64,000 bases of DNA from Chloroflexota bacterium (GTDB taxonomy: Bacteria > Chloroflexota > Dehalococcoidia > JACQUA01). Both the position numbers and the translations under genes were made by a program. Positions 1 through 64,000 of the stretch are shown here, piece after piece; the stretch's first letter is position 1, and each line of letters opens with the position of its first letter. The notes beneath the pieces were generated by a model. It searched no databases. It had not been told where the DNA came from and saw nothing but the letters and a program-made list of their open reading frames with translations. The stretch is from the NCBI GenBank assembly GCA_016210565.1, contig JACQUA010000367.1, positions 1 to 64,000 of the forward strand. Reading direction: 5' to 3'.

Positions 1-795
1 CTCCGCCTGGACGGCTCCGCCAGGGAGTCTCATGAGCTTTACCAGTACTTCGATTCCATCCAGGCCTTTACCGGCAATGAAGCCGTCGCCAGCCAGACGG
101 CCGTACGCCGCCAGTTCCAGCGGGGCGACGCCTCGGACGACTAGGACAACGACCCGTCGAACGACGTGGACAGTAATGACGCGCTGTTCATCGCCCAGTT
201 CCGGGTGGGTACCCGCGACCTGTCAACGATGAACGCTGAGAACGCCGCTTCGCCCCAGCACAACAGCCCGTGGGACATCATTGACATCGCGGACGCCCTG
301 TTCATCAACCAGATGCAAGTGGGAATGCGCAACGAGTTTTTCGACTGGCTTGGCTCCTCCGTGGCGGCCTCGAAAGAGGGCGGCCGGGCGACGGTGGAGG
401 CCGGGTCCCTGGCCGTCGTCGACGGACGGACCGTCCGCATTCCCGTAACCTTCAAGAACATAACCGGCAGCGGCGGGCTGGGCGCCTACGACCTCAGGAT
501 AACCTACGACCCGCGCCTCTTGCGGGTCAATTCCGTCGAGGCGGGCGGTCCGCCCTTCGGCGCTCCCCTGTCCCACCGGATAGATAACGCCGCGGGCGCG
601 GTGCTCATGGTCGGGACTACCACCCAGGTACCGGGGATGAACAAAGACGGCGTCATTCCCTATTTGAACGTTTCCGCTTCACCGGCGAGCAAAGCCCAGT
701 CAGCCGCCATCATTGTGCAGGTGAGAACGCTGTCCGACATCTTCGGCAACCCCGTTACCGCACAGGTGACCAACGCCAGCCTTACCGTGAACTGA
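1..795 (+). pseudogene. Dockerin-like repeat plus cohesin-domain protein, C-terminal part, interrupted by in-frame TAG
   Basis: The reading frame is open from the left edge, reaches a TAG at 142-144, and continues in the same frame to the TGA at 793-795. The stop falls inside the first of two dockerin-type calcium-loop repeats: residues before it read RGDASDD and after it DNDPSNDVDSNDALFIAQ. A second repeat has the core DIIDIADALFINQMQVG. About 140 residues of cohesin-like beta-sandwich follow, with the motif YDLRITYDPRLLRV. Dockerin and cohesin domains normally mediate cell-surface protein assembly. A GTG at 166 could restart translation, but it would give a 209-residue product with no signal peptide and half a dockerin repeat. 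A nonsense mutation or a sequencing error is more likely than a genuine start. The N-terminus lies outside the window. Confidence 0.6.
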
Positions 796-1010
796 CCGGT
801 CAGACCGGCCACGCCAACCACCAGATACGCGGGTACCACGAAGGGCACGCCCCCGGGCAAACCCCTTGTTCGACTCCCGTCCAGCTATTGCCCTCGCCCC
901 GGCCTGTTTTATGTCTCCACCACCTGCAGGCTCCATCTAACACGGGCACTCCGGGGCAGATTGACAGCCAGCCAGCAATCGTCTATCATGCTTTGCTGGG
1001 ATGCTGGGTA

Positions 1011-1047
1011 AATCCCCCTTGATCCCCCTTTTTCGAAAGGGGGAGCC
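1011..1047. repeat. R5 palindromic repeat (CCCCCTTT...AAAGGGGG type)
   Basis: The spacer between the dockerin/cohesin gene and the 41-residue gene carries one copy of the C-tract/G-tract palindrome that recurs near 10.0, 19.8, 48.7 and 60.4 kb. Nothing else recognisable was seen in 796-1087. Confidence 0.6.
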
Positions 1048-1087
1048 GGCCAGCAGGACCCTCAATAACTGAATCAGGATAAAAGCT

Positions 1088-1213
1088 ATGAATAAAGCAA
1101 GACGAGTGGCCGAACAGAAGCACCGCCACAGGCTCAAGAAGCGAGAAGAAAAGGAAAAGGCCGCCAGGCCGGCAGCCGCTCCCGTTGAAGCCGAGAAACC
1201 GGCCAAGAAATAG
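1088..1213 (+). CDS. Small highly basic 41-residue protein
   Basis: ATG at 1088 opens a 41-codon frame ending in TAG at 1211-1213, with AGGA about nine bases upstream. The protein begins MNKARRVAEQKHRHRLKKRE. It is dominated by Lys, Arg, Glu and Ala and would form a single charged helix followed by an Ala/Pro-rich tail (residues 27-36). Tiny Arg/Lys-rich proteins of this kind are common in Chloroflexota and related genomes, and I know of no assigned function. The composition suggests nucleic-acid or ribosome binding, but that is inference. It stands alone between repeat-bearing spacers. Confidence 0.6.
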   Translation: MNKARRVAEQKHRHRLKKREEKEKAARPAAAPVEAEKPAKK

Positions 1214-1357
1214 CTGCCTGCTGACGGGCAGGCCGGGGCTGGCAAGACCTCGCTAACCGGGACGGAAATTCCAAGGTCCAAACGCCAAGTTCCAAACCTT
1301 GCGGAAACAATATTTGCCATTCCGCGCAGGACTCCAGGTCTGAGCTCCTGGTCAATC

Positions 1358-1507
1358 ATGTCATCGCCCTCTATGCCGGCCGGGCCGGGGGCTTCCGCGC
1401 CCGTAGCGATCCGCGATGTACCGCCCGATCTGAAAGTGCTCCTCCTGACGCCGGGCAACCGGAATGAGGTCAAGGCGAAGATTGCCTCCTGGCTGGCGGG
1501 CCCGTAG
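1358..1507 (+). CDS. Possible 49-residue protein, unrecognised
   Basis: A short frame from ATG at 1358 to TAG at 1505-1507. It has a Pro/Ala/Gly-rich start and then a more protein-like second half (DLKVLLLTPGNRNEVKAKIA). No ribosome-binding site is obvious and no family is recognised. It may be the remnant of a larger gene, since the second half resembles a beta-strand/helix start. The rest of 1214-1632 shows only an R4 repeat. Confidence 0.2.
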   Translation: MSSPSMPAGPGASAPVAIRDVPPDLKVLLLTPGNRNEVKAKIASWLAGP

Positions 1508-1584
1508 GGGCGCGGCATGCCGTGCCCACCTGTGGCAAGCAGGCCAGCATTGCCGGGTATCTTTCGGACCCGGCCAAATTCCAG

Positions 1585-1617
1585 CTCTCACAGGCAGGGA
1601 CGCCTGTGGTACCGGGT
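1585..1617. repeat. R4 repeat (CTCACAGGC...GCCTGTGGTACCGG)
   Basis: An imperfect hairpin of the R4 family lies just upstream of the kinase-fusion start at 1633. Reading this gene from an earlier start would translate the repeat, which is one reason to prefer 1633. Confidence 0.6.
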
Positions 1618-1632
1618 GGGATTATCGTAACA

Positions 1633-3213
1633 ATGGCTGAGATAGCTGATCTGGTCCGGGCCATGGCGCAGCCGGGCTTTTATCCCCACCATCCCGCCTC
1701 GGTCGAGGTAGTCCAGACGCAGATGTCCGTCGTCTTTCTGACCGGCGAATACGTGTACAAAATAAAGAAGCCAGTCAATCTCGGCTATCTCGACTACACC
1801 ACCCTGGAGCGGCGGCGCCACGCCTGCGAACAGGAGGCCGTCCTCAACCGGAGGCTTTGTCCCGAGGTCTATCTCGGCGTCATCCCGGTCACCTTCAGCG
1901 GGGGCAAATACACGCTCAATGGCCAGGGAGACACCGTGGAATACGCGGTGAAGATGAAACAGCTTCCCCGCGACCGGACACTGGACGTCCTTTTGCGCGA
2001 GAATAAGGCCACCCCGGACATGCTGGCAGGCCTGGCCCGCAAGATCGCGGACTTCCACAGGCAGGCAGTCACCGGCCCCGCCATCGCCTCTTTCGGCAGC
2101 CTGCCCATGATTGCCAACAACGTTGAAGAAAACTTCAGCCAGACCGAAAGATATGCCGGCATTACCGTCTCCCGCCGGCACTGGGAACGCCTCAGAAGCT
2201 ATTCCCGCTCCTTCCTGGGCCGGAATAGCGGGCTTTTCGGCCGCCGGGTGAGCGCAGGGAGGATCAGGGACTGCCACGGCGACCTGCATTCCGCGCACGT
2301 TTGCTTCACCAACGGACTCTGCATTTTCGACTGCATCGAGTTCAACGACCGGTTCCGCTACGGCGACGTGGCCTCCGAGCTCGCGTTCCTGGCCATGGAC
2401 ATTGACTATTTCGAACGCGCCGACCTTTCCAGCCACCTGGTCAACGCCTACGTGGTCGCGTCCGGGGACCGCCAGTTGCTGGAACTGCTGGACTTCTACC
2501 GGTGCTACCGCGCCCTGGTGAGAGCCAAGGTGAACTGCTTCAAGCTCGATGACCCCCTGGTACCCGAACCGGAGAAGAAGACCGCCGCCGATACCGCCAG
2601 GCGCTACTTCGCCCTGGCGCGCTCCTACACGATGGTCCATCAACAGCCGGTGCTGATCGCCACCATGGGTTTGGTGGGGACGGGCAAGACCGCCCTGGCG
2701 CAGGCCGTTGCCCAGGTGACCGGGGCTGAGGTAATCTCTTCAGACGTCACCAGGAAGCAATTGCTGAACGTTCCTTTGACCGGTGGCCGTTTCGAAGAGT
2801 ATGATTCCGGGCTATACAGTTCCGCCATGAACCGGAAGACTTACGACGAGATGTTTGCGCGTACCCGGACTTTGCTGAAGGCGGGCAAACCGGTGATCCT
2901 GGATGCCTCTTTCCGAAGACTTTCGGAACGCGAGACCGCCAGGGCCGTCGCCCGGGATAAAAAGGCGCGCTTTCTGCTGGTCGAATGTCGCGCCCCGGAA
3001 GAACTGGTCAAAGAAAGACTGGCCAGGCGGCTCAGGGAAGGTTCCGTTTCTGACGGCCGGTGGGAAATCTACGAAAAGCAAAAGACGGATACCGATCCCG
3101 TGAGCGAGCTCGCACCCACGGAGCACGTTATTCTTGATACGGCGCAATCGCTGCCGGAGCTGACCAACACCGTCCTGAACCGCTGGGGGTGGTGGGAGGA
3201 AGGGGAGAAATGA
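1633..3213 (+). CDS. APH-like kinase / P-loop ATPase fusion protein
   Basis: A 526-residue two-domain protein. Residues 1-330 form an aminoglycoside-phosphotransferase/choline-kinase-like fold: HGDLH near residue 215 is the Brenner catalytic loop and the Asp in the nearby FDCIEFND is a metal ligand. The C-terminal half is an AAA_33-type nucleotide kinase with Walker A GLVGTGKT at about 346-353, a following SSDVTRK segment and an Arg-rich lid (RLARRLREGS). Proteins with this fusion are widespread in bacteria; two phosphotransfer activities are expected but substrates are not established. ATG 1633 is chosen because upstream codons run into an R4 repeat. The stop codon overlaps the first bases of an R1 repeat. 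The gene is monocistronic. Confidence 0.85.
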   Translation: MAEIADLVRAMAQPGFYPHHPASVEVVQTQMSVVFLTGEYVYKIKKPVNLGYLDYTTLERRRHACEQEAVLNRRLCPEVYLGVIPVTFSGGKYTLNGQGDTVEYAVKMKQLPRDRTLDVLLRENKATPDMLAGLARKIADFHRQAVTGPAIASFGSLPMIANNVEENFSQTERYAGITVSRRHWERLRSYSRSFLGRNSGLFGRRVSAGRIRDCHGDLHSAHVCFTNGLCIFDCIEFNDRFRYGDVASELAFLAMDIDYFERADLSSHLVNAYVVASGDRQLLELLDFYRCYRALVRAKVNCFKLDDPLVPEPEKKTAADTARRYFALARSYTMVHQQPVLIATMGLVGTGKTALAQAVAQVTGAEVISSDVTRKQLLNVPLTGGRFEEYDSGLYSSAMNRKTYDEMFARTRTLLKAGKPVILDASFRRLSERETARAVARDKKARFLLVECRAPEELVKERLARRLREGSVSDGRWEIYEKQKTDTDPVSELAPTEHVILDTAQSLPELTNTVLNRWGWWEEGEK

Positions 3214-3480
3214 CGAATGACGAAATTCGAATGGCGAATCAATGTTCAAAATCCGAATGTCAAAAACGGCCTGCCTTCGTCATTCGTCATTCCTTCGTCA
3301 TTGCTGCGAAAATGTCGTTGCGAACGAAGCGCGGCAATCCCCTGGTTGGCCGGCCATCCGGGAGATTGCGTCGTCACTTCGGTCCTCGCACAGACAGTCC
3401 ATTTTCATCCTTGATGGTGCGCCACCGACGCATGGTTGATTGAATCGTCATTCGGGCTTCGTCATTCCTCATTATTCTTA
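3210..3480. repeat. Composite R1 + R2 palindromic repeat spacer
   Basis: The left part (3210-3303) is an R1 unit: ATGACGAATGACGAAATTCG and variants, with complementary CATTCGTCATTC in the right arm. The right part (3305-3480) is an R2 unit (TTGCGAACGAAGCGCGGCAATC ... GAGATTGC form), followed by a CATCCTTGATGG segment seen in several other spacers. No gene is supported here. Confidence 0.8.
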
Positions 3481-3482
3481 CA

Positions 3483-4733
3483 ATGCCTGTTGAGACTGCC
3501 GGCATTCCGCCGGCCCGGACTTCGCTGCTCCGGCGTATCTTCGCCTCGGTGCAATACCGGGACTACCGCCTGGTATGGCTGGGGTCCTGCACCGAGCACA
3601 TCGGCGAATTCATGGAAATCGCCGCCCTGCTCTGGCTGGTCAACGATCTCACACATTCGCCGTTCATGCTCACCGTGGTGGGGGCCTGCCGGTTCATACC
3701 CATGGTCTTCTTCTCGTTCGTCGGCGGGGTGGCCACCGACCGGATGAACCGCCGGAACCTCATCATCATCACCCTGCTGGCTTTTGCGGCGGCCTCGACC
3801 GTCCTGGGCATCCTCGTCGCCACGAAACTCGTGGCCCTCTGGCACATCATCGTGATGGCCCTGCTGGTCGGGGTCATCACCAGCTTCAATCATCCCGCGC
3901 GGGCCTCCCTGGTCCCCAACCTGGTAAGAAGAGAACATCTCTTGAATGCCATTTCCCTGGACTCCGCCTCAGTGATGTCCGCCCGGGTGGTCGGCATGCC
4001 CATCGCCGGGGCTGTCATCGGGTTGGCCGGCGTCACCCCCATTTTCTTCTTGAGGGCCTTCGGCGCTCTGCTGGCGACCCTCTGGCTCTCCGGGGTCAAG
4101 GTCCCGGCCACGCCGCCGGGCGCAAGAAGGTCCAACCCGTGGAAGAACCTTGTCGAGGGCCTGCGTTACGTTGTGGGACATGGCATCGTCCTCTTTCTGG
4201 TGATCCTTTACATTCTTCCCCAGTTCTCCAACCAGTCCTACACCAACTTCCTGCCCATTTACGCCACACAGATATTCCAGGTCGGCGCCTCAGGTTACGG
4301 CTTCCTTCAGGCCGCTCCCGGGCTGGGGTCGGTGGCGTCTCTGGTATTTCTGGCCTCTCTCGGGGTGGGCAAACACAAGGCCCGGCTCCTCTTCGCCTCA
4401 GGCATGGTCCTCGGTCTTGCCGTTGTCGCCATGGGTGTAGTGCCCTGGTTCCCGGCCTTCCTCGCGCTGCTGGTCATCGCCGGCGGCATGGGGACCGCCT
4501 TCATGGCCCTGAGCACCACCCTCATCCAGAACATCATCCCCGACGAAATCCGGGGCCGCGTCATGAGCCTGCGCGAAATCTCCTTCGGCCTGGGACCCGC
4601 GCTGAGCCTGCTGATAGGCGGCATGGCCGAGAAGACCGGCGTGCCACTAGCCATTACCGCCCTTGGTGTGATATGCTTTCTTATTCCTTTGGTGGCGATG
4701 CTTGCCGCACCAAAACTGAGGAGACTGGACTAG
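3483..4733 (+). CDS. MFS transporter, MFS_3/enterobactin-exporter-like
   Basis: A 416-residue polytopic membrane protein with about twelve hydrophobic segments. The N-terminal RDYRLVWLGS segment is typical of the MFS_3 subgroup. The loop between TM2 and TM3 carries GGVATDRMNRRN, matching the MFS signature (GxxxDRxxRR). A conserved PDEIRGRVMSL sits near the start of the last helices. Members are mostly drug or siderophore exporters; the substrate here is unknown. The gene is flanked on both sides by repeat-filled spacers and is probably transcribed alone. No strong ribosome-binding site precedes the ATG. Confidence 0.85.
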   Translation: MPVETAGIPPARTSLLRRIFASVQYRDYRLVWLGSCTEHIGEFMEIAALLWLVNDLTHSPFMLTVVGACRFIPMVFFSFVGGVATDRMNRRNLIIITLLAFAAASTVLGILVATKLVALWHIIVMALLVGVITSFNHPARASLVPNLVRREHLLNAISLDSASVMSARVVGMPIAGAVIGLAGVTPIFFLRAFGALLATLWLSGVKVPATPPGARRSNPWKNLVEGLRYVVGHGIVLFLVILYILPQFSNQSYTNFLPIYATQIFQVGASGYGFLQAAPGLGSVASLVFLASLGVGKHKARLLFASGMVLGLAVVAMGVVPWFPAFLALLVIAGGMGTAFMALSTTLIQNIIPDEIRGRVMSLREISFGLGPALSLLIGGMAEKTGVPLAITALGVICFLIPLVAMLAAPKLRRLD

Positions 4734-4736
4734 AAC

Positions 4737-4900
4737 GAATTCCGAAGTCCGAATGACGAATGACCAACGAATTCGGTACCACCCCGACGCATCGGGGTGA
4801 GAGCCGTACCAGACCCGCCGGTACCACAGGCCGCCGTGCCTGTGAGCGCCGTACCAGCCGGCCGGTACCACAGGCCACCGTGCCTGTGAGAGCCCGAACC
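4737..4900. repeat. R1 fragment plus two tandem R4 repeats
   Basis: The 329-base gap before ahcY holds a short R1 unit (4737-4770) and then two consecutive R4 copies containing CCGGTACCACAGGC and GTGCCTGTGAG. The remaining sequence to 5062 is A-rich and shows no riboswitch or gene that I recognise. Confidence 0.75.
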
Positions 4901-5062
4901 CGCAACCGAAATCAAATAGCAAAAACCAAAGTGAAAGATGACAACTCAAAAATACAAGAATGGCGTAGCTCCGGTCCTGCCCAGCGAACGCACGGCTGAT
5001 TCTGAAATCGAGCAGAAGCCCTCCCAACATTCGGCTAGAAGTAAAGGCAAAAGAGTAACTTA

Positions 5063-6337
<1,275 letters not shown>

Positions 6338-6339
6338 CC

Positions 6340-6500
6340 GAAATGACTAATGACGAAATTCGAATGACGAATCAATGTTCAAAATCCCAATGTTCAAACA
6401 ACACTTACATTCGTCATTGGTCATTGATTAGTCATTCGTCATCCGAACTTCGTCATTTCTGCATTGATTTGTCACTTGATTTTTGAATTTTGATTTTTGA
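6340..6500. repeat. R1 palindromic repeat spacer
   Basis: A left arm with ATGACGAAATTCGAATGACG and a right arm with CATTCGTCATTGGTCATTG form a long imperfect inverted repeat filling the ahcY-metK gap. It is followed by a run of TTTTTGAATTTTG. Confidence 0.8.
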
Positions 6501-6522
6501 ATTTTCTAACCAAGGGGGACCA

Positions 6523-7770
6523 ATGGGACTTAGCTTCATGGAATCACCTTCCTACCTGTTCACTTCTGAATCGGTAACGGAAGGGCATCCCGACAAACTC
6601 TGCGACCAGGTTTCCGATGCGGTTCTGGACGCCATCATCAAAGATGACCCCACCTGCCGGGTGGCCTGTGAGACGGGCACCACCACGGGGCTGGTCATCG
6701 TCATGGGTGAAATCACCACCAGCACCTATGTAGAAATCCCGGAGGTAGTCCGCGACGTCTTGAAGCAGGCCGGGTACACCTACCCCGAATACGGCTTTGA
6801 CTACCAGTCCTGCGGGGTGATGGTGACCATCAAAGAACAGTCGCCGGACATAGATGTCGGGGTCAGCAAGTCCCTGGAAGCCAAGACCAACGGCCTTTCC
6901 AGCAACGAGATTGACCAGATAGGCGCCGGCGACCAGGGCATGATGGTCGGTTTCGCCTGCAACGAAACCCCGGAGCTGATGCCCCTGCCCATCTCCCTGG
7001 CGCACCGCCTCACCAAGAGGCTGGCCTTCGTCAGAAAGAACAACATCCTGCGTTATCTGCGCCCCGATGGGAAGTCCCAGGTTACCATTGAATACTGCAA
7101 GGGCAAGCCCAAGCGGGTCGATTCCATCATTATCGCCGCCCAGCACAACCCGGAAGTCAGCCACGACACCATTTACCGCGATATGGTGGAACAGGTTATC
7201 CGGAATATAGTCCCCAGAGACCTGATGGACAAGAAGACCCGCTTCTTCGTCAACCCCACCGGCCGGTTCGTCGTCGGCGGGCCCGTGGCCGACTCCGGCG
7301 TAACGGGCCGCAAGATCCTGGTGGACAGCTACGGCGGCTGGGCCAGGGTGGGCGGCGGGGCCTTCTCCGGCAAAGACCCGACCAAGGTGGACCGCTCCGG
7401 CGCCTACGCCGCCCGCTACGTCGCCAAGAACGTCGTGGCCGCGGGCCTGGCCGACCGCCTGGAGCTCCAGGTGTCCTACGCCATCGGCGTGGCGCGGCCG
7501 GTTTCCATATCCATCGAGACCTTTGGATCAGGACACGTTCCAGACCAGACCATCATCGACCTGATAAACAAACACTTCGACCTGCGGCCCGGCGCCATAA
7601 TGCTGGACCTGCGCCTGCGCCGTCCCATCTACCGCGCTACTGCCTCTTACGGACATTTCGGCCGGGACGACATCGACGCCCCGTGGGAAAAGACCGATAA
7701 GGCCGCCATCCTGAAAAAGGAGGCCGCCGGCTCCCCACCACCCGAGGCCCAGGCATGTCCGAATCCGTAA
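6523..7770 (+). CDS. metK: S-adenosylmethionine synthetase
   Basis: 415 residues from ATG 6523, which has a strong AGGGGG six bases upstream; the frame is open from a TTG at 6490 but those codons belong to the spacer. The enzyme makes SAM from methionine and ATP. All signatures are present: [19 protein letters not shown] near the start, [13 protein letters not shown] (ATP-binding GAGDQG), and the phosphate loop [16 protein letters not shown]. The C-terminus has about 15 extra Pro/Ala-rich residues after the conserved end. With ahcY it supplies and recycles SAM. Confidence 0.95.
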
Positions 7771-7955
7771 TGACGGGCACTCGGCAGTCGGCAGTCGGCA
7801 GTCGGCTCTCTGGGAGCGGGCACTGAAAGCCGCTAGCCGCTAGCTGAAAGCCGACAGCCGATAGCCGATAGCCGACAGCCGATAGCCGATAGCCGACAGC
7901 CGATAGCCGATAGCCGACAGCCGACAGCCGATAGCCGATAGCCCATAGCGGATTT
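7771..7955. repeat. R7 short tandem repeats (CAGTCGG and AGCCGATAGCC units)
   Basis: The metK-phosphohexomutase gap begins with three CAGTCGG units (about 7780-7806) and continues (7841-7950) with about ten copies of AGCCGATAGCC/AGCCGACAGCC. Adjacent units differ by a single T/C. No spacers separate the units, so this is not a CRISPR array. Confidence 0.85.
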
Positions 7956-7971
7956 CTGAAAGCAGGTTCCT

Positions 7972-9402
7972 TTGACCACCACCATAAAATTCGGCACTGA
8001 CGGCTGGCGCGGCATCATCGCCGAGGACTTCACCTTCGCCAACGTCCGCGCCTGCGCCCAGGCCATCGCCGCCTACCTCCACAAATCGGGTGCGGCTGGC
8101 AGGGGGATCATCATCGGCTACGACACCCGGTTCGCCTCGGAGCATTTTGCCGCCGCGGCCGCGGAGGTCATCGCGGCCAACGGCATTCGGGTCAAACTTG
8201 CTTCCGCGCCCAGCCCCACCCCGGTCATCAGCTACGCCATCACCGCGCTGGGCACGGCCGGGGCCATCATCATCACCGCCAGTCACAACCCGCGCCAGTA
8301 CAACGGCCTCAAACTGAAGACCGCTGACGGCACCAGCGCCCCACCCGAAGTCACCGACCAGTTGGAACAGGCGCTGCCGGAAATCCTCGCCCGACAGGCA
8401 GTGAAATCGCTCCCGCTGGCGGATGGGATCAAATCGGGTTCGATAGAATACGTGGATACCGGTTCCGTCTATCTGCCCCAGGTAAGACGATTGCTGGACT
8501 TATCTCCCCTCCGCGCCTCGAAGCTCAAAGTGGTAGCCGACTATATGTTCGGCGCCGGCGCCAGCTATTTCAAGGACTTCCTCGGCGGGAGTAACGTTGA
8601 CCTCACGGAGATCAACGCCGAGAGGAATCCCATTTTCCCCGGCATGGCCAACCCGGAACCCATCGCCAAGAACCTCGACGCGCTCAAGCAAGCCGTGCTG
8701 GCGAACAAAGCCGGCGTGGGCGTGGCCACGGATGGCGACGCCGACCGCGTGGGCATCATGGACGAACAGGGCAATTTCCTGGACCCCCTTCAGGTCTTCA
8801 CCCTCCTCACCCTTTATCTGCTGGAGACCCGCGGTCTCAAAGGCCCGATCATAAAAACGGTGACCGCCAGCAACATGTTGTACCGGCTGGGAGAGCTGTA
8901 TGCCGTGCCGGTGCTGGAGACGCCCGTCGGTTTCAAATACGTGGCGCCCCTCATGATCAGCGAAAATGCCCTCATCGGGGGCGAGGAGAGCGGCGGCTAC
9001 GGCTTCAGGGGTCACGTGCCCGAACGGGATGGCATCCTGGCCGGCCTTTATTTCCTGGACTTCATGGTACGGTCGGGGAAGACCCCCTCCCAGTTGCTCC
9101 AACACCTTTACTCTAAGGTGGGAGAGCACTACTACCTGAGAAGAGACGCCCACTTCAACGCCGCCGACCGCAGCAAGATCATGGAGCGGGTAGCGAAATT
9201 CAAAGCGGGCGAACTGGCCGGGCACAAGCTGGAGCGGGTGAACACTGCGGACGGTTTCAAATTCATCTTTGCCGGCGGCGACTGGCTGCTGGTCCGTTTC
9301 TCCGGCACGGAGCCGCTGGTCCGCATCTACGCCGAGGCCGGCAGCCCAACCGAGGCCGAAAAGCTGGTCAACGCCGGCAGGGAACTCGCCGGGCTGGAAT
9401 AA
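7972..9402 (+). CDS. Phosphoglucomutase/phosphomannomutase (alpha-D-phosphohexomutase)
   Basis: 476 residues with a TTG start at 7972, following AGCAGG, just after the R7 repeat. It interconverts hexose 1- and 6-phosphates through a phosphoserine. The four family loops are all visible: the catalytic serine in TASHNPRQYNG, the magnesium loop DGDADRVGI, the sugar-binding loop GGEESGGYG, and the phosphate-binding RFSGTEPLVRIYAEA. The FGTDGWRGI start is typical. Glucose versus mannose specificity cannot be read, so no symbol is given. It probably feeds cell-envelope or nucleotide-sugar synthesis. No operon partner is adjacent. Confidence 0.92.
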   Translation: MTTTIKFGTDGWRGIIAEDFTFANVRACAQAIAAYLHKSGAAGRGIIIGYDTRFASEHFAAAAAEVIAANGIRVKLASAPSPTPVISYAITALGTAGAIIITASHNPRQYNGLKLKTADGTSAPPEVTDQLEQALPEILARQAVKSLPLADGIKSGSIEYVDTGSVYLPQVRRLLDLSPLRASKLKVVADYMFGAGASYFKDFLGGSNVDLTEINAERNPIFPGMANPEPIAKNLDALKQAVLANKAGVGVATDGDADRVGIMDEQGNFLDPLQVFTLLTLYLLETRGLKGPIIKTVTASNMLYRLGELYAVPVLETPVGFKYVAPLMISENALIGGEESGGYGFRGHVPERDGILAGLYFLDFMVRSGKTPSQLLQHLYSKVGEHYYLRRDAHFNAADRSKIMERVAKFKAGELAGHKLERVNTADGFKFIFAGGDWLLVRFSGTEPLVRIYAEAGSPTEAEKLVNAGRELAGLE

Positions 9403-9433
9403 AGGGGGGTAGCCGCCCCGATCTATCCTCGTC

Positions 9434-9803
9434 GTGTCCCACATCTCTGCTGGACACAGGCGGGTAACCGCTCCGTAGCTGCTCTCTCGACGATCCCACC
9501 ATGGTCACTGACTATTCAACCTGGCGTTGCCCATTACCCGGTACCACCCCGATGGATCGGGGTGACCGCTGGATTTTGAACAAGGCAGACTTAATCTTGT
9601 TAACGACGGGATAGCAAGCCTCCGATTCGTACTCCCAAAATGGTCATTGGCACAAAAATCACCGTCTCAAAATCTGGGGCTCACAGGCACGGTGGCCTGT
9701 GGTACCGGGTGTGCGCCACGTTGCCTTAGAGCAGTCAATCAGTTGGCCACCCTATGTCCCACGTTTCAACAAGTGTATTGTGTCCAGCGGAAATGTGGGA
9801 CAC
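9434..9803. mobile_element. MITE-like element with 24-bp terminal inverted repeats
   Basis: Bases 9434-9457 and the reverse complement of 9780-9803 agree at 22 of 24 positions (ends GTGTCCCACAT ... GCTGGACAC). They bound about 370 bp with no long frame. A further TGTCCCAC copy lies inside at about 9755, giving a nested hairpin at the right end. Two R4 repeats also lie inside (about 9538-9568 and 9681-9712). It looks like a non-autonomous transposon remnant; the family cannot be assigned without a transposase. Confidence 0.6.
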
Positions 9804-9997
9804 GGTCAGGATCTATCGGGGCGGCGGTGGGGAGCATCCGAAACCCAAGGTTTGAAATAACCTTCTAACCTTCGAACTGTCATTTGTCCCCGCGGCCAGA
9901 GCAGGCTATAGCATAGCAGGTCCTGGCCCGTTCCCGGTGAGCCCAGACCACGGACTATGGACTCCACACTCCAGGAGGGTTCTGAAAAAGCCTTCTT

Positions 9998-10110
9998 TCG
10001 TTCACCTCCCCCTTTTTCAAAGGGGGATAAAGGGGGATTGTTCGCTTCTGAAATCCCTCTCAATCTCCCTTTGCCAAAGGGAGAGGGAATGCTTCGAACC
10101 CCTTTTTCAG
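9998..10110. repeat. R5 repeat spacer
   Basis: Two C-tract/G-tract palindromes (CCCCCTTTTTCAAAGGGGG, then a TCTCCCTTTGCCAAAGGGAG variant) fill the end of the 775-base gap before the DUF35 gene. Between 9804 and 9997 nothing recognisable was seen. Confidence 0.75.
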
Positions 10111-10177
10111 CGTTCTCCTAGACTCCAGACTCTGAGATCCTTCGGGGCGCTGCGCAGGGCTTCAGACTTGCCATGGG

Positions 10178-10612
10178 CTATTGTGCGGGCCGGAACATCG
10201 GCAGGGTGAACTGGTCGTTTATGTCCTGGAAGACGACTTCGACGGGCATGCCGACTTTGACCTCTTTGGGGTCGCAACCGATGATGTTGCTGGTGATCAT
10301 CGGCCCTTCGTCCAGCTCGATCATGGCGTAGACGTAGGGCAACTCGTCGACGAAGCCAGGATGAAAGGCGCGGTAGTGGACGTTGAAGGTGAAGACCTTG
10401 CCCTTGCCGCTCGCTTTGGCCCATTCCATGTTGCCCAGGTAGGGCTCGCTGTCGTGTTTCATGCAATCAGTCGCAGGCCAGTACCAGGCCCCACACTTCT
10501 TGCAGTGGCACAGCCTGAACTCGTGCTTCTTCAGGCCTTCGTACATGGGCGCAATATCGTCATCGGGCGACGGCATGGGCTTCTTCCATGGTTTGGCAAA
10601 TGTTCTTTCCAC
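10178..10612 (-). CDS. DUF35 OB-fold / zinc-ribbon protein, thiolase partner
   Basis: 144 residues from a GTG at 10612 with AAGGAG five bases upstream; earlier in-frame codons lie in an R3 repeat and are rejected. A rubredoxin-like ribbon (CHCKKCGAWYWPATDC, with His where the last Cys is usual) is followed by an OB-fold beta-barrel (KVFTFNVHYRAFHPGF through PVEVVFQDI). Such proteins bind acyl-CoA and form a complex with thiolase-like enzymes, as in the steroid side-chain aldolase Ltp2/DUF35 pairs. The thiolase-like gene lies upstream on the same strand, separated by 255 bp of repeats. Confidence 0.85.
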   Translation of the reverse strand: MERTFAKPWKKPMPSPDDDIAPMYEGLKKHEFRLCHCKKCGAWYWPATDCMKHDSEPYLGNMEWAKASGKGKVFTFNVHYRAFHPGFVDELPYVYAMIELDEGPMITSNIIGCDPKEVKVGMPVEVVFQDINDQFTLPMFRPAQ

Positions 10613-10619
10613 CTTTTTC

Positions 10620-10866
10620 TCCTTAACTGTCACCCTGAGCGAGGCCGAAAGGTCTTTCTGCAACCCGGCAGGAAGATTCCTCGACTGCATCCGGAATGAC
10701 AAAATAAAACGCTGCTGTCGCCGACGAAACACGAAAGCGCGCTGTCATTGCGAGCGTAGCGAAGCAATCCTCCTATTGGCTGGACATCCGGGAGATTGCT
10801 TCGTCCCGACGAAATCGGGACGCGCAATGACCGCACGATAGCGCCTCCAGAGCAATGACAACGGGC
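10620..10866. repeat. R3 + R2 repeat spacer between DUF35 and thiolase-like genes
   Basis: 10625-10700 is an R3 unit (CACCCTGAGC ... GGAATGACA). 10742-10862 is an R2 palindrome (TCATTGCGAGCG ... GCGCAATGACC). Both are spacer repeats also found elsewhere in the window. Confidence 0.8.
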
Positions 10867-10867
10867 A

Positions 10868-12049
10868 TTATTTACCGAGAATGGTGCAGCAATGGGTGGA
10901 GGACATACCAGGGAGCAACTCGCCGCCGTGCCCGGTGACAAGGGCTATCCTGGCGCCTTTGATCTGGCGTTCGCCGGCTTCGCCCCTTATTTGCCTGACG
11001 CCTTCCAGGATCGGGGTCAGGTCCTGGTGGTGATGAGATGAAAGCAGGCCGCCGCCGGTGTTGACCGGGATGCTGCCTCCGGGGCCGATGGCCCCGGTCT
11101 CCACAAATGGGCCGCCCTCGCCCTTTTTGCACCAGCCGTAGCCCTCCAACTGGAGCATGACCTCGCCGGTGAAGCAATCATAGAGCTCGGCCACGTCGAC
11201 ATCCTTCAACTCGATCCCGGCGGTCTTGAACGCTTTTTCCCTGGCTGGCTCGACATCCAGAGCGGTGTAGTTGGTCTTCTTCCACCACTTCTCGCGAATG
11301 TGCTCGCCGAAGCCCTGGCCGAGGACGTAGACCGGTGGCTTTTTGCAGTCCCTGGCCCGTTCCGCAGTGGTGACGATGTACGCCGATCCCCCATCGCTTT
11401 CCAGGGAGATGTCCAGCAGGTGGTACGGCCAGGCCAGGAATGGTGAGTTCTGATGGTCTTCGATGGTGATGGGCCTGCCATACATGGTGGCCTCGGGGTT
11501 CTTGCAGGCCCATGCCCGCTCGGCCACGGCGATGGCGCCGAACTGGCGGCTCGTTGTGCCGAACTCGTACATGTGCCGGCAGGCGAAGAAAGAATGATGG
11601 CTCATGGCCCGCACGTCGCCGAAGGGATTGCCCCAGGTCCCCGGCCTCGGGCGGGTGGCTTCTTCCTTCTTCACGTGGCCGGCGGACCAGGCGTCGCCGC
11701 CGTAGGAAACGAGGACGTAGTTGGCGATGCCCTGTTCGAGGAATGACCCGGCTGCCATGAGAGCGTAAGAGCCGGGCGCTCCTCCCCTGCCGATGTGGAA
11801 ATAGAACTTGACCGGCAGCCCCAGTATGCGGGGGAAGGCGTCCACCCAGTCCCCGGCCGTGCCGCCGCCGGCCTCCAGCTTGGCATTGATGGCGCCATCG
11901 ATATCGGTCCTCTTCAATCCGGCATCCTCGATGGCCAGCCTGGCCGCCTCGGTCTGGAAGGCCCGGGCGGTGTGTCCCGGGACCCGGCCCACCTTGGTCA
12001 CTCCTATGCCAACGATAGCAAACCTTCTGCTTAGCTTTGAACGCGCCAT
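10868..12049 (-). CDS. Thiolase-like protein (lipid-transfer/Ltp2-type)
   Basis: 393 residues from ATG 12049, preceded by AAGGGAG. The N-terminus (RRFAIVGIGVTKVGRVPG) and the C-terminal GHGGELLPGM match the thiolase-like family that pairs with DUF35 proteins. The usual nucleophilic Cys segment is replaced by GRGGAPGSYALMAAGSF, with no Cys. An LYDCFTGEVMLQLEGYG segment and a HHHQDL motif are kept. Ltp2-type members without the Cys act as retro-aldolases on beta-hydroxyacyl-CoA and use tyrosines, so an aldolase role is possible. It probably acts downstream of the neighbouring CoA-transferases. Confidence 0.85.
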   Translation of the reverse strand: MARSKLSRRFAIVGIGVTKVGRVPGHTARAFQTEAARLAIEDAGLKRTDIDGAINAKLEAGGGTAGDWVDAFPRILGLPVKFYFHIGRGGAPGSYALMAAGSFLEQGIANYVLVSYGGDAWSAGHVKKEEATRPRPGTWGNPFGDVRAMSHHSFFACRHMYEFGTTSRQFGAIAVAERAWACKNPEATMYGRPITIEDHQNSPFLAWPYHLLDISLESDGGSAYIVTTAERARDCKKPPVYVLGQGFGEHIREKWWKKTNYTALDVEPAREKAFKTAGIELKDVDVAELYDCFTGEVMLQLEGYGWCKKGEGGPFVETGAIGPGGSIPVNTGGGLLSSHHHQDLTPILEGVRQIRGEAGERQIKGARIALVTGHGGELLPGMSSTHCCTILGK

Positions 12050-12074
12050 GTTACTCCCTTCAATTTGTGCTGGC

Positions 12075-12420
12075 GTTTTGCCGTCATTGCGACGAGCGCA
12101 GGGAACCGGCAATCCCGCCAGTGCTTAGATGCAAAAGAAAGCGTTACGATGAGAAAAGACCCTTCGCCTGCCCCTTCGCTCTGCTCAGGTCTTCGGCTCA
12201 GGGTGACAGCCGTCCGGGGACTGTCATTCTGAGAGCTTGTGAAGAAATTGGTCAGGCCCTATCTGGCAAACAATTAGTTTTGTATCTGGGCTTTCAATAA
12301 ATTCACAAACTCTGAGCGAAGCGAAGAATCTTTTCGCGGAATTCTGCAGTTAATCACTAGTTCGGGGAGATTGCTTGGTCGTCCCGATTCATCGGGACTC
12401 CTCGCACTGCAGGCCATGCC
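12075..12420. repeat. R2/R3 repeat spacer
   Basis: The 391-base gap between the thiolase-like gene and the CoA-transferase pair holds an R2 half (12083-12120), R3 arms (about 12150-12235 and 12308-12345) and a second R2 half (12360-12410), arranged like one large interrupted palindrome. No gene is supported. Confidence 0.7.
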
Positions 12421-12440
12421 GCGTCAGTTGATGCATGGCA

Positions 12441-13748
12441 TCAGTCGATCACCCCGTCGATTATCAACTGGTTGATCTCTTCTTCAGGCATTCCCAGTAT
12501 TTTGCCCAGGACATAGTCGTTGTGCTCCCCCAGAAGCGGCGGGCGCTCGAATTTGGGCCTGGGACCATCAACGAACCTGAATCCCCAGCCTTCCCCCACC
12601 AGCTTCCCGGCTTCGGGATGCGGCACGCTCACCCAGTGGCCGCGCGCGCGAAGGTGCGGGTCGTGGAGCAGCAGGTCTTCGACATCCTGCACCATCCCCG
12701 CGGCCACGCCAGCATTCTGTAGCGATTCCATTACCTCTACCGGCGGCCTCATTTCGGTCCAGGCCTCGATGATGCGGTCGATTTCGGCGGCGTTCTTCTG
12801 CCTTTGCGCCAGGTTGCCGAAACGTTCGTCTGCTGCGAGCTGGGACTTTTCCATCACGCGGCACAGCGCCGCCCATTCTTCTTCGGTGAAGACGGCGATA
12901 GCGCACCACTGGTCGGACCCGAGGCAACGGTAGACGCCGTGGGGAGCGGCATATTCGAGCCGGTTGCCCATGCGTTCCGGCAGGGCGCCGTTGGCCAGAT
13001 AGCCAAAGACAGTGGTCTCGGTGATGCTCACCGTCGACTCGAATTGCGAGAGTTCGACGAACTGGCCTTTGCCGGTCATTGCCCGGTGATACAATGCCCC
13101 CACCAGAGCGATAGAGGCTTGAAAAGGATTGCAGTGGACGTCCGGCAGCGAAGTGGCGCTGGGACAAACCGGCATCCGGTCGGGGGTCCCGGAAGCGGCG
13201 TTCAGGCCGGACAGGCCCATAAGCACCCAACTGGTGCTACGGAAGTACTTGTACGGGCCGCCGTCGCCCATGGTCGGCATCCTGACCATTATTATGCCGG
13301 GGTTCAGCTTCACCAGCTCTTTGTAGGTGAGCCCCCATTTTTCCAGCACGTCGGGCCGGAAACTGTCGATAATGATATCGGATATCGAGGCCAGTTTCCT
13401 GGCCGTCGCCAGCCCGGAGGGATGCTTCATGTTGAGGGCGATGGAGAGCTTGTTGAAATTGTATTTGTTGGCGAAGCCGCCCAGGTTCATGCTGGTGAGG
13501 TTGGCGGACCTCGCGCTGGGCTGCCTCCCTCCTCCATGCAGGCGGATGTGCTCGCGGTTCTCGACGGTGATGACTTCCGCGCCGAAGTCGGCCAGAAGCT
13601 TGCCCACCAGCGGGCCCGCCGCGTTTACCGCGAATTCCAGGACTCTTATGCCGCGGAACGGCGGTTGGCGCGATACTTCACCCTGACCCCCGACTTGATC
13701 GGGGGCGAAGGGTCTTCCTTCCGGTCTATTGAGATCGCCGCCAGTCAT
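12441..13748 (-). CDS. Family III (CaiB/BaiF) CoA-transferase, pair 1 second subunit
   Basis: 435 residues. Family III enzymes move CoA between carboxylic acids through an aspartyl thioester. The Rossmann start (FRGIRVLEFAVNAAGPLVGK), LGEHND near the C-terminus and the TGKGQ...LSQFES block are all present. Aligned to formyl-CoA transferase, the nucleophile position is Glu237, not Asp. The ATG overlaps the TAA of the upstream gene (TAATG), so the two are translationally coupled and probably form a heteromer. The N-terminus carries about 30 extra residues before the conserved start. It resembles the gene at 32329, which occupies the same place in pair 2. Confidence 0.88.
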   Translation of the reverse strand: MTGGDLNRPEGRPFAPDQVGGQGEVSRQPPFRGIRVLEFAVNAAGPLVGKLLADFGAEVITVENREHIRLHGGGRQPSARSANLTSMNLGGFANKYNFNKLSIALNMKHPSGLATARKLASISDIIIDSFRPDVLEKWGLTYKELVKLNPGIIMVRMPTMGDGGPYKYFRSTSWVLMGLSGLNAASGTPDRMPVCPSATSLPDVHCNPFQASIALVGALYHRAMTGKGQFVELSQFESTVSITETTVFGYLANGALPERMGNRLEYAAPHGVYRCLGSDQWCAIAVFTEEEWAALCRVMEKSQLAADERFGNLAQRQKNAAEIDRIIEAWTEMRPPVEVMESLQNAGVAAGMVQDVEDLLLHDPHLRARGHWVSVPHPEAGKLVGEGWGFRFVDGPRPKFERPPLLGEHNDYVLGKILGMPEEEINQLIIDGVID

Positions 13749-14965
13749 TAGACGACCCCCTGGCTCTTGAGCGCAGCCAGTTCTTTCTTCGACAGGCCCA
13801 GGCCTTTTTCGTAGACGTCTTTGTTATCCTCGCCGATGAGGGGCGCCCGGCGGCATATCTTCCATGGCGTCTCCGACAGCTTGAACGGCGCCCCGAGGTA
13901 TCTGAGTGTCTGACCAAGTTCCGGGTGCTCGACGTCGACGAAGTAGTTTCTGGCGGCCAGTTGCCTGTCCTCGCTGACGTCTTTGGCCGTGTTGATGGCG
14001 CCGATCTGGAGACCGCGGTCCTGGCCGTTTTCGTATATTTCCTTCTTGGTGTGCTTCATCAGGAAAGCGCGGAATAGGGAGTCGATGTGTTCGGAGTTGA
14101 CCCTCTGCCTGCGGAAAAAGGGGTCTTTGTATTTCTCTTCCTTAAGGTCGCCGGCCATTCCCTCGCTGTCGAGCCAGACCACGAAATCGTTCCAGTTGGC
14201 ATGAAACAGCCGGGAATCGACATAACCGTCCTTGCAGGCGAAGGCGCCGTAGGCAGGCTGCTCGTGGCCGTCGCCGTCGCGTTTGCGGACTTCGCCCATG
14301 GCCACGTAATTGGGCACCGAGGCCAGCATGGTGACGGGAATAGACTCGTGCATGGAAACGTCGATGTGCATGCCCCGGCCCGTGGAGACCCGTTGATATA
14401 TGGCAATCAAGATGCCGAGAGCCGACTGCATTGAGCACTGGTGGTAGGCCTGCGAGCCGGCTATGCGTTCCGGCGCCTTGTCCGGCCAGCCGCAGATGGA
14501 CATCAGCCCGCCCATGGCCAGTCCTACCAGGTCGCTGGTCTTGTAGTCACGCCAGGGACCGGTTTGGCCGAACGGGGTGATGGAGGCCATTATCAACTCC
14601 GGGTTGAGACCGCTGAGGGCCTGATAGCCCAATCCCATCTCATCGAGACGGCCGGGGGCGAAGGTCTCAACTACCACGTCAGCGGTAGCGGCCAGCTTTC
14701 TGAAGATATCTTTTCCCGCATCAGTTTCCAGATTGAGGGTGACGCTCTTCTTGCTGGTGTTCATGTGGAACCAGTAGAGGCTCCTCTCGGGGCCGGCCTG
14801 GTCCCTGAAGAAGGGACCGATGTTCCGCATGGGGTCGCCGCCCGGAGGCTCGATCTTGATGACCTCGGCGCCAATGTTGGCCAAGAGCTTGCAGCAATAG
14901 ACTCCCTTCTGGTCGGTGAAGTCGAGTATTCTGAGGCCCGATAACAGGCCCGTTCCTTCTTCCAT
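13748..14965 (-). CDS. Family III (CaiB/BaiF) CoA-transferase, pair 1 first subunit
   Basis: 405 residues. Conserved blocks: LRILDFTDQKGVYCCKLLAN, AEVIKIEPPGGDPMRNIGP, ITPFGQTGPW and APLIGEDN. The nucleophile position falls in HIDVSMHES and is Glu207. It is the upstream partner of the 12441-13748 gene, sharing a TAATG junction. Its closest relative in the window is the 31103 gene, which also begins a tandem pair, so the pair as a unit was probably duplicated. The substrate is unknown. No promoter was identified; the 210-base spacer upstream is repeat. Confidence 0.88.
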   Translation of the reverse strand: MEEGTGLLSGLRILDFTDQKGVYCCKLLANIGAEVIKIEPPGGDPMRNIGPFFRDQAGPERSLYWFHMNTSKKSVTLNLETDAGKDIFRKLAATADVVVETFAPGRLDEMGLGYQALSGLNPELIMASITPFGQTGPWRDYKTSDLVGLAMGGLMSICGWPDKAPERIAGSQAYHQCSMQSALGILIAIYQRVSTGRGMHIDVSMHESIPVTMLASVPNYVAMGEVRKRDGDGHEQPAYGAFACKDGYVDSRLFHANWNDFVVWLDSEGMAGDLKEEKYKDPFFRRQRVNSEHIDSLFRAFLMKHTKKEIYENGQDRGLQIGAINTAKDVSEDRQLAARNYFVDVEHPELGQTLRYLGAPFKLSETPWKICRRAPLIGEDNKDVYEKGLGLSKKELAALKSQGVV

Positions 14966-15009
14966 TCCGGGCTGGCTTTCTTGTCCCCCTTACCAAGCTG
15001 GGACACAAT

Positions 15010-15170
15010 AGCGTAGGGTGGGTTAAGCGTCCCGATGTCATCGGGGCGCGAACCCACCATTTCGGCGGGTTGTCCTGGTCGCCCTGGTTTCTTGACCTGT
15101 CCGGTGGGTTCGCACCCCGATGCGGCATCGGGGTGCTTAACCCACCCTACGTGGCTGCGGGAGACAGGCA
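15010..15170. repeat. R6 inverted repeat (GTAGGGTGGGTTAAGC)
   Basis: GTAGGGTGGGTTAAGC near 15013 is matched by GCTTAACCCACCCTAC ending near 15161, enclosing CCCGATG...CATCGGGG segments. A single arm recurs near 27076. Confidence 0.85.
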
Positions 15171-15176
15171 TTTGGG

Positions 15177-15929
15177 TCACACTGCCTCAAACAGCCTGCC
15201 CCAGCCTTTTACCGGCTCTTTGATGCGGAGTGACCGCAGTCCCGCCCAGGTAGTAACCTGCCGGCTGTGGAGAACGGTCACGCCAAGGTCCCGCTCCAGG
15301 CAATCCACCACCCACGGGGGGCACCAGCTTCCCGAGGGCAAGTAGATGGAGTCGGCGCCGGGAGCTTCAGCGTAGGCTTGCCTGGCAAAGTTGTAGGCGG
15401 CGCTGCGCGGCAGTTTCTCGGTCTCACGGCTTTGAATGTTGTTGAGGCTCTTGAGGTGTATGACGTTAACGCCGCTCTGTTCCAGGAACTCCCTGGTCCG
15501 GGCGTTGGCCTCATTGCCCAGCGGCGAAGCCAGGATGAGCTTCTTCAGATTCAAGAGCTTGCAGGCCTCTACCGCGGCGGTCAGAGAGGTAATGGCCGGG
15601 ACCCCGGAGGCCTTCTGTACCCGTTGGATGATCTCCTTGTCAAAGCCGAAGCCCCGGAGAGAGACCAGCGGCGTTCCTTCCACGCAGATGAATTGCGCGC
15701 CGTGGAGGGCCAGGCGGCTGGCGGACTCGTCGAGTTTGGCCAGTGCGGACTCCACCTGGTCTTTAGTGGTCGCCGTTATCCCCAGTGTTATGATCTTCAG
15801 TTCGACCCCTTCCGGCACTACTGAATGGAAATCCATGACCAGGCTTGAGGAAAGTACGGCCGGGCAAATCCAGCCGAGAACTCCCCGCCATCCTGTCACA
15901 CCCGCTGTAACTCTATTTTCCATACACAT
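15177..15929 (-). CDS. Asp/Glu racemase superfamily enzyme (maleate isomerase / arylmalonate decarboxylase-like)
   Basis: About 250 residues, choosing ATG 15929, which has AAGGAG ten bases upstream; ATGs at 15950 and 15923 are alternatives. The opening VTAGVTGWRGVLGWICPAV, the segment FICVEGTPLVS with a Cys in the first active-site region, and LPSGSWCPPWVVDCLE with the second Cys fit the two-cysteine racemase superfamily. Relatives isomerise maleate or decarboxylate arylmalonates; the reaction here cannot be told. It lies in a minus-strand row with the CoA-transferases and the dehydratase upstream, suggesting a role in conversion of a dicarboxylic or aromatic acid. Confidence 0.75.
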   Translation of the reverse strand: MCMENRVTAGVTGWRGVLGWICPAVLSSSLVMDFHSVVPEGVELKIITLGITATTKDQVESALAKLDESASRLALHGAQFICVEGTPLVSLRGFGFDKEIIQRVQKASGVPAITSLTAAVEACKLLNLKKLILASPLGNEANARTREFLEQSGVNVIHLKSLNNIQSRETEKLPRSAAYNFARQAYAEAPGADSIYLPSGSWCPPWVVDCLERDLGVTVLHSRQVTTWAGLRSLRIKEPVKGWGRLFEAV

Positions 15930-15962
15930 GCAGGCGATTCTCCTTATCATTCCTCCCGGCTC

Positions 15963-16955
15963 CTACCCGGACCTTCTTAACCAGTCACAGTAGTCTCGCA
16001 CAGCATTCTCGATGTCGAAGTCAGGCTCGTAGCCGAGTCCCATCCGTGCCGCGGTGATGTTGACCGGGTCCGATATCACGGTGGGGCCTGAGGGTGATTG
16101 GGCGATCCTGTCACTGAGTGTGATTCGAGCTCCCGGAATCACTTTCCTTACCGCCGCGATGATTTCTCCCAGGTCCAGGAAGCGGCCACCGCTGACGTTG
16201 TAGACCTTCTGCTTCAGGTCCGGAGCGAAGCAGGCCAGCGACAAGGCCTTGCCGGCGTCTTTGGCATACAGTAGATCCAGCTTGCCGGCGCTGAACATCT
16301 TCAGAATCCAGGGGTCGTCGAGCACCACCGGCCTTCCCAGCGCCGGCCCGCTGACCAGCGCGTGCATAAGCATCGCTGACCCTGCTCCGGAGGGTCTCCC
16401 TTTCCACCAGCCGAAGGCGCCGCAAAGTCGTAAGGCGATGAAGTCTACCCCATAGGCGTCGGCATAGACCAGTCCTATCTGCTCGGCGGCGTGCTTGGTA
16501 ACCGGGTATAACCACTTCTGGCGGTTGGACAGGCACCGGGTCTCGTAGTCTTCTTCATACCCGCCCGGTGGAACTGTCGCCGCTCCTTCGTAGACCGCGG
16601 TGGTGCTGGCCAGCACCACGCGCTTGACGCCGGTCAGCCTGGCCGCTTCCATCACCGCCGCTGCGCCGCCGATGTTAACCGTGACCGCCGCGAAGGGACG
16701 ACTCCTTATCTCAGGGGTGGCGAGGGCGGCGGTGTGAATTATCCGGTCAATCTTTTCGCTGTGAATCGTATCGATAAGCCGGGGGACGTCCAGAATGTCG
16801 CCGGTCACCACCTTTGCCGTCCCGTAGTCCAGGAACGACGAAAGGAAATCATGCTGCGGCGCCATATCATACAGGACCGGCTTTTCGCCTTTCTGACCCA
16901 ATCGCCAGGCGGTCATCGAGCCGATCATGCCAGCCCCGGTGATCAATATCGCCAT
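15963..16955 (-). CDS. NAD-dependent epimerase/dehydratase (extended SDR)
   Basis: 330 residues. The N-terminal ILITGAGMIGSMTAWRL is the GxxGxxG NAD-binding loop. The catalytic YPVTK (YxxxK) appears after RQKWL, and the upstream Ser/Thr is in LASTTAVYEG. Extended SDRs act on nucleotide sugars or on oxidised acyl substrates. With catabolic neighbours rather than glycosyltransferases, a role in small-acid metabolism is possible but unproven. It ends 33 bases from the racemase-like gene, so the two may share a transcript. Confidence 0.85.
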   Translation of the reverse strand: MAILITGAGMIGSMTAWRLGQKGEKPVLYDMAPQHDFLSSFLDYGTAKVVTGDILDVPRLIDTIHSEKIDRIIHTAALATPEIRSRPFAAVTVNIGGAAAVMEAARLTGVKRVVLASTTAVYEGAATVPPGGYEEDYETRCLSNRQKWLYPVTKHAAEQIGLVYADAYGVDFIALRLCGAFGWWKGRPSGAGSAMLMHALVSGPALGRPVVLDDPWILKMFSAGKLDLLYAKDAGKALSLACFAPDLKQKVYNVSGGRFLDLGEIIAAVRKVIPGARITLSDRIAQSPSGPTVISDPVNITAARMGLGYEPDFDIENAVRDYCDWLRRSG

Positions 16956-17294
16956 GTTGCTCTCCCCTCAGGCTTTACACTCTAAATACGAATGCAGCGA
17001 TAAGTGTCGGATAACGCAACTCACCGACGGGGGAATACGTTTTCTCGCACAAAGACAAGAAGACACAAAGAACGCTGAGACATCGCCCCCACCCACAATT
17101 CCTTTGCGCCCCTTGAGTCCTTGTGTGAGCTATTCGTCATAAGTCAACTGCGTTTGTATTAGCGTATGAACGGAACAATCCTTCATGCTTGGCAGACCAA
17201 GCGCCATCAAGGATGAAAATAGAGCTCTCACAGGCACGGTGGCCTGTGGTACCGGGCCATTTTCCTGGCAATGATGGCCGCCTGCGCCGCCGGT
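16956..17294. other. Gene-free spacer with one R4 repeat
   Basis: 339 bases between two minus-strand genes. An R4 hairpin lies at 17226-17260, preceded by a CATCAAGGATGAAAAT segment that recurs in several spacers. The AT-richer 16980-17160 part has no frame of note. Confidence 0.6.
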
Positions 17295-18458
17295 CTACTT
17301 CGAGTACGCCTGCATCGTCTGCCCCAACCTGCGCACAATGTCCCCGTATTTCTGGATAAAGTCCGGGTCGCCATCAGAAAAGGTCTTCATCCCGGGTTGT
17401 AACACCACGCTGGGATCCAGGAAGTCGGTAGGGACGTCTACCCTGGCGCTCGGAAAGCCGCCAACTTTCGCGGTGATAGTTTGCCCTTCCTTGCTCAGAA
17501 AGAAGTTGAGGTAAATCTTTGCTGCCTTCGGATGGGGGTTGTCCTTCGGTATACCCACTGTTCCGCCCCCGGAAGTTGTGATCACGCCATCTTGAAAATT
17601 TACATACTTGATCGGGGCCCCGGCGTCAATAAACGCCTGCGCGTCTCCCTTACGCGGGCCTATCATGAGGGCGTATTTTCCCTGCGCCAATCCCGCCATC
17701 ATCGACGAATAATCTCTTCCTACAAACGGTTGCTGGGCGAGCAGCTTGTCTATGAAACCCCAATCCCTTATGCGCCAGGCCAGCATCGCCAGGTCGAGTT
17801 GGGCGGCGCCTGCTGTGCTCGGGTCGCTCAGGATTATCTTCCCCTTCCATTTTGGATTGAGCAGGTCATCCCATGACTTCAATTCCTGAGCGGCCACCAG
17901 GTTGGTGTTCACGATCACGGGCACCGAAACATAGAGCCGGTAGAACATGAGGCTCTTCTGAGTCGGGTCAACCCAGGGAATCTTTCCACCCGCCCAGACC
18001 CCGGGGTCTACAACCTCCGGCAGCAGCAACATTTTTTCCAGGGGCTGGAACACTTCTTTCCAGCGGTCCTCCTGAGAGAAGTAAGTCGCAATCGACATGG
18101 CCTGGAAGCCATCCACCGCATGGACCCTGGCCTGCTGCTCCTTGAGCAGGCGCGCCCCGAGTTCATCCGATCGCCCGGCCAGAATACTCAAAGCTATTCC
18201 ATATTTCGCGGACATGGCTTCGTTCATGGCTACCCGCCAGTCTGCGCCAAATGTCGTGTAGACCTGCACCTCGCCTTCCTTCCGTGCCGCGGCCAACGTG
18301 TCAGCCCATTCTGTTTCCCAGGCTGCCTTAGCCGGCGACTGGACCGCCGCATCCTTGGGCGCCGGGGCGGGAGTTTCCGCCGGGGCCGGCCCGGGAGCGC
18401 AAGCGCCCAGTACGAAGATCAAGCCGAAAACGATCAGTCCAATACCCTTCGCTTTCAT
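17295..18458 (-). CDS. Extracellular solute-binding lipoprotein (ABC type)
   Basis: 387 residues from ATG 18458, preceded by AAAGGAG. A lipoprotein signal peptide runs to LGAC, so the mature protein would be tethered outside the membrane by Cys. An Ala/Pro linker follows, then a two-lobed binding fold with LLNPKWKGKIILSDP and NPHPKAAKIYLNFFLSKEGQ, typical of iron(III)/polyamine-type solute-binding proteins. No permease or ATPase gene is near. It stands 73 bases downstream of a paralogous gene, and a third copy is at 29710. The ligand may be an organic acid, given the neighbours, but this is inference. Confidence 0.85.
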   Translation of the reverse strand: MKAKGIGLIVFGLIFVLGACAPGPAPAETPAPAPKDAAVQSPAKAAWETEWADTLAAARKEGEVQVYTTFGADWRVAMNEAMSAKYGIALSILAGRSDELGARLLKEQQARVHAVDGFQAMSIATYFSQEDRWKEVFQPLEKMLLLPEVVDPGVWAGGKIPWVDPTQKSLMFYRLYVSVPVIVNTNLVAAQELKSWDDLLNPKWKGKIILSDPSTAGAAQLDLAMLAWRIRDWGFIDKLLAQQPFVGRDYSSMMAGLAQGKYALMIGPRKGDAQAFIDAGAPIKYVNFQDGVITTSGGGTVGIPKDNPHPKAAKIYLNFFLSKEGQTITAKVGGFPSARVDVPTDFLDPSVVLQPGMKTFSDGDPDFIQKYGDIVRRLGQTMQAYSK

Positions 18459-18531
18459 TTTTCTCCTTTCTCGTAAACGGATATCGTTCACCAATAGTTC
18501 TTTTTTCAGTCTGACAACGCTTCGCTCGGGC

Positions 18532-19677
18532 TCATTTCGCCAGCAGAGGCCGGAATATTTCGCCGGCCAGTTCGGCCATGCGGGTCCGCTGTCCCAGCGT
18601 TTCATCGTTGTCCTCGATGTACTTCTTCCCGGCCTTCGGTATGGCCACCGGGACCACGTCGGCCGTCGGCACATCCATCCTGCGGCTTGGCGAGCCCGAT
18701 CCCTGGGCAAAGGCAGTCTGTCCTTCTTTGGACAGAAGCCAGTTCAGGAACACCTTTGCCGCGTTCGGGTGAGGCGCGTCCTTCATCAGGGAGATGCAGC
18801 CGTGCTGGGGCGAAAGAGCATGGACCTCGGTGTCGACCACTGTTATGGGGGCGCCTTCACGCATAAACTTCCACACCTGTGAGGCCTGCATGGCCACGCC
18901 GATGGGATATCTGCCCCGGGCTATCCATTCCACCATGAGGCGGTCGTTGCGGGATATCACGGGCTCCTGCCTGGCGAACGCCCGCATGTAGTCTTCGCCC
19001 AGCGGCCCGGTCATCTTGGCGAACCACTGCGAGCCGGAGCTGGGATTGGTGGGGTCCGCCAGGACCATCTTGCCCTTCCACTTCGGGTCCAGCAGGTCGC
19101 GGTAGACCCTGATGTCCTTTGTCCCCGGCATTTCCGTGTTGATGGTGACGCCAGGGAATACCTCGGCGACGAACTGGATCTGGGTATGGTCGTTGTCCAC
19201 CCATGGCATCCGGCCTTCAAGCCACACGTTTGGCTCTTTGACCTCCGGCAGGATAAGGGCAGAGTCCAGTCCTTGCGTGACCCCCCTGGGCTTCAGCAGG
19301 ACGATGGAACCGACCACTCCGGACATGTTGACGTCCGGGATGTAGAGGCCGGCGTTGCGCTCGGAAAGCGTCTTCTGTGCTATCTCCGCGGCCTTACCGG
19401 AGAGCAGCTCCAGGGTTATGCCATACCGCGCCGCAAGCCCTTTGGCCACGGCGTCCTTCTCTTCCGCGCTGAGGTCGCCGTAGACGACTACCTTCCCTTC
19501 CGCCCTGCCGGCCCGGACGGTGTTGTCCCACTCTACTTCCCAGGCGGCTTTCTGGGGTTGGGGCGCGGCGGCCTGCCCGGCCGCGTCACCCGGTCCGGCA
19601 GGCGGGACGCCGGCGGAGGCGCACCCGGCAAGGAACGCCAGCAACGCTACGGACAAGAGGATCAGCAGTCTTGACAT
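18532..19677 (-). CDS. Extracellular solute-binding lipoprotein (ABC type), paralogue
   Basis: 381 residues from ATG 19677, which has GGGGAG six bases upstream; an in-frame ATG at 19698 would lengthen the signal. The signal peptide ends at the lipobox LAGC. The fold markers LLDPKWKGKMVLADPTNPSS, HPNAAKVFLNWLLSKEGQ and GSGSPSRRMDV match the 17295 and 29710 proteins. Two adjacent paralogues suggest related but different ligands. No transporter core genes are near, so it must work with a permease coded elsewhere or as a sensor. Confidence 0.85.
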   Translation of the reverse strand: MSRLLILLSVALLAFLAGCASAGVPPAGPGDAAGQAAAPQPQKAAWEVEWDNTVRAGRAEGKVVVYGDLSAEEKDAVAKGLAARYGITLELLSGKAAEIAQKTLSERNAGLYIPDVNMSGVVGSIVLLKPRGVTQGLDSALILPEVKEPNVWLEGRMPWVDNDHTQIQFVAEVFPGVTINTEMPGTKDIRVYRDLLDPKWKGKMVLADPTNPSSGSQWFAKMTGPLGEDYMRAFARQEPVISRNDRLMVEWIARGRYPIGVAMQASQVWKFMREGAPITVVDTEVHALSPQHGCISLMKDAPHPNAAKVFLNWLLSKEGQTAFAQGSGSPSRRMDVPTADVVPVAIPKAGKKYIEDNDETLGQRTRMAELAGEIFRPLLAK

Positions 19678-19789
19678 CGGAAACTCCCCTATGGACATCT
19701 AATAATAGGATGGCAAACCGTAACACAAACGCGATACGAGTGTCAAGTCAGGCTGTCAGCCCAAAATCAGCGATCTGGGAGAGTGCTGA

Positions 19790-19925
19790 AGAAGCCTTCT
19801 TTCGTTCACCTCCCCCTTTGAAAAAGGGGGATAAAGGGGGATTCCTCCATTCAGAAATCCCTCTCAATCTCCCTTTACGAAAGGGAGAGGGAACGGTCCA
19901 ACCCCTTTTTCAGCGTCCTCCTAGC
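19790..19925. repeat. R5 repeat spacer
   Basis: Two R5 palindromes (CCCCCTTTGAAAAAGGGGG and a CTCCCTTTACGAAAGGGAG variant) fill the gap between the lipoprotein and cupin genes. The arrangement is nearly the same as at 9998-10110, including the flanking CTTCTTTCGTTCACCTC. Confidence 0.8.
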
Positions 19926-19976
19926 GCCGGGGTGGTGGGGCCCGCCCGCAGAGGAGAAGCTTTGCACTTCTTCCAG

Positions 19977-21002
19977 TCAATGCGATGAATCCCGGCCCGC
20001 CGGGCCGTAGGAGCTGAACTCATAGTACCTGTAGGGGAAGACCCTCCTCGCGATCGGCTGGTAGAAATACGATCTCAATCCGTAGTGTATTCTCAATTGT
20101 TGCGATTCGACCTTACCCGTATTGAAGTGCTGGTGCACGGTCTGCGGACCCGGCACGTGGAGCAGCGTCCCTCTCTTCCACGGTATTCTCTCTCCATCGA
20201 TGATGGAATACCCTTCCCCCTGCAACACATACAGAACGGCTTCCATGTGAGCGTGCTTCCCGGAGTGCCCCCCGGCCTCGTCACAGAGGACATGGGTGAT
20301 CTGGACCTCTCTCGCCTTGAACTGGTTCTCCGGGGCTACCATCAATTCTACGGACCGGGAGCGATGGCCTGCGCCACCAGCCGTCCTCATCTCCTTTGGC
20401 AATGTCTGGTGGAATTCGTCCTTCCTGGAGGCATGCAGCGCTGCCATCTCTCCTCCGGCTGTGACCGGCGCATCCTTCAACCTCAGGACTATCCTGCCAA
20501 GCTCAGGATGGATATCCGCCGCCGCAGCCGGTACTCCCGTGACCTTGTCAATGTAGGTCTCGCCCGCTTCCTCGTACTGGTCGATTCTGGCAAGGCCGGC
20601 AAACCTCTCCAGAGCCACAGCCGTTATTGAGAGATAGCGCACATCTTCTTCACCGGAGTTGAAATGCTGGTGAACCGAACCGTAGGGCATGAACAGGCAA
20701 CTGCCCCCATCCCAGTCATATCTCTCCCCATCCAGTATAGTGAAGCCCTTCCCCTGGAGAATGAACATCGCTTCCTCGCCGTGCGAGTGCTTCCCGGTGT
20801 TCCAACCCCAGGGAATCACCGCCAGCATAACAGCGCCAGCGGTGATGAAGCCGTTTTCCCTACCGCAGAGCAGAGTTGCCTTGAAGTCCTGCTTTGTCCT
20901 CACCCATTCCTGCTCCTCCTCGTGGAGGAATTTGCGCGCCCTGGCGCGTTCCTCTTGCCCGTCATCCCAGAACTTCAGCCATTTGTCGTAGAAGTTTTCC
21001 AT
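19977..21002 (-). CDS. Double-cupin protein, gentisate 1,2-dioxygenase-like
   Basis: 341 residues with two cupin barrels. The first has GKHSHGEEAMFILQG and VHQHFNSG; the second has GKHAHMEAVLYVLQG and VHQHFNTG. Each supplies the HxH...E...H metal ligands, so both metal sites look intact. Bicupins of this size include gentisate and related ring-cleaving dioxygenases, but other bicupins do not oxidise, so only the fold is firm. Translation starts at ATG 21002. It faces a divergent MarR-family gene, a typical regulator/target arrangement. Confidence 0.8.
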   Translation of the reverse strand: MENFYDKWLKFWDDGQEERARARKFLHEEEQEWVRTKQDFKATLLCGRENGFITAGAVMLAVIPWGWNTGKHSHGEEAMFILQGKGFTILDGERYDWDGGSCLFMPYGSVHQHFNSGEEDVRYLSITAVALERFAGLARIDQYEEAGETYIDKVTGVPAAAADIHPELGRIVLRLKDAPVTAGGEMAALHASRKDEFHQTLPKEMRTAGGAGHRSRSVELMVAPENQFKAREVQITHVLCDEAGGHSGKHAHMEAVLYVLQGEGYSIIDGERIPWKRGTLLHVPGPQTVHQHFNTGKVESQQLRIHYGLRSYFYQPIARRVFPYRYYEFSSYGPAGRDSSH

Positions 21003-21119
21003 ATTCTTCCTTAAACTACATTAGGCTACTGAGTATCCCAAACGCACATCGTATAGGATTATTCAATGAGATAGTTTACATCCTGCAATGTTCTTTGTCA
21101 ACGACACGACACGACGGCC

Positions 21120-21268
21120 GCGGTCTCTGCAACTCAGACACTGGCAAAGCCGTAGCGACACCCCTTGTGGGTGTCGAATCCCCGGCGCTCAAACCGGCAC
21201 GACAGGGACAAGCCCTGTCGCTACGGGTGCGCCAAACCGTCCGCCAGTGTCTGAGTTGCAGGCGGTCT
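21120..21268. mobile_element. MITE-like element with 19-bp inverted repeats and 7-bp flanking direct repeats
   Basis: The sequence CTGCAACTCAGACACTGG (21127-21144) has its perfect reverse complement at 21244-21261, extending to 19 bp. GCGGTCT immediately flanks both ends (21120-21126, 21262-21268) like a target-site duplication. The 135-bp interior contains further arms (CCGTAGCGACA and TGTCGCTACGG), so the whole folds into a long hairpin. No coding capacity. It sits between the cupin and MarR genes. Confidence 0.65.
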
Positions 21269-21489
21269 CTTCCAACACGGAATGGAAAGCAGAACGTTTG
21301 TCAGAGAAGGAAGATGTTACAGTTTGAAAGGCAGTCAACATTAGGTTAAACTAACTGGCAGCCCAGCGCCGCTTCGCTGCGACGTCGACGACCTGAGCGA
21401 ATTCGGCATGCGGACAAGTGGCGCTCTCACAGGTCCAATATGGCCCGCCGATGAGGCCACCCTTGACCGACTGGAGTTTCAGTAACGCA

Positions 21490-22005
21490 ATGGCAGATAC
21501 AGCAAGTGCTAACAAAAGCAAAGCAAGCCGCCTCTTCAGTGACCGGGATTTCAATCTCTGGGTGCTGTTACAGAACACCAGAGACACACTGGTAGCGGCC
21601 CGGGCAAAGGAATTGCGACAATTAGGCATTTCAAACATAGAGGCAGCGGTCCTTTTCACCGTTCAAGCTATTGAAGAAAACGGGCAGACACACGCCACGC
21701 CGACGGAAATCTCGCGCTGGTTGTTCCGGAAGCAGAACTCCATTTCTGCCCTCTTGAGGAGAATGGAAAAGAAGGGGCTGGTTGGCCGGGTCAGTGACCT
21801 TCCCAGAAAGAACCTCGTAAGGATTGTCCTCACAAGAGAGGGACGCAGGATTTATGAGCAGTCAACCAAAAGGCCATGTGTCAGACGGATATTGTCTGCC
21901 CTGTCCGATGCCCAGGGTGATCAGCTTTCGTCATTGCTGCTGATGATTCGTGATAAGGGGCTCAAGGAGCTCGGCATGCCCCATAAGCGGCCCTTTCCCT
22001 ACTGA
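21490..22005 (+). CDS. MarR-family transcriptional regulator
   Basis: 171 residues from ATG 21490; the frame is open from 21418 but the earlier residues (Pro-rich) look non-coding. The winged helix-turn-helix is visible as THATPTEISRWLFRKQNSIS followed by LLRRMEKKGLVGRVSDLPRK and VRIVLTREGRRIYEQ. MarR proteins bind small aromatic acids and repress divergent or neighbouring operons. It lies divergent from the bicupin gene, which it may control, with the MITE-like hairpin in the shared region. Confidence 0.85.
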   Translation: MADTASANKSKASRLFSDRDFNLWVLLQNTRDTLVAARAKELRQLGISNIEAAVLFTVQAIEENGQTHATPTEISRWLFRKQNSISALLRRMEKKGLVGRVSDLPRKNLVRIVLTREGRRIYEQSTKRPCVRRILSALSDAQGDQLSSLLLMIRDKGLKELGMPHKRPFPY

Positions 22006-23123
22006 GCGTACGGTCTGGCCGAGATCCTGTCCGACTGCCTGCGAATCCCGAGCCCTTTATTCGGGCGCCCTTGCTGTGATTTGTCTCACCCAGGCGGCCT
22101 GGAGCATGGTAGAATTTACGACGCGTCAAACAACCACCTCCGGCCTTTTACCAGCTCTTGGTAACCCCGCGTTTCTGTCCCTATTGCGAAAAGAAGCTGA
22201 CCCCATAGCCGCCGTGCGGCGACGGGCTACTTCTATCGCCCACCTCCCACCCCAAAGCGGTGGGCTCGCACAGCCACCGCCTTTCCCACCCAACCGGCCC
22301 ACCCTACATCTTGGCCGGACTTCCGCGGGTCTATCTTTGAGATGGACTAGATATCGCTGCCCAGTCCTGACTCCCGACATTAAGTCTCCCGGCGATCCGC
22401 CAATGTGTGCTTTGGCCTCCTCATAGAGATGGCATTTACCTGAAGCATCGGCGTAGGTACCAATGCGCTAATGAACAATCAACACCCCATGGCGTTTGGA
22501 AATCACCTGGACGGCATGTTTACCGGAAGCCGTCGGAACAATACCGGTTCTCAGCGTCCTATTATCACATAAACCCTCAGTGTCCCCAAAGAAGCAAAAT
22601 TGAATCTACAATGTCATGGGTGTCACAAGTCAGGAGTCGCAGGTCTTCAGCCTGCGGGGGTGGTGATGCCCCGAAACCTGGCGGTGGGAAGACTTGTAAC
22701 GTTGGTGAGCCTCGCACGTTATTAGTTTGTAATCCGCAATCCGCGACCTGGAACCGGCAATCCGACCAATGCCCGCTTGGCACAGCTATGATAGTCCGGA
22801 TAATCCCCCCCCGCCGTCGCTCATGTGTTTCCTGGACATTTCAGGATAATCGTTGTAGAATATGTTATGTAAAGACATGTGGAATCTGGATTGCCCATCG
22901 GGCGTGAAACGCCTTTCCCTTATGTCGTTGCTACGAGAATACCGCCGGCGTAGTCCCGCCGAGACGCCCGCAAGGCCAACACGAGGCCTCAGGCAAGATG
23001 CCCGGGGTACGGGCTTGGTTTCTTCATCCGGCGGATGGAGAGTTGATTCTGTTTGGACGTGAAACCCGGCCCGGAAAAGAAATAGCGACTTATCTTCACT
23101 ACCAGGGAGTCAGTTACGTTACC
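22006..23123. other. 1.1-kb stretch without a convincing gene
   Basis: The open frames here have unlikely composition and no family features. Visible structure includes a GCGGTGGGCTCGC-type GC-rich block at 22180-22320, a hairpin of the form GCAGG...CCTGC near 22638-22660, and two short GTGAAAC-containing hairpins near 22904-22920 (GGGCGTGAAACGCC) and 23058-23080. No tRNA, known riboswitch or transposase was recognised. It may hold an unknown structured RNA leader for the secreted-protein genes downstream, or decayed sequence. Confidence 0.4.
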
Positions 23124-23687
23124 ATGAGAAGATTGATGGTTTTCGGCTTGTGTATATCCGCGCTAGCCCTCCTGTTTGTCCCCCCTGCTCTTGATAAAAC
23201 AGGAGCGCCTTCGCTGGCACTTCCGAATTCAGCTACCCCCACCGCTGCCGAACTAGAACCAACTGCGGCTATGATCACGACGCCCCAAGCAGATTCGGAG
23301 GAGCACGACCCGGCTACGGTCCACCCGGAATCCGAAGTCGTTTCCGAGGCTGGACCTGAAGTACAACCAGCGCCTTCCGCCGTCCCTGAGCCACCCCAAT
23401 TGCAGATAGTATCCTCCCGGCCGGCGCTTGAGAGCAACCTCCCGCTAACTATTGAAACTCCAGCTACCAATGCGGTCGTCAAAGATGAAACTATCCTCAT
23501 AAAGGGAAAGACGAGTCCTGCTGCCTTCGTTACTGCAGGCAGAAACAAGATCGACCCTGATGAAAACGGGAACTTTACGGCCAGGGTCGTTCTGGAGCAG
23601 GGTATCAACATTATCGAAGTCCTGGCAAGCGACCTTTCGGGCAATACAAAAGGACAGATCTTTACGCTGATTTATCACCCGTATTAG
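23124..23687 (+). CDS. Secreted Ig-like (glucodextranase-B type) protein
   Basis: 187 residues from ATG 23124. A signal/anchor segment (LMVFGLCISALALLFV) is followed by a low-complexity Pro/Glu/Ala stretch to about residue 105. A single Ig-like domain then runs to the end, with the motifs TPATNAVVKDETILIKGKT, PDENGNFTARVVLEQGIN and VLASDLSGN, characteristic of PF09136-type domains on cell-surface proteins. No catalytic domain is present. It precedes the cupredoxin protein by 95 bases on the same strand, so the two may be co-expressed at the envelope. Confidence 0.7.
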   Translation: MRRLMVFGLCISALALLFVPPALDKTGAPSLALPNSATPTAAELEPTAAMITTPQADSEEHDPATVHPESEVVSEAGPEVQPAPSAVPEPPQLQIVSSRPALESNLPLTIETPATNAVVKDETILIKGKTSPAAFVTAGRNKIDPDENGNFTARVVLEQGINIIEVLASDLSGNTKGQIFTLIYHPY

Positions 23688-23782
23688 TCCTGGATCCCTC
23701 CGCTTGCGCGAATTTCACGCCCTGAATACTAACAAATCGTTCGGGTGAGCCTTCGACCGAGGGCACGCCGGAGTTACATAGA

Positions 23783-26665
23783 ATGATTAAACCAGACAGA
23801 TTGGGAACCATTTTGTTGCTGCTTGTCCTCCTGCACCTGCCCGTCGTTCGGGTGGCAAACGCACAGACTTCTCCTCCCGTGGGGGTCACGGAGGTAGAGA
23901 TTTCTAGCTTTGTCTTCAAACCGGCAAGTGTGACCGTCGCCGCCGGGACAACCATTACCTGGAACAATGCGGACCCGGTGGCGCATACCGTAACGGCCAC
24001 CGACCACTCGTTTGACAGCGGGTCCATCAAGAACGGGCAAAGCTATAGCCGAACTTTTGCTCAACCGGGAACCTTTGACTATTTTTGCGAACCCCACCCC
24101 AACATGAAAGGTGTGGTAATAGTCAAATCGACGGACCCAATCCCCACCACCCCATCTCCCCAGATGACCGTGCTCCCAGCGGCGCCCTTGCCGCCAGCAC
24201 CACCTGAGCCGGTCTCCCCAGCAGAGCATTCCCATATGCCGGAAGAAATTGGCCCCCTGCCAGCGCCTGGACCTGCGCCGTCGGCAGACCCGTTGCCTTC
24301 GCCCGGGAAGATTCTGTACCCCGATACAGGTAATTCCCTGCGGGCATTGTTTGGGACCATCACGGCTGCAGACACCGACACCGTCAGCATCGAAACGCAG
24401 GATGAGCCCCAGGGGAAAGTAATGGTGCAGTTGTACTCCCGAACCGATGTTGTAGTTCCCCAAAGTCTGCGGGGCCCCTCCATCGATCTGAAGACCGGGG
24501 ATCACATTGCTGTCGTCGCAGGGATGTCGGAAGGAAAATATGTTGCTTTACAAATAGCCCCGGTCCCCGGAGAGCCAGTGAGCAAACATCTTCATGGTTT
24601 GGTGGTGGGTTCGAGAGACTCCAGCGTCGTCCTGCTGGACAGAAATGGAAAAGTGTATCTGTTGCAATTGTCGGAGGACCTTGTTGTCCCCCGGCTGGGC
24701 CAACTCATCATGGCCTCCGTGGAAGAGGACCAAGCTCTGGAGCCTGCCTTTTCCGGAAGGATCCTGACCTATGGGGTCTCAGAAAACATTCTTGAAAGGC
24801 TGGAAAAACAGGTAAGGAGGATTGCGGGCAGCAAGCCAAAAGACGAAAAAGAGGAGAGAATAAGGGCCGAGGACCTGGAAAAGCTGGAAGGACTCTTGTC
24901 CGGGCAGGCTGATGCGAATCTCCAATTGCTGGAGCGCGCACTGGAAAAAGCTCCTTTTGATGCACGGTCTATCTACCTCCCGGTGCTTAACCGGGCGATG
25001 GAAAAGAAATGGGATGTCGCCTATCAAATAGAAAGAAGAAAAGATAGGGACCTGTTTGTTCAAATGGTCCAGAGCCTTCTTCTTAGCCGTGACAGCGGTA
25101 CGCAACAGGCATCGTCGCCAATCTCGTCGCGGGTCCCCACGCCCCAGCCCAATCCGTTGCCAGATACTTCCCCTGTCCTGGCCATTCCGGACGCCAGGGT
25201 TGACATCTCCGGCTACCAGTTCAACCCGAAAACCATCACGATCACTCCCGGTACAACGGTCGTCTGGACTAACCTCGACCCCGCTTCTCACACCGTTACA
25301 TCGAGAGACGGTTCCTTCGATAGCGGGATGATGAGGACTGGCCAGACCTTTCGACGGACCTTTACTCAGGTCGGATATTTTGATTACTACTGCGACCCCC
25401 ATCCTGCCATGATGGGTACCATAATAGTCCAGTATCCCAATGCCCCCCTGTCTGCCCAGGTCCCGATCCCGGCGCCCACGCCCACTCCGATTCCGTTTCC
25501 CCCGGCCAATAGCGCGAATAGCGTGAATATTTCAGGCTTCCAGTTCAGTCCACAGGCCCTTACCGTCGCCGCCGGGACGACGGTCGTGTGGACCAACCTC
25601 GACGCTGTTTCCCATACGGTAACCGCCAACGACGGTTCGTTTGACAGCGGGTTGATCGGCAACGGGCAAAGCTACAGCAGGACCTTCACCCAGGCCGGGT
25701 CTTTCACTTACCGTTGCGGCCCTCATCCGACCATGACCGGCGTTGTCATGGTGCAGGGTTGGACCGCCACTCCCACTCCGCCTCCGCCTCCAACACCTAG
25801 TCCCACGCCCACGCCACCCGCTCAAAATCCCGTGACACCTCCCGGTGACGTTATCGTAAACATTTCCGGGTTCGCGTTTAACCCGCCAACCGTAACTATC
25901 GCCGCAGGAGCCACCGTTGCGTGGCAGAACCTGGACCCCGCATCTCATTCGGTAACAGCCAACGACCGGTCGTTTGACAGCGGGTTAATCGGGCCCGGGC
26001 AGACCTTCACCAGGGTCTTTACACAGGTCGGAACTTTCACCTACCATTGTGAACCACATCCCACCATGACCGGGAAGGTAATAGTCCAGGCAGGCGCACC
26101 AAGTCCCACGCCCCCGGCCCCAACCCCCACTCCCGCGCCATCTCCTTCGCAGCCAACTATAGCCATAGGAAGTAATGCTTATGCTCCCTTTGTCCTGACT
26201 GTTACCGTGGGAACGCCGGTTACCTGGAAGAACTTCGACCAGGCGCGGCATACCGTAACCGCCTTCAACAAGAGCTTCGATAGCGACGACCTCAAAGAGG
26301 GGCAAAGCTATACCAGGACTTTTGCCGAGGCCGGGACCTTTGACTACTATTGCAAGCGCCACAAAGGCATGATCGGCAGATTGGTAGTTCAGGCCGCTGC
26401 GCCCGCTTCTTCGATATCCGCCGGTGCAGGTCCAGCGCTGGGGGCATCTCCTTTCTCCGCCTCCCCGGCCCCATCACCCCAAACTTCTCCTGCATTAGCT
26501 GCTTCTCCGACGATTCTTCCTGCCACGCCATCGCCGGGTCCCGACCCCCGGAGTACAGCGGCATCTTCATCCACACCAGCGCCCACTCCCCGTCCCACCT
26601 CGTCGCCTTCCCCAACTTCCAAACATCGACGAGGAGAAAAGTCCGGAAAGTCCAGAGGTTCGTAG
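23783..26665 (+). CDS. Secreted protein with five cupredoxin (plastocyanin-like) domains
   Basis: 960 residues, ATG after GGAG. A signal peptide (1-27, ending VANA) is followed by a cupredoxin domain at about 36-115, then a beta-rich region (180-290) and a helical region (320-430). Four more cupredoxin domains follow at about 472-550, 579-657, 689-769 and 791-870, joined by Pro/Thr linkers. Every domain keeps the type-1 copper ligands His ... Cys-x2-His-x3/4-Met, as in AHTVTA...YFCEPHPNM and RHTVTA...YYCKRHKGM. The tail is Pro/Ser-rich with a basic end. Such domains carry electrons or store copper outside the cell. No redox enzyme is adjacent. Confidence 0.88.
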   Translation: MIKPDRLGTILLLLVLLHLPVVRVANAQTSPPVGVTEVEISSFVFKPASVTVAAGTTITWNNADPVAHTVTATDHSFDSGSIKNGQSYSRTFAQPGTFDYFCEPHPNMKGVVIVKSTDPIPTTPSPQMTVLPAAPLPPAPPEPVSPAEHSHMPEEIGPLPAPGPAPSADPLPSPGKILYPDTGNSLRALFGTITAADTDTVSIETQDEPQGKVMVQLYSRTDVVVPQSLRGPSIDLKTGDHIAVVAGMSEGKYVALQIAPVPGEPVSKHLHGLVVGSRDSSVVLLDRNGKVYLLQLSEDLVVPRLGQLIMASVEEDQALEPAFSGRILTYGVSENILERLEKQVRRIAGSKPKDEKEERIRAEDLEKLEGLLSGQADANLQLLERALEKAPFDARSIYLPVLNRAMEKKWDVAYQIERRKDRDLFVQMVQSLLLSRDSGTQQASSPISSRVPTPQPNPLPDTSPVLAIPDARVDISGYQFNPKTITITPGTTVVWTNLDPASHTVTSRDGSFDSGMMRTGQTFRRTFTQVGYFDYYCDPHPAMMGTIIVQYPNAPLSAQVPIPAPTPTPIPFPPANSANSVNISGFQFSPQALTVAAGTTVVWTNLDAVSHTVTANDGSFDSGLIGNGQSYSRTFTQAGSFTYRCGPHPTMTGVVMVQGWTATPTPPPPPTPSPTPTPPAQNPVTPPGDVIVNISGFAFNPPTVTIAAGATVAWQNLDPASHSVTANDRSFDSGLIGPGQTFTRVFTQVGTFTYHCEPHPTMTGKVIVQAGAPSPTPPAPTPTPAPSPSQPTIAIGSNAYAPFVLTVTVGTPVTWKNFDQARHTVTAFNKSFDSDDLKEGQSYTRTFAEAGTFDYYCKRHKGMIGRLVVQAAAPASSISAGAGPALGASPFSASPAPSPQTSPALAASPTILPATPSPGPDPRSTAASSSTPAPTPRPTSSPSPTSKHRRGEKSGKSRGS

Positions 26666-26799
26666 AGTGAAGTTCAAGGCCGCGGAGCCCTCAGCCTGCA
26701 GGGGCATGGCTAAGGCAAACGCGATAAGTGGTGCAGCGCGAGAGAACCGTACCGGCTTGATTCGTCAAGCCCTCAGTCGAGTTTGATATCTAAACCCCG

Positions 26800-27021
26800 A
26801 TGTCCTGTTACTTCCGCCACATGAAAGAGGTCCTGGCTGAGGCCGGGATCGAGGTCACTCCCGCCAACCGGAAGGAAATCGACCGCGCCTTTCACCAGAT
26901 TGTGGGCGCCACCTACAAGGAGTGCCCGGAGGCCTGGAAGAAGCTCAAAGCCGAACTTGCGGCCGGCGGTTCGCAGCGGCACGACCTGGCCAAACGGCTG
27001 CGCGAACTGCTGCAGCCGTAA
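26800..27021 (+). CDS. Small conserved protein, function unknown
   Basis: 73 residues. MSCYFRHMKEVLAEAGIEV and YKECPEAWKKLK are features of a short all-helical family found in Chloroflexota and some other anaerobic lineages; no function is known to me. Two Cys and one His near the N-terminus could bind metal. It stands alone, with no strong ribosome-binding site. Confidence 0.6.
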   Translation: MSCYFRHMKEVLAEAGIEVTPANRKEIDRAFHQIVGATYKECPEAWKKLKAELAAGGSQRHDLAKRLRELLQP

Positions 27022-27064
27022 CGATTGGCTGCGCCTCTGATGTAGACGCCATCGGGCGCTGGCG

Positions 27065-27115
27065 GGAAGCTCCGGTAGGGTGGGTTAAGCATGCGAACCC
27101 ACCAACCTCAAGTCC
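27065..27115. repeat. R6 repeat arm
   Basis: GTAGGGTGGGTTAAGC followed by ATGCGAACCCACC, matching the arms of the longer inverted repeat at 15010-15170. Confidence 0.7.
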
Positions 27116-27258
27116 TGGCCGCGGCGGTAAGGCGTGTCTACAACCAGTGACACCGGCGCAGGCATTGCAACTTCTTCCGGCCCCAGGAATCCTCGCGCGG
27201 CAGAACGCCCGGGGAGGTTGCCGGCGCGGCTACCCGTACCGCACATGGGAAGACGTCG

Positions 27259-28095
27259 TCATGGCAGGTGCCCGGCCCGAACCCCACCCTTGACCGCGTC
27301 CCTATCCGGGGCAATCTCGTCACCCATCGACCTGGCCTTCCCCCGGTCGTCACCGAGGCAGAGACTTATCCTTCCGGCCGCACCAACGACGGCGGCGACG
27401 AAGCGGGTCGCTTCCTCGACGCCAAATCGAGGCAAGGGACCGCCAACACAGATGGCACCGAGGACCTGATGCTCACGGCCGAAAATGGGCGCCGCAACCC
27501 CGACGACGCCCGGCTGACGCTCGCCGACGGTCACAACAAAACCCTGACTCCTGACCTGCGCCAGTTGTTCCCGCAGTCTACCCGCATCAAGAATCTGGCC
27601 CGAGGCCAGGACCTGTGTCCCGGCGCTCCTCAAACTTTCCATAACAGCCCCTGAATCGCTTTCGCCCAGGAAGGCCAGAATAGCCTTACCCGAACCACAC
27701 CACAAAGGGGACCGTTTCCCCATCTCCGGTATCTGGCGCACCTCGTGTTTGCTTTCCACCAGATCGACGAACATTCGTTCCAGCCCAATGCGCAAGCTCA
27801 GGCTTACCGTTTCACCGGTTTCATCCCGGAGTTGGTGCAAATACGGCCGGCTGGCGCTCCTCAGGTCAAGCTGCGACTGGGCGATCAGGCCGATCTCCAT
27901 GACCTTCACACCCAGAACATAACCCCGGGTGGCAACGTCCTGCGCGACCAGTTGTTCATTCTCCAATTGTGAAAGGGTACGGCACACAGTGCCCTTCCTT
28001 GAGCGCATGGCCCTGCTGATCTCGCTCACCCCCGCGGGAACGCCAACCGAGGCCAGGTAATGCAGAATGAGCGTTGCTCGCTTTATTGCGTTCAA
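27259..28095 (-). CDS. IclR-family transcriptional regulator
   Basis: 278 residues. The TTG start (MNAIKRATLILHYL) has GGAG seven bases upstream. The N-terminal winged helix contains GVSEISRAMRSRKGTVCRTL, and the effector-binding domain holds GSGKAILAF and the typical VTVGERQPGVVGVAAPIF. About 30 residues at the C-terminus exceed the usual family length. It lies divergent from the CoA-transferase at 28254, so it probably regulates it. It is a paralogue of the 34525-35301 gene, and their leader and start regions are nearly the same. Confidence 0.88.
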   Translation of the reverse strand: MNAIKRATLILHYLASVGVPAGVSEISRAMRSRKGTVCRTLSQLENEQLVAQDVATRGYVLGVKVMEIGLIAQSQLDLRSASRPYLHQLRDETGETVSLSLRIGLERMFVDLVESKHEVRQIPEMGKRSPLWCGSGKAILAFLGESDSGAVMESLRSAGTQVLASGQILDAGRLREQLAQVRSQGFVVTVGERQPGVVGVAAPIFGREHQVLGAICVGGPLPRFGVEEATRFVAAVVGAAGRISLCLGDDRGKARSMGDEIAPDRDAVKGGVRAGHLP

Positions 28096-28183
28096 ATGAA
28101 AACTCCGTTACGTCTTATGCACCAGTATACAGGCTTGCATGAGTAACTTTCAACAGACACTTGAATTCAATCGAAAATGGGGA

Positions 28184-28213
28184 TTGACAAACCGGGTGAA
28201 TGCCTGCTATTAT
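28184..28213 (+). promoter_or_regulatory. Sigma-70-type promoter for the CoA-transferase at 28254
   Basis: TTGACA at 28184-28189 and TATTAT at 28208-28213, 18 bases apart, followed by ATTATGCAAC about 20 bases on. The predicted transcript begins near 28220, so an ATG at 28200 would not be transcribed. This supports a later start. Confidence 0.65.
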
Positions 28214-28253
28214 TGGAAACTTCATTTCCAAATTATGCAACGGGGCAAAAACT

Positions 28254-29519
28254 TTGGAAAACTTGGAACAAAGGCTTCCGCCCCTGGCTGCCGTCAGAGT
28301 TCTGGATTTCAGCCAGGGAATAATGGGGCCGCTCGCCAGCGCAATGCTTGGCGACATGGGGGCCGACGTTATCAAGATAGAACCCACGTGGGGGGAGTCC
28401 GCAAGACGGGGAATCCCGCTGGGTATGGGCGACCTGACCGCGGAAAAAGCGAACGCATCCTTCGACTCCGGGTTCTGGATGGGCTGCAATCGGAACAAGA
28501 AGAGCCTGGCGGTCAACATAACACTGGAACAGGGCAGGGATATCGCGCTGAAATTAGCCCGTGAGGTTGACGTGGTCTTGCACACCTTTCGCCCGGGCGT
28601 CATGAACCGGCTGGGGTTGGGCTACGACGCCGTCTCCAGGGTGAACCCTGAAGTTATCTATTGCTCAGTCTCGGGCTACGGTGAGCAAGGACCCTTGCGC
28701 CACCGGGCGGGGGGCGATATGTGGTCCCAGGCTATGACCGGCATCGTTAGCCTTGGGGGAAGTCAGCAGGGCCCGCCATACATGGCCCCAATTGTCCTTG
28801 TGGATGTTGGAGGCGCTGCCCTGGTGGCCTATGGCATCATGCTGGCCCTTTTTGCCCGGCTCCGGACGGGAAGGGGGCAAGAGCTTGGCGTCAGCTCACT
28901 GGACGCGGCAATGTATATGCAAACTCCGGAGATTTCCGGATTCCTGCTCGACGGCATACTGAGGCAGAAAGCCGGCCGGGGGTGGGTCCTGGGAGTTCCT
29001 CCCTACGGCCCGTTTACAGCCAGAGACGGAGACGTGCTGACCATATTCGGCTCCGGATCCCAGTGGCCGAAGCTGTGCAAGGTGCTGGATATCGAGCACC
29101 TGGCAAACGACCCCAGATTCGCCACGGATGAAAGACGAATTGAAAACCGTGAAGAACTGTACAGGATCCTGGACCAGGCTTTCAGCCGGAGAACCAGAGC
29201 CGAGTGGGGCAGACTATTCAAAGAGGCTGGCATGCGGTGTGAACCGTGCCTTACTCATGAAGAACTGGTCCTTCATCCCCAGGTCAAGACCAACCAGATG
29301 GTGGTCGAGATGGAACACCCCGGTCGAGGCAAGATAAAGATGGTCGGAATCCCCGTGAAATTGAAAACCACTCCGGGTCAGGCGCGGCGCGCGCCGCCTG
29401 TGCTGGGGCAGGATACGGAAGACATCTTGCAGCAACTAGGTTACGCCGAAAAGGAAATCAATGCTCTGGTGAACCAGCGGGTGGTAACGACCGCCAACCC
29501 GCGCAGACGGCCGGATTGA
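28254..29519 (+). CDS. Family III (CaiB/BaiF) CoA-transferase, single
   Basis: 421 residues from a TTG at 28254. An upstream ATG at 28200 is rejected because it overlaps the promoter -10 region. Conserved features: AVRVLDFSQGIMGPLAS, ADVIKIEPTWGESARRG, VSGYGEQGPLR and PPVLGQDTED. The nucleophile position in TGRGQELGVSSLDA is Asp217, as in active family members. This differs from the tandem pairs, which have Glu. The divergent IclR gene probably controls it. The acid substrate is unknown. Confidence 0.88.
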   Translation: MENLEQRLPPLAAVRVLDFSQGIMGPLASAMLGDMGADVIKIEPTWGESARRGIPLGMGDLTAEKANASFDSGFWMGCNRNKKSLAVNITLEQGRDIALKLAREVDVVLHTFRPGVMNRLGLGYDAVSRVNPEVIYCSVSGYGEQGPLRHRAGGDMWSQAMTGIVSLGGSQQGPPYMAPIVLVDVGGAALVAYGIMLALFARLRTGRGQELGVSSLDAAMYMQTPEISGFLLDGILRQKAGRGWVLGVPPYGPFTARDGDVLTIFGSGSQWPKLCKVLDIEHLANDPRFATDERRIENREELYRILDQAFSRRTRAEWGRLFKEAGMRCEPCLTHEELVLHPQVKTNQMVVEMEHPGRGKIKMVGIPVKLKTTPGQARRAPPVLGQDTEDILQQLGYAEKEINALVNQRVVTTANPRRRPD

Positions 29520-29627
29520 GGTCATCAGACGAAGACAACAACTGTGGAGCGCCCGGGTATCGTTGAAGAACCCCGGTAAACAAATCAATCTCCCATTCCT
29601 CTTGCCAAGAGGCACCATGAAGTATGA

Positions 29628-29665
29628 AAATCACGGCGCGCAGGCACGGAGGCCTGCGCCACCCG
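29628..29665. repeat. R4-like repeat
   Basis: A CGCGCAGGCACGGAGGCCTGCGCCACC hairpin-like unit (given in part: GCAGGCACGGAGGCCTGC) in the spacer ahead of the solute-binding gene. Confidence 0.6.
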
Positions 29666-29709
29666 GATCTTCTGAGGGATGGGCACGGAATTTCAAAGGA
29701 GGTGCTGAA

Positions 29710-30861
29710 ATGAAGAGCAAGTACTATTTGGTTCCGGTTTTCTCTCTCTTGCTTCTGCTCCTGTTTTTTCCTGCATGTAGAGAGGCCGCGCCTGCGCCTC
29801 CGCAGCAGGCTGCTTCCCAAAAAGGAGACGCAAGGGAAACCTGGCAACCAGCCTGGGACAAGCTCCTGGCAGAGGCGAGAAAAGAAGAGAAAGTAGTGAT
29901 TTACTATGGGGGCAGTCTCGAGGCCAGAACCGCGCTGTCCGGCGCCTTCAAGCAAAAGTATAACATAGACCTGGATTTTGTGGCCGGCAGGTCCCCTGAA
30001 ATGCCACCGCGCATACAGAAGGAGAGGCAGGCCGGGCTCTACCTGGCGGACGTTGCCATGTTAGGATGGTCGCCCTATGTCACGGCTCTCGAGCCAATGA
30101 ACGTGACCGACCCGATCGAGCCGCTGACAGTCCTCCCTGAAGTCAGGGATACCAGTAAATGGCTGAGGGGCAAATTGCCACTTCTGGATGAAAAGGGGCA
30201 CGCCCTAGCCCTTTACATGCAGCCCTCCTCGTTCCACCTCTTCAACAAGGATTCCGTCAAGAAGGGGGAAGTCTCGGGCGTTCGTGACCTCCTGAATCCA
30301 AAATGGAAAGGCAAGATCGTTATGGTGGACCCGACCACAACCGGCCCGGCCATCGGTTGGTACCAGGTTGTACTTCGCAACATTCTCGGCGCACAAGAGG
30401 GCAGGGCCTACATGAAGGAACTGTCAAAAAACATCGATGTTCTGACGAGAGACTATCGCCAGATGGTGGAATGGGTAGCGCGGGGGAAGTATCCGATTGG
30501 CCTGGCCACCCGGTATGACGAAATTGCGGCGTTCATCAAAGAGGGCGCGCCCATTGAAATAATAGACACCGACGAACCCAGGGTGCTAATGCCCGGATGG
30601 GGCCTTCTCAACGTGATCAAGGACAGGCCCCACCCCAACGCCACCCAGGTATTCGTCAACTGGTTGCTCACGCCGGAAGGCCTCTCCGAGATTGTCACGA
30701 GTGCCGGCTACCCGCCGACCCGGATTGATGTCGCTACAAAGGGTGTGGGTCCGGCGCTGCTTCCCCGCCCTGCGGACGTTTTCACCACCAAAGAAATTGC
30801 ACTCGAACAGCTTGACCTGATAAGCACCGCGAAAGAGGACTTTGCCGCCCTCCTCAGGTGA
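29710..30861 (+). CDS. Extracellular solute-binding lipoprotein (ABC type), third paralogue
   Basis: 383 residues. ATG 29710 follows a near-perfect AAAGGAGGTG, so the start is firm. The signal peptide ends at the lipobox FPAC. LLNPKWKGKIVMVDPTTTG, YRQMVEWVARGKYPIGLA and HPNATQVFVNWLLTPEGL match the 17295 and 18532 proteins. It precedes a tandem CoA-transferase pair on the same strand, just as the other two lie near pair 1, so each lipoprotein may supply the pair beside it. No permease is present. Confidence 0.87.
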   Translation: MKSKYYLVPVFSLLLLLLFFPACREAAPAPPQQAASQKGDARETWQPAWDKLLAEARKEEKVVIYYGGSLEARTALSGAFKQKYNIDLDFVAGRSPEMPPRIQKERQAGLYLADVAMLGWSPYVTALEPMNVTDPIEPLTVLPEVRDTSKWLRGKLPLLDEKGHALALYMQPSSFHLFNKDSVKKGEVSGVRDLLNPKWKGKIVMVDPTTTGPAIGWYQVVLRNILGAQEGRAYMKELSKNIDVLTRDYRQMVEWVARGKYPIGLATRYDEIAAFIKEGAPIEIIDTDEPRVLMPGWGLLNVIKDRPHPNATQVFVNWLLTPEGLSEIVTSAGYPPTRIDVATKGVGPALLPRPADVFTTKEIALEQLDLISTAKEDFAALLR

Positions 30862-30904
30862 GGCGATAAAAGCGCAGCCTGACGCGCCGGGGGGCCCCAG
30901 CCAG

Positions 30905-31090
30905 ATAGGGTCAACGGAACAATCATCCATGCCCCCTTGCCAGTAGGCGCCATCAAGGATGAAGGTAGCGTGCATTGTCATTCTGCGCGAAGCGAGCGCA
31001 GTCCCGATAGAATCGGGGTGTCGAAGAATCTTTCGGGGTGCGGTCCCGGGCGAAAGACCCTACGGCTACGCTCAGGGTGACATATTCTGA
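30905..31090. repeat. R3 repeat spacer
   Basis: CATCAAGGATGAAGG then a TGTCATTCTGCGCGAAGCGAG ... CGCTCAGGGTGACA palindrome of the R3 family (partly: GTCATTCTGCGCGAAGCGAG). It ends within 20 bases of the pair 2 start. Confidence 0.75.
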
Positions 31091-31102
31091 ACAACTGGAT
31101 CC

Positions 31103-32332
31103 ATGCTATCACCATTCAGGGTTCTTGACCTGACCGACGAAAAGGGTCTTCTTTGCGGAAAGATTCTCGGCGACCTTGGCGCAGACTTAATCAAGATCGA
31201 GCGACCGGGAGGCGATACCAGTCGCCAAATAGGACCTTTCTGGCATGACATGCCCCATCCTGAGAAAAGTCTCTTCTGGTTCGCGTTCAACGCCAATAAG
31301 AGAGGCATTACGCTGGACATTGGCAAAGACGACGGCAAAGAGATATTCAAGACTCTGGTCAGAACATCGGATGTTGTGATAGAGTCGGCGCCACCGGGGT
31401 ACATGGATAGCCTGGGGCTGGGATATTCAACGCTGACGGAGCTAAACCCGGGGGTCATCATGACTTCTGTCACTCCGTTCGGGCAAACAGGCCCTTACGC
31501 CGGCTATGAGGCCTCCGACCTTGTCCTCATGGCGATGGGCAGCCTGATGTACCTCAGTGGCGACCCCGACCGGCCCCCGGTTCGCATCAGCCTTCCTCAA
31601 GCTTTCCTCAACGCCAGTGCAGATGCGGCAGTGGGAACCATGTTAGCCCTCTATCACCGGGAGATAAGCGGGGAGGGCCAGCATGTTGACGTATCCGTTC
31701 AGGAGAGCGTTCTGTTCATTCCAATGAATGCTCATCTCTTCTGGGACTTGAACAAAAAGATGCTGCGGCGCTCAGGCTCCTACCGAACCGGACTCAGTAC
31801 GGACGCAGTCCAGCAATTGGTATGGCCCTGCAAGGATGGATACATCACCTTTGCCTTGATGGGAGGCGCCTACGGTGCACCCAGCAACCGCGCTCTCGTC
31901 GAATGGATGGCTACGGAAGGCAAATGTCCTGAATACCTGAAGCAGAAGGAATGGGACCGGTTTGATATGGCGCTGGTGACCCAGGCAGAACTGGACACGG
32001 TGGCCCGGCCCCTGGGCGAGTTCTTCCTGGGCCATACCAGGGCAGAACTATTCGAGGGAGCACAGGAACGAAAGATAATCTTCTATCCCGTCAATACCAT
32101 CAAAGATATTGTGGAGGACCCTCAGCTTGCAGCCAGGAACTTCTGGATGGACGTGGAACACCCAGAACTGGCTGCCACGATCACCTATCCGGGCCCGTTC
32201 TCAACCGTGGACTCATCCAAAGCATGGCGACGAGCGCCGTTGATAGGTGAGCACAACGAGGAAATATACGTCAACGAAATGGGCTATTCCAAACAAAGGG
32301 TCGTCATTTTGAAGCAAGCAGGGATCATATGA
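31103..32332 (+). CDS. Family III (CaiB/BaiF) CoA-transferase, pair 2 first subunit
   Basis: 409 residues. FRVLDLTDEKGLLCGKIL, ADLIKIERPGGDTSRQIGP, VTPFGQTGPYAGY and APLIGEHNE are family blocks. The nucleophile position in HVDVSVQES is Glu201. Its stop overlaps the next start (ATGA, 32329-32332), so expression is coupled. It most resembles the 13748-14965 protein. The ribosome-binding site is weak, perhaps because the spacer ends in a repeat. Confidence 0.88.
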   Translation: MLSPFRVLDLTDEKGLLCGKILGDLGADLIKIERPGGDTSRQIGPFWHDMPHPEKSLFWFAFNANKRGITLDIGKDDGKEIFKTLVRTSDVVIESAPPGYMDSLGLGYSTLTELNPGVIMTSVTPFGQTGPYAGYEASDLVLMAMGSLMYLSGDPDRPPVRISLPQAFLNASADAAVGTMLALYHREISGEGQHVDVSVQESVLFIPMNAHLFWDLNKKMLRRSGSYRTGLSTDAVQQLVWPCKDGYITFALMGGAYGAPSNRALVEWMATEGKCPEYLKQKEWDRFDMALVTQAELDTVARPLGEFFLGHTRAELFEGAQERKIIFYPVNTIKDIVEDPQLAARNFWMDVEHPELAATITYPGPFSTVDSSKAWRRAPLIGEHNEEIYVNEMGYSKQRVVILKQAGII

Positions 32333-33573
32333 AGCCAGGGAACCTCGGTGCGACAGCCTTAGAAAAAGAGGCACTGGAGGGCCTCAAAGTCGCAGATTTC
32401 TGTTGGGCTGGCGCCGGTCCTTTAATGACCAAGTACCTGGCTGTTCACGGAGCCACGGTCATCCATATAGAATCTGCAACACGGCCGGATGTCTGCAGAG
32501 CGATGGCGCCTTACAAAGATAACATACCAGGCTTGAACCGCAGCGGCTACTTTGCCTATTACAATCCCAACAAGTACGGTATGCTCCTGAACCTGAACCA
32601 TCCACGGGCCGGTGAAGTTGCTCGAAAAATCGTCTCCTGGGCCGACATTGTCGCTGAAAGCTACTCGGCAGGAACAATGAAGCGCTGGGGACTGGCCTAC
32701 CAGAATCTGGTTAGAATAAAGCCTGACATCATAATGATCAGTACCTGTAATCAAGGACAAACGGGACCACGGGCAACCCAGGGTGGCTTCGGAACGCAAC
32801 TAACGTCGTTGAGTGGTTTCGTCCACCTCACAGGCTGGCCGGATAGGGCGCCGGCGTTACCATACGGAGCCTATACGGATGCCATCGCTCCACGATTCGG
32901 CGCAGCCGCGCTCATTGCCGCTCTGCTCTATCGCCGGAGGACTGGCAAGGGACAGTACCTGGACTTGTCGCAATACGAGGCAGCTCTGCAATTCCTCGCG
33001 CCGGCCGTACTTGATTTGACCGTGAACGGGCGGGAGGCGAGCAGAGCAGGGAACCATTCTCCCTGCGCTGCGCCCCACGGGGTGTACCCGTGCTCCGGAG
33101 ACGATAGGTGGATCGCTATTGCCGTATTCAGCGACGAAAAGTGGAAAGCCCTTTGCCGGCTGATGGGCAACCCCGCGTGGTCAAAGGAGCCAGGATTTTC
33201 TACCCTCTCGGGGAGGAAAGACAACGAGGATGAACTCGACAGGCGCATGGGTGAATGGACCGTCCAGCATTCGGCTGAAGAGCTGATGGGCCTTATGCAG
33301 GCGGCCGGGGTGGCAGCCGGGGTGGTGAAGAACAGCAAGGACATGTACGAAGACCCCCAGCTTGAACACCGCCGCCATTTCCGTGAACTTGACCATCCGG
33401 AGATCGGGAAACATAACTATGAGGAGCTACCATTCAGGCTGTCGAAAACGCCTGGTCGCATCGGCATGCCCGCGCCCTGCCTGGGTGAACACACCGAATG
33501 TGTGTGCAGAGAACTGTTGGGAATAACGGACCAGGAATTCGTTGACCTGCTTAACAGCGGCGCTCTGGACTGA
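32329..33573 (+). CDS. Family III (CaiB/BaiF) CoA-transferase, pair 2 second subunit
   Basis: 414 residues. The start LKVADFCWAGAGPLMTKYLA, the middle STCNQGQTGPRATQGGFG and PCLGEHTE at the C-terminus fit the family. The nucleophile position in YLDLSQYEA is Glu217. It overlaps the previous gene by four bases and likely forms a heteromer with it. Enzymes such as succinyl-CoA:benzylsuccinate CoA-transferase (BbsEF) are also two-subunit, so a pair of this type is a reasonable model. Confidence 0.88.
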   Translation: MKPGNLGATALEKEALEGLKVADFCWAGAGPLMTKYLAVHGATVIHIESATRPDVCRAMAPYKDNIPGLNRSGYFAYYNPNKYGMLLNLNHPRAGEVARKIVSWADIVAESYSAGTMKRWGLAYQNLVRIKPDIIMISTCNQGQTGPRATQGGFGTQLTSLSGFVHLTGWPDRAPALPYGAYTDAIAPRFGAAALIAALLYRRRTGKGQYLDLSQYEAALQFLAPAVLDLTVNGREASRAGNHSPCAAPHGVYPCSGDDRWIAIAVFSDEKWKALCRLMGNPAWSKEPGFSTLSGRKDNEDELDRRMGEWTVQHSAEELMGLMQAAGVAAGVVKNSKDMYEDPQLEHRRHFRELDHPEIGKHNYEELPFRLSKTPGRIGMPAPCLGEHTECVCRELLGITDQEFVDLLNSGALD

Positions 33574-33633
33574 CAGGCCCGGCCAATGGCCAGTCAATCG
33601 ACTTGTGATTAGTTAGAAGACAGGAGTCAAAGA

Positions 33634-34506
33634 TTGGAGTACAAGACCGTTATCTACGAAAAAGACAGGACTATCGCCCGGATTACGCTCAATCAGCCAG
33701 AGAAACTGAACGTGTTCGATTTTCCCGGACAGGGAGGAATCTGCGACGATTTTCACGCCGCCCTAACTGAAGCCGAAGACGATGACGACGTAAAAGTGGT
33801 CATCATGAAAGGCGCCGGCCGCGCTTTTTGCGCCGGGCATGACCTGAGCAAGGTGGGTACGGTCTACGGGATGGGAACCGGAAAGGAGGGTGAGCGCAGA
33901 CCCAGCCAGAGAATACGGCTGAAGGTTGACCGGAAGACGTTCTACGAAGGGCATCTGAGAGTAGCCCTGTTTCCCAAGGTAACTATTGCCCAGGTGCACG
34001 GATACTGCGTGGGGGAAGGCACCATGTACGTTGAACTTTGTGACCTGGCAATTGCCTCCGAGGACGCCGTATTCGGCCATGTTGAACAGAGGATCGCGGC
34101 CGTTGGATCAAACTTTCTTCCTTTAATAATATTGACATTAGGCACAAAGAAGGCTATGGAACTCCTGCTTACGGGCAAGAGAATAGACGCCAGGGAGGCA
34201 GAACGCATTGGCCTCGTCAACAAGGCGGTTCCGAGAGACAAGCTCGAAGAGGAGGTAAACGAGCTGGCGAGCGCGATCAGCCTGCTTCCGCGTGACGGAA
34301 TCGCCCTGGGCAAGGCCCACCGGCAGGCAGCTTACGATTCAATGGGCGTGACGGCCGGGTTCACGCAGGCCTGGCTGTTTCACTCCTTCATGACCAATAT
34401 GCGCTTTGAACCCGACGAGTACAGTCTGCTCAAACAGCGCCGCGACCAGGGCGTCAGGGCTGCGGCGCACGGTGAGCACGACCGGTTTGCTGGCCTGGAC
34501 AAATGA
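33634..34506 (+). CDS. Enoyl-CoA hydratase/isomerase (crotonase family)
   Basis: 290 residues. The TTG start (MEYKTVIYE) follows AGGAG at a good distance. The oxyanion-hole segment KGAGRAFCAGHDLS and the glutamate-bearing GEGTMYVELCDLAIA plus FGHVEQRI are present, so both active-site Glu positions of crotonase appear kept. It would hydrate or isomerise an unsaturated acyl-CoA. It ends 18 bases from the convergent IclR gene and probably shares a transcript with the CoA-transferase pair upstream. Confidence 0.88.
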   Translation: MEYKTVIYEKDRTIARITLNQPEKLNVFDFPGQGGICDDFHAALTEAEDDDDVKVVIMKGAGRAFCAGHDLSKVGTVYGMGTGKEGERRPSQRIRLKVDRKTFYEGHLRVALFPKVTIAQVHGYCVGEGTMYVELCDLAIASEDAVFGHVEQRIAAVGSNFLPLIILTLGTKKAMELLLTGKRIDAREAERIGLVNKAVPRDKLEEEVNELASAISLLPRDGIALGKAHRQAAYDSMGVTAGFTQAWLFHSFMTNMRFEPDEYSLLKQRRDQGVRAAAHGEHDRFAGLDK

Positions 34507-34524
34507 TCTCATGGTTACCAGCAA

Positions 34525-35301
34525 CTACCGCCGCGCCAGTTCGGGAATGAGGTCGCCCAGATGAAGGCTTATCTTCCGCGCCGCCTCGCCCACCGCAGGC
34601 CCCACCCGTGTGCCCGCTTCCGGGCCGAACCGCGGCAGCGGCCCCCCCACAGCTATGGAGCCGATCACTTTGTGGTCCCGCTCAAAGATCGGCGCTGCCA
34701 CGCCGGCGAAACTCGGCAGCCGCTCCCCGACAGTTACCGCAAAGCCCTGTCTCCGGACTTCGACCAACTCCGCCTTCAGCCTTTCGACGTCCAGGATTTG
34801 CCCGGAGGCCAGGGTCCCTATCCCTGATTTCCGGATGGCGTCGATAATGCCCTCCATCTCGCTCTCCTCCAGGTTGGCCAGAATTACCTTCCCACTGCCA
34901 CCGGCCCACAGGGGAAAACGCCTGCCCAGCTCCGGCACCTGCCTCACCTCGTACGTCCCCGGCGACTGGGCGATGTACATCCGGTCCATGCCGACCCGCA
35001 AAGTCAGCGTTACGGTTTCCCCCGTGGCATTACGAAGCTGCTGCATGTACGGCAGGCTGGCGCTCCTCAAGTCCAGGCGCGATTGCGCCAGCAAACCGAG
35101 CTCCAGGACCTTGATTCCCAGCGTGTACTTGCCCGTTTCGGGGTGCTGCAAGACGAATTCTTCCCGGTCCAGGTCGGAAAGAAGCCGCGACACCGTGCCC
35201 TTGCTCAGGTGAAGGACCTTGCTGATTTCCGTTACCCCCGCCGGCGCTCCTGCCCCCCCCAGGTAGCTCAGGACCGCCGCCGCGCGCTTGACAGTGTTCA
35301 A
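34525..35301 (-). CDS. IclR-family transcriptional regulator
   Basis: 258 residues, the usual family length. The TTG start (MNTVKRAAAVLSYL) has GGAG six bases upstream. Winged helix: GVTEISKVLHLSKGTVSRLL; effector domain: GGSGKVILANLEESEMEG and VTVGERLPSFAGVAAPIFE. It is a paralogue of the 27259-28095 gene. It is convergent with the hydratase and lies divergent from the relic at 35408, so its old target may have been the deleted module there. Confidence 0.88.
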   Translation of the reverse strand: MNTVKRAAAVLSYLGGAGAPAGVTEISKVLHLSKGTVSRLLSDLDREEFVLQHPETGKYTLGIKVLELGLLAQSRLDLRSASLPYMQQLRNATGETVTLTLRVGMDRMYIAQSPGTYEVRQVPELGRRFPLWAGGSGKVILANLEESEMEGIIDAIRKSGIGTLASGQILDVERLKAELVEVRRQGFAVTVGERLPSFAGVAAPIFERDHKVIGSIAVGGPLPRFGPEAGTRVGPAVGEAARKISLHLGDLIPELARR

Positions 35302-35407
35302 ATGAAACTCCGTTGCAAATTTGTTGCTGTTGAGTGAAGTATATGGTCCTTTTGTCAGGATTTCAATATTTCCCAGAACTACGTCGAGGGATTACTGTCG
35401 AGCCTTC

Positions 35408-35437
35408 TCGACTTTTCGGCAGCCCCCGTTGTAGTAT
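35408..35437 (+). promoter_or_regulatory. Degenerate promoter of the module relic
   Basis: TCGACT (35408-35413) and TAGTAT (35432-35437), 18 bases apart, followed by a leader ATGCAACACCGTTCCATATC. It aligns with the promoters at 40029 and 43062, but its -35 hexamer carries a TTGACT-to-TCGACT change. Confidence 0.55.
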
Positions 35438-35493
35438 TATGCAACACCGTTCCATATCATGCCTCACGGTTGAAGACAACGAAGAAGGGTTTC

Positions 35494-35514
35494 GTGGCAG
35501 GCCCCCTATCCGGG
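35494..35514 (+). pseudogene. Start-codon relic of a CaiB/BaiF CoA-transferase
   Basis: GTG at 35494 reads V-A-G-P-L-S-G and then diverges. The intact gene at 43146 begins M-A-G-P-L-S-G, and the leader between promoter and start also aligns (TTGAAGACAACGAAGAAGG versus TAGAAGACAGCAAGGAAGG). Everything after the seventh codon is gone; the frame soon stops. Confidence 0.6.
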
Positions 35515-35530
35515 TTTCTCCCCTTCCAGG

Positions 35531-35977
35531 TTAAACCTGGGTGTACCGGCCCTTCTTGACCTGGAGACACACAAATGTCTCACACGTCAACACTCCTTCG
35601 CCGGCATACACGTAGCGCTGGAGAAACCCCGTTACCTCATCCGTGTTTCGAAACCGGGCGAAGGCCAGCACATCGAACCTTCCTGTTGAGGCTACCAACC
35701 ACTTGATCTCCTCGCGCGTATCCAGTGCGCTCAACACGGCATCGAGCCTGGGGCCGGTGACTTTGAGGGCAAAAACCACGCTATAGGGGAAGCCCACGTA
35801 GTCGGGGTCTACCAGGGCCACAACGCGCAGTATCTTGCGCTTGATCATGTCCCTGATCCGGCGCCGCACTGTTGTCGGACTGGTATTCAGCTTCCCCCCC
35901 AGAACGTCGCTGCTGACCCGCGCGTCCTTCTGCAGCATTCTTATTAGCCGGAAGTCCAGTTCATCGATCATGGCCAT
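35531..35977 (-). CDS. Lrp/AsnC-family transcriptional regulator
   Basis: 148 residues from ATG 35977 (ATG 35971 is a possible alternative). The helix-turn-helix DARVSSDVLGGKLNTSPTTV and RDMIKRKILRVVALVDPDYV are followed by the AsnC ligand-binding domain (WLVASTGRFDVLAFARF). It is divergent from the FAD oxidoreductases at 36246 and 38065, which it may regulate. Lrp-type proteins sense amino acids or related small acids. Confidence 0.87.
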   Translation of the reverse strand: MAMIDELDFRLIRMLQKDARVSSDVLGGKLNTSPTTVRRRIRDMIKRKILRVVALVDPDYVGFPYSVVFALKVTGPRLDAVLSALDTREEIKWLVASTGRFDVLAFARFRNTDEVTGFLQRYVYAGEGVLTCETFVCLQVKKGRYTQV

Positions 35978-36089
35978 TTCGGTCACAATATACCCCAATA
36001 TGGCCGATATTGCAACCGAAACAGCCAAAACTATTGTCTTTGGGCCAGACTACCAGTATCATTCTTGTTAGCGTCCGCAGACGAACGAC

Positions 36090-36180
36090 ATGAATAGAAA
36101 AATGACGAAGTCCGAATGACGAATGGCCGGTCACTCGAAACGTCGTTAGTCATTCTAGTTCCGTCATTCCGATCCCGGCT
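36090..36180. repeat. R1 repeat
   Basis: ATGACGAAGTCCGAATGACG followed by the complementary GTCATTCTAGTTCCGTCATTC, between the Lrp gene and the first FAD oxidoreductase. Confidence 0.7.
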
Positions 36181-36245
36181 GGCCCGGGTCAGCATTTCCA
36201 AGTCAAAGAACCAGCTAACCATCGAATCGTCCAAAGGAGGATTTC

Positions 36246-37880
36246 GTGCCTGACGCAATCTACGACGCCATAATAGTGGGAGGAGGCAATAAGGGCCTGG
36301 CCCTGGCGATGTATTTGACCAGGTACGGCGGCATGTCTGTAGCCGTTTTCGAGAAGAGGTTCGAGGCCGGCGGCGGATGGTGCACCGATGAGGGCCCTGC
36401 GCCCGGTTTCCTCGCCGATTACCACGCCACCGCCGTTGGCATCCTCCACCACCCGACCCTGGATCGGGATTTCCCCGAATGGGTGGAATGGGGAGGCTCC
36501 CGCTACAACGAGGTCATGGGCACGGGGGCCATCTTCAAAGAGGATGATTCCTGCATCATCCTGTACAACCGGAAGATAGACCGCAGCCAGGAAAAGACCA
36601 TGCGGTCCATCTCCTCCCTGTCGCCCCGGGATGCGGAAACCTGGGCCGGCTTTCAGAAGAAGCTGGGCAAACTGTATATGCCGGCGGAACTGGAGTGGTG
36701 CTGCACGCCGCCGCCGCCGGTGGACCAGCCGGATGCCCTGGACCGGCTCTTCGCCAACCCCGAAAGCGGCTTCGACCCGAGCTGGTCGGTGAAGTCGCCC
36801 CTGGACGTCTTCCGGGACTGCTTCGAAAGCGAGGCCTTTTGCTCTTTCCTGGGCCGGCTTAACCAGTCGAACCTGGGTATTTCGCCAGACTGCGTGGGGA
36901 CAGGCGCCCTCTCTCTCCTGTTGTGCCTGAGCTGGCTGGCGCCGCGTACCGCGGGCCTCGAAGGGGGCACCCACAGCTACGCCCATGTAGCCGTCAAGAT
37001 CATCCTGGCCAACGGCGGGAAAATATATACCGAGCATGAAGTTGACAGGGTAACCATTGAGAACGGCAAGGCCACCGGGGTGAAGCTGACCGACGGCAGC
37101 GAGATCAAGGCCCGGCAGGCCGTAATCAGTACCCTTGATCCCTATAATCTTTGTTTCCGCCTCATCGGCAGAGAGCATTTGCCCTGGCGGCTGGCCCGGA
37201 GGGTCGAAGGCATCGAGCGCCGCATGACCTGCCTCACCTGGTATACCTGGGCCTTGCACGAGCAGCCGGACTATGTCGCCGCGCAAAAAGAGCCCGATAT
37301 TAACAAGATTTTCTGTCTTTCACTTACCACCAAGGACCCGGAGGGAATCGTCCGCGAACGGGCTTTGCGCATGCTGGGCAAGAATCCCGACGAGCTTGAG
37401 CTGACCATCATTAACCACTCGCTGACCGACAGGACCCGCAAACCCGAGGGCAAGGCCTGTCTACTTACCGAGCAGTTCGTTGTGCCCGCGGACGCGCTAA
37501 CTGAACAACAATGGCTCGAATACAAGAAAAAGCATGCCCAGCAGGTTATCGATATGATGCAGAAGCACACCAGGAACATGTCGTGGGACAATGTCATCGG
37601 CTATATCCCGATGTCGCCCCCTGACATCTGCCATAACCTCAACATGGCGCCCACGGGCAACTGGGCGGTCATTGACAATACCGGCAGCCAGATCGGCAAG
37701 TACCGGCCCATCCCGGAGTTGGCGCGGCACCGGACCCCGATCAAAAACCTTTATGCCACCGGGTCGGCCTGGCACCCCTGGGGATTTGCTGGTTCATATC
37801 AGTCCTACAACTGCTACAAGATCATGGCCGAAGACCTGGGCCTGAGAAAGCCGTGGACGGAGAAGAACGCGCCGTATTAA
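36246..37880 (+). CDS. FAD-dependent oxidoreductase, phytoene-desaturase-like
   Basis: 544 residues. The GTG start follows AAAGGAGGA, a strong site. The dinucleotide-binding IIVGGGNKGLALAMYL and the FAD motif FEKRFEAGGGWCTDE open the protein, and the C-terminal ATGSAWHPWGFAGS is the second FAD contact. This is the phytoene dehydrogenase / amine oxidase-like superfamily, but carotenoid genes are absent, so it likely oxidises some other substrate. It is a same-length paralogue of the next gene, separated by an R8 repeat spacer. It is probably transcribed with it and may be controlled by the divergent Lrp-type gene. Confidence 0.85.
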   Translation: MPDAIYDAIIVGGGNKGLALAMYLTRYGGMSVAVFEKRFEAGGGWCTDEGPAPGFLADYHATAVGILHHPTLDRDFPEWVEWGGSRYNEVMGTGAIFKEDDSCIILYNRKIDRSQEKTMRSISSLSPRDAETWAGFQKKLGKLYMPAELEWCCTPPPPVDQPDALDRLFANPESGFDPSWSVKSPLDVFRDCFESEAFCSFLGRLNQSNLGISPDCVGTGALSLLLCLSWLAPRTAGLEGGTHSYAHVAVKIILANGGKIYTEHEVDRVTIENGKATGVKLTDGSEIKARQAVISTLDPYNLCFRLIGREHLPWRLARRVEGIERRMTCLTWYTWALHEQPDYVAAQKEPDINKIFCLSLTTKDPEGIVRERALRMLGKNPDELELTIINHSLTDRTRKPEGKACLLTEQFVVPADALTEQQWLEYKKKHAQQVIDMMQKHTRNMSWDNVIGYIPMSPPDICHNLNMAPTGNWAVIDNTGSQIGKYRPIPELARHRTPIKNLYATGSAWHPWGFAGSYQSYNCYKIMAEDLGLRKPWTEKNAPY

Positions 37881-37884
37881 GGGA

Positions 37885-38040
37885 GTAGTGAGCAGCGAGT
37901 AGTGAGTAGCGGGTAGCCAGTAGCCCCTCCCCACGCGCCCGCCACGCAGGGCAGGCTAGGCGCAAAGGGTTCAGATTAGCCGGATTGTGGGACCTACTCA
38001 CTTCTCACTACTCGCTACTCGCTACTCACTACTTGATTCT
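37885..38040. repeat. R8 inverted repeat (AGTAGTGAGTAGCGAGTAG)
   Basis: A left arm of AGTAGTGAGTAGCGGGTAG units (37886-37920) faces a right arm of CACTACTCGCTACTCGCTAC units (38005-38033). The pair forms a long hairpin in the spacer between the two FAD oxidoreductases. Confidence 0.85.
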
Positions 38041-38064
38041 GAATTCCTTACAAGGGGCAAAGCA

Positions 38065-39699
38065 ATGGAGAAGACCTACGATATCATTATCATCGGCGCC
38101 GGACCAAACGGGCTGGAGGCCGGAGCCTATCTGGCCCGCGCCGGCCTGAAAGTGTTGCTGCTGGAGGCGCGCCACGAAGTCGGCGGCGGCCTGGCCACGG
38201 AAGAAGTCACCCTGGGCGGCTTCATGCACAACACCCACGCCGTCTACATGATGATGGCGGACTATGCGCCGGTCTACCAGGACTTCAAGTTCGAAGAGCA
38301 GTATCTCTGCAAACATATTTACCCGTCCCTACAGTTCGCCATGCCCCTGTCTGACGGCAAGTCCCTCTGCCTCTACTCGGACCTGGAGAAGTCGGTCGCG
38401 TCCATCGCCCGGTTCTCGAAGAAGGACGCCGAGAGCTACCGCGAGCTGTACCACAAGTGCGCCAGGGCGGTGGAGGACTTCATCGCCCCCGCGACCTTCG
38501 CGCCCCCCCTGCCGGCGCTCGACCAGATGGTGAAACTACAAAGCGCCGGAGTGGAATCGGTCAACTGGATGCTCGAAGCCTCGGAGAAGACCCCAAAGGA
38601 GCTCATCGAGGAGCATTTCGAGAACCCCCACGTCCGCGCCCTCATGCTTTACGTGGCCACCCACTGGGGCGTGGACTACGACCAGGCTGGACTGGGCTAC
38701 CTGGTGCTGCTCTATCTCAACCGGGCCACCAACTACCGCCTGGTGCAGGGAGGCTCGCACCGCGCCGCCCAGGCTTTGCACAAGGCCATCCACGAACGGC
38801 AGGGCGTGGTGCTGGACAACGAGAAACCCAGGCGGTTGATCATCGAAGGCGGCAAAGCCACCGGCATCGAGTTGCACGACGGTACCGTCGTCAAAGCCGG
38901 CAAAGCTATCATCAGCACCACCGACCCCAAGGAGACCTTCCTGAACCTGGTGGGGGAGAAGGACCTGGATAAGGATTTCGCCGACAGCGTCAAGGGCTGG
39001 CAGTGGGAGAAACACAGCTTGTTCACCACCTCCCTGGCCCTGGCGGAGGCCCCCAGCTTCACCGCCGCGGCCTCCAACCCCGATTTGAACAAGGCCTTCG
39101 TCTATGTCCTTGGCTACGAGGACCCCGAGACCCTGATGAAAGACTACGACCTGGTGGACAACGGCGAAGTTTCGCCCCAGGCTGCCTTCAACTGCTGCTT
39201 CCCAACCGTACACGACCCCATTCAGGCGCCGAAGGGCCGTCATACCGGTATCATCTCCCGCTTCGCCCCCTACAATCTCAAGGACGGGGGACCGGACAGG
39301 TGGTACAGCATTTCGTACAAAGAGCAGGCGGCCCAGAGCTGCCTGGAAACCCTGCGCCAATATGCCCCGAACATGACGCCGGACAAGGTCCTCTGGAAAT
39401 ACATATGTACCCCGGTCGACCTGCCGAATAAGTTCCTCGACATGGTCCAGGGGTCCTTCAAACAGGGACAATACCACCCGCTGCAAATGGGCTACCTCAG
39501 GCCCAACGAGCAGTGCTCCAACGCCCGCACGCCCATCAAGAACCTTTACGTGGGCGGTTCGTCCAACTATCCGGGCGGCTGTGTCATTTGGGGGGCAGGC
39601 TACCTGGCCGCGAATGCCGTGGCCGACGACCTGGGCATCCAGAAATGGTGGCAGGAGCCGGCGATAGTCACAAAGGCGAAGAAAGCGGGACTGCTGTAG
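38065..39699 (+). CDS. FAD-dependent oxidoreductase, phytoene-desaturase-like, paralogue
   Basis: 544 residues from ATG 38065 with AAGGGG upstream; earlier in-frame codons lie in the R8 repeat. IIIGAGPNGLEAGAYLARAG and LEARHEVGGGLATEE are the FAD-binding segments, and YVGGSSNYPGGCVIWGAG closes the fold. Tandem paralogues of equal length suggest a heteromer or two steps of one oxidation. The substrate is unknown. Confidence 0.85.
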   Translation: MEKTYDIIIIGAGPNGLEAGAYLARAGLKVLLLEARHEVGGGLATEEVTLGGFMHNTHAVYMMMADYAPVYQDFKFEEQYLCKHIYPSLQFAMPLSDGKSLCLYSDLEKSVASIARFSKKDAESYRELYHKCARAVEDFIAPATFAPPLPALDQMVKLQSAGVESVNWMLEASEKTPKELIEEHFENPHVRALMLYVATHWGVDYDQAGLGYLVLLYLNRATNYRLVQGGSHRAAQALHKAIHERQGVVLDNEKPRRLIIEGGKATGIELHDGTVVKAGKAIISTTDPKETFLNLVGEKDLDKDFADSVKGWQWEKHSLFTTSLALAEAPSFTAAASNPDLNKAFVYVLGYEDPETLMKDYDLVDNGEVSPQAAFNCCFPTVHDPIQAPKGRHTGIISRFAPYNLKDGGPDRWYSISYKEQAAQSCLETLRQYAPNMTPDKVLWKYICTPVDLPNKFLDMVQGSFKQGQYHPLQMGYLRPNEQCSNARTPIKNLYVGGSSNYPGGCVIWGAGYLAANAVADDLGIQKWWQEPAIVTKAKKAGLL

Positions 39700-40028
39700 T
39701 CCGGGCAGTCTGAGCTTCGGCCAGCAAGAAGATGCGCCGGCAGTCATTGCCGGTCCCGATTACGGCAGGACGAAGCAATCCCGTAGGGGCGAACCCGTGT
39801 GTTCGCCCGCCGGCGGGGAGACCCGTGTGTCTGCCCCTACGGGGAGGGGTCCGCCGTGCCGCGACGGTGGTCGGAGCCCGTTCGTTTTCATCCTCGATGG
39901 ACCTTTCCCAACGTTTGCAGTGGCCCAATGAAACTATGTTGGGCGTGTTGCTGTTGACCCGCAATACAGGTTTCTTCCCGGATTTCAATAGCCATTCGAA
40001 TATTTCCATTAATTTCACCAAAATCCTC
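39700..40028. other. Spacer with R2-like and GTAGGGGC palindromes
   Basis: AGTCATTGCCGGTC ... GACGAAGCAATCCC (39744-39784) is an R2 variant. A GTAGGGGCGAACCCGTG ... TGCCCCTACGG palindrome follows to about 39845, then CATCCTCGATGG. The AT-richer 39980-40028 leads into a promoter. Confidence 0.6.
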
Positions 40029-40057
40029 TTGACTTTTCGCTGACCCCGTCTTAAAAT
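40029..40057 (+). promoter_or_regulatory. Sigma-70-type promoter of module copy A
   Basis: TTGACT (40029-40034), 17 bases, TAAAAT (40052-40057), then TTGCAACACTGTTTCACAAC. It is clearly homologous to the promoter at 43062-43090 and presumably now drives the MaoC gene directly. Confidence 0.65.
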
Positions 40058-40100
40058 TTTGCAACACTGTTTCACAACATGATGGCAGCAGAAGACAACG

Positions 40101-40288
40101 TGGTACCAGCCCAAGAACGACCTCAACCATGTCCTCACCGAGCGGTTCAGCCGCGAAAAGGCGGAGGACCGGATGGAGATAGATGCTTCACGAAGAAGAC
40201 ATCCCACCGGTCAATACCGTCGATAAGGCCGTGGCCGACCCCCAGGCGCTCCATACCAGGATGATCGTGGACCCGGAGGACGGCCCGG
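40101..40288 (+). pseudogene. Deletion scar of a CaiB/BaiF CoA-transferase (module copy A)
   Basis: From GGTACCAGCCCAAGAACGAC the sequence matches the 43146 gene from about 43966 through GACGGCCC at about 44153. Before 40101 is the module leader, and after 40288 comes the MaoC leader (GATTCCGCTGCTTACGGAGG). Two deletions therefore removed about the first 270 codons and the last 70 codons plus the spacer. The remnant is also frame-shifted (GAGATAGATGCTTCACGAAG versus GAGATACTTCACCAAG). Confidence 0.75.
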
Positions 40289-40312
40289 ATTCCGCTGCTT
40301 ACGGAGGGGGTT

Positions 40313-41446
40313 ATGACACAGGCTGACGTCTTCAGCGAAGAAAATCTGGCTATTGTCAGGTCCCGGATAGGCTCGCCCGTCCCCCGGGGACAGCAGTTCA
40401 ACGAAATAGCCACCAGGGACGCCATCCGGCACTTCGCCCAGGGTTACGGCGACGTCAATCCTCTCTGGCGCGATGATGCCTATGCCGGCAAGACCCGGTA
40501 CGGGTGTATCGTGGCGCCGCCCCTGTTTCTTTATAGTTGCGACCCTCTGGGGATCGGTCCGGCCGGGATGGGATTGCCCGGCGCCCACGGTCTCTGGGCG
40601 AGTGATGAGTGGGAATGGTTTCGGCCTGTCCGCTTAAACGATCGCATAGTTGCAGAAGAAAAGCTGGCGGACCTGAGAGAGGTAACGGGCAGGTTTGCTG
40701 AAAGGCTGTTCAATCAAATAGGCGAAACCATCTATCGCAGCAGCGATGGAGACATCATAGCCAGAAGATTGATGACTGACAGAAGATTTCTCCGCTATCC
40801 GGAAACGGAAAAAGGTGAGAAGAGAGACAAATACCAGGACATTTCGAGGCACAAGTACAGCAGGGAAGACCTCGAAGGAATTTTCGCTGACTATGACAAA
40901 GAGGAAATCAGGGGAGCGAACCCGCGGTGCTGGGAAGATGTTCGGGTCGGGGACGAGCTAGCTCATGTCGTCAAGGGTCCGTTGGTTCTTACCGACCTTA
41001 TTGCCTGGTACATCGGAGTCGGCCCTGCCCCTTTCATCCGGGCCCACGGCATCCGGCTGGCTTATGACCGGAAACATCCGGCCGGGGCATTGCCAGACGG
41101 CCTTGGAATCCCCGACACGCCGCAACGCGCTCATTGGGATGAAGAGTTTGCTAAGAGCATTGGCATGCCCGGCGCCTTCGATCAGGGCAACCAGAGAATC
41201 ACCTGGGTCTCTCAGGTGATGACCAATTGGATCGGTGATGACGGGTTCCTTAAGAAGCTCACCGTATATTTGCGGCGACCCAATGTTCTCGGAGATACCT
41301 GCCGGTGCCGCGGTAAGGTGGTCCGGAAATATGTCGAAAACGAGGAACACCTTGTCGATTGCGAGCTCTGGGCTGACAACCAAAGGGGGGAAAAGTCGGC
41401 CACCGGGGTGGCGACCGCCGTTCTTCCTTCCCGGGGCAAAGTTTGA
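40313..41446 (+). CDS. MaoC-like dehydratase / FAS1-type hydratase, module copy A
   Basis: 377 residues. The ATG follows GGAGGG. The N-terminal hot-dog domain has DAIRHFAQGYGDVNPLWRDD and YGCIVAPPLFLYSC, the R-hydratase signature of MaoC/FAS1-like proteins. A second, more diverged hot-dog-like half follows (residues 190-377), so one chain may form the two-fold unit. It would hydrate a 2-enoyl-CoA. Its close paralogue is at 44592. It overlaps no gene and is followed after 51 bases by the acyl-CoA hydrolase. Confidence 0.85.
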   Translation: MTQADVFSEENLAIVRSRIGSPVPRGQQFNEIATRDAIRHFAQGYGDVNPLWRDDAYAGKTRYGCIVAPPLFLYSCDPLGIGPAGMGLPGAHGLWASDEWEWFRPVRLNDRIVAEEKLADLREVTGRFAERLFNQIGETIYRSSDGDIIARRLMTDRRFLRYPETEKGEKRDKYQDISRHKYSREDLEGIFADYDKEEIRGANPRCWEDVRVGDELAHVVKGPLVLTDLIAWYIGVGPAPFIRAHGIRLAYDRKHPAGALPDGLGIPDTPQRAHWDEEFAKSIGMPGAFDQGNQRITWVSQVMTNWIGDDGFLKKLTVYLRRPNVLGDTCRCRGKVVRKYVENEEHLVDCELWADNQRGEKSATGVATAVLPSRGKV

Positions 41447-41497
41447 AGATTCCAGCCACCCGTAGCTAGTACCTGGAACCGTTGGTGGAGCAGCTCG

Positions 41498-42844
41498 TTG
41501 CCTTTTCCTGAGGAATACGAAAGGAAGCTGATTACCGCTGAACAGGCGGCCGGGCTGGTAAAACCAGGCGACCTGGTGGTTTTCGCCTTCGGCAGGCAGG
41601 CAGTCACGGTTGGACGCGCAATTGCTGCCAGAAGGCAGGAATTGAAAGGAACTGATATCTTCCTGACGGCGCCGATATACGACTTCGGTTGGTACGATCC
41701 TGGCTGGGAAGAAATCTTCAGTATCGCCATTTTTCTCCCAACCCCGATATGTCAGGACGCCGTTGACAAAGGAAGGCTGGACATAAATCCGGGCGTGCTA
41801 TTTCCTGGAAATCACCTCGCAGAATTGAGGGACCCGGATATCTTGCTCGTGGAGGTCTCCCCACCCGACGAAAAGGGCTATTGCAGTTTCGGTCAGTCGC
41901 TCTGGAACAAGAGAAGCCAGGTCAGGAGGGCGAAGACGGTGATCGGCGAGGTAAACCGAAACGCGATCCGGACCTACGGCGATAACTATGTGCACGTTTC
42001 GGAAATAGACCATTTCGTGGAGCACATACCTACAGGCAGACAGCCGGGCGACATCCTGCTGGCAGGCAAACCCAGGAGAGAACCCGAACCCTATTTGTCG
42101 GACATAGCCGGACATGTAGCTCGTCTTATCAAGGATGGGGACACCCTGCAAATAGGCATTGGCAGGGCCACCGAGGCGCTGGCCACCCTGGGGATACTGA
42201 AAGGCAGGCAAGACATAGGGTATCACGCCGAGGCTACGACGCCCGGCATCATCTCTCTGGTAAAGGAGGGTGTAATCAATGGGAAACGCAAGACCCTGAA
42301 TCCCGGGAAACTGGTAGCTACCTCCATTGGAGGCGGGAGCAAAGATGAAATGGACTGGGTCGATAACAACCCGGGGTTCTGGTTGATGGACGCGGACTAC
42401 GTAGAAGATATCAGGATAATATCAGCTCACGACAACATGGTGGCGATCAACAGTGCTCTGTCAGTAGACCTCACCGGGCAGATCAACGCCGAAACCCTGG
42501 GCAATCGCATCATCTCCGGCCCCGGGGGACAAATACCTTTCGTCATTGGCGCCCTTCTCTCCAGGGGCGGCCGCGCCGTCACCGTCCTCCCGTCCACCGC
42601 TTCCGGGGGCGCCGCCTCCCGGATCGTCGCCCAATTCCCCACCGGCTCGGCGGTTACCATCCAGCGTTGCTGCGCCGATATCGTGGCCACCGAGTATGGA
42701 GTGGCCCATCTCCGGGGCAAAACCATCCGGCAACGCGCCGAGGAGCTTATCGCCATCGCTCATCCGGATTTCCGGCATGAGTTGAGGGCACACGCCGTCC
42801 ACATCAGACCTGTGTATCCACCCGGAGTAAGCCGTGGTTCCTGA
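41498..42844 (+). CDS. Acetyl-CoA hydrolase/CoA-transferase family protein (family I type), module copy A
   Basis: 448 residues with a TTG start and GGAG seven bases upstream. Family I enzymes pass CoA through a glutamyl thioester. The catalytic Glu245 lies in DIGYHAEATTPGIISL, and DGDTLQIGIGRATEAL and SGPGGQIPFVIGA are family blocks. Members include acetate, 4-hydroxybutyrate and succinate CoA-transferases. It might recycle CoA from the activated substrate. It closely resembles the 45818 protein, though the C-terminal 15 residues differ completely. Confidence 0.87.
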   Translation: MPFPEEYERKLITAEQAAGLVKPGDLVVFAFGRQAVTVGRAIAARRQELKGTDIFLTAPIYDFGWYDPGWEEIFSIAIFLPTPICQDAVDKGRLDINPGVLFPGNHLAELRDPDILLVEVSPPDEKGYCSFGQSLWNKRSQVRRAKTVIGEVNRNAIRTYGDNYVHVSEIDHFVEHIPTGRQPGDILLAGKPRREPEPYLSDIAGHVARLIKDGDTLQIGIGRATEALATLGILKGRQDIGYHAEATTPGIISLVKEGVINGKRKTLNPGKLVATSIGGGSKDEMDWVDNNPGFWLMDADYVEDIRIISAHDNMVAINSALSVDLTGQINAETLGNRIISGPGGQIPFVIGALLSRGGRAVTVLPSTASGGAASRIVAQFPTGSAVTIQRCCADIVATEYGVAHLRGKTIRQRAEELIAIAHPDFRHELRAHAVHIRPVYPPGVSRGS

Positions 42845-42869
42845 TTTCTGGCGGGCCTGATTCTGCTAC

Positions 42870-43012
42870 GAAGATGTCATTGCGAGCGAAGCGCGGCAAT
42901 CTCCCAGCCTGTTCAGCCAACTGGGGGATTGCTTCGTCGCTGCGCTCCTCGCAAAGAAAATCCGTTTTCATTCTTGATGGTCCCGACTCGTCGGGATGGG
43001 TGATTGAATCTG
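42870..43012. repeat. R2 palindromic repeat spacer
   Basis: TCATTGCGAGCGAAGCGCGG ... GGGGATTGCTTCGTCGCTGC, then CATTCTTGATGG and GACTCGTCGGGATGG. It fills most of the 300-base gap between copy A and the promoter of copy B. Confidence 0.85.
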
Positions 43013-43061
43013 GAGTGGTATTCTCCCCAAAAAGATTATCGCAAAACACCTGGCGCACCTC

Positions 43062-43090
43062 TTGACTTATCGCTGACGCCATTGTAATAT
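43062..43090 (+). promoter_or_regulatory. Sigma-70-type promoter of module copy B
   Basis: TTGACT (43062-43067), 17 bases, TAATAT (43085-43090), then TCTGCAACATTGTTTCATAAC. The GCAAC element just after the -10 is shared by the four promoter-like sites and may be an operator. Confidence 0.7.
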
Positions 43091-43145
43091 TCTGCAACAT
43101 TGTTTCATAACCTGACGGCGGTAGAAGACAGCAAGGAAGGATTTC

Positions 43146-44360
43146 ATGGCAGGGCCTTTATCAGGAGTCCGCATCCTGGATTTCTCCCACACCACGGCGG
43201 GCGCCTATGGCACCATGCTGCTGGCCGACCTCGGGGCTGAGGTCATCAAGATCGAAGCCGGCGAGGGCGGGTCGGACAGGATCGTCCCCGGACCGAAGTT
43301 CCAGGGCAACAGCTATGTCTACCTCGCCCTGAACCGCAATAAGAAAAGCATCCTCCTGGACTTGCGCACAGAGACCGGCAAAGAGGCCTTCCACGACCTC
43401 GCCAGGGTCTCGGACGTGGTCTGGGACAATTTCCGGAGCGGCGTGATGAAGCGGCTCGGCGCAGACTATGCCACCCTGAAGAGCATCAATCCCCGGATCG
43501 TCGCCTGCTCCATCACCGGCTTCGGTCCCTCGGGCCCATACTGCGACTGGCCGTCGTACGACATCATCGCCTGCGCCCTCAGCGGCATGATGAGCATTAC
43601 CGGAGAGCCGGGCAGACCCCCCGTCCGGCCGGGCATCACCATCGGCGACCTGGCCCCCTCCATGTTCGCCGCGCTGGGCGTCTGCGCCGCCCTGGCATCG
43701 CGGTCGCAGACCGGCGCCGGGCAGGAGGTCCAGATTTCCCAGATCGATAGTATGATATCCCTGATGGGAATCCACATCGCCTATTACTTCTGCGGAGGCG
43801 GAGTCCCCGGTCCCGAGGGGTCGGGGCATCTCACCATCAACCCCTACGGCGCCTATCCCACCAGGGATGGCTACCTGGCGTTGGGACCCTGCTGGCCACG
43901 CATCACCAGGGTGGTGGACGCCGAATGGATGCAGGAAGACCCCCGGTTCAAAGACCGGGAGGTCCGGTACCAGCACAAGAGCGACCTCGACCGTGTCCTC
44001 GCCGAGCGGTTCAGCCGCGAAAAGGCGGAGGACTGGCTCGAGATACTTCACCAAGAAGACATCCCCTCCGCGCCGGTCAATACCGTCGATAAGGCCGTGG
44101 CCGATCCCCAGGTGCTCCACAACAGGATGATCGTGGACCTCAGGGACGGCCCAGGAAATGTGACAAGGATAGCCGGCAACCCCATCAAGACGAAAAGCGC
44201 GGAGGAACAGGAGTTCACCCTTCCGCCGGGGCTGGGACAGCACACCGAACAAATACTTTCGGAGCTTCTGCAATACCCTCCCGACAAGATCGCCAGGTTG
44301 AAAAGAGATTACCACGGCCATGCCGCCGAATTGCAGGCGCACAAGCGTAAGTCGCTATGA
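43146..44360 (+). CDS. Family III (CaiB/BaiF) CoA-transferase, module copy B
   Basis: 404 residues. The ATG follows AAGGAAGGA. GVRILDFSHTTAGAYGTML, AEVIKIEAGEGGSDRIV, ITGFGPSGPYCDW and LGQHTEQIL are the family blocks. The nucleophile position in VQISQIDSM is Asp201, so the enzyme should be active. It begins the intact module with the MaoC-like and hydrolase genes downstream. A terminator-like hairpin separates it from the MaoC gene. Its start relic and C-terminal scar persist at 35494 and 40101. Confidence 0.9.
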   Translation: MAGPLSGVRILDFSHTTAGAYGTMLLADLGAEVIKIEAGEGGSDRIVPGPKFQGNSYVYLALNRNKKSILLDLRTETGKEAFHDLARVSDVVWDNFRSGVMKRLGADYATLKSINPRIVACSITGFGPSGPYCDWPSYDIIACALSGMMSITGEPGRPPVRPGITIGDLAPSMFAALGVCAALASRSQTGAGQEVQISQIDSMISLMGIHIAYYFCGGGVPGPEGSGHLTINPYGAYPTRDGYLALGPCWPRITRVVDAEWMQEDPRFKDREVRYQHKSDLDRVLAERFSREKAEDWLEILHQEDIPSAPVNTVDKAVADPQVLHNRMIVDLRDGPGNVTRIAGNPIKTKSAEEQEFTLPPGLGQHTEQILSELLQYPPDKIARLKRDYHGHAAELQAHKRKSL

Positions 44361-44375
44361 TGGAGGAAAGGGATG

Positions 44376-44505
44376 AAGCCACGAATTGACACGAATAAAC
44401 ACAAACAGAGAGCATGAGTCGGGGGCAGTTATCGCTTTACTGAGTCCAGACTGCAACAGGGAAGACAATTCGTGTGCATTCGTGTGCATTCGTGGTTTCA
44501 GTTAC
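44376..44505. repeat. R10 inverted repeat (CCACGAATT / AATTCGTG ends)
   Basis: GCCACGAATTGACACGAATA at 44375-44394 is opposed by ATTCGTGTGCATTCGTGTGC and ATTCGTGGTTTC near 44468-44500, giving a large imperfect palindrome. Seen only once in this window. Confidence 0.6.
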
Positions 44506-44524
44506 TAACCCCTGTCAACCTGGG

Positions 44525-44563
44525 ATTCGGGGTCCGGGACGACCCCGAATACGGCCCTTTTTT
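44525..44563 (+). terminator. Terminator- or attenuator-like hairpin before the copy B MaoC gene
   Basis: ATTCGGGGTC (44525-44534), loop CGGGAC, and GACCCCGAAT (44541-44550) form a perfect 10-bp stem. Seven bases later come six T residues. It would reduce read-through from the CoA-transferase into the MaoC-like gene. The offset of the T run lowers the confidence. Confidence 0.45.
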
Positions 44564-44591
44564 GTGATTCCGCCGCTTACGGAGGGCGACC

Positions 44592-45755
44592 ATGACACAG
44601 GCCATCGACGTTTTCAGCGACGAGAATCTGTCAATCATCAGGTCCCGAATAGGTTCGCCCGTGCCCCGGGGGCAGCAGTTCAACGAAGTAGCCACCAGGG
44701 ACGCCATCCGGCACTTCGCTCAGGGTTACGGCGACGTCAATCCTCTCTGGTGCGATGATTCCTACGCCGGCAGGACCAGATACGGTTGTATCGTAGCGCC
44801 GCCCCTGTTTCTTTACAGTTGCGAGTGGTCCGGACAGGGCGCCGCCGCCATGGGACTGCGGGGGGCGCATTCCCTGTGGACCGGGGACGAGTGGGAATGG
44901 TTCCACCCGGTGCGGGTGAATGACCGGATCACGTTTGAAGAGAAGCTGCTGGACCTGAGGGAAGTGCAGGGAAAATTCGCCGCGCGCCTCTTTGAGCAGA
45001 TAGCCGAAAAGACATTCAAGAACCAGTCCGGCCAGCTTGTGGCCAGGTGCCTGATGACCTGCCGCCGGTTCACCAGGTACCCGGAAAGCGAAAAGGGCGA
45101 GAAGAGGGACAAGTACCAGGACGCCCGGAAAAAGTACGACAGAGAGGAGCTTCAAGCAATCTTCGCCGACTACGACAAAGAGGAAATCCGGGGCGGCAGT
45201 CCCCGCTACTGGGAGGATGTGCGCGAGGGCGACGCCCTGGCGCACGTGGTCAAAGGCCCGCTGACCGTGACCGACGTAATTGCCTGGTACATCGGCATGG
45301 GGCCCCAGCCGTTCATCCGCGCCCACGGCATCCGGCTGGCTTACGACCGGCGGCACCCCGCGGCGGCCATACCCAACGCTCTGGGCATCCCCGACGTCCC
45401 CATGAGGGTTCACTGGGAAGATGACCTGGCGCGGACCATTGGGTTCCCCGCCGCCTACGACATGGGCAACCAGAGGATTACCTGGGTCTCGCAGGTGATG
45501 ACCAACTGGACCGGCGACGATGGTTTTCTGAAGAAATTCAAGATACAACTGCGGCGTCCCAATCTCATCGGCGATACCTGCTGGTGCCGGGGCAAGGTGA
45601 TCCGGAAGTATGTCGCAAACGGCGAGCACCTTGTTGACTGCGAGCTGTGGGCGGACAACCAGCGGGGGGAGCGTTCCGCCATCGCCACCGCCACCGCCAG
45701 CCTCCCTTCGCGGCAAGCCGACGACCCACAGTACCACAGGCGTCCCCGCCTGTGA
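44592..45755 (+). CDS. MaoC-like dehydratase, module copy B
   Basis: 387 residues. The ATG follows GGAGGG. It is the close paralogue of the 40313 protein: DAIRHFAQGYGDVNPLWCDD, YGCIVAPPLFLYSC and EEIRGGSPRYWEDVREGD are shared or nearly so. The two copies align up to LPSR; copy A then ends in GKV, while this one continues DDPQYHRRPRL, and those codons are an R4 repeat whose TGA serves as the stop. It overlaps no annotated gene; the hydrolase start at 45818 follows 62 bases later. Confidence 0.87.
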   Translation: MTQAIDVFSDENLSIIRSRIGSPVPRGQQFNEVATRDAIRHFAQGYGDVNPLWCDDSYAGRTRYGCIVAPPLFLYSCEWSGQGAAAMGLRGAHSLWTGDEWEWFHPVRVNDRITFEEKLLDLREVQGKFAARLFEQIAEKTFKNQSGQLVARCLMTCRRFTRYPESEKGEKRDKYQDARKKYDREELQAIFADYDKEEIRGGSPRYWEDVREGDALAHVVKGPLTVTDVIAWYIGMGPQPFIRAHGIRLAYDRRHPAAAIPNALGIPDVPMRVHWEDDLARTIGFPAAYDMGNQRITWVSQVMTNWTGDDGFLKKFKIQLRRPNLIGDTCWCRGKVIRKYVANGEHLVDCELWADNQRGERSAIATATASLPSRQADDPQYHRRPRL

Positions 45756-45757
45756 GA
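45725..45757. repeat. R4 repeat inside the end of the MaoC-like gene
   Basis: AGTACCACAGGCG...CGCCTGTGAGAG, the reverse form of the R4 unit. Its first part is translated as the tail of the MaoC-like protein and its TGA ends the frame. Confidence 0.75.
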
Positions 45758-45817
45758 GCGGGATTATGGAGCATTGATGGGTTTCACACAAACACCGTTC
45801 ACGTCCGGGTCTGGCAA

Positions 45818-47188
45818 ATGACATCGGTCCAGGACGAATACCAGAAAAAGCTGATTACCGCTGAGCAGGCAGCCGCCCTGGTCAAGCCGGGCGACCTGGT
45901 GAGCTTCTCCTTTGGCAGACAGGCCGTAGCCGTTGGCCGCGCCCTAGCTGTCAGGAAAGAAGAACTTAAGGGCCTCCGGGTCCGGTTGAGCGCGCCGGTC
46001 TATGACTTCGGCTGGTACTCGCCCGGCTGGGAGGAATACTTCTCCGTATCCGTTTTCCTGCCGACGCCGGTCTGCCAGGAAGCCGTAGACGCCGGAAGGA
46101 TCGACCTGAATCCGGGCGTGCTTTTTCCGGGCAACCCGATGGCCGAGCCCGAGCCGCCGGACGTGCTCGTGGTGGAATTGTCGCCGCCGGACGAAAAGGG
46201 GTTCTGCAGCTTCGGCCAGTCGCTGTGGAACAAGAAGCAAGAGGTCGGCCGCGCCAGGCTGGTAATCGCTGAGGTAAATGGAAATCTCATCAGGACGTAT
46301 GGCGAAAACTTTGTTCACATGTCCGAGATAGACTATTTCGTCGCCCACGTCCCTACCGGAAGAAAGCCGGGCGACGCTTCTTTGACCGGCAAGACCCCGA
46401 AGCTCTCAGAACCGTACCTGAAACACATTGCCTCCCTGGTCTCCGGGCTGATCAGAGACGGGGACACCATCCAGATAGGCATAGGGCGGGCCACCGAGCC
46501 CCTCGTCTCACTGGGAATGCTCGGCGGCAAGCGTGACATCGGCTATCATTCCGAGGCCACCACCCCCGGCGTCATCTCCCTGGTCCGCCAGGGCGTGATC
46601 AACGGGAAGCGAAAGACCCTGAACCCAGACAAGGTGGTGATCACCTCCGTTGGGGGCAGCACCAGGGAGGAGATGGACTGGGTCAACAACAATCCCTGCT
46701 TCTGGCTGATGCCCGCCAGCTACATCGAAGACATACGTATCATCGCTTCCCATGACAACATGGTGGCTATTAACAGCGCCCTTTCGATGGACCTGACCGG
46801 CCAGATTAACGCCGAGACCGTGGACGGGCGGTACATCAGCGGGCCGGGCGGCCAGATACCTTTCGTCATCGGCGCCCTGCTCTCCCGGGGAGGCCGGGGC
46901 ATCACCGTCATGCCATCCACCGCCAGGGACGGGGCCGCCTCACGCATCGTGCCGGAGTTCCCGGCCGGGGCCTCGGTGAGCATACAACGGTGCTGTGCGG
47001 ATATCGTGGTGACCGAATTCGGGGTCGCCAATCTCAGGGGAAAGACGCTACGCCAGCGGGCCGAGGAGCTCATCGCCATCGCCCATCCCGATTTCCGGGG
47101 GGAGCTAAAGAAACACGCCAACTCCAAATCCAAAATCCGAATGTCGAAATCCGAAACAAGTTCAAATTACCAAAACCCGAATGAATAA
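45818..47188 (+). CDS. Acetyl-CoA hydrolase/CoA-transferase family protein, module copy B
   Basis: 456 residues from ATG 45818; the frame is open earlier but those codons overlap the MaoC gene and an R4 repeat. The catalytic Glu246 is in DIGYHSEATTPGVISL, and GDTIQIGIGRATEPL and SGPGGQIPFVIGA match copy A. After DFRGELKKHAN the sequence reads SKSKIRMSKSETSS and ends NPNE. That tail is translated from an R1b repeat and is absent from copy A. No clear ribosome-binding site was seen. Confidence 0.86.
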   Translation: MTSVQDEYQKKLITAEQAAALVKPGDLVSFSFGRQAVAVGRALAVRKEELKGLRVRLSAPVYDFGWYSPGWEEYFSVSVFLPTPVCQEAVDAGRIDLNPGVLFPGNPMAEPEPPDVLVVELSPPDEKGFCSFGQSLWNKKQEVGRARLVIAEVNGNLIRTYGENFVHMSEIDYFVAHVPTGRKPGDASLTGKTPKLSEPYLKHIASLVSGLIRDGDTIQIGIGRATEPLVSLGMLGGKRDIGYHSEATTPGVISLVRQGVINGKRKTLNPDKVVITSVGGSTREEMDWVNNNPCFWLMPASYIEDIRIIASHDNMVAINSALSMDLTGQINAETVDGRYISGPGGQIPFVIGALLSRGGRGITVMPSTARDGAASRIVPEFPAGASVSIQRCCADIVVTEFGVANLRGKTLRQRAEELIAIAHPDFRGELKKHANSKSKIRMSKSETSSNYQNPNE

Positions 47189-47465
47189 GACGTTTCAGGC
47201 GTTGGAGCATTTGGATTTCGGTATTGCTCCGAAAATGTCACCCTGAGCCGGAGCCCTGAGCGAAGCGAAGGGGCAGTCGAAGGGTCTTTCGTCCGGCGCC
47301 CCACCTCGAAAGAACTTGTCCTGAGCGGAGCGAAGGATTCTTCGACTACGCTCGCTTCGCTCAGAATGACATTTTCATCGTTCATTGTCCCGACTCGTCG
47401 GGATGGCCGATTGTTTAGTATTTCGGATTTAGTGCTTCGGATTTGTGATTTCGTTGCGGCTTGTC
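47118..47465. repeat. R1b + R3 + R1b repeat spacer
   Basis: AATCCAAAATCCGAATGTCG (47127-47146) begins inside the hydrolase gene. R3 arms (GTCACCCTGAGCCGG ... CGCTCAGAATGACA) run 47238-47372, and a further TTCGGATTTAGTGCTTCGG unit runs to about 47450. The 310-base gap holds no gene. Confidence 0.8.
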
Positions 47466-47498
47466 CGGGTTAACTAATAGAATAGTGAAGGAGGACAA

Positions 47499-48683
47499 AT
47501 GAAGAATCGCATGCAGAACCGAAGGTTATCCTGGCTCACGTTCCTCATGGCTGGCGTGTTCATTGCCGGGGGAATCCCGGCCTGCGCGCCGCCCGCTCCC
47601 ACACCAGCGCCGACCGCCGCGCCGGCGGCTCCGGCCACGAAGGCGCCGGAGCCAAAGCAACAACCGGCCGCGCCTGCGACCAGGGCGCCGACGACCGCGC
47701 CGGCAGCGCCGGCCACCAAGGCGCCGGAGCCAAAACAGGCGCCGCCGGAAAAGGTATACACGTTCAGTTTCCAGTCCATGCAGCCCTCGACCCACGTGTC
47801 CGCTCCGATCATCAAATTGTGGGCCGACCGGGTCGAGCAGCGCTCCCGGGGTCAGATCAAAATCAACCTCTTCTGGGCCGGGCAACTCGTCGGACCCAAC
47901 GAGGGCCTGGACGCCCTCGGCAAGGGCAGTATTGAAGGGCTGCTGGTAGCGCCCACCCTGTATTCGGGCAAGGTACCCGTCGGCGACATCTCTGCAATGC
48001 CCTACAACGCCAAAGACATGGCGGACTTATACGACCTCTGGTTTAACACACCCGTCAGGGAGATCGTGGAGCAGGAGTACCGACAGAAGGCCAATGCCGA
48101 GGTGATCGGATTCCAGACGACGGACGGATATCCATTGCTGATGGCCAGGAACAAGGCCGTCACCAAACTGGAGGACATGAAGGGCCTCAAAATAAGGGGA
48201 GGAGGCGGCGCCATGAACGAGATCCTCAAGGCCCTGGGCGCAACCCCGGTGACCACGGTAGCAGCGGAAACGGTGCTGGCCATGGAGAGAGGGACGATCG
48301 ACGGGTCGTTGCTGACTTACCCTTCCATAGAGAGCTACAAGATGTACGACGTGGTCACGGACATCACCGAGCCCTACATCATACCGGTGCTGGCGGTGTT
48401 CTTCTGGGTGAACCTGGACAAGTACAATTCATTGCCGGAGAACCTGAGACCCATCCTGAAGCAGGTCTGGCGGGACAATCAGCAAGAAGACATCAAGGCC
48501 ATGTCGGATGACGCCGCCAAGACCAAGGAAAAGGTGCTCGCCAAAGGCACTCGCATTCACACCCTTCCAAAGGAAGAACTGGCCCGCTGGCGACAGGCAT
48601 TGATGCCGGTCTGGGACTGGTACGGGCAGCGGACCGGGGACGCCGGGCAGCGCATCAAGAATGCTATCCAGGCCCGGTGGTAA
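47499..48683 (+). CDS. dctP: TRAP transporter solute-binding subunit
   Basis: 394 residues; ATG 47499 follows GGAGGACAA. The signal peptide ends at the lipobox IPAC, so it is anchored as a lipoprotein. A long Pro/Ala/Thr linker (residues 30-85) with repeated PAAPATKAPEPKQ leads to the DctP fold, whose signatures include MKGLKIRGGGGAMNEILKALG and TVLAMERGTIDGSL. TRAP systems use ion gradients to import organic acids. It is followed by dctQ and dctM, completing the system. Confidence 0.9.
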   Translation: MKNRMQNRRLSWLTFLMAGVFIAGGIPACAPPAPTPAPTAAPAAPATKAPEPKQQPAAPATRAPTTAPAAPATKAPEPKQAPPEKVYTFSFQSMQPSTHVSAPIIKLWADRVEQRSRGQIKINLFWAGQLVGPNEGLDALGKGSIEGLLVAPTLYSGKVPVGDISAMPYNAKDMADLYDLWFNTPVREIVEQEYRQKANAEVIGFQTTDGYPLLMARNKAVTKLEDMKGLKIRGGGGAMNEILKALGATPVTTVAAETVLAMERGTIDGSLLTYPSIESYKMYDVVTDITEPYIIPVLAVFFWVNLDKYNSLPENLRPILKQVWRDNQQEDIKAMSDDAAKTKEKVLAKGTRIHTLPKEELARWRQALMPVWDWYGQRTGDAGQRIKNAIQARW

Positions 48684-48689
48684 GGCCGG

Positions 48690-48892
48690 TTCTCTCCCCC
48701 TTTGAAAAAAGGGGGACTAACGGGGGGATTCAGGAAGCCGTTTGACCACCAGGCGTCGCCCAAGCCTCCAGGCCGGGTCGGAGGCTTGCGGGGGCGGTGG
48801 ACACAAATATGCCAGGTTACCAGCGTTCAAAGGTAGTATTGACATTGGTCTCGTACACGTCTCACAGGCACGGAGGCCTGTGGTACCGGCTC
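48690..48892. repeat. R5 and R4 repeats in the dctP-dctQ gap
   Basis: An R5 palindrome (CCCCCTTTGAAAAAAGGGGG, 48697-48716) and an R4 unit (TCTCACAGGCACGGAGGCCT, 48860-48879) occupy the gap inside the TRAP operon. Confidence 0.8.
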
Positions 48893-48914
48893 AGCACCGA
48901 AGGGAGAACGTCGG

Positions 48915-49433
48915 ATTAAGGCCATAGCCGCCAGGCTGGAGAAGTTCTTTTCCGGGGTAATCTGGCTGGTCGGGTTCGGCGTCATCGTCATGATGGCCGG
49001 CGTCGTGAGAGAAGCCATCGGACGGTACTTTTTCAACAGCCCGACCCAGTGGGCCATCGAGCTCAGCGGGTACCTGATGATCGCCCTGGTGTTCCTGGGC
49101 GGGGCCTCCACCTACATGCTGGACGGCCATGTCCGCGTGGACATGGTCTACCTGCGGCTGGGCCGCCCCGTCCGGCGCGTCCTGGATCTCTTCGGCTACC
49201 TGGTGGTCCTGGCCTACAGTCTTGTCCTCATGTGGCAAAGCTGGAACCTGGCCTGGGGCTCCTTCGAAAGCGGGAACACCAGCGCCGACATGGAGTGGCC
49301 CCTCTTCCCCTTCCAGGTGCTGGTCCCCCTGGGCTGCGCGTTCTTGGCCCTCGCCGTCCTGATCAAAATCTACCGTCTTTTCGTGCCGGAGAGCCGGCGT
49401 GGACAGTACCCTCAAATGACGAAGTCCGAATGA
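48915..49433 (+). CDS. dctQ: TRAP transporter small permease subunit
   Basis: About 172 residues if an ATT at 48915 is the start; AGGGAG lies eight bases upstream. The first in-frame ATG (48990) would cut the first membrane helix, since FFSGVIWLVGFGVIVMMAG lies mostly before it. No ATG, GTG or TTG occurs earlier in frame. Four hydrophobic segments and RYFFNSPTQWAIELSGYLM and GGASTYMLDGHVRVDMVYL match DctQ. The last residues (QMTKSE) come from an R1 repeat that also supplies the stop. It works with dctM and dctP. Confidence 0.75.
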   Translation: MKAIAARLEKFFSGVIWLVGFGVIVMMAGVVREAIGRYFFNSPTQWAIELSGYLMIALVFLGGASTYMLDGHVRVDMVYLRLGRPVRRVLDLFGYLVVLAYSLVLMWQSWNLAWGSFESGNTSADMEWPLFPFQVLVPLGCAFLALAVLIKIYRLFVPESRRGQYPQMTKSE

Positions 49434-49630
49434 CGAATTACCAAACAAGTTCCAATACCCAGGTTCCAAACGGGGCGCGAGGGCACGCTTCAGTGATTGA
49501 AAGTTACGGTCTTGGTGTTGTTTGGAACTTGGCCCTTGGAATTTGGAGCTTCTCTGGTCATTCGTCATTCGAATTTCGTCATTCGTCATTGACTCGTCAT
49601 TCGAATTTCGTCATTAGTCATTCTGCCCCA
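49415..49630. repeat. R1 repeat spacer in the dctQ-dctM gap
   Basis: ATGACGAAGTCCGAATGACG at the left and GTCATTCGTCATTGACTCGT with further GTCATTC units at the right, separated by a TTCCAAATTCC-type core. The dctQ stop codon is its first TGA. Confidence 0.8.
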
Positions 49631-49641
49631 GGGATCCACTT

Positions 49642-50949
49642 GTGACCGTTTCCCCCGTTTTGATATCCCTTATCCTGGGCGGCTTCCTGTTCTTGCTCGT
49701 GCTGGGCATTCCGGTGGCCTTTGCCCTGGGGTTTGTCAGCATCATGGTGGCGGCGTTTCTTTGGGAGGGTTCCAAAGGACTCTTTATCATCGCCGCCAAC
49801 GCCTTCGGCTTCATCTCCTCCTTCACCATGGTGAGCGTCCCGCTGTTCCTGTTCACCGCCGAAATGCTCATCCATTCCAACCTCAGCGAAGAGGCATTCA
49901 ACGCCCTGTCGCGGCTCTTGCGGCGGGTGCCCGGCGGGCTTATCCAGGGGACCCTGCTCGGTTCCGCCGTATTCGCCGCCACTACCGGCTCCAGTTCCGC
50001 CAACACCGCCATCGCGGGACGGGTGACCCTGCCGGAGATGCTCCGGAGGAAATACGACATGCCTCTCGCATCGGGGAGCATCGTCGCCGGCGGCGCCCTG
50101 GGCATCCTCATTCCACCCAGCCTGTCGATGATCCTCTTCGGAATCCTTGCCGAGGTCTCCATTCCCAAGCTATTCATCGGCGGCGTCATACCCGGCATCC
50201 TCCTCACCCTGGCTTTCATGGTCTATGTGGGCGTCCGCTGCAGCCGGAATCCGCGCCTGGCCCCCGCAGCGGCAATGACGGTGAGCCGCCGTCAGGAACT
50301 CGCCGGGCTGTGGAAAGTCTGGCCCTTCGCCGTCCTGATCGTCGTTATCATGGGATCCATCTACACCGGCTTCGCCACGGTCACTGAGGCGGCCGGCATG
50401 GGCGCCTTCGCCACCCTTCTCATGTGCCTGGCCTACCGCTCACTCAACTGGAAGGGAATGAAGTCCTCCCTGTCCGCCACCATCAAGACAAGTTGCATGG
50501 TGGGCTGGATCATCACCGGCGCCATTGCCTTCGGCGTGGTCATCACCTACCTCGGAATCCCCCAGCGCATGACCGAGTTCATTGTCGGCGCCGCTATCCC
50601 GCCCTGGGCGGTGATCGTCGCCATCAACGTTCTGCTCCTGCTCATGGGCTGCTTTCTCGACCCGGCTTCCATCATAACCATCACGGTACCGATTGTCGTG
50701 CCCATAGTCATGGCGCTGGGCTTCGACCCCCTGTGGTTCGGCGTGGTATTCACCGTGAACATGGAAATGGCCCTGCTGACGCCGCCGGTGGGGATGAACC
50801 TTTTCGTGCTCAAAGGCATCTCGCCGCCGGAAGTCACCATGGGGACCATCATCCGCGGCGCCTGGCCGTTCGTCGTGGTGCAGGCCATCGTGCTCGTGAT
50901 CACTATCCTCTTTCCTCCGCTATCGACCTGGCTGCCTTCGAGAATGTGA
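49642..50949 (+). CDS. dctM: TRAP transporter large permease subunit
   Basis: 435 residues with a GTG start and AGGG eight bases upstream. It has about twelve membrane segments. GSSSANTAIAGRVTLPEM and GGALGILIPPSLSMILFG are the conserved ion- and substrate-binding region of DctM, and GCFLDPASIITITVPI lies in the second repeat. Length is normal for the family. It is the last gene of the TRAP operon, followed by R4 and R1 repeats. Confidence 0.92.
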   Translation: MTVSPVLISLILGGFLFLLVLGIPVAFALGFVSIMVAAFLWEGSKGLFIIAANAFGFISSFTMVSVPLFLFTAEMLIHSNLSEEAFNALSRLLRRVPGGLIQGTLLGSAVFAATTGSSSANTAIAGRVTLPEMLRRKYDMPLASGSIVAGGALGILIPPSLSMILFGILAEVSIPKLFIGGVIPGILLTLAFMVYVGVRCSRNPRLAPAAAMTVSRRQELAGLWKVWPFAVLIVVIMGSIYTGFATVTEAAGMGAFATLLMCLAYRSLNWKGMKSSLSATIKTSCMVGWIITGAIAFGVVITYLGIPQRMTEFIVGAAIPPWAVIVAINVLLLLMGCFLDPASIITITVPIVVPIVMALGFDPLWFGVVFTVNMEMALLTPPVGMNLFVLKGISPPEVTMGTIIRGAWPFVVVQAIVLVITILFPPLSTWLPSRM

Positions 50950-50954
50950 CGATT

Positions 50955-51150
50955 CTCAGTGCCACAGGCGTCCCGCCTGTGAGACCCGAAATGCAGAGAG
51001 GTCGAGAAGCGATTGGGCAGGGTGACGTTCGTGGGGCACGCGGCAGCGTGCCGCTACGGATTCGATCACGGCTGACTGTTTGCTCATTCGTCATTCGCAC
51101 TTCGTCATTCGTCATTGATTGGTCATTCGTCATTCGCACTTCGTCATTGG
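50955..51150. repeat. R4 and R1 repeats
   Basis: A GCCACAGGCGTCCCGCCTGTG (in part: CCACAGGCG...CGCCTGTGAG) R4 unit at 50960-50985 and four GTCATTCG units with TTCGTCATTC between 51090 and 51150. They fill most of the 215 bases before the acyl-CoA dehydrogenase. Confidence 0.75.
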
Positions 51151-51164
51151 TATAATAGTCCACC

Positions 51165-52391
51165 ATGGATTTCCGCCTTTCCCCTGAAGACCTGGCGCTC
51201 CGCCGCGACGTAGCCGCTTTTGCCGCCAGAGAGGTCCCCGGGGACTGGCAGGGGGGCTTCGAATACGGCGACGAATACTGCGGCGAGATGTGGCCCTTCA
51301 CCCGGGAGATGGCCGGGAAGCTGGCGCGGCAGGGCTGGCTCGGTATGGCCTGGCCCGCCACCTACGGAGGGACCGAGCGCCCGGTGATGTCCCAGTTGGT
51401 CTACTATGAAGAGGCCATCTACTGGCGCATCCCCTCCTTTGACATGGGCATCGGCGGCATCTGCAATGTCGGCCCGCTCATAGCCGCCTACGGGACGGAA
51501 GACCAGAAAAGAGAGCACCTGCCGGAACTGGCCCGGGGCGCCGAATTCTGGTGCGTCGGCTACAGCGAGCCCAACTCCGGCTCGGACTTGAACTCCCTCA
51601 CCACAACAGCCCGGAGAAACGGCGACCGTTTTGTCATCAACGGGGAAAAGATCTGGACCTCGGCGGCCCAGATCGCCGACTGGTGCTGGCTTCTCACCCG
51701 GACGGCTTCCGAAACAAAGAAGGGGCACGGCCTGACCATCTTCGTCGTGCCGATGAAACGCCCCGGCGTAGCCATCCGCCCAATCAACAACATGGCCGGC
51801 CACCCCTCCTTCAACCAGGTCTTCTTCGATAATGTGGAGGTCGGGGAGGAGAACATCCTGGGCCAAATCAACGGGGCCTGGGGCTATATGCCCCTGCTCC
51901 TGACCCTGGAAAGGACCTTTGCCGGCGCCGGCTCGATTTCACGCACCCGGAGGCTCCTAGACGAGACCATCGATTATCTTCATAGCCGGGGCAACCCGAC
52001 CGGCTCCAGACTCCAGACTCTAGACTCCAGACTCCAGACTCCAGACTCGCGACTCGCCCGTCACCGGCTGGCCGACCTGGCCATCGAGGTTGAAGCCGGC
52101 CGCCTCCTGGCCTACCGCGCCGCCTGGCTGAAACAGCAGGGCGCCGTCTGCTACACCGAGGCATCCATGGTGCGGCTCTACAGCTCCCAGCTCGAGCAGA
52201 AGACCGCCGCCGCCGTTATGACACTCCTTGGACCCTACGGGCAGTTGACGTGGGATTCACCGGGGGCGAAGCTTGGGGGTCGCGCCGAAAGACTCTACCG
52301 CTCCTCTATCTCCGAAAGCATCCTCGGCGGCACGACCGAAATACAGAAGAACATCATCGCCACCCGACACCTGGGCCTGCCCGGGAAATGA
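51165..52391 (+). CDS. Acyl-CoA dehydrogenase
   Basis: 408 residues. It oxidises an acyl-CoA to the 2-enoyl thioester with FAD, passing electrons to ETF. The FAD/substrate segment YSEPNSGSDLNSL, the flavin-contact WTSAAQIADWCW, and the C-terminal SESILGGTTEIQKNIIA signature are all present. Between HSRGNPT and ARHRLADLAIEVEAGRLLA, where relatives have a short linker, GSRLQTLDSRLQTPDSR is encoded by tandem CTCCAGACT units. It starts at ATG 51165 and ends 21 bases from the convergent nuclease. Confidence 0.9.
   Translation: MDFRLSPEDLALRRDVAAFAAREVPGDWQGGFEYGDEYCGEMWPFTREMAGKLARQGWLGMAWPATYGGTERPVMSQLVYYEEAIYWRIPSFDMGIGGICNVGPLIAAYGTEDQKREHLPELARGAEFWCVGYSEPNSGSDLNSLTTTARRNGDRFVINGEKIWTSAAQIADWCWLLTRTASETKKGHGLTIFVVPMKRPGVAIRPINNMAGHPSFNQVFFDNVEVGEENILGQINGAWGYMPLLLTLERTFAGAGSISRTRRLLDETIDYLHSRGNPTGSRLQTLDSRLQTPDSRLARHRLADLAIEVEAGRLLAYRAAWLKQQGAVCYTEASMVRLYSSQLEQKTAAAVMTLLGPYGQLTWDSPGAKLGGRAERLYRSSISESILGGTTEIQKNIIATRHLGLPGK
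52005..52060 (+). repeat. R9 tandem CTCCAGACT repeat inside the acyl-CoA dehydrogenase gene
   Basis: Five to six CTCCAGACT or CTAGACTCC-type units in a row, in frame, coding repeated SRLQT. The same unit also occurs singly near 10128-10142. Confidence 0.85.
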
Positions 52392-52412
52392 AGGCACCGC
52401 CGATGCCCATGC

Positions 52413-53222
52413 CTAATTCTTGTTGTATCCGTACTCCCTGGCAAGAAGCACTTCCTTCCAATACTTCTCGCGCTCAAGGATGCTTTTGTCGTCCGCTTTC
52501 ATCGACCTGTATTCGAGAAGTGTGAAGACGAAGTTGCTTCTTGCATACTCGATTCCCTTTTCTTTTATCAGCTTAGTCAGTTCATCGTTCCAGCCGTGAC
52601 CCGTACCGGCGTAACACGCCCATCTGGACCACACTCCCGAATCGCCATAGGCAGAGCCAACGTATCTTTTCCCATTCTCTTTGTCGGTAATGAGATACAC
52701 TCCCTTGACGCTCGTTAGGGCAGCTTTCCAATCTGGCCGGTCAGTTTTAATGATGTTTTCGATCGAAGGAAAACCATGATTTATGTTCTCGTAACCGCAG
52801 AACTGCTGTCCTGTGTAAGATTCCTTAAGAATCTCAGAAACCACTAACTTATTGTAGTACTTCTCAAATTTGACGGCCCGTACTCTGCCCGGCCTCTTGA
52901 AACAAATCTTCAGTCGGCCAATCAGTTCCTTTGACCCATCCACGACTCTTACCCTGTAGCCTTTGCTGCTCCGGGCGATGACCTCATAAATGCCACCAAA
53001 AAGCCATATGTCGTCCGACTCGTGGTAGAACTCCATCATGGCAAAGATGTACTTGCGATTGAAATCGTCTCTTTCGCCCCTATACCTTTGCCAGGATTCC
53101 CATTTTTCTTTGCTGTTTACAAAGTCGTCCAGCGGCTGGGTACGTCGGTTCCAGCAGGCAAGATGCATCTTATACTCTGTCAGGTTTTGTATCGGAAGTA
53201 CTTGACTCAGTTTTATGTTCAC
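52413..53222 (-). CDS. GIY-YIG nuclease family protein
   Basis: 269 residues, from ATG 53222. The C-terminal domain carries GVYLITD (Tyr176), KRYVGSA, the Arg in SRWACYAG, the Glu in ILEREKYWKE and Asn in the final YNKN, so the GIY-YIG catalytic set looks complete. The N-terminal 160 residues match no family I know and may bind DNA. The gene is visibly lower in GC and uses more AAA, AAT and TTT codons than its neighbours, which suggests acquisition by transfer. It could be an orphan restriction-type endonuclease or a mobile-intron-like nuclease; no methylase is near. Confidence 0.8.
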   Translation of the reverse strand: MNIKLSQVLPIQNLTEYKMHLACWNRRTQPLDDFVNSKEKWESWQRYRGERDDFNRKYIFAMMEFYHESDDIWLFGGIYEVIARSSKGYRVRVVDGSKELIGRLKICFKRPGRVRAVKFEKYYNKLVVSEILKESYTGQQFCGYENINHGFPSIENIIKTDRPDWKAALTSVKGVYLITDKENGKRYVGSAYGDSGVWSRWACYAGTGHGWNDELTKLIKEKGIEYARSNFVFTLLEYRSMKADDKSILEREKYWKEVLLAREYGYNKN

Positions 53223-53388
53223 GTTCTTCGGCCTCCGTATGAGCGGGGACGATCTCTGATCAGACGCCTGTCGTCAGGCAAAGTGCCTGATGTATTCGCG
53301 ACCAAAATACCGAGCCCCATGACTGCCAGACCAAGGAATGTGGTTCCCCAACCGCCAGTACCTTTGCTGCCGCGAAGCTGGAACAGCA

Positions 53389-53417
53389 AAAGGGGCAGGC
53401 TTGTCGCCTGCCCCTTT
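53389..53417 (-). terminator. Rho-independent terminator of the ribosomal cluster
   Basis: AAAGGGGCAGGC (53389-53400), loop TTGTC, and GCCTGCCCCTTT (53406-53417) form a perfect 12-bp stem. On the minus strand it is followed by a TTTTGCTGTT tract. It lies 170 bases downstream of rpsI. The rest of 53223-53588 shows no gene. Confidence 0.7.
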
Positions 53418-53588
53418 GTGATTTCACAGGGCGCTCATTCCGAGACCTTATTCCCCCATCCGGTTTCAGACGGTGTTTGACGCCGTGTGTCCGCCTTTGG
53501 GCCCCGCCCCGCAAGGCTAAAGCCATGGGCTACCCCCGTCTCGCGGCCCCCCCAACCGGGCACGCGGCAGCGTGCCGCTACGGAAACT

Positions 53589-53984
53589 CTATCGCTTGGT
53601 ATACTGCGGCGCCTTCCGCGCGCGCTTCAGGCCGTATTTCTTGCGCTCTTTTTCGCGGGGGTCGCGCGTGAGCAGCCCGTGCTGCCTTAAGGCCTTCTTC
53701 AGGGTCTCGTCGCTCTCCACCAAGGCCCGGGCCATCCCGTGGGATATGGCGCCCGCCTGGGCCGAAGTCCCACCCCCGATCACCTTGATCGTCGCATCAA
53801 ACTTCTCTTTGGCATTGGCCACGGTGAGCGGTACCAGCACGGCGTTTCTCTCCTCGACGCTCGGGAAGTAATTGTCGAACGGCCTCTCATTAATGGTTAT
53901 CGTACCGGTCCCGGCCTGGAGCCGGACCCTGGCTATGGCGGTCTTGCGTCTACCGACGGCGTAAAAGAACGATTTTTCAGTCAA
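53589..53984 (-). CDS. rpsI: Ribosomal protein S9
   Basis: 131 residues, usual length. YAVGRRKTAIARVRL near the start and the basic end KKYGLKRARKAPQYTKR are diagnostic; the C-terminal Arg contacts P-site tRNA. It follows rplM by about 106 bases as is usual for the L13-S9 pair, and a terminator hairpin lies downstream. Confidence 0.96.
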   Translation of the reverse strand: MTEKSFFYAVGRRKTAIARVRLQAGTGTITINERPFDNYFPSVEERNAVLVPLTVANAKEKFDATIKVIGGGTSAQAGAISHGMARALVESDETLKKALRQHGLLTRDPREKERKKYGLKRARKAPQYTKR

Positions 53985-54090
53985 GTGAATTCTCCGTTCC
54001 TGGGTTACTGAACGCCTGGTGAAGAGAACTGCTTCACCCTCTCCTTAATCCTCCCCCATCGAGGGAGAGGACGCTTGTCCTGACGGGCGA

Positions 54091-54579
54091 CTAGGCGGCG
54101 GCCTCCGGCTGCGGCTTCACTTCAGGCGCCGCAGGGGCGCCGGCGGCAGGCGCGGCCTTTGATGCTGACGCAAGCTGTCCGGCGTGCGGGTGCTCCGCCC
54201 CGGCGTAAACCTTCAGCTTCCGGTACATGGCCGCTCCCAGGCGGGTGCGCGGCAGCATACCCTTGACGGCCTTCTCGAAGGCCCTGGTCGGGTGCTGCGC
54301 CACCACTTCCCTGTAGGAAGCGGCTTTGAAGCCACCGGGGTATCCCGAATGGCGGTAATACATCTTGTCGGTCTCTTTTTTGCCTGTCACCCGGATTTTC
54401 GATACGTTGATGACAACCACAAAGTCTCCGGTGTCCACATTCCGGGTGAATACAGGCTTGTTCTTCCCCATGAGGAGACAGGCCACCTGGGTAGCCAACC
54501 TGCCCATCACCTGGCCCGAGGCATCCACCAGATGCCACTGTCTTTCCAACTCTTTGGGTTTAGCGGTAAAGGTCTTCAT
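54091..54579 (-). CDS. rplM: Ribosomal protein L13
   Basis: 162 residues against 142-148 usual. The core [30 protein letters not shown] and [11 protein letters not shown] is intact. About 25 extra residues follow the conserved [11 protein letters not shown], rich in Ala and Pro. The start overlaps the truA stop (ATGA), so translation is coupled. Confidence 0.95.
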
Positions 54580-55361
54580 GCATTCTCTCCAGGCTGTCCG
54601 GCATAATTGACTCTTACCAGGTAAAGCCCCTGGGCCGGCGCCGTGTCTGATATTATCCCTCTTTGTTTGCTTTCCAGCAACCGGCCGAAGTCTTCGAGCG
54701 GCATTCTCCCGAGACCGACCCCGATCAGCGCGCTTACCGTGCGCCGGATTTGATGAGGCAGAAAAGAGTTAGCCGTTATGTAAAACATGATTACCGGCCG
54801 TCTCTTTCTTACCCCCGCTTCGTAGACCCGGCGAACGGTGTTCCTCGGCTGTTTTCCCAGTTTGCTGGTAAAGCTAACAAAGTCATGTTCTCCGACCAGA
54901 AGGGAGCAGGCCCTGTTCATGGCCGCGATATTCAATTTACCCGGCAGAGGACAGCTATAGTTCCTCCAGAGGGCTGCACCTTCGGTGCTATCCAGAATGT
55001 AGTACCGGTACTCCCGGCTCAAGGCGTCCCGCTGGACGTTGAACCCCGCCGGCGCCTCGAACGTCTTCTGTATGACGATGTCTTTGGGCAGGTAGTGGTT
55101 CAGCGCTCTGGCAAAGGTCTCCGGTGAGAGCCTGGAGCCAGTCCGGAAGCTGACTACCTGGCCCTTGGCGTGGACACCGGTGTCTGTCCGGCTGGCCGCC
55201 AGCACCCTGACACGCTCCCCGGTTGTCTTCAGTATCGCGCTTTCCAGTTCCCCCTGGACCGTCGGCGCCGCCGGCTGCCATTGAAACCCCCGGTAGTTAC
55301 TCCCATCGTACTCAACTACGAGCCCGATCTTCCTTACCGCTTCGCGGTTCGCAGTGGTCAT
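54576..55361 (-). CDS. truA: tRNA pseudouridine synthase A
   Basis: 261 residues. It makes pseudouridine at tRNA positions 38-40. The catalytic Asp is in [30 protein letters not shown] opens the fold and [19 protein letters not shown] is the family's C-terminal block. Its place between rplQ and rplM is common in Gram-positive-type clusters. Confidence 0.95.
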
Positions 55362-55394
55362 CTGCCGGAAAGACTACGCCGGGTACCCCTGGCC

Positions 55395-55748
55395 CTATTT
55401 GACCAGCTCAATCTTGGCCATCGGCGCCCCGTCCCCGTGGCGAGGCGGCAATTTGATAATGCGTGTGTACCCTCCGGGCCTGCCGGCATACCGCGGGCCA
55501 AGCTCTGTGAATACCTTATCAACGACGGCTTTATCAGAAAGGAAAGAAAGCGCCCGCCGGCGGGCGCCCAGCCCCCCGTCCTTTCCCATCGTGATAACCC
55601 TCTCACAGAGGCTCTGAATCTCTTTCGCTTTCGGTTCGGTGGTCTGGACGTACTCGTGGAGCAAAACGTCCCTGACCAGATTGCGATACATCGCCAATCG
55701 GTGATCGGTGGGCCTATCGAATCTTCTGCCCGCTACCCGGTGTCTCAT
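55395..55748 (-). CDS. rplQ: Ribosomal protein L17
   Basis: 117 residues, usual size. MRHRVAGRRFDRPTDHRLAM and VHTKVFTELG-like AVVDKVFTELGPRYAGRPGG are L17 signatures. It follows rpoA, with a repeat spacer of about 190 bases, longer than the usual few tens. Confidence 0.95.
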   Translation of the reverse strand: MRHRVAGRRFDRPTDHRLAMYRNLVRDVLLHEYVQTTEPKAKEIQSLCERVITMGKDGGLGARRRALSFLSDKAVVDKVFTELGPRYAGRPGGYTRIIKLPPRHGDGAPMAKIELVK

Positions 55749-55769
55749 ATCTTATCTCTCCAGGTTGAA

Positions 55770-55885
55770 AAGAGGAAATGACGAATGACGAAGTCCGAAT
55801 GACGAATGACAAATGTGGGCCTCCTTGTGCATTCGAACTTTGAACATTAATTCGTCATTCTAATTTCGTCATTCGCCATTTTGAT
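55770..55885. repeat. R1 repeat in the rpoA-rplQ gap
   Basis: ATGACGAATGACGAAGTCCG ... TTCGTCATTCTAATTTCGTC, an R1 palindrome placed inside the alpha ribosomal operon. Confidence 0.8.
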
Positions 55886-55939
55886 TTCCGCTCGTCCCGG
55901 GCAGCATTCCGTGCCCGGGATTTCGGATTTAGCTCCATG

Positions 55940-57001
55940 CTATTCCCCTTCATCCCCTTCTTCCTCCCCCTCGCCCTCCTCTGAACCCTTCAGACCTATT
56001 TCCTTCAGTTTTTCCAGCTCAAGAATCGGCCCTGGCTTGCCGGTCTCTTCCTTGCCCGGCTCTTCGCTACTCATCAAAGAATAGCCGAGCTCTTTCAGGC
56101 GCTGGAGCAATTCCTCCCGTGACTTCTGGCCGAAATGCCGCAGTTTGTTCAGGTCCTCCTCGCTCTTGCTCAACAGCTCGCCCAGGGTGTTTATGCCACC
56201 CCTCCTCAGGCAGTTCAGCGTCCGCGTGGAAAAGCCCAAATCCGCCACGGGCTTGTTGAACTGCTCGGGGCTCAAAAAACGCCGCAGAAGCTGCTTCTCT
56301 GCGGTCTTCATGGAAACCTTCACCAGGTCCTCGAAGGCGCTCAGGTGTTCGATCAGTATTCTCGCCGCCTGGCTAACGGCTTCCAGCGGCGTCATCGTGG
56401 AATCCGTCCAGACTTCCAGAACCAGCTTTTCGTAGTTCGCTTCCTGACCCACCCGGATGGGATCGACCTTGTAGTTAACCTTGCGGACCGGCGAGAAGAT
56501 GGCATCCACCGGAATAGAACCAACGGGCAGCCCGTCGGCGCGGTTCGCCGGAGCGTATCCCTTGCCCTGCTCGACATTAAGCTCGACGAACAACCTGGCG
56601 TCGGAGGAATCCAGAGTTGCCAGCCGGAGTTCCGGATTGATGATCTCATAGTCCGCGGTAGCCTTGACATCGGCAGCGCTGACTATCCCTTCCCCCGAGA
56701 CAGTCAGCGTCAGTTTCCCGGGCCGGTCAGACAGCGCCCGGAAACGCAGCCCCTTCACATTCTGGATGAATTCGATCGCGTCTTCTTTCATATGAGGGAT
56801 GGTGGAAAACTCGTGTTGTACCCCCTCGATCTTGATCCAGGTGACCGCGGCGCCAGTTAAGGAGCCCCACAGAACCCTTCGCAGAGCGTTCCCCAGTGTA
56901 ATGCCAAACCCTCGCTCCAGGGGCTCGGCAACGAATCGCCCGTAGTCCTGTGAGCTCTCAACACATTCGACCTTGGGTAAAGGCGTTTGATTGGGCAACA
57001 T
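55940..57001 (-). CDS. rpoA: RNA polymerase alpha subunit
   Basis: 353 residues, 20-40 above the usual. The N-terminal dimerisation domain shows ERGFGITLGNALRRVL and the C-terminal DNA-binding domain shows TRTLNCLRRGGINTLGEL. After SYSLMSSEEP a strongly acidic tail (GSEEGEGEEEGDEGE) extends the C-terminus. It follows rpsD with a gap of 31 bases. Confidence 0.96.
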   Translation of the reverse strand: MLPNQTPLPKVECVESSQDYGRFVAEPLERGFGITLGNALRRVLWGSLTGAAVTWIKIEGVQHEFSTIPHMKEDAIEFIQNVKGLRFRALSDRPGKLTLTVSGEGIVSAADVKATADYEIINPELRLATLDSSDARLFVELNVEQGKGYAPANRADGLPVGSIPVDAIFSPVRKVNYKVDPIRVGQEANYEKLVLEVWTDSTMTPLEAVSQAARILIEHLSAFEDLVKVSMKTAEKQLLRRFLSPEQFNKPVADLGFSTRTLNCLRRGGINTLGELLSKSEEDLNKLRHFGQKSREELLQRLKELGYSLMSSEEPGKEETGKPGPILELEKLKEIGLKGSEEGEGEEEGDEGE

Positions 57002-57032
57002 TTTCTCCTTAATGAACTGTCGCGAAGCAACC

Positions 57033-57659
57033 TTAGCGAGAGTAGTAGGCCACTACCGCGTTTTCGTCGAACCTGGATTCCGTATCTGTCCTGGCGGGCA
57101 ACGAAATAACTTTCCCGCACATTTTCTCCGGGTCGACATTCAACCACGCCGGAATGGTCTTGCTCTTGATTTTTTCGGCGACGGCCTTGCACAACTCCGA
57201 TTTCTTGCTGGGTTCCCGCCAGCACACCGTGTCCCCCGCTTTGACCTGGATCGAAGGCACGTTCACCTTTTGGTCGTTCAGGACCAGATGACCGTGCCGG
57301 ACGATCTGCCGCGCCTGGGCGTGGGAATCGGCAAACCCCATGAGAAGGACAACGTTGTCCAGCCGGCATTCCAGAAGCTGCACCAGCATTTCACCGGTCT
57401 TTCCCGGCCTTCTCATGGCCTCGCCGAAGACCTTCTGGAACGGCCGTTCCATCAGGCCATAGTAATATCTTCCTTTTTGCTTTTCCCTCAACTGAAGGCC
57501 CCGGTCAGACTGTTTCCGGCGTCTGGTCGAGGTCTGTCCCGGAGGCGAGCTCCGCCTCTCCACGCCACACTTCGGTGTGAAGCACCGATCCCCCTTGAGA
57601 AACAGCTTTAATCCGTTGCGCCGGCAAACGCGGCAAACTGCATCGATATATCGGGCCAT
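57033..57659 (-). CDS. rpsD: Ribosomal protein S4
   Basis: 208 residues from ATG 57659 with GGAGG nine bases upstream; a longer frame to 57695 is rejected. CRVCRRNGLKLFLKGDRC then PKC gives four N-terminal Cys, the zinc-binding C+ form. The S4 RNA-binding domain (LECRLDNVVLLMGFADSHAQ) follows. S4 also represses this operon in many bacteria. Confidence 0.95.
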   Translation of the reverse strand: MARYIDAVCRVCRRNGLKLFLKGDRCFTPKCGVERRSSPPGQTSTRRRKQSDRGLQLREKQKGRYYYGLMERPFQKVFGEAMRRPGKTGEMLVQLLECRLDNVVLLMGFADSHAQARQIVRHGHLVLNDQKVNVPSIQVKAGDTVCWREPSKKSELCKAVAEKIKSKTIPAWLNVDPEKMCGKVISLPARTDTESRFDENAVVAYYSR

Positions 57660-57664
57660 ATGTA

Positions 57665-58060
57665 CTATACCCTCCTTCTCTTGGAAGGACGGCACCCGTT
57701 GTGCGGAACCGGCGTCACATCGCGAATGCCCGAGATGGTCAGTCCCGCAGCCTGCAGCGAACGTATCGCCGCCTCCCGGCCGCTGCCCGGACCCTTGACG
57801 AATACCTCGACGCGCCGCAGGCCAACTTCCATCGCCTTCCTGGCGGTGTCGGTGGCCGCCATCTGCGCCGCGAAAGGCGTCCCCTTTCTCGACCCCTTGA
57901 ACCCTACTTTTCCGGAGCTGGCCGAGCTGATGACATTTCCTTCCGGGTCGGTCAGGGTTATTATGGTGTTGTTAAATGTGGACTGGATAAAAGCCTTACC
58001 GCGAGGAATGGACTTCTTTTCTTTTTTCTTGGTGCGAGGCCTGGTAGCTTTATCTGCCAT
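57665..58060 (-). CDS. rpsK: Ribosomal protein S11
   Basis: 131 residues. [20 protein letters not shown] and [17 protein letters not shown] are S11 signatures, and the [13 protein letters not shown] end is conserved. Five bases separate it from rpsD. Confidence 0.96.
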
Positions 58061-58084
58061 GATTACCTTCTCTATTACAAAGCT

Positions 58085-58230
58085 CTAAACTCGAGATTCT
58101 ACATTCTAAACAAATCCCAATCACCAAAATTAAAATCCGAAACAGACAGTCAAGCCAACTGGTTTTGAATTTGGTTCTTCGGTTTTTGATATTGTTTAGG
58201 ATTTAGATATTCGGATTTCTGATTTTCCTC
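58085..58230. repeat. R1b repeat in the rpsM-rpsK gap
   Basis: CCAATCACCAAAATTAAAATCC ... TTAGGATTTAGATATTCGG (in part), a TAAATC/GATTTA-type R1b unit between two ribosomal genes normally only a few bases apart. Confidence 0.75.
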
Positions 58231-58235
58231 TTGAG

Positions 58236-58622
58236 TTATTTCTTGGCGCCTGGCTTGCGACCGCGTCCGGCAACCGTCTTGCGGGCCCCCCGCTTGGTCC
58301 GGGCGTTGGTCCGCGTCCTCTGCCCGTGGACCGGCAGCCCGCGCCGGTGTCTCTGCCCCTTGTACGCCCCTATTTCAATCAGTTTCTTGATATTAAGGCT
58401 GACTTCCTTCCGGAGGTCTCCTTCCACCCTGTATTCTTTGTCGATGACCTCACGGATCCGGCTGAGTTCTTCTTCCTTGATATCCTTGACCCGGGTGTCG
58501 GGGTTGACGCCCGCCTTGGCCAGGATAATCTTGCTGTTGTTAGGTCCCACCCCGTAGAGATAGGCCAGGGAGAACTCTATTTTCTTGTTCGCCGGGAGAT
58601 CGACGCCCGCAATACGTGCCAT
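58236..58622 (-). CDS. rpsM: Ribosomal protein S13
   Basis: 128 residues. [20 protein letters not shown] and [18 protein letters not shown] are diagnostic. Ends in the usual basic tail. Repeats occupy both flanking gaps. Confidence 0.96.
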
Positions 58623-58654
58623 TTTTCTTCTACCTGTTTCAGATTGAATTAATC

Positions 58655-58880
58655 AAGGGCCAAATCCGAAATCCTGAACACTAAATCCCAAACAAGTTCA
58701 AAATCCCAATAACGAAACCCAAAACACCGATTCGGCCCGTTCCTGTTTGGCTTTCGGACATTTGATATTGTTTGGGAAATGTCACCCTGAGCGCAGTCGA
58801 AGGGTCTTTGGCGCCCCGGTGGCCGAAGGATTCTTCGCTCCGACTCACTGGCGCTCGTCTCCGCTCAGAATGACAATTTC
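58655..58880. repeat. R1b + R3 repeats in the rpmJ-rpsM gap
   Basis: CAAATCCGAAATCCTGAACA with a matching TTTGGCTTTCGGACATTTGA arm, then an R3 unit (GTCACCCTGAGCGCAGTCGA ... CGCTCAGAATGACA). Confidence 0.8.
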
Positions 58881-58884
58881 GCCC

Positions 58885-58998
58885 TTACCCTTGTCTTTGC
58901 TTGTGCCGGGGGTTCGAACACAACACCCGGACTACGCCTTTCCGCCTTATGATCTTGCACTTTTCACAGCGCGTTTTGACCGAAGCTCTTACTTTCAT
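58885..58998 (-). CDS. rpmJ: Ribosomal protein L36
   Basis: 37 residues, the full family length. [20 protein letters not shown] and [12 protein letters not shown] include the CxxC...C...H zinc ligands of the classical L36. Its place between infA and rpsM is the conserved order. It is short and easily missed in gene calling. Confidence 0.95.
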
Positions 58999-59013
58999 TG
59001 GTTATGATCTCTC

Positions 59014-59232
59014 TTACTTAAACCGGTAGGTAATACGCCCTCTCGTCAGGTCATAGGGCGATAGCTCTACCAGGACCTTGTCCCCGGGCAATATCTTGAT
59101 GAAATGCAGCCGGATTTTCCCGGATATGTGCGCCAGCACCTTGTGCCCATTCGGAAGCTCGACCCGGAACATGGCATTAGGCAAACTTTCGAGTACAGTT
59201 CCCTCGACTTCTATCGTCTCTTTTTTTGGCAT
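59014..59232 (-). CDS. infA: Translation initiation factor IF-1
   Basis: 72 residues. [20 protein letters not shown] and [19 protein letters not shown] are the single S1-like domain of IF-1. It blocks the A site during initiation. Fifteen bases separate it from rpmJ. Confidence 0.97.
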
Positions 59233-59279
59233 TAACTACAATTCTACGCCTATAACGCTAACCTGACAAGCCAGAACCA

Positions 59280-59470
59280 AAATGACGAATGACGACCCCC
59301 GACTTAATCGGGGGCGGATGACGAATCAATCCTCAAAATCCGAAGGTCCAAAAACGGCTTCCATTCGTCATTCGTCATTGCGAGCGAAGCGCGGCAATCT
59401 CCCACATGGCCAGACACCCAGGGGATTGCTTCGCTTCGCTCGCAATGACATTTCGAATTTCGTCATTTTT
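59280..59470. repeat. R1 + R2 repeats in the map-infA gap
   Basis: ATGACGAATGACGACCCCCG, a short ...CATTCGTCATTCGTC arm, then the R2 palindrome CATTGCGAGCGAAGCGCGG ... GCTTCGCTCGCAATGAC. Confidence 0.85.
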
Positions 59471-59472
59471 TC

Positions 59473-60222
59473 TCAAAGGGCCGTCAAAATATCGGCCCCG
59501 TTCTCTCGTATGGCAATAGTGTGCTCAAAGTGGGCGGAGATACCGCCATCGGCCGTCAGTACGGTCCACATATTGGGCGCCACCCTGGTCCGCCAGGTCC
59601 CGGTATTGACCATGGGCTCGATAGCCAGGGTCATCCCCCGGCGCAACACCATCCCCTGTCCCCGAACCCCCATGTTCGGAACCTGGGGGTCTTCGTGCAG
59701 GTTGGTGCCAATCCCGTGACCCGAATACTCACGGACCACGGAGAAACCCTTCTTCTCGGCATATTGCCCGATGGCGAAGGACACGTCACCCAGGTGGGCG
59801 CCATCTCTGGCCGCCTTAATCCCCTCGTCCAGCGCCCCCTTCGTCGCTTCCATAAGCTCCAGCAACCCCGGTGACACCCTGCCGATGCCAACGGTAGTCG
59901 CGCCGTCCCCTTGAAAGCCCTTATATATGGCGCCCACATCCAGGGACACCAGGTCGCCCTCTTTCAGGACGCGGTCTCCAGGAATCCCGTGGACGATTTC
60001 GTCGTTTACCGAAACGCAGATGTTAGCCGGAAATCCCCGGTAGCCTAAGAACGACGGAATGGCCCCGTGTTTCCTGATCTCCTCGCCCGCGATTGTGTCG
60101 AGCTCCTTCGTCTTCATACCGACTCTAACGGAGCTCGCCAGTTTCGCCAGCGTCAGCGCCACGATCCTGCCCGCCTGCCTCATCAGGGCGATTTCGTAAT
60201 GCGATTTTATGACTATTCCCAT
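59473..60222 (-). CDS. map: Methionine aminopeptidase type I
   Basis: 249 residues. It removes N-terminal Met from nascent proteins. The metal ligands are in VSLDVGAIYKGFQGDGATT (two Asp), GHGIGTNLHE (His) and LAIEPMV (Glu); VNDEIVHGIPG holds the substrate-binding His. Usual length and position next to adk. Confidence 0.95.
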   Translation of the reverse strand: MGIVIKSHYEIALMRQAGRIVALTLAKLASSVRVGMKTKELDTIAGEEIRKHGAIPSFLGYRGFPANICVSVNDEIVHGIPGDRVLKEGDLVSLDVGAIYKGFQGDGATTVGIGRVSPGLLELMEATKGALDEGIKAARDGAHLGDVSFAIGQYAEKKGFSVVREYSGHGIGTNLHEDPQVPNMGVRGQGMVLRRGMTLAIEPMVNTGTWRTRVAPNMWTVLTADGGISAHFEHTIAIRENGADILTAL

Positions 60223-60224
60223 TA

Positions 60225-60430
60225 TTCATGAAGATCCGAAATCCGAATCTCTAAACACTAAACAAATTCCAATACCGAGGTATGTCACCCCGAGCCGGAA
60301 GCCTGAGCGAAGCGAAGGGGCAGTCGAAGGGTCTTTGCTCTCCCCCCCCGGGAAAGATTCTTCGTCTCCGACTCGCTTGCGCTCGTCTTCGCTCAGAATG
60401 ACATTTTCTCCCCCTTTTTCAAAGGGGGAT
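60225..60430. repeat. R1b, R3 and R5 repeats in the adk-map gap
   Basis: TCCGAAATCCGAATCTCTAA, an R3 pair (GTCACCCCGAGCCGG ... CGCTCAGAATGACA) and an R5 palindrome (CCCCCTTTTTCAAAGGGGGA). The last two overlap the 3' end of adk. Confidence 0.8.
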
Positions 60431-61070
60431 TAAGAGCTGTCTTCAACAAGACCCAGACTCCCTCCGGCGTTCGACCGCCACCATCGATCTCCAGGAGTTT
60501 ATCCCGCTTCGAGTAGTAGTCAATCAGCGGCTGGGTCTGTCTGAAGTATTCCTGCAAACGCTTTTTAATTGTCTCGGGTTTATCGTCATCTCTTTGATAG
60601 AGCCTGCCCCCGCACTTATCGCACTTTCCCGGCACCCTGGGGCGAGCCGTCACTTCGTGAAACGGGGTCTGGCATTTCTCGCAAATCCAGCGGCCGCCCA
60701 GGCGCTGTAACAGCTCTTCCTCGGGCACCTTGAGATAGACTACCTTATCAATGTCTCTCCCGGTCTCTGCGAGGGCCTTGTTCAGCGCCTCGGCCTGCTC
60801 GATGTTCCTGGGAAAACCGTCCAGCATGATCCCCTCGCCGGTGTCGGGTTCCTTGAGGCGCTCCAGAATCATGGATATCGTTATATCGTTGGGCACCAGC
60901 GCGCCCTTATCCATGTACGTCTTGGCCAGAAGGCCCAGCCGGGTGCCCTGCTGAGCGTTCTTCCGGAACAAGTCGCCCGAAGCGATATGGGCCAACTTCA
61001 TCTCTTTTGAGAGAAAGGCCGCCTGAGTCCCCTTGCCCGCGCCGGGGGCGCCCAATAGAATCAAATACAT
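60393..61070 (-). CDS. adk: Adenylate kinase
   Basis: 225 residues from ATG 61070. It converts ATP and AMP to two ADP. The P-loop is GAPGAGKGTQ, the AMP-binding block LDGFPRNIEQAEAL is present, and the LID holds CEKC and CDKC, the zinc form. After the normal end (VWVLLKTAL) the frame runs on as NPPLKKGEKMSF; these twelve codons are R5 and R3 repeat and their TGA ends the gene. Longer 5' starts would read an R3 repeat and are rejected. Confidence 0.95.
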   Translation of the reverse strand: MYLILLGAPGAGKGTQAAFLSKEMKLAHIASGDLFRKNAQQGTRLGLLAKTYMDKGALVPNDITISMILERLKEPDTGEGIMLDGFPRNIEQAEALNKALAETGRDIDKVVYLKVPEEELLQRLGGRWICEKCQTPFHEVTARPRVPGKCDKCGGRLYQRDDDKPETIKKRLQEYFRQTQPLIDYYSKRDKLLEIDGGGRTPEGVWVLLKTALNPPLKKGEKMSF

Positions 61071-61084
61071 TGGTTTACTGAATC

Positions 61085-61238
61085 CTCTGCCTTTGGTCCC
61101 TGACAATCCTTCGTGCCCGTTGGACGGAGCACCGTGAAGGATGTATATAGGGATGTCATTCTGAGCGTAGTCGAAGAATCCTTTGGGGCGGGGAGCTACA
61201 TGAAAGACCCTTCGACTTCGCTCAGGGTGACATCGAAA
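61085..61238. repeat. R3 repeat in the secY-adk gap
   Basis: TGTCATTCTGAGCGTAGTCG ... CTTCGCTCAGGGTGACATCG, with ...ACCGTGAAGGATG upstream, filling the 170 bases between two genes that are adjacent in most bacteria. Confidence 0.85.
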
Positions 61239-61240
61239 CA

Positions 61241-62572
61241 TTACCGGATGAATCCTTCGTAATGGCGGACCAGCAACTGGGCTTCCAGTTGCTTCATGGT
61301 ATCCAGGACCACTCCGATCACGATAAGCAGTCCGGTGCTGGATAGCTGCAGGATCTGGCCGGCGGTGCCGGTCGTCTGCTGCACCAGCCATGGCGAAATA
61401 GCGACCACCGCCAGGAACATGGCCCCGCCCCAGGTTATGCGGTTAATGACCCGGTTAAGATATTCCTCGGTAAGCTTGCCGGGCCGGATGCCCGGGACAA
61501 ACCCCCCCTGCTTCTGCAGGGTTTCCGCCAGGTTCTGCTGCTGGAATATCACCATGGTGTAGAAAAAGGCGAAGCCCAGCACCAGCACGAAATACAGTGT
61601 CCAGTAAAACCAGTTGGCGCCGTTAAACCACCTGGCCACGAGCTGGGCCGCCTGCCCGACAAACCCGGAGCTGTTCTGAAAATAGCCGGCCACCGTACCG
61701 GGGAAGATCATGATCGACATGGCAAATATCAGGGGGATCATGCCGGCGCTGTTTACCCTCAGCGGGATATGCGTTGAGCCCCCCTGCCGCATCACCCGGC
61801 CCCGCTGGAAAACGGTCCGGGCGTACTGTACCGGGATGCGCCGGTGCGCCTCGGTAAACATAACTATGACGACGACCAGTACCATCCCCAGCACCAGGAA
61901 GGCGATGAGGCTCGGAATGTTCTCCCGCGCCAGAAACCCCTGGCCCACCATCGTCGGCAAACCGGAAACAATGCCTCCAAAGATGAGGATGGAAATACCA
62001 TTACCGATGCCCCGCTCCGTAATCAGCTCTCCCAGCCACACCAGGAACATCGTGCCGGCCACCATGGAAAATACCATGCTCACCGTTGGCAGCAGCCGGG
62101 CGCCGGTAAGTCCAATGCCAACCCCCGTGACCACCCTTTCGTTGCTGAGCAGGACGAGTTGTCCGTAGGCCTGCAATGCCGCCAGCGGCACCGTGACCCA
62201 GTGGGTAATTACATTCAGCCGGTTGCGCCCCGCCTCGCCCTCCTTCGAAAGGGCCGCCAGGCTGGGTATCACCGGGATGAGGAGCTGCATCACAATCGAC
62301 GAAGTAATGTATGGATATACGCCCATGGCGGCCACGCTGAAGTTCCTCATGGCCCCGCCGCTGAACAGGTCCAGCATCCCCATTATCTGGTTTCGTTCGA
62401 AAAGGCTCCGCAACTGCACCAGGTCTATTCCCGGCAGCGGGACATGCGCCACGAAGCGGAATATCACCAGGATGCCCAGGGTGAACAGTATCTTGCGCCT
62501 CAGGTCAGGTAGACCGAAGGCATCCACCATGGCCTGGAGGAGCTTGGATACGCCTTCTCTTGGCTGCCTCAT
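61241..62572 (-). CDS. secY: Preprotein translocase subunit SecY
   Basis: 443 residues with ten membrane segments. [20 protein letters not shown], the plug region [20 protein letters not shown] and TSSIVMQL are SecY signatures. It forms the protein-export channel with SecE and SecG. Its start overlaps the rplO stop by four bases (ATGA). Confidence 0.96.
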
Positions 62573-63021
62573 CCGGAGATGACCTCTGCTTTGCCGCCCA
62601 AAGACTCGATCTGGGACCTGGCCGAGGCGGAGTAAGCGTGGGCCTTGACGACCAGGGAATGTTCCAACTTGCCGTCACCCAGGATCTTGACGGGCTTCCT
62701 GACGGATTTGATCAGGCCGGCCTCTACCAGAGTCTCCGGCGTGACATCTGTTCCCGCGCCGAAGGCATTCAATGATCCCACGTCAACAAGGGAATACTCT
62801 TTCTTGAATATGTTCTTGAACCCCCGCTTCGATGGCAGCCGTTTTATCAGGGGAAGCTGCCCGCCTTCAAACCCCGGCCGCACGCCGCCGCCGGCGCGGG
62901 CCTTCTGGCCCTTCTGTCCCTTACCTGAATAGGTGCCATGCCCGCTTCCGTTACCCCGCCCCACCCGCTTCCTCTTGAACTTTGAGCCCGGGGCGGGCTT
63001 CAATTCGTTTTGCCGTACCAA
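62569..63021 (-). CDS. rplO: Ribosomal protein L15
   Basis: 150 residues. [20 protein letters not shown] and [20 protein letters not shown] are diagnostic of the glycine-rich N-terminal arm. It overlaps secY, so the two are coupled. Confidence 0.96.
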
Positions 63022-63026
63022 AGGGT

Positions 63027-63212
63027 CTATTTCCCCCCTTCTTCTACTTTGACCAGATGCCGGACCTTGGTGACCATTCCCCTGATGTCAGGAGTATCGT
63101 GATGCCTGACGCTCTGGTTCAAACGGTGCAGTCCCAGGGCCCTGATGGTATCCTTCTGGTCCTTGGAATAGCCGATAGCGCTCTTGATCCAGGTCACGAT
63201 CAATTCAGGCAA
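63027..63212 (-). CDS. rpmD: Ribosomal protein L30
   Basis: 61 residues. [20 protein letters not shown] and [20 protein letters not shown] match L30. The start lies inside the end of rpsE (eight-base overlap). Confidence 0.95.
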
Positions 63213-63729
63213 CGTCGCCTCCCTCCGGTCCGGGCCCGGGTGTCACCGCAGTCTCGGCCTTTTTCAGTTGTCTCAGGCTGGTCAACCCGAGAATGGTTGC
63301 TTTGGCAAGATTCACCGGGTTCGGGTTTCCCAGGGACTTGGTCAGGACGTCCCTGATTCCTGCCGCTTCCAGAACGGCGCGCACGCCTCCGCCGGCCACC
63401 AGACCCGTCCCCGGGGAAGCCGGCTTCAACAAGAGCTTCGAAGCGCTGAACTTCACCCTGGTTTCATGGGGTATGGTCCCGCCAATCATCGGAACGGAGA
63501 CCATGCTCTTCCGCGCCGACACTCCGGCCTTGCGGATAGCCTCCGGCACCTCGTGCGCCTTGCCTATGCCCAGGCCAACCCTGCCCTGCCCGTCGCCAAC
63601 CACCACCACAGCGCTGAAACCGAACCGCTTGCCGCCCTTCACCACTTTGGCCACGCGGTTTATATATACGATCTTTTCTTTCAGAGCAACTTCCGGAGCT
63701 TCCTCCAGCATTTCAGTTCGAGAAACCAT
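63205..63729 (-). CDS. rpsE: Ribosomal protein S5
   Basis: 174 residues. [20 protein letters not shown] and [20 protein letters not shown] are the S5 double-stranded RNA-binding signature. It overlaps rpmD by eight bases and is separated from rplR by a repeat-like palindrome. Confidence 0.96.
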
Positions 63730-63744
63730 AGTACTTCCTCAAGA

Positions 63745-63835
63745 ATCACGAAAAGAATTCAGAATTCAGAATTCTGAATTCAGAAGCTAAAAGGTGAGTT
63801 CCTTCTGACTTCTGGATTCTGAATTCTGGATTCTC
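63745..63835. repeat. R11 AGAATTCAGAATTC palindrome in the rplR-rpsE gap
   Basis: AGAATTCAGAATTCAGAATT followed by TTCTGGATTCTGAATTCTGG: short GAATTC-rich inverted units in a gap usually under 30 bases. Confidence 0.8.
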
Positions 63836-64000
63836 CTAGAATTTCAGTCCGCCCTCCCGGGCCCCTTCGGCCAGGGACCTTACCCTGCCGTGGTATCTAT
63901 ATCCTCCGCGGTCGAAGACCACCGCGCTGATTCCTTTTTCCAGCGCCCGCTGGGCAATGACCTTGCCCACCAGTTGGGACTGGTCTTTCTTGGGCAGCGA
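63836..64000 (-). CDS. rplR: Ribosomal protein L18, C-terminal part
   Basis: The last 54 codons, cut by the right edge. [34 protein letters not shown] and the terminal AREGGLKF are typical of L18. The gene order rplR-rpsE-rpmD-rplO-secY is the standard spc order. Confidence 0.93.

What the first reader, a model, noticed from the sequence alone, without database searches (positions are those of the whole stretch)
40029..47188. Duplicated CoA-transferase/MaoC/hydrolase module with a double deletion in one copy
Copy B (43062-47188) has promoter, CoA-transferase, MaoC and hydrolase. Copy A (40029-42844) has the same promoter and leader fused to a 188-bp, frame-shifted C-terminal scar of the CoA-transferase (40101-40288), then MaoC and hydrolase. 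The breakpoints (near GAAGACAACG/TGGTACC and GACGGCCC/GGATTCC) can be read directly. Copy A keeps expression of the last two genes without its own CoA-transferase, which may rely on copy B.
Basis: seen in the sequence. Interest (0 to 1): 0.7.

Follow-up and report, generated by a model that had tools for sequence, protein, structure and literature searches.

The report
Mosaic duplicated CoA-transferase operon with relic
Two neighbouring copies of an acyl-CoA gene cluster in an uncultured Dehalococcoidia genome turn out to be old duplicates, one of which had its front end (promoter, a dead gene fragment and the first 76 codons of the next gene) overwritten much later by the other; this is a clean but ordinary case of gene shuffling between duplicates.

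Summary
Module B (43058-47188) is promoter, type III CoA-transferase, double-hotdog MaoC protein and Cat1-type CoA-transferase. Module A (40025-42844) has the same promoter and leader, a dead 185-bp internal piece of the type III gene, then MaoC and Cat1-type genes. The promoter motif occurs nowhere else in the 6.5-Mb assembly.

The explanation is not one duplication followed by two deletions. The dead fragment is less diverged (11% substitutions, no codon-position bias) than the intact genes (about 50% at third positions). Low divergence continues into MaoC and ends at codon 76 (A 40541 / B 44823): differing synonymous codons 14/67 before, 111/201 after. Among 204 control pairs the N/C ratio is never below 0.68; A/B is 0.38. 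So A is a mosaic: an old paralogous MaoC-Cat1 pair whose 5' end was later replaced by the B-type front end, its type III gene being truncated then or afterwards.

The "hydrolase" is itself a CoA-transferase homologue with its catalytic glutamate position kept in both copies, so A need not rely on B. Part of the second "deletion" is repeat sequence present in B. An ordinary evolutionary mechanism; moderate-to-low interest.

The parts
40025..40097 (+). Module A promoter (TTGACT-17-TAAAAT at 40029-40057) and leader, homologous to 43058-43130; homology starts abruptly a few bp before the -35 element
   Evidence: 82% over 73 bp; promoter scan; no homology upstream; motif only twice in genome
40102..40286 (+). 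Relic of type III CoA-transferase gene (B residues ~274-335), frameshifted; lacks the catalytic Asp region
   Evidence: 85% to 43966-44152; substitutions 6/61, 8/62, 7/62 at codon positions 1, 2, 3; only other copy in genome is module B
40079..40264 (+). 61-codon out-of-frame ORF across leader and scar, probably a by-product of the fusion
40313..41446 (+). MaoC/FAS1_DH-like double-hotdog protein A; codons 1-76 recently shared with B, the remainder anciently diverged
40541..40541 (+). Best-fitting change-point (recombination boundary) in MaoC A, = 44823 in B
   Evidence: third-position change-point, 16/76 vs 164/300, none of 5000 permutations as strong
41498..42844 (+). Cat1-type (4-hydroxybutyrate/butyryl-CoA:acetate) CoA-transferase homologue A, TTG start, Glu245 in the HxE position
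43058..43130 (+). Module B promoter (TTGACT-17-TAATAT at 43062-43090) and leader
43146..44360 (+). Type III (CaiB/BaiF) CoA-transferase, intact, Asp168 in catalytic motif
   Evidence: PF02515 E=1.6e-117; PDB matches
44373..44558 (.). Dispersed-repeat sequence between the type III gene and MaoC in B, absent from A
   Evidence: 43 genome matches to 44361-44591, itself included
44592..45755 (+). MaoC/FAS1_DH-like double-hotdog protein B
45818..47188 (+). Cat1-type CoA-transferase homologue B, Glu246; C-terminal tail read from a dispersed repeat

Best explanation
A and B are old tandem paralogues of a MaoC-Cat1 gene pair. Much later, the front end of the B-type module (promoter, leader, at least part of the type III CoA-transferase gene, and the first ~76 codons of MaoC) was copied onto the front of A by recombination ending inside the conserved 5' part of MaoC (gene conversion or a homology-assisted segmental duplication). 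The type III gene in A was cut down to a dead internal 185-bp piece during or after that event, while promoter, ribosome-binding site, MaoC and Cat1-type genes stayed intact. A therefore most likely still makes a hydratase-like protein and a CoA-transferase from its own promoter. Shown: homology map, discordant divergence, change-point, intact reading frames under purifying selection, unique promoter pair. Inferred: direction B to A, recombination mechanism, expression and enzymatic function.
For: Scar 11% substituted with no codon-position bias versus 48-52% at third positions in MaoC and Cat1-type genes. MaoC codons 1-76 dS 0.38 versus saturated dS (2.7, and 1.6 in the third gene) after it. 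Change-point at 40541/44823: third-position differences 16/76 vs 164/300, no permutation of 5000 as strong; identical-residue codons 14/67 vs 111/201, P=1e-6. In 204 pairs of relatives the same 76 codons show no such deficit (ratio median 1.05, minimum 0.68; A/B 0.38). A and B are sisters in both trees with equal branch lengths (0.17 vs 0.15; 0.23 vs 0.21), so A is not decaying; dN/dS about 0.13-0.15. The MaoC-Cat1 pair without this type III gene is frequent in relatives.
Against: Only one genome carries the A/B pair, so the direction cannot be read from a tree. Scar (K 0.12), leader (0.20) and MaoC 5' (dS 0.38) differ somewhat, so it may be more than one event. No repeat or long identity marks the left end of the tract. 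The 204 control pairs share sequences and are not independent.
Confidence: 0.75

Rival explanations
1. One reading: the whole three-gene module was duplicated once; copy A then lost most of its type III gene by two deletions.
For: Collinear order and shared promoter.
Against: A dead fragment is not expected to be less diverged, and evenly so over codon positions, than the functional genes duplicated with it (P=0.017 for the scar's third-position share given the MaoC pattern); abrupt change inside MaoC.
Confidence: 0.1
2. The transfer went the other way: A once had a complete front end and donated it to B, then lost its type III gene.
For: Divergence alone is symmetric.
Against: Needs a complete type III gene in A first and a later loss; only B has it intact, and the closest type III relatives were not seen next to this pair.
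Confidence: 0.1
3. Assembly chimaera of two strains or copies in a metagenome bin.
For: The assembly is a fragmented metagenome-type bin (419 contigs, 6.4% contamination).
Against: The longest exact A/B match is 32 bp and the match next to the change-point is 20 bp, short for a false join; A and B differ by more than 10% in every segment, and the scar has its own indels, which a false join would not create.
Confidence: 0.05

Closest known systems
Gene conversion between bacterial paralogues
   Same: Tract of low divergence with sharp edges inside otherwise old duplicates; reported for bacterial paralogues (e.g. PMC4530459, PMC12046097; titles and abstracts seen)
   Different: Here the tract also carries a promoter and a dead fragment of a neighbouring gene, so it re-promotes the recipient operon; donor direction not proven
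CaiB/BaiF paralogue expansion in SAR202 and related Chloroflexota
   Same: Dozens of type III CoA-transferase matches in one genome, as described for SAR202 (PMC5395668)
   Different: That work concerns ancient paralogues; this is a recent partial copy and a relic
4-hydroxybutyrate / butyryl-CoA:acetate CoA-transferases (AbfT/Cat1 family; PDB 3eh7, 3gk7)
   Same: Third gene of both modules belongs to the domain family; copy A matches 3eh7 over its length with the HxE glutamate position kept, and B has the same motif
   Different: Far below NCBIfam cut-off for butyryl-CoA:acetate CoA-transferase (237 of 675 bits); substrate unknown

Membership tests
Type III CoA-transferase (CaiB/BaiF), B gene 43146-44360 | Full-length PF02515 domain | tested here: met
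   E=1.6e-117, profile 1-366/366
Type III CoA-transferase (CaiB/BaiF), B gene 43146-44360 | Catalytic aspartate | tested here: met
   Asp168 in GITIGDLAPSMFA, aligned with GVAMTDLATGLYA of 9br7; that this Asp is catalytic is established knowledge
Type III CoA-transferase (CaiB/BaiF), A relic 40102-40286 | Open reading frame with N-terminal CoA domain and catalytic Asp | tested here: not met
   Only residues ~274-335, frameshifted with a stop
Cat1/4-hydroxybutyrate CoA-transferase family, third genes | PF13336 and PF02550 domains | tested here: met
   Both above gathering score in A and B
Cat1/4-hydroxybutyrate CoA-transferase family, third genes | Catalytic glutamate | tested here: met
   HAE (A, Glu245) aligns with HTE of 3eh7; B has HSE (Glu246) at the same place
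Butyryl-CoA:acetate CoA-transferase (TIGR03948 equivalog) | Score above curated cut-off 674.8 bits | tested here: not met
   230.5 and 237.2 bits
R-specific (MaoC) enoyl-CoA hydratase | GDxNPxH active-site motif in an active hotdog domain | tested here: not met
   Both copies read GDVNPLW in the first hotdog; the motif itself is from general knowledge; activity cannot be assumed
Gene conversion tract | Significantly lower synonymous divergence in a contiguous segment, not explained by general constraint | tested here: met
Gene conversion tract | Non-reciprocal transfer with known donor | not testable with these tools
   No close relative held

The most novel reading that the evidence does not exclude
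The tract was selected because it gave the older MaoC-Cat1 pair the promoter of the B module, putting both paralogous pairs under one shared control while leaving only one type III CoA-transferase to serve both; the relic and its 61-codon ORF serve as a leader.
Probability: 0.12. Interest if true: 0.45.

Novelty: new member of a known kind. Interest (0 to 1): 0.3.

Why it matters
It shows how a promoter and part of an operon can be pasted onto an older paralogue in the paralogue-rich genomes of uncultured Dehalococcoidia, leaving a datable relic. It also warns that a gene relic next to a duplicated pair need not date from the duplication. The mechanism is well known, so the interest is mainly as a clear example.

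Tried and rejected
Looking for the intact triad elsewhere: single-protein scan of genome contigs found nothing; an alignment scan gave 43 relatives of the third gene, none with a close relative of this type III gene upstream; two scans of about 393 genomes of the class likewise. Looking for further copies of the leader or scar in the genome: none. Testing whether 5' MaoC is simply conserved in the family: it is not. Looking for homology upstream of the promoters: none. A literature search for Dehalococcoidia with these gene terms gave nothing.

Full report
Observation. The window lies in contig C318 (91.5 kb) of a 6.53-Mb, 419-contig assembly estimated 94% complete with 6.4% contamination; its relatives of the same class are recorded as Dehalococcoidia. 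Module B consists of a sigma-70-like promoter (43062-43090), a type III CoA-transferase (43146-44360), a double-hotdog MaoC/FAS1_DH protein (44592-45755) and a protein of the Cat1/4-hydroxybutyrate CoA-transferase family (45818-47188). Module A has the same promoter and leader (40025-40097), a fragment of the type III gene (40102-40286), and intact homologues of the last two genes (40313-41446, 41498-42844). Between A and B the pieces are 82%, 85%, 74% and 72% identical in that order. An 18-base core of the promoter, with two mismatches allowed, occurs only at these two places in the genome, and the scar has no third copy.

The fragment is internal (residues about 274-335 of 404) and not C-terminal; it lacks the catalytic aspartate region. 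The third gene is not a plain hydrolase: copy A matches 4-hydroxybutyrate CoA-transferases of known structure, and both copies keep the HxE glutamate position, though both are far below the cut-off for a true butyryl-CoA:acetate CoA-transferase. Hence A has a CoA-transferase of its own. The stretch of B missing from A on the right side of the scar includes about 205 bp of intergenic DNA, most of which matches dispersed repeats of this genome, so part of that gap is probably an insertion in B.

History. If the whole module had been duplicated at once, a dead fragment should be at least as diverged as the working genes. It is the opposite. The scar differs at 21 of 185 aligned positions, spread evenly over codon positions (6/61, 8/62, 7/62), whereas MaoC and the third gene differ at 48% and 52% of third positions. 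The low divergence does not stop at the scar: it runs through the ribosome-binding site and the first 76 codons of MaoC (dN 0.04, dS 0.38) and then jumps to saturation (dN 0.22, dS 2.7). The change-point in third positions is at A 40541 / B 44823 (16/76 versus 164/300; none of 5000 permutations as strong), and it holds for codons of identical residues (14/67 versus 111/201, P=1e-6). In 204 pairs of MaoC relatives of 55-93% identity, the same 76 codons show no such deficit (N/C ratio median 1.05, minimum 0.68; A/B 0.38). These pairs overlap and are not independent, but none approaches the A/B value. The young tract therefore spans 40025 to about 40541. Its left edge lies within a few bases of the -35 element, and upstream of it there is no homology.

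Relatives. A and B are sisters in trees of both proteins, with equal branch lengths, so the duplication is specific to this lineage as sampled and A's genes are not decaying; dN/dS is about 0.13-0.15. A MaoC gene next to the Cat1-type gene is common in Dehalococcoidia and found in bins of Desulfobacteraceae and other former Deltaproteobacteria, but none of the loci seen has a close relative of this type III gene with them. The simplest history is an old MaoC-Cat1 duplication, addition of promoter and type III gene to B, and a later copy of B's front end onto A, in which the type III gene was cut down at once or soon after. The even spread of changes in the scar over codon positions (P=0.017 against the MaoC pattern) suggests that it was not coding for most of the time since. 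Direction and exact mechanism are inferred.

Function. Neighbouring genes encode a TRAP transporter (DctP, DctM), an acyl-CoA dehydrogenase, further type III CoA-transferases, an enoyl-CoA hydratase and regulators, so the region probably serves uptake and CoA-dependent breakdown of organic acids. Many CaiB/BaiF paralogues are known from related SAR202 bacteria (PMC5395668). A's operon would be transcribed from its copied promoter with a leader of about 250 nt carrying the relic and a 61-codon ORF. Nothing shows that the relic does anything. Both MaoC proteins have W instead of H in the GDxNPxH position of the first hotdog domain, so hydratase activity should not be assumed.

Limits. No reads, no sister genome, no expression data. 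An assembly artefact is unlikely because the longest exact match between the copies is 32 bp and the one at the change-point 20 bp, but it is not excluded.

Noticed in passing
47119-47188: The last ~22 codons of Cat1-type gene B are read from a dispersed repeat (AATCCAAAATCCGAATGTCGAAATCCG...), giving a tail that does not align with A or with the relatives matched by tblastn.
   Followed up: partly
45715-45770: The 3' end of MaoC B (QYHRRPRL) and its stop codon lie in a short repeat (CACAGGCGTCCCCGCCTGTG) present at 40 or more places in the genome.
   Followed up: partly
42864-43010, 39781-39842, 44373-44558, 47235-47289: Several different dispersed intergenic repeat families surround the modules; the first three have tens of matches each in the genome, the last has further copies in the window.
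   Followed up: partly
40313-40541 and 44592-44823: Both MaoC proteins have GDVNPLW instead of the usual hydratase GDxNPxH motif.
   Followed up: no
37987-39699 and L138:4291-5412: A CrtO-like FAD oxidoreductase lies next to a Cat1-type CoA-transferase gene in another Dehalococcoidia genome too (55% identity), so this neighbourhood may be conserved.
   Followed up: no
27259-28095 and 34525-35301: Two related stretches (64% DNA identity) that look like IclR-type regulator paralogues on the same strand; only the second was checked against Pfam.
   Followed up: no
23783-26665: 960-aa ORF with internal repeats (several 65-74% identical DNA segments).
   Followed up: no
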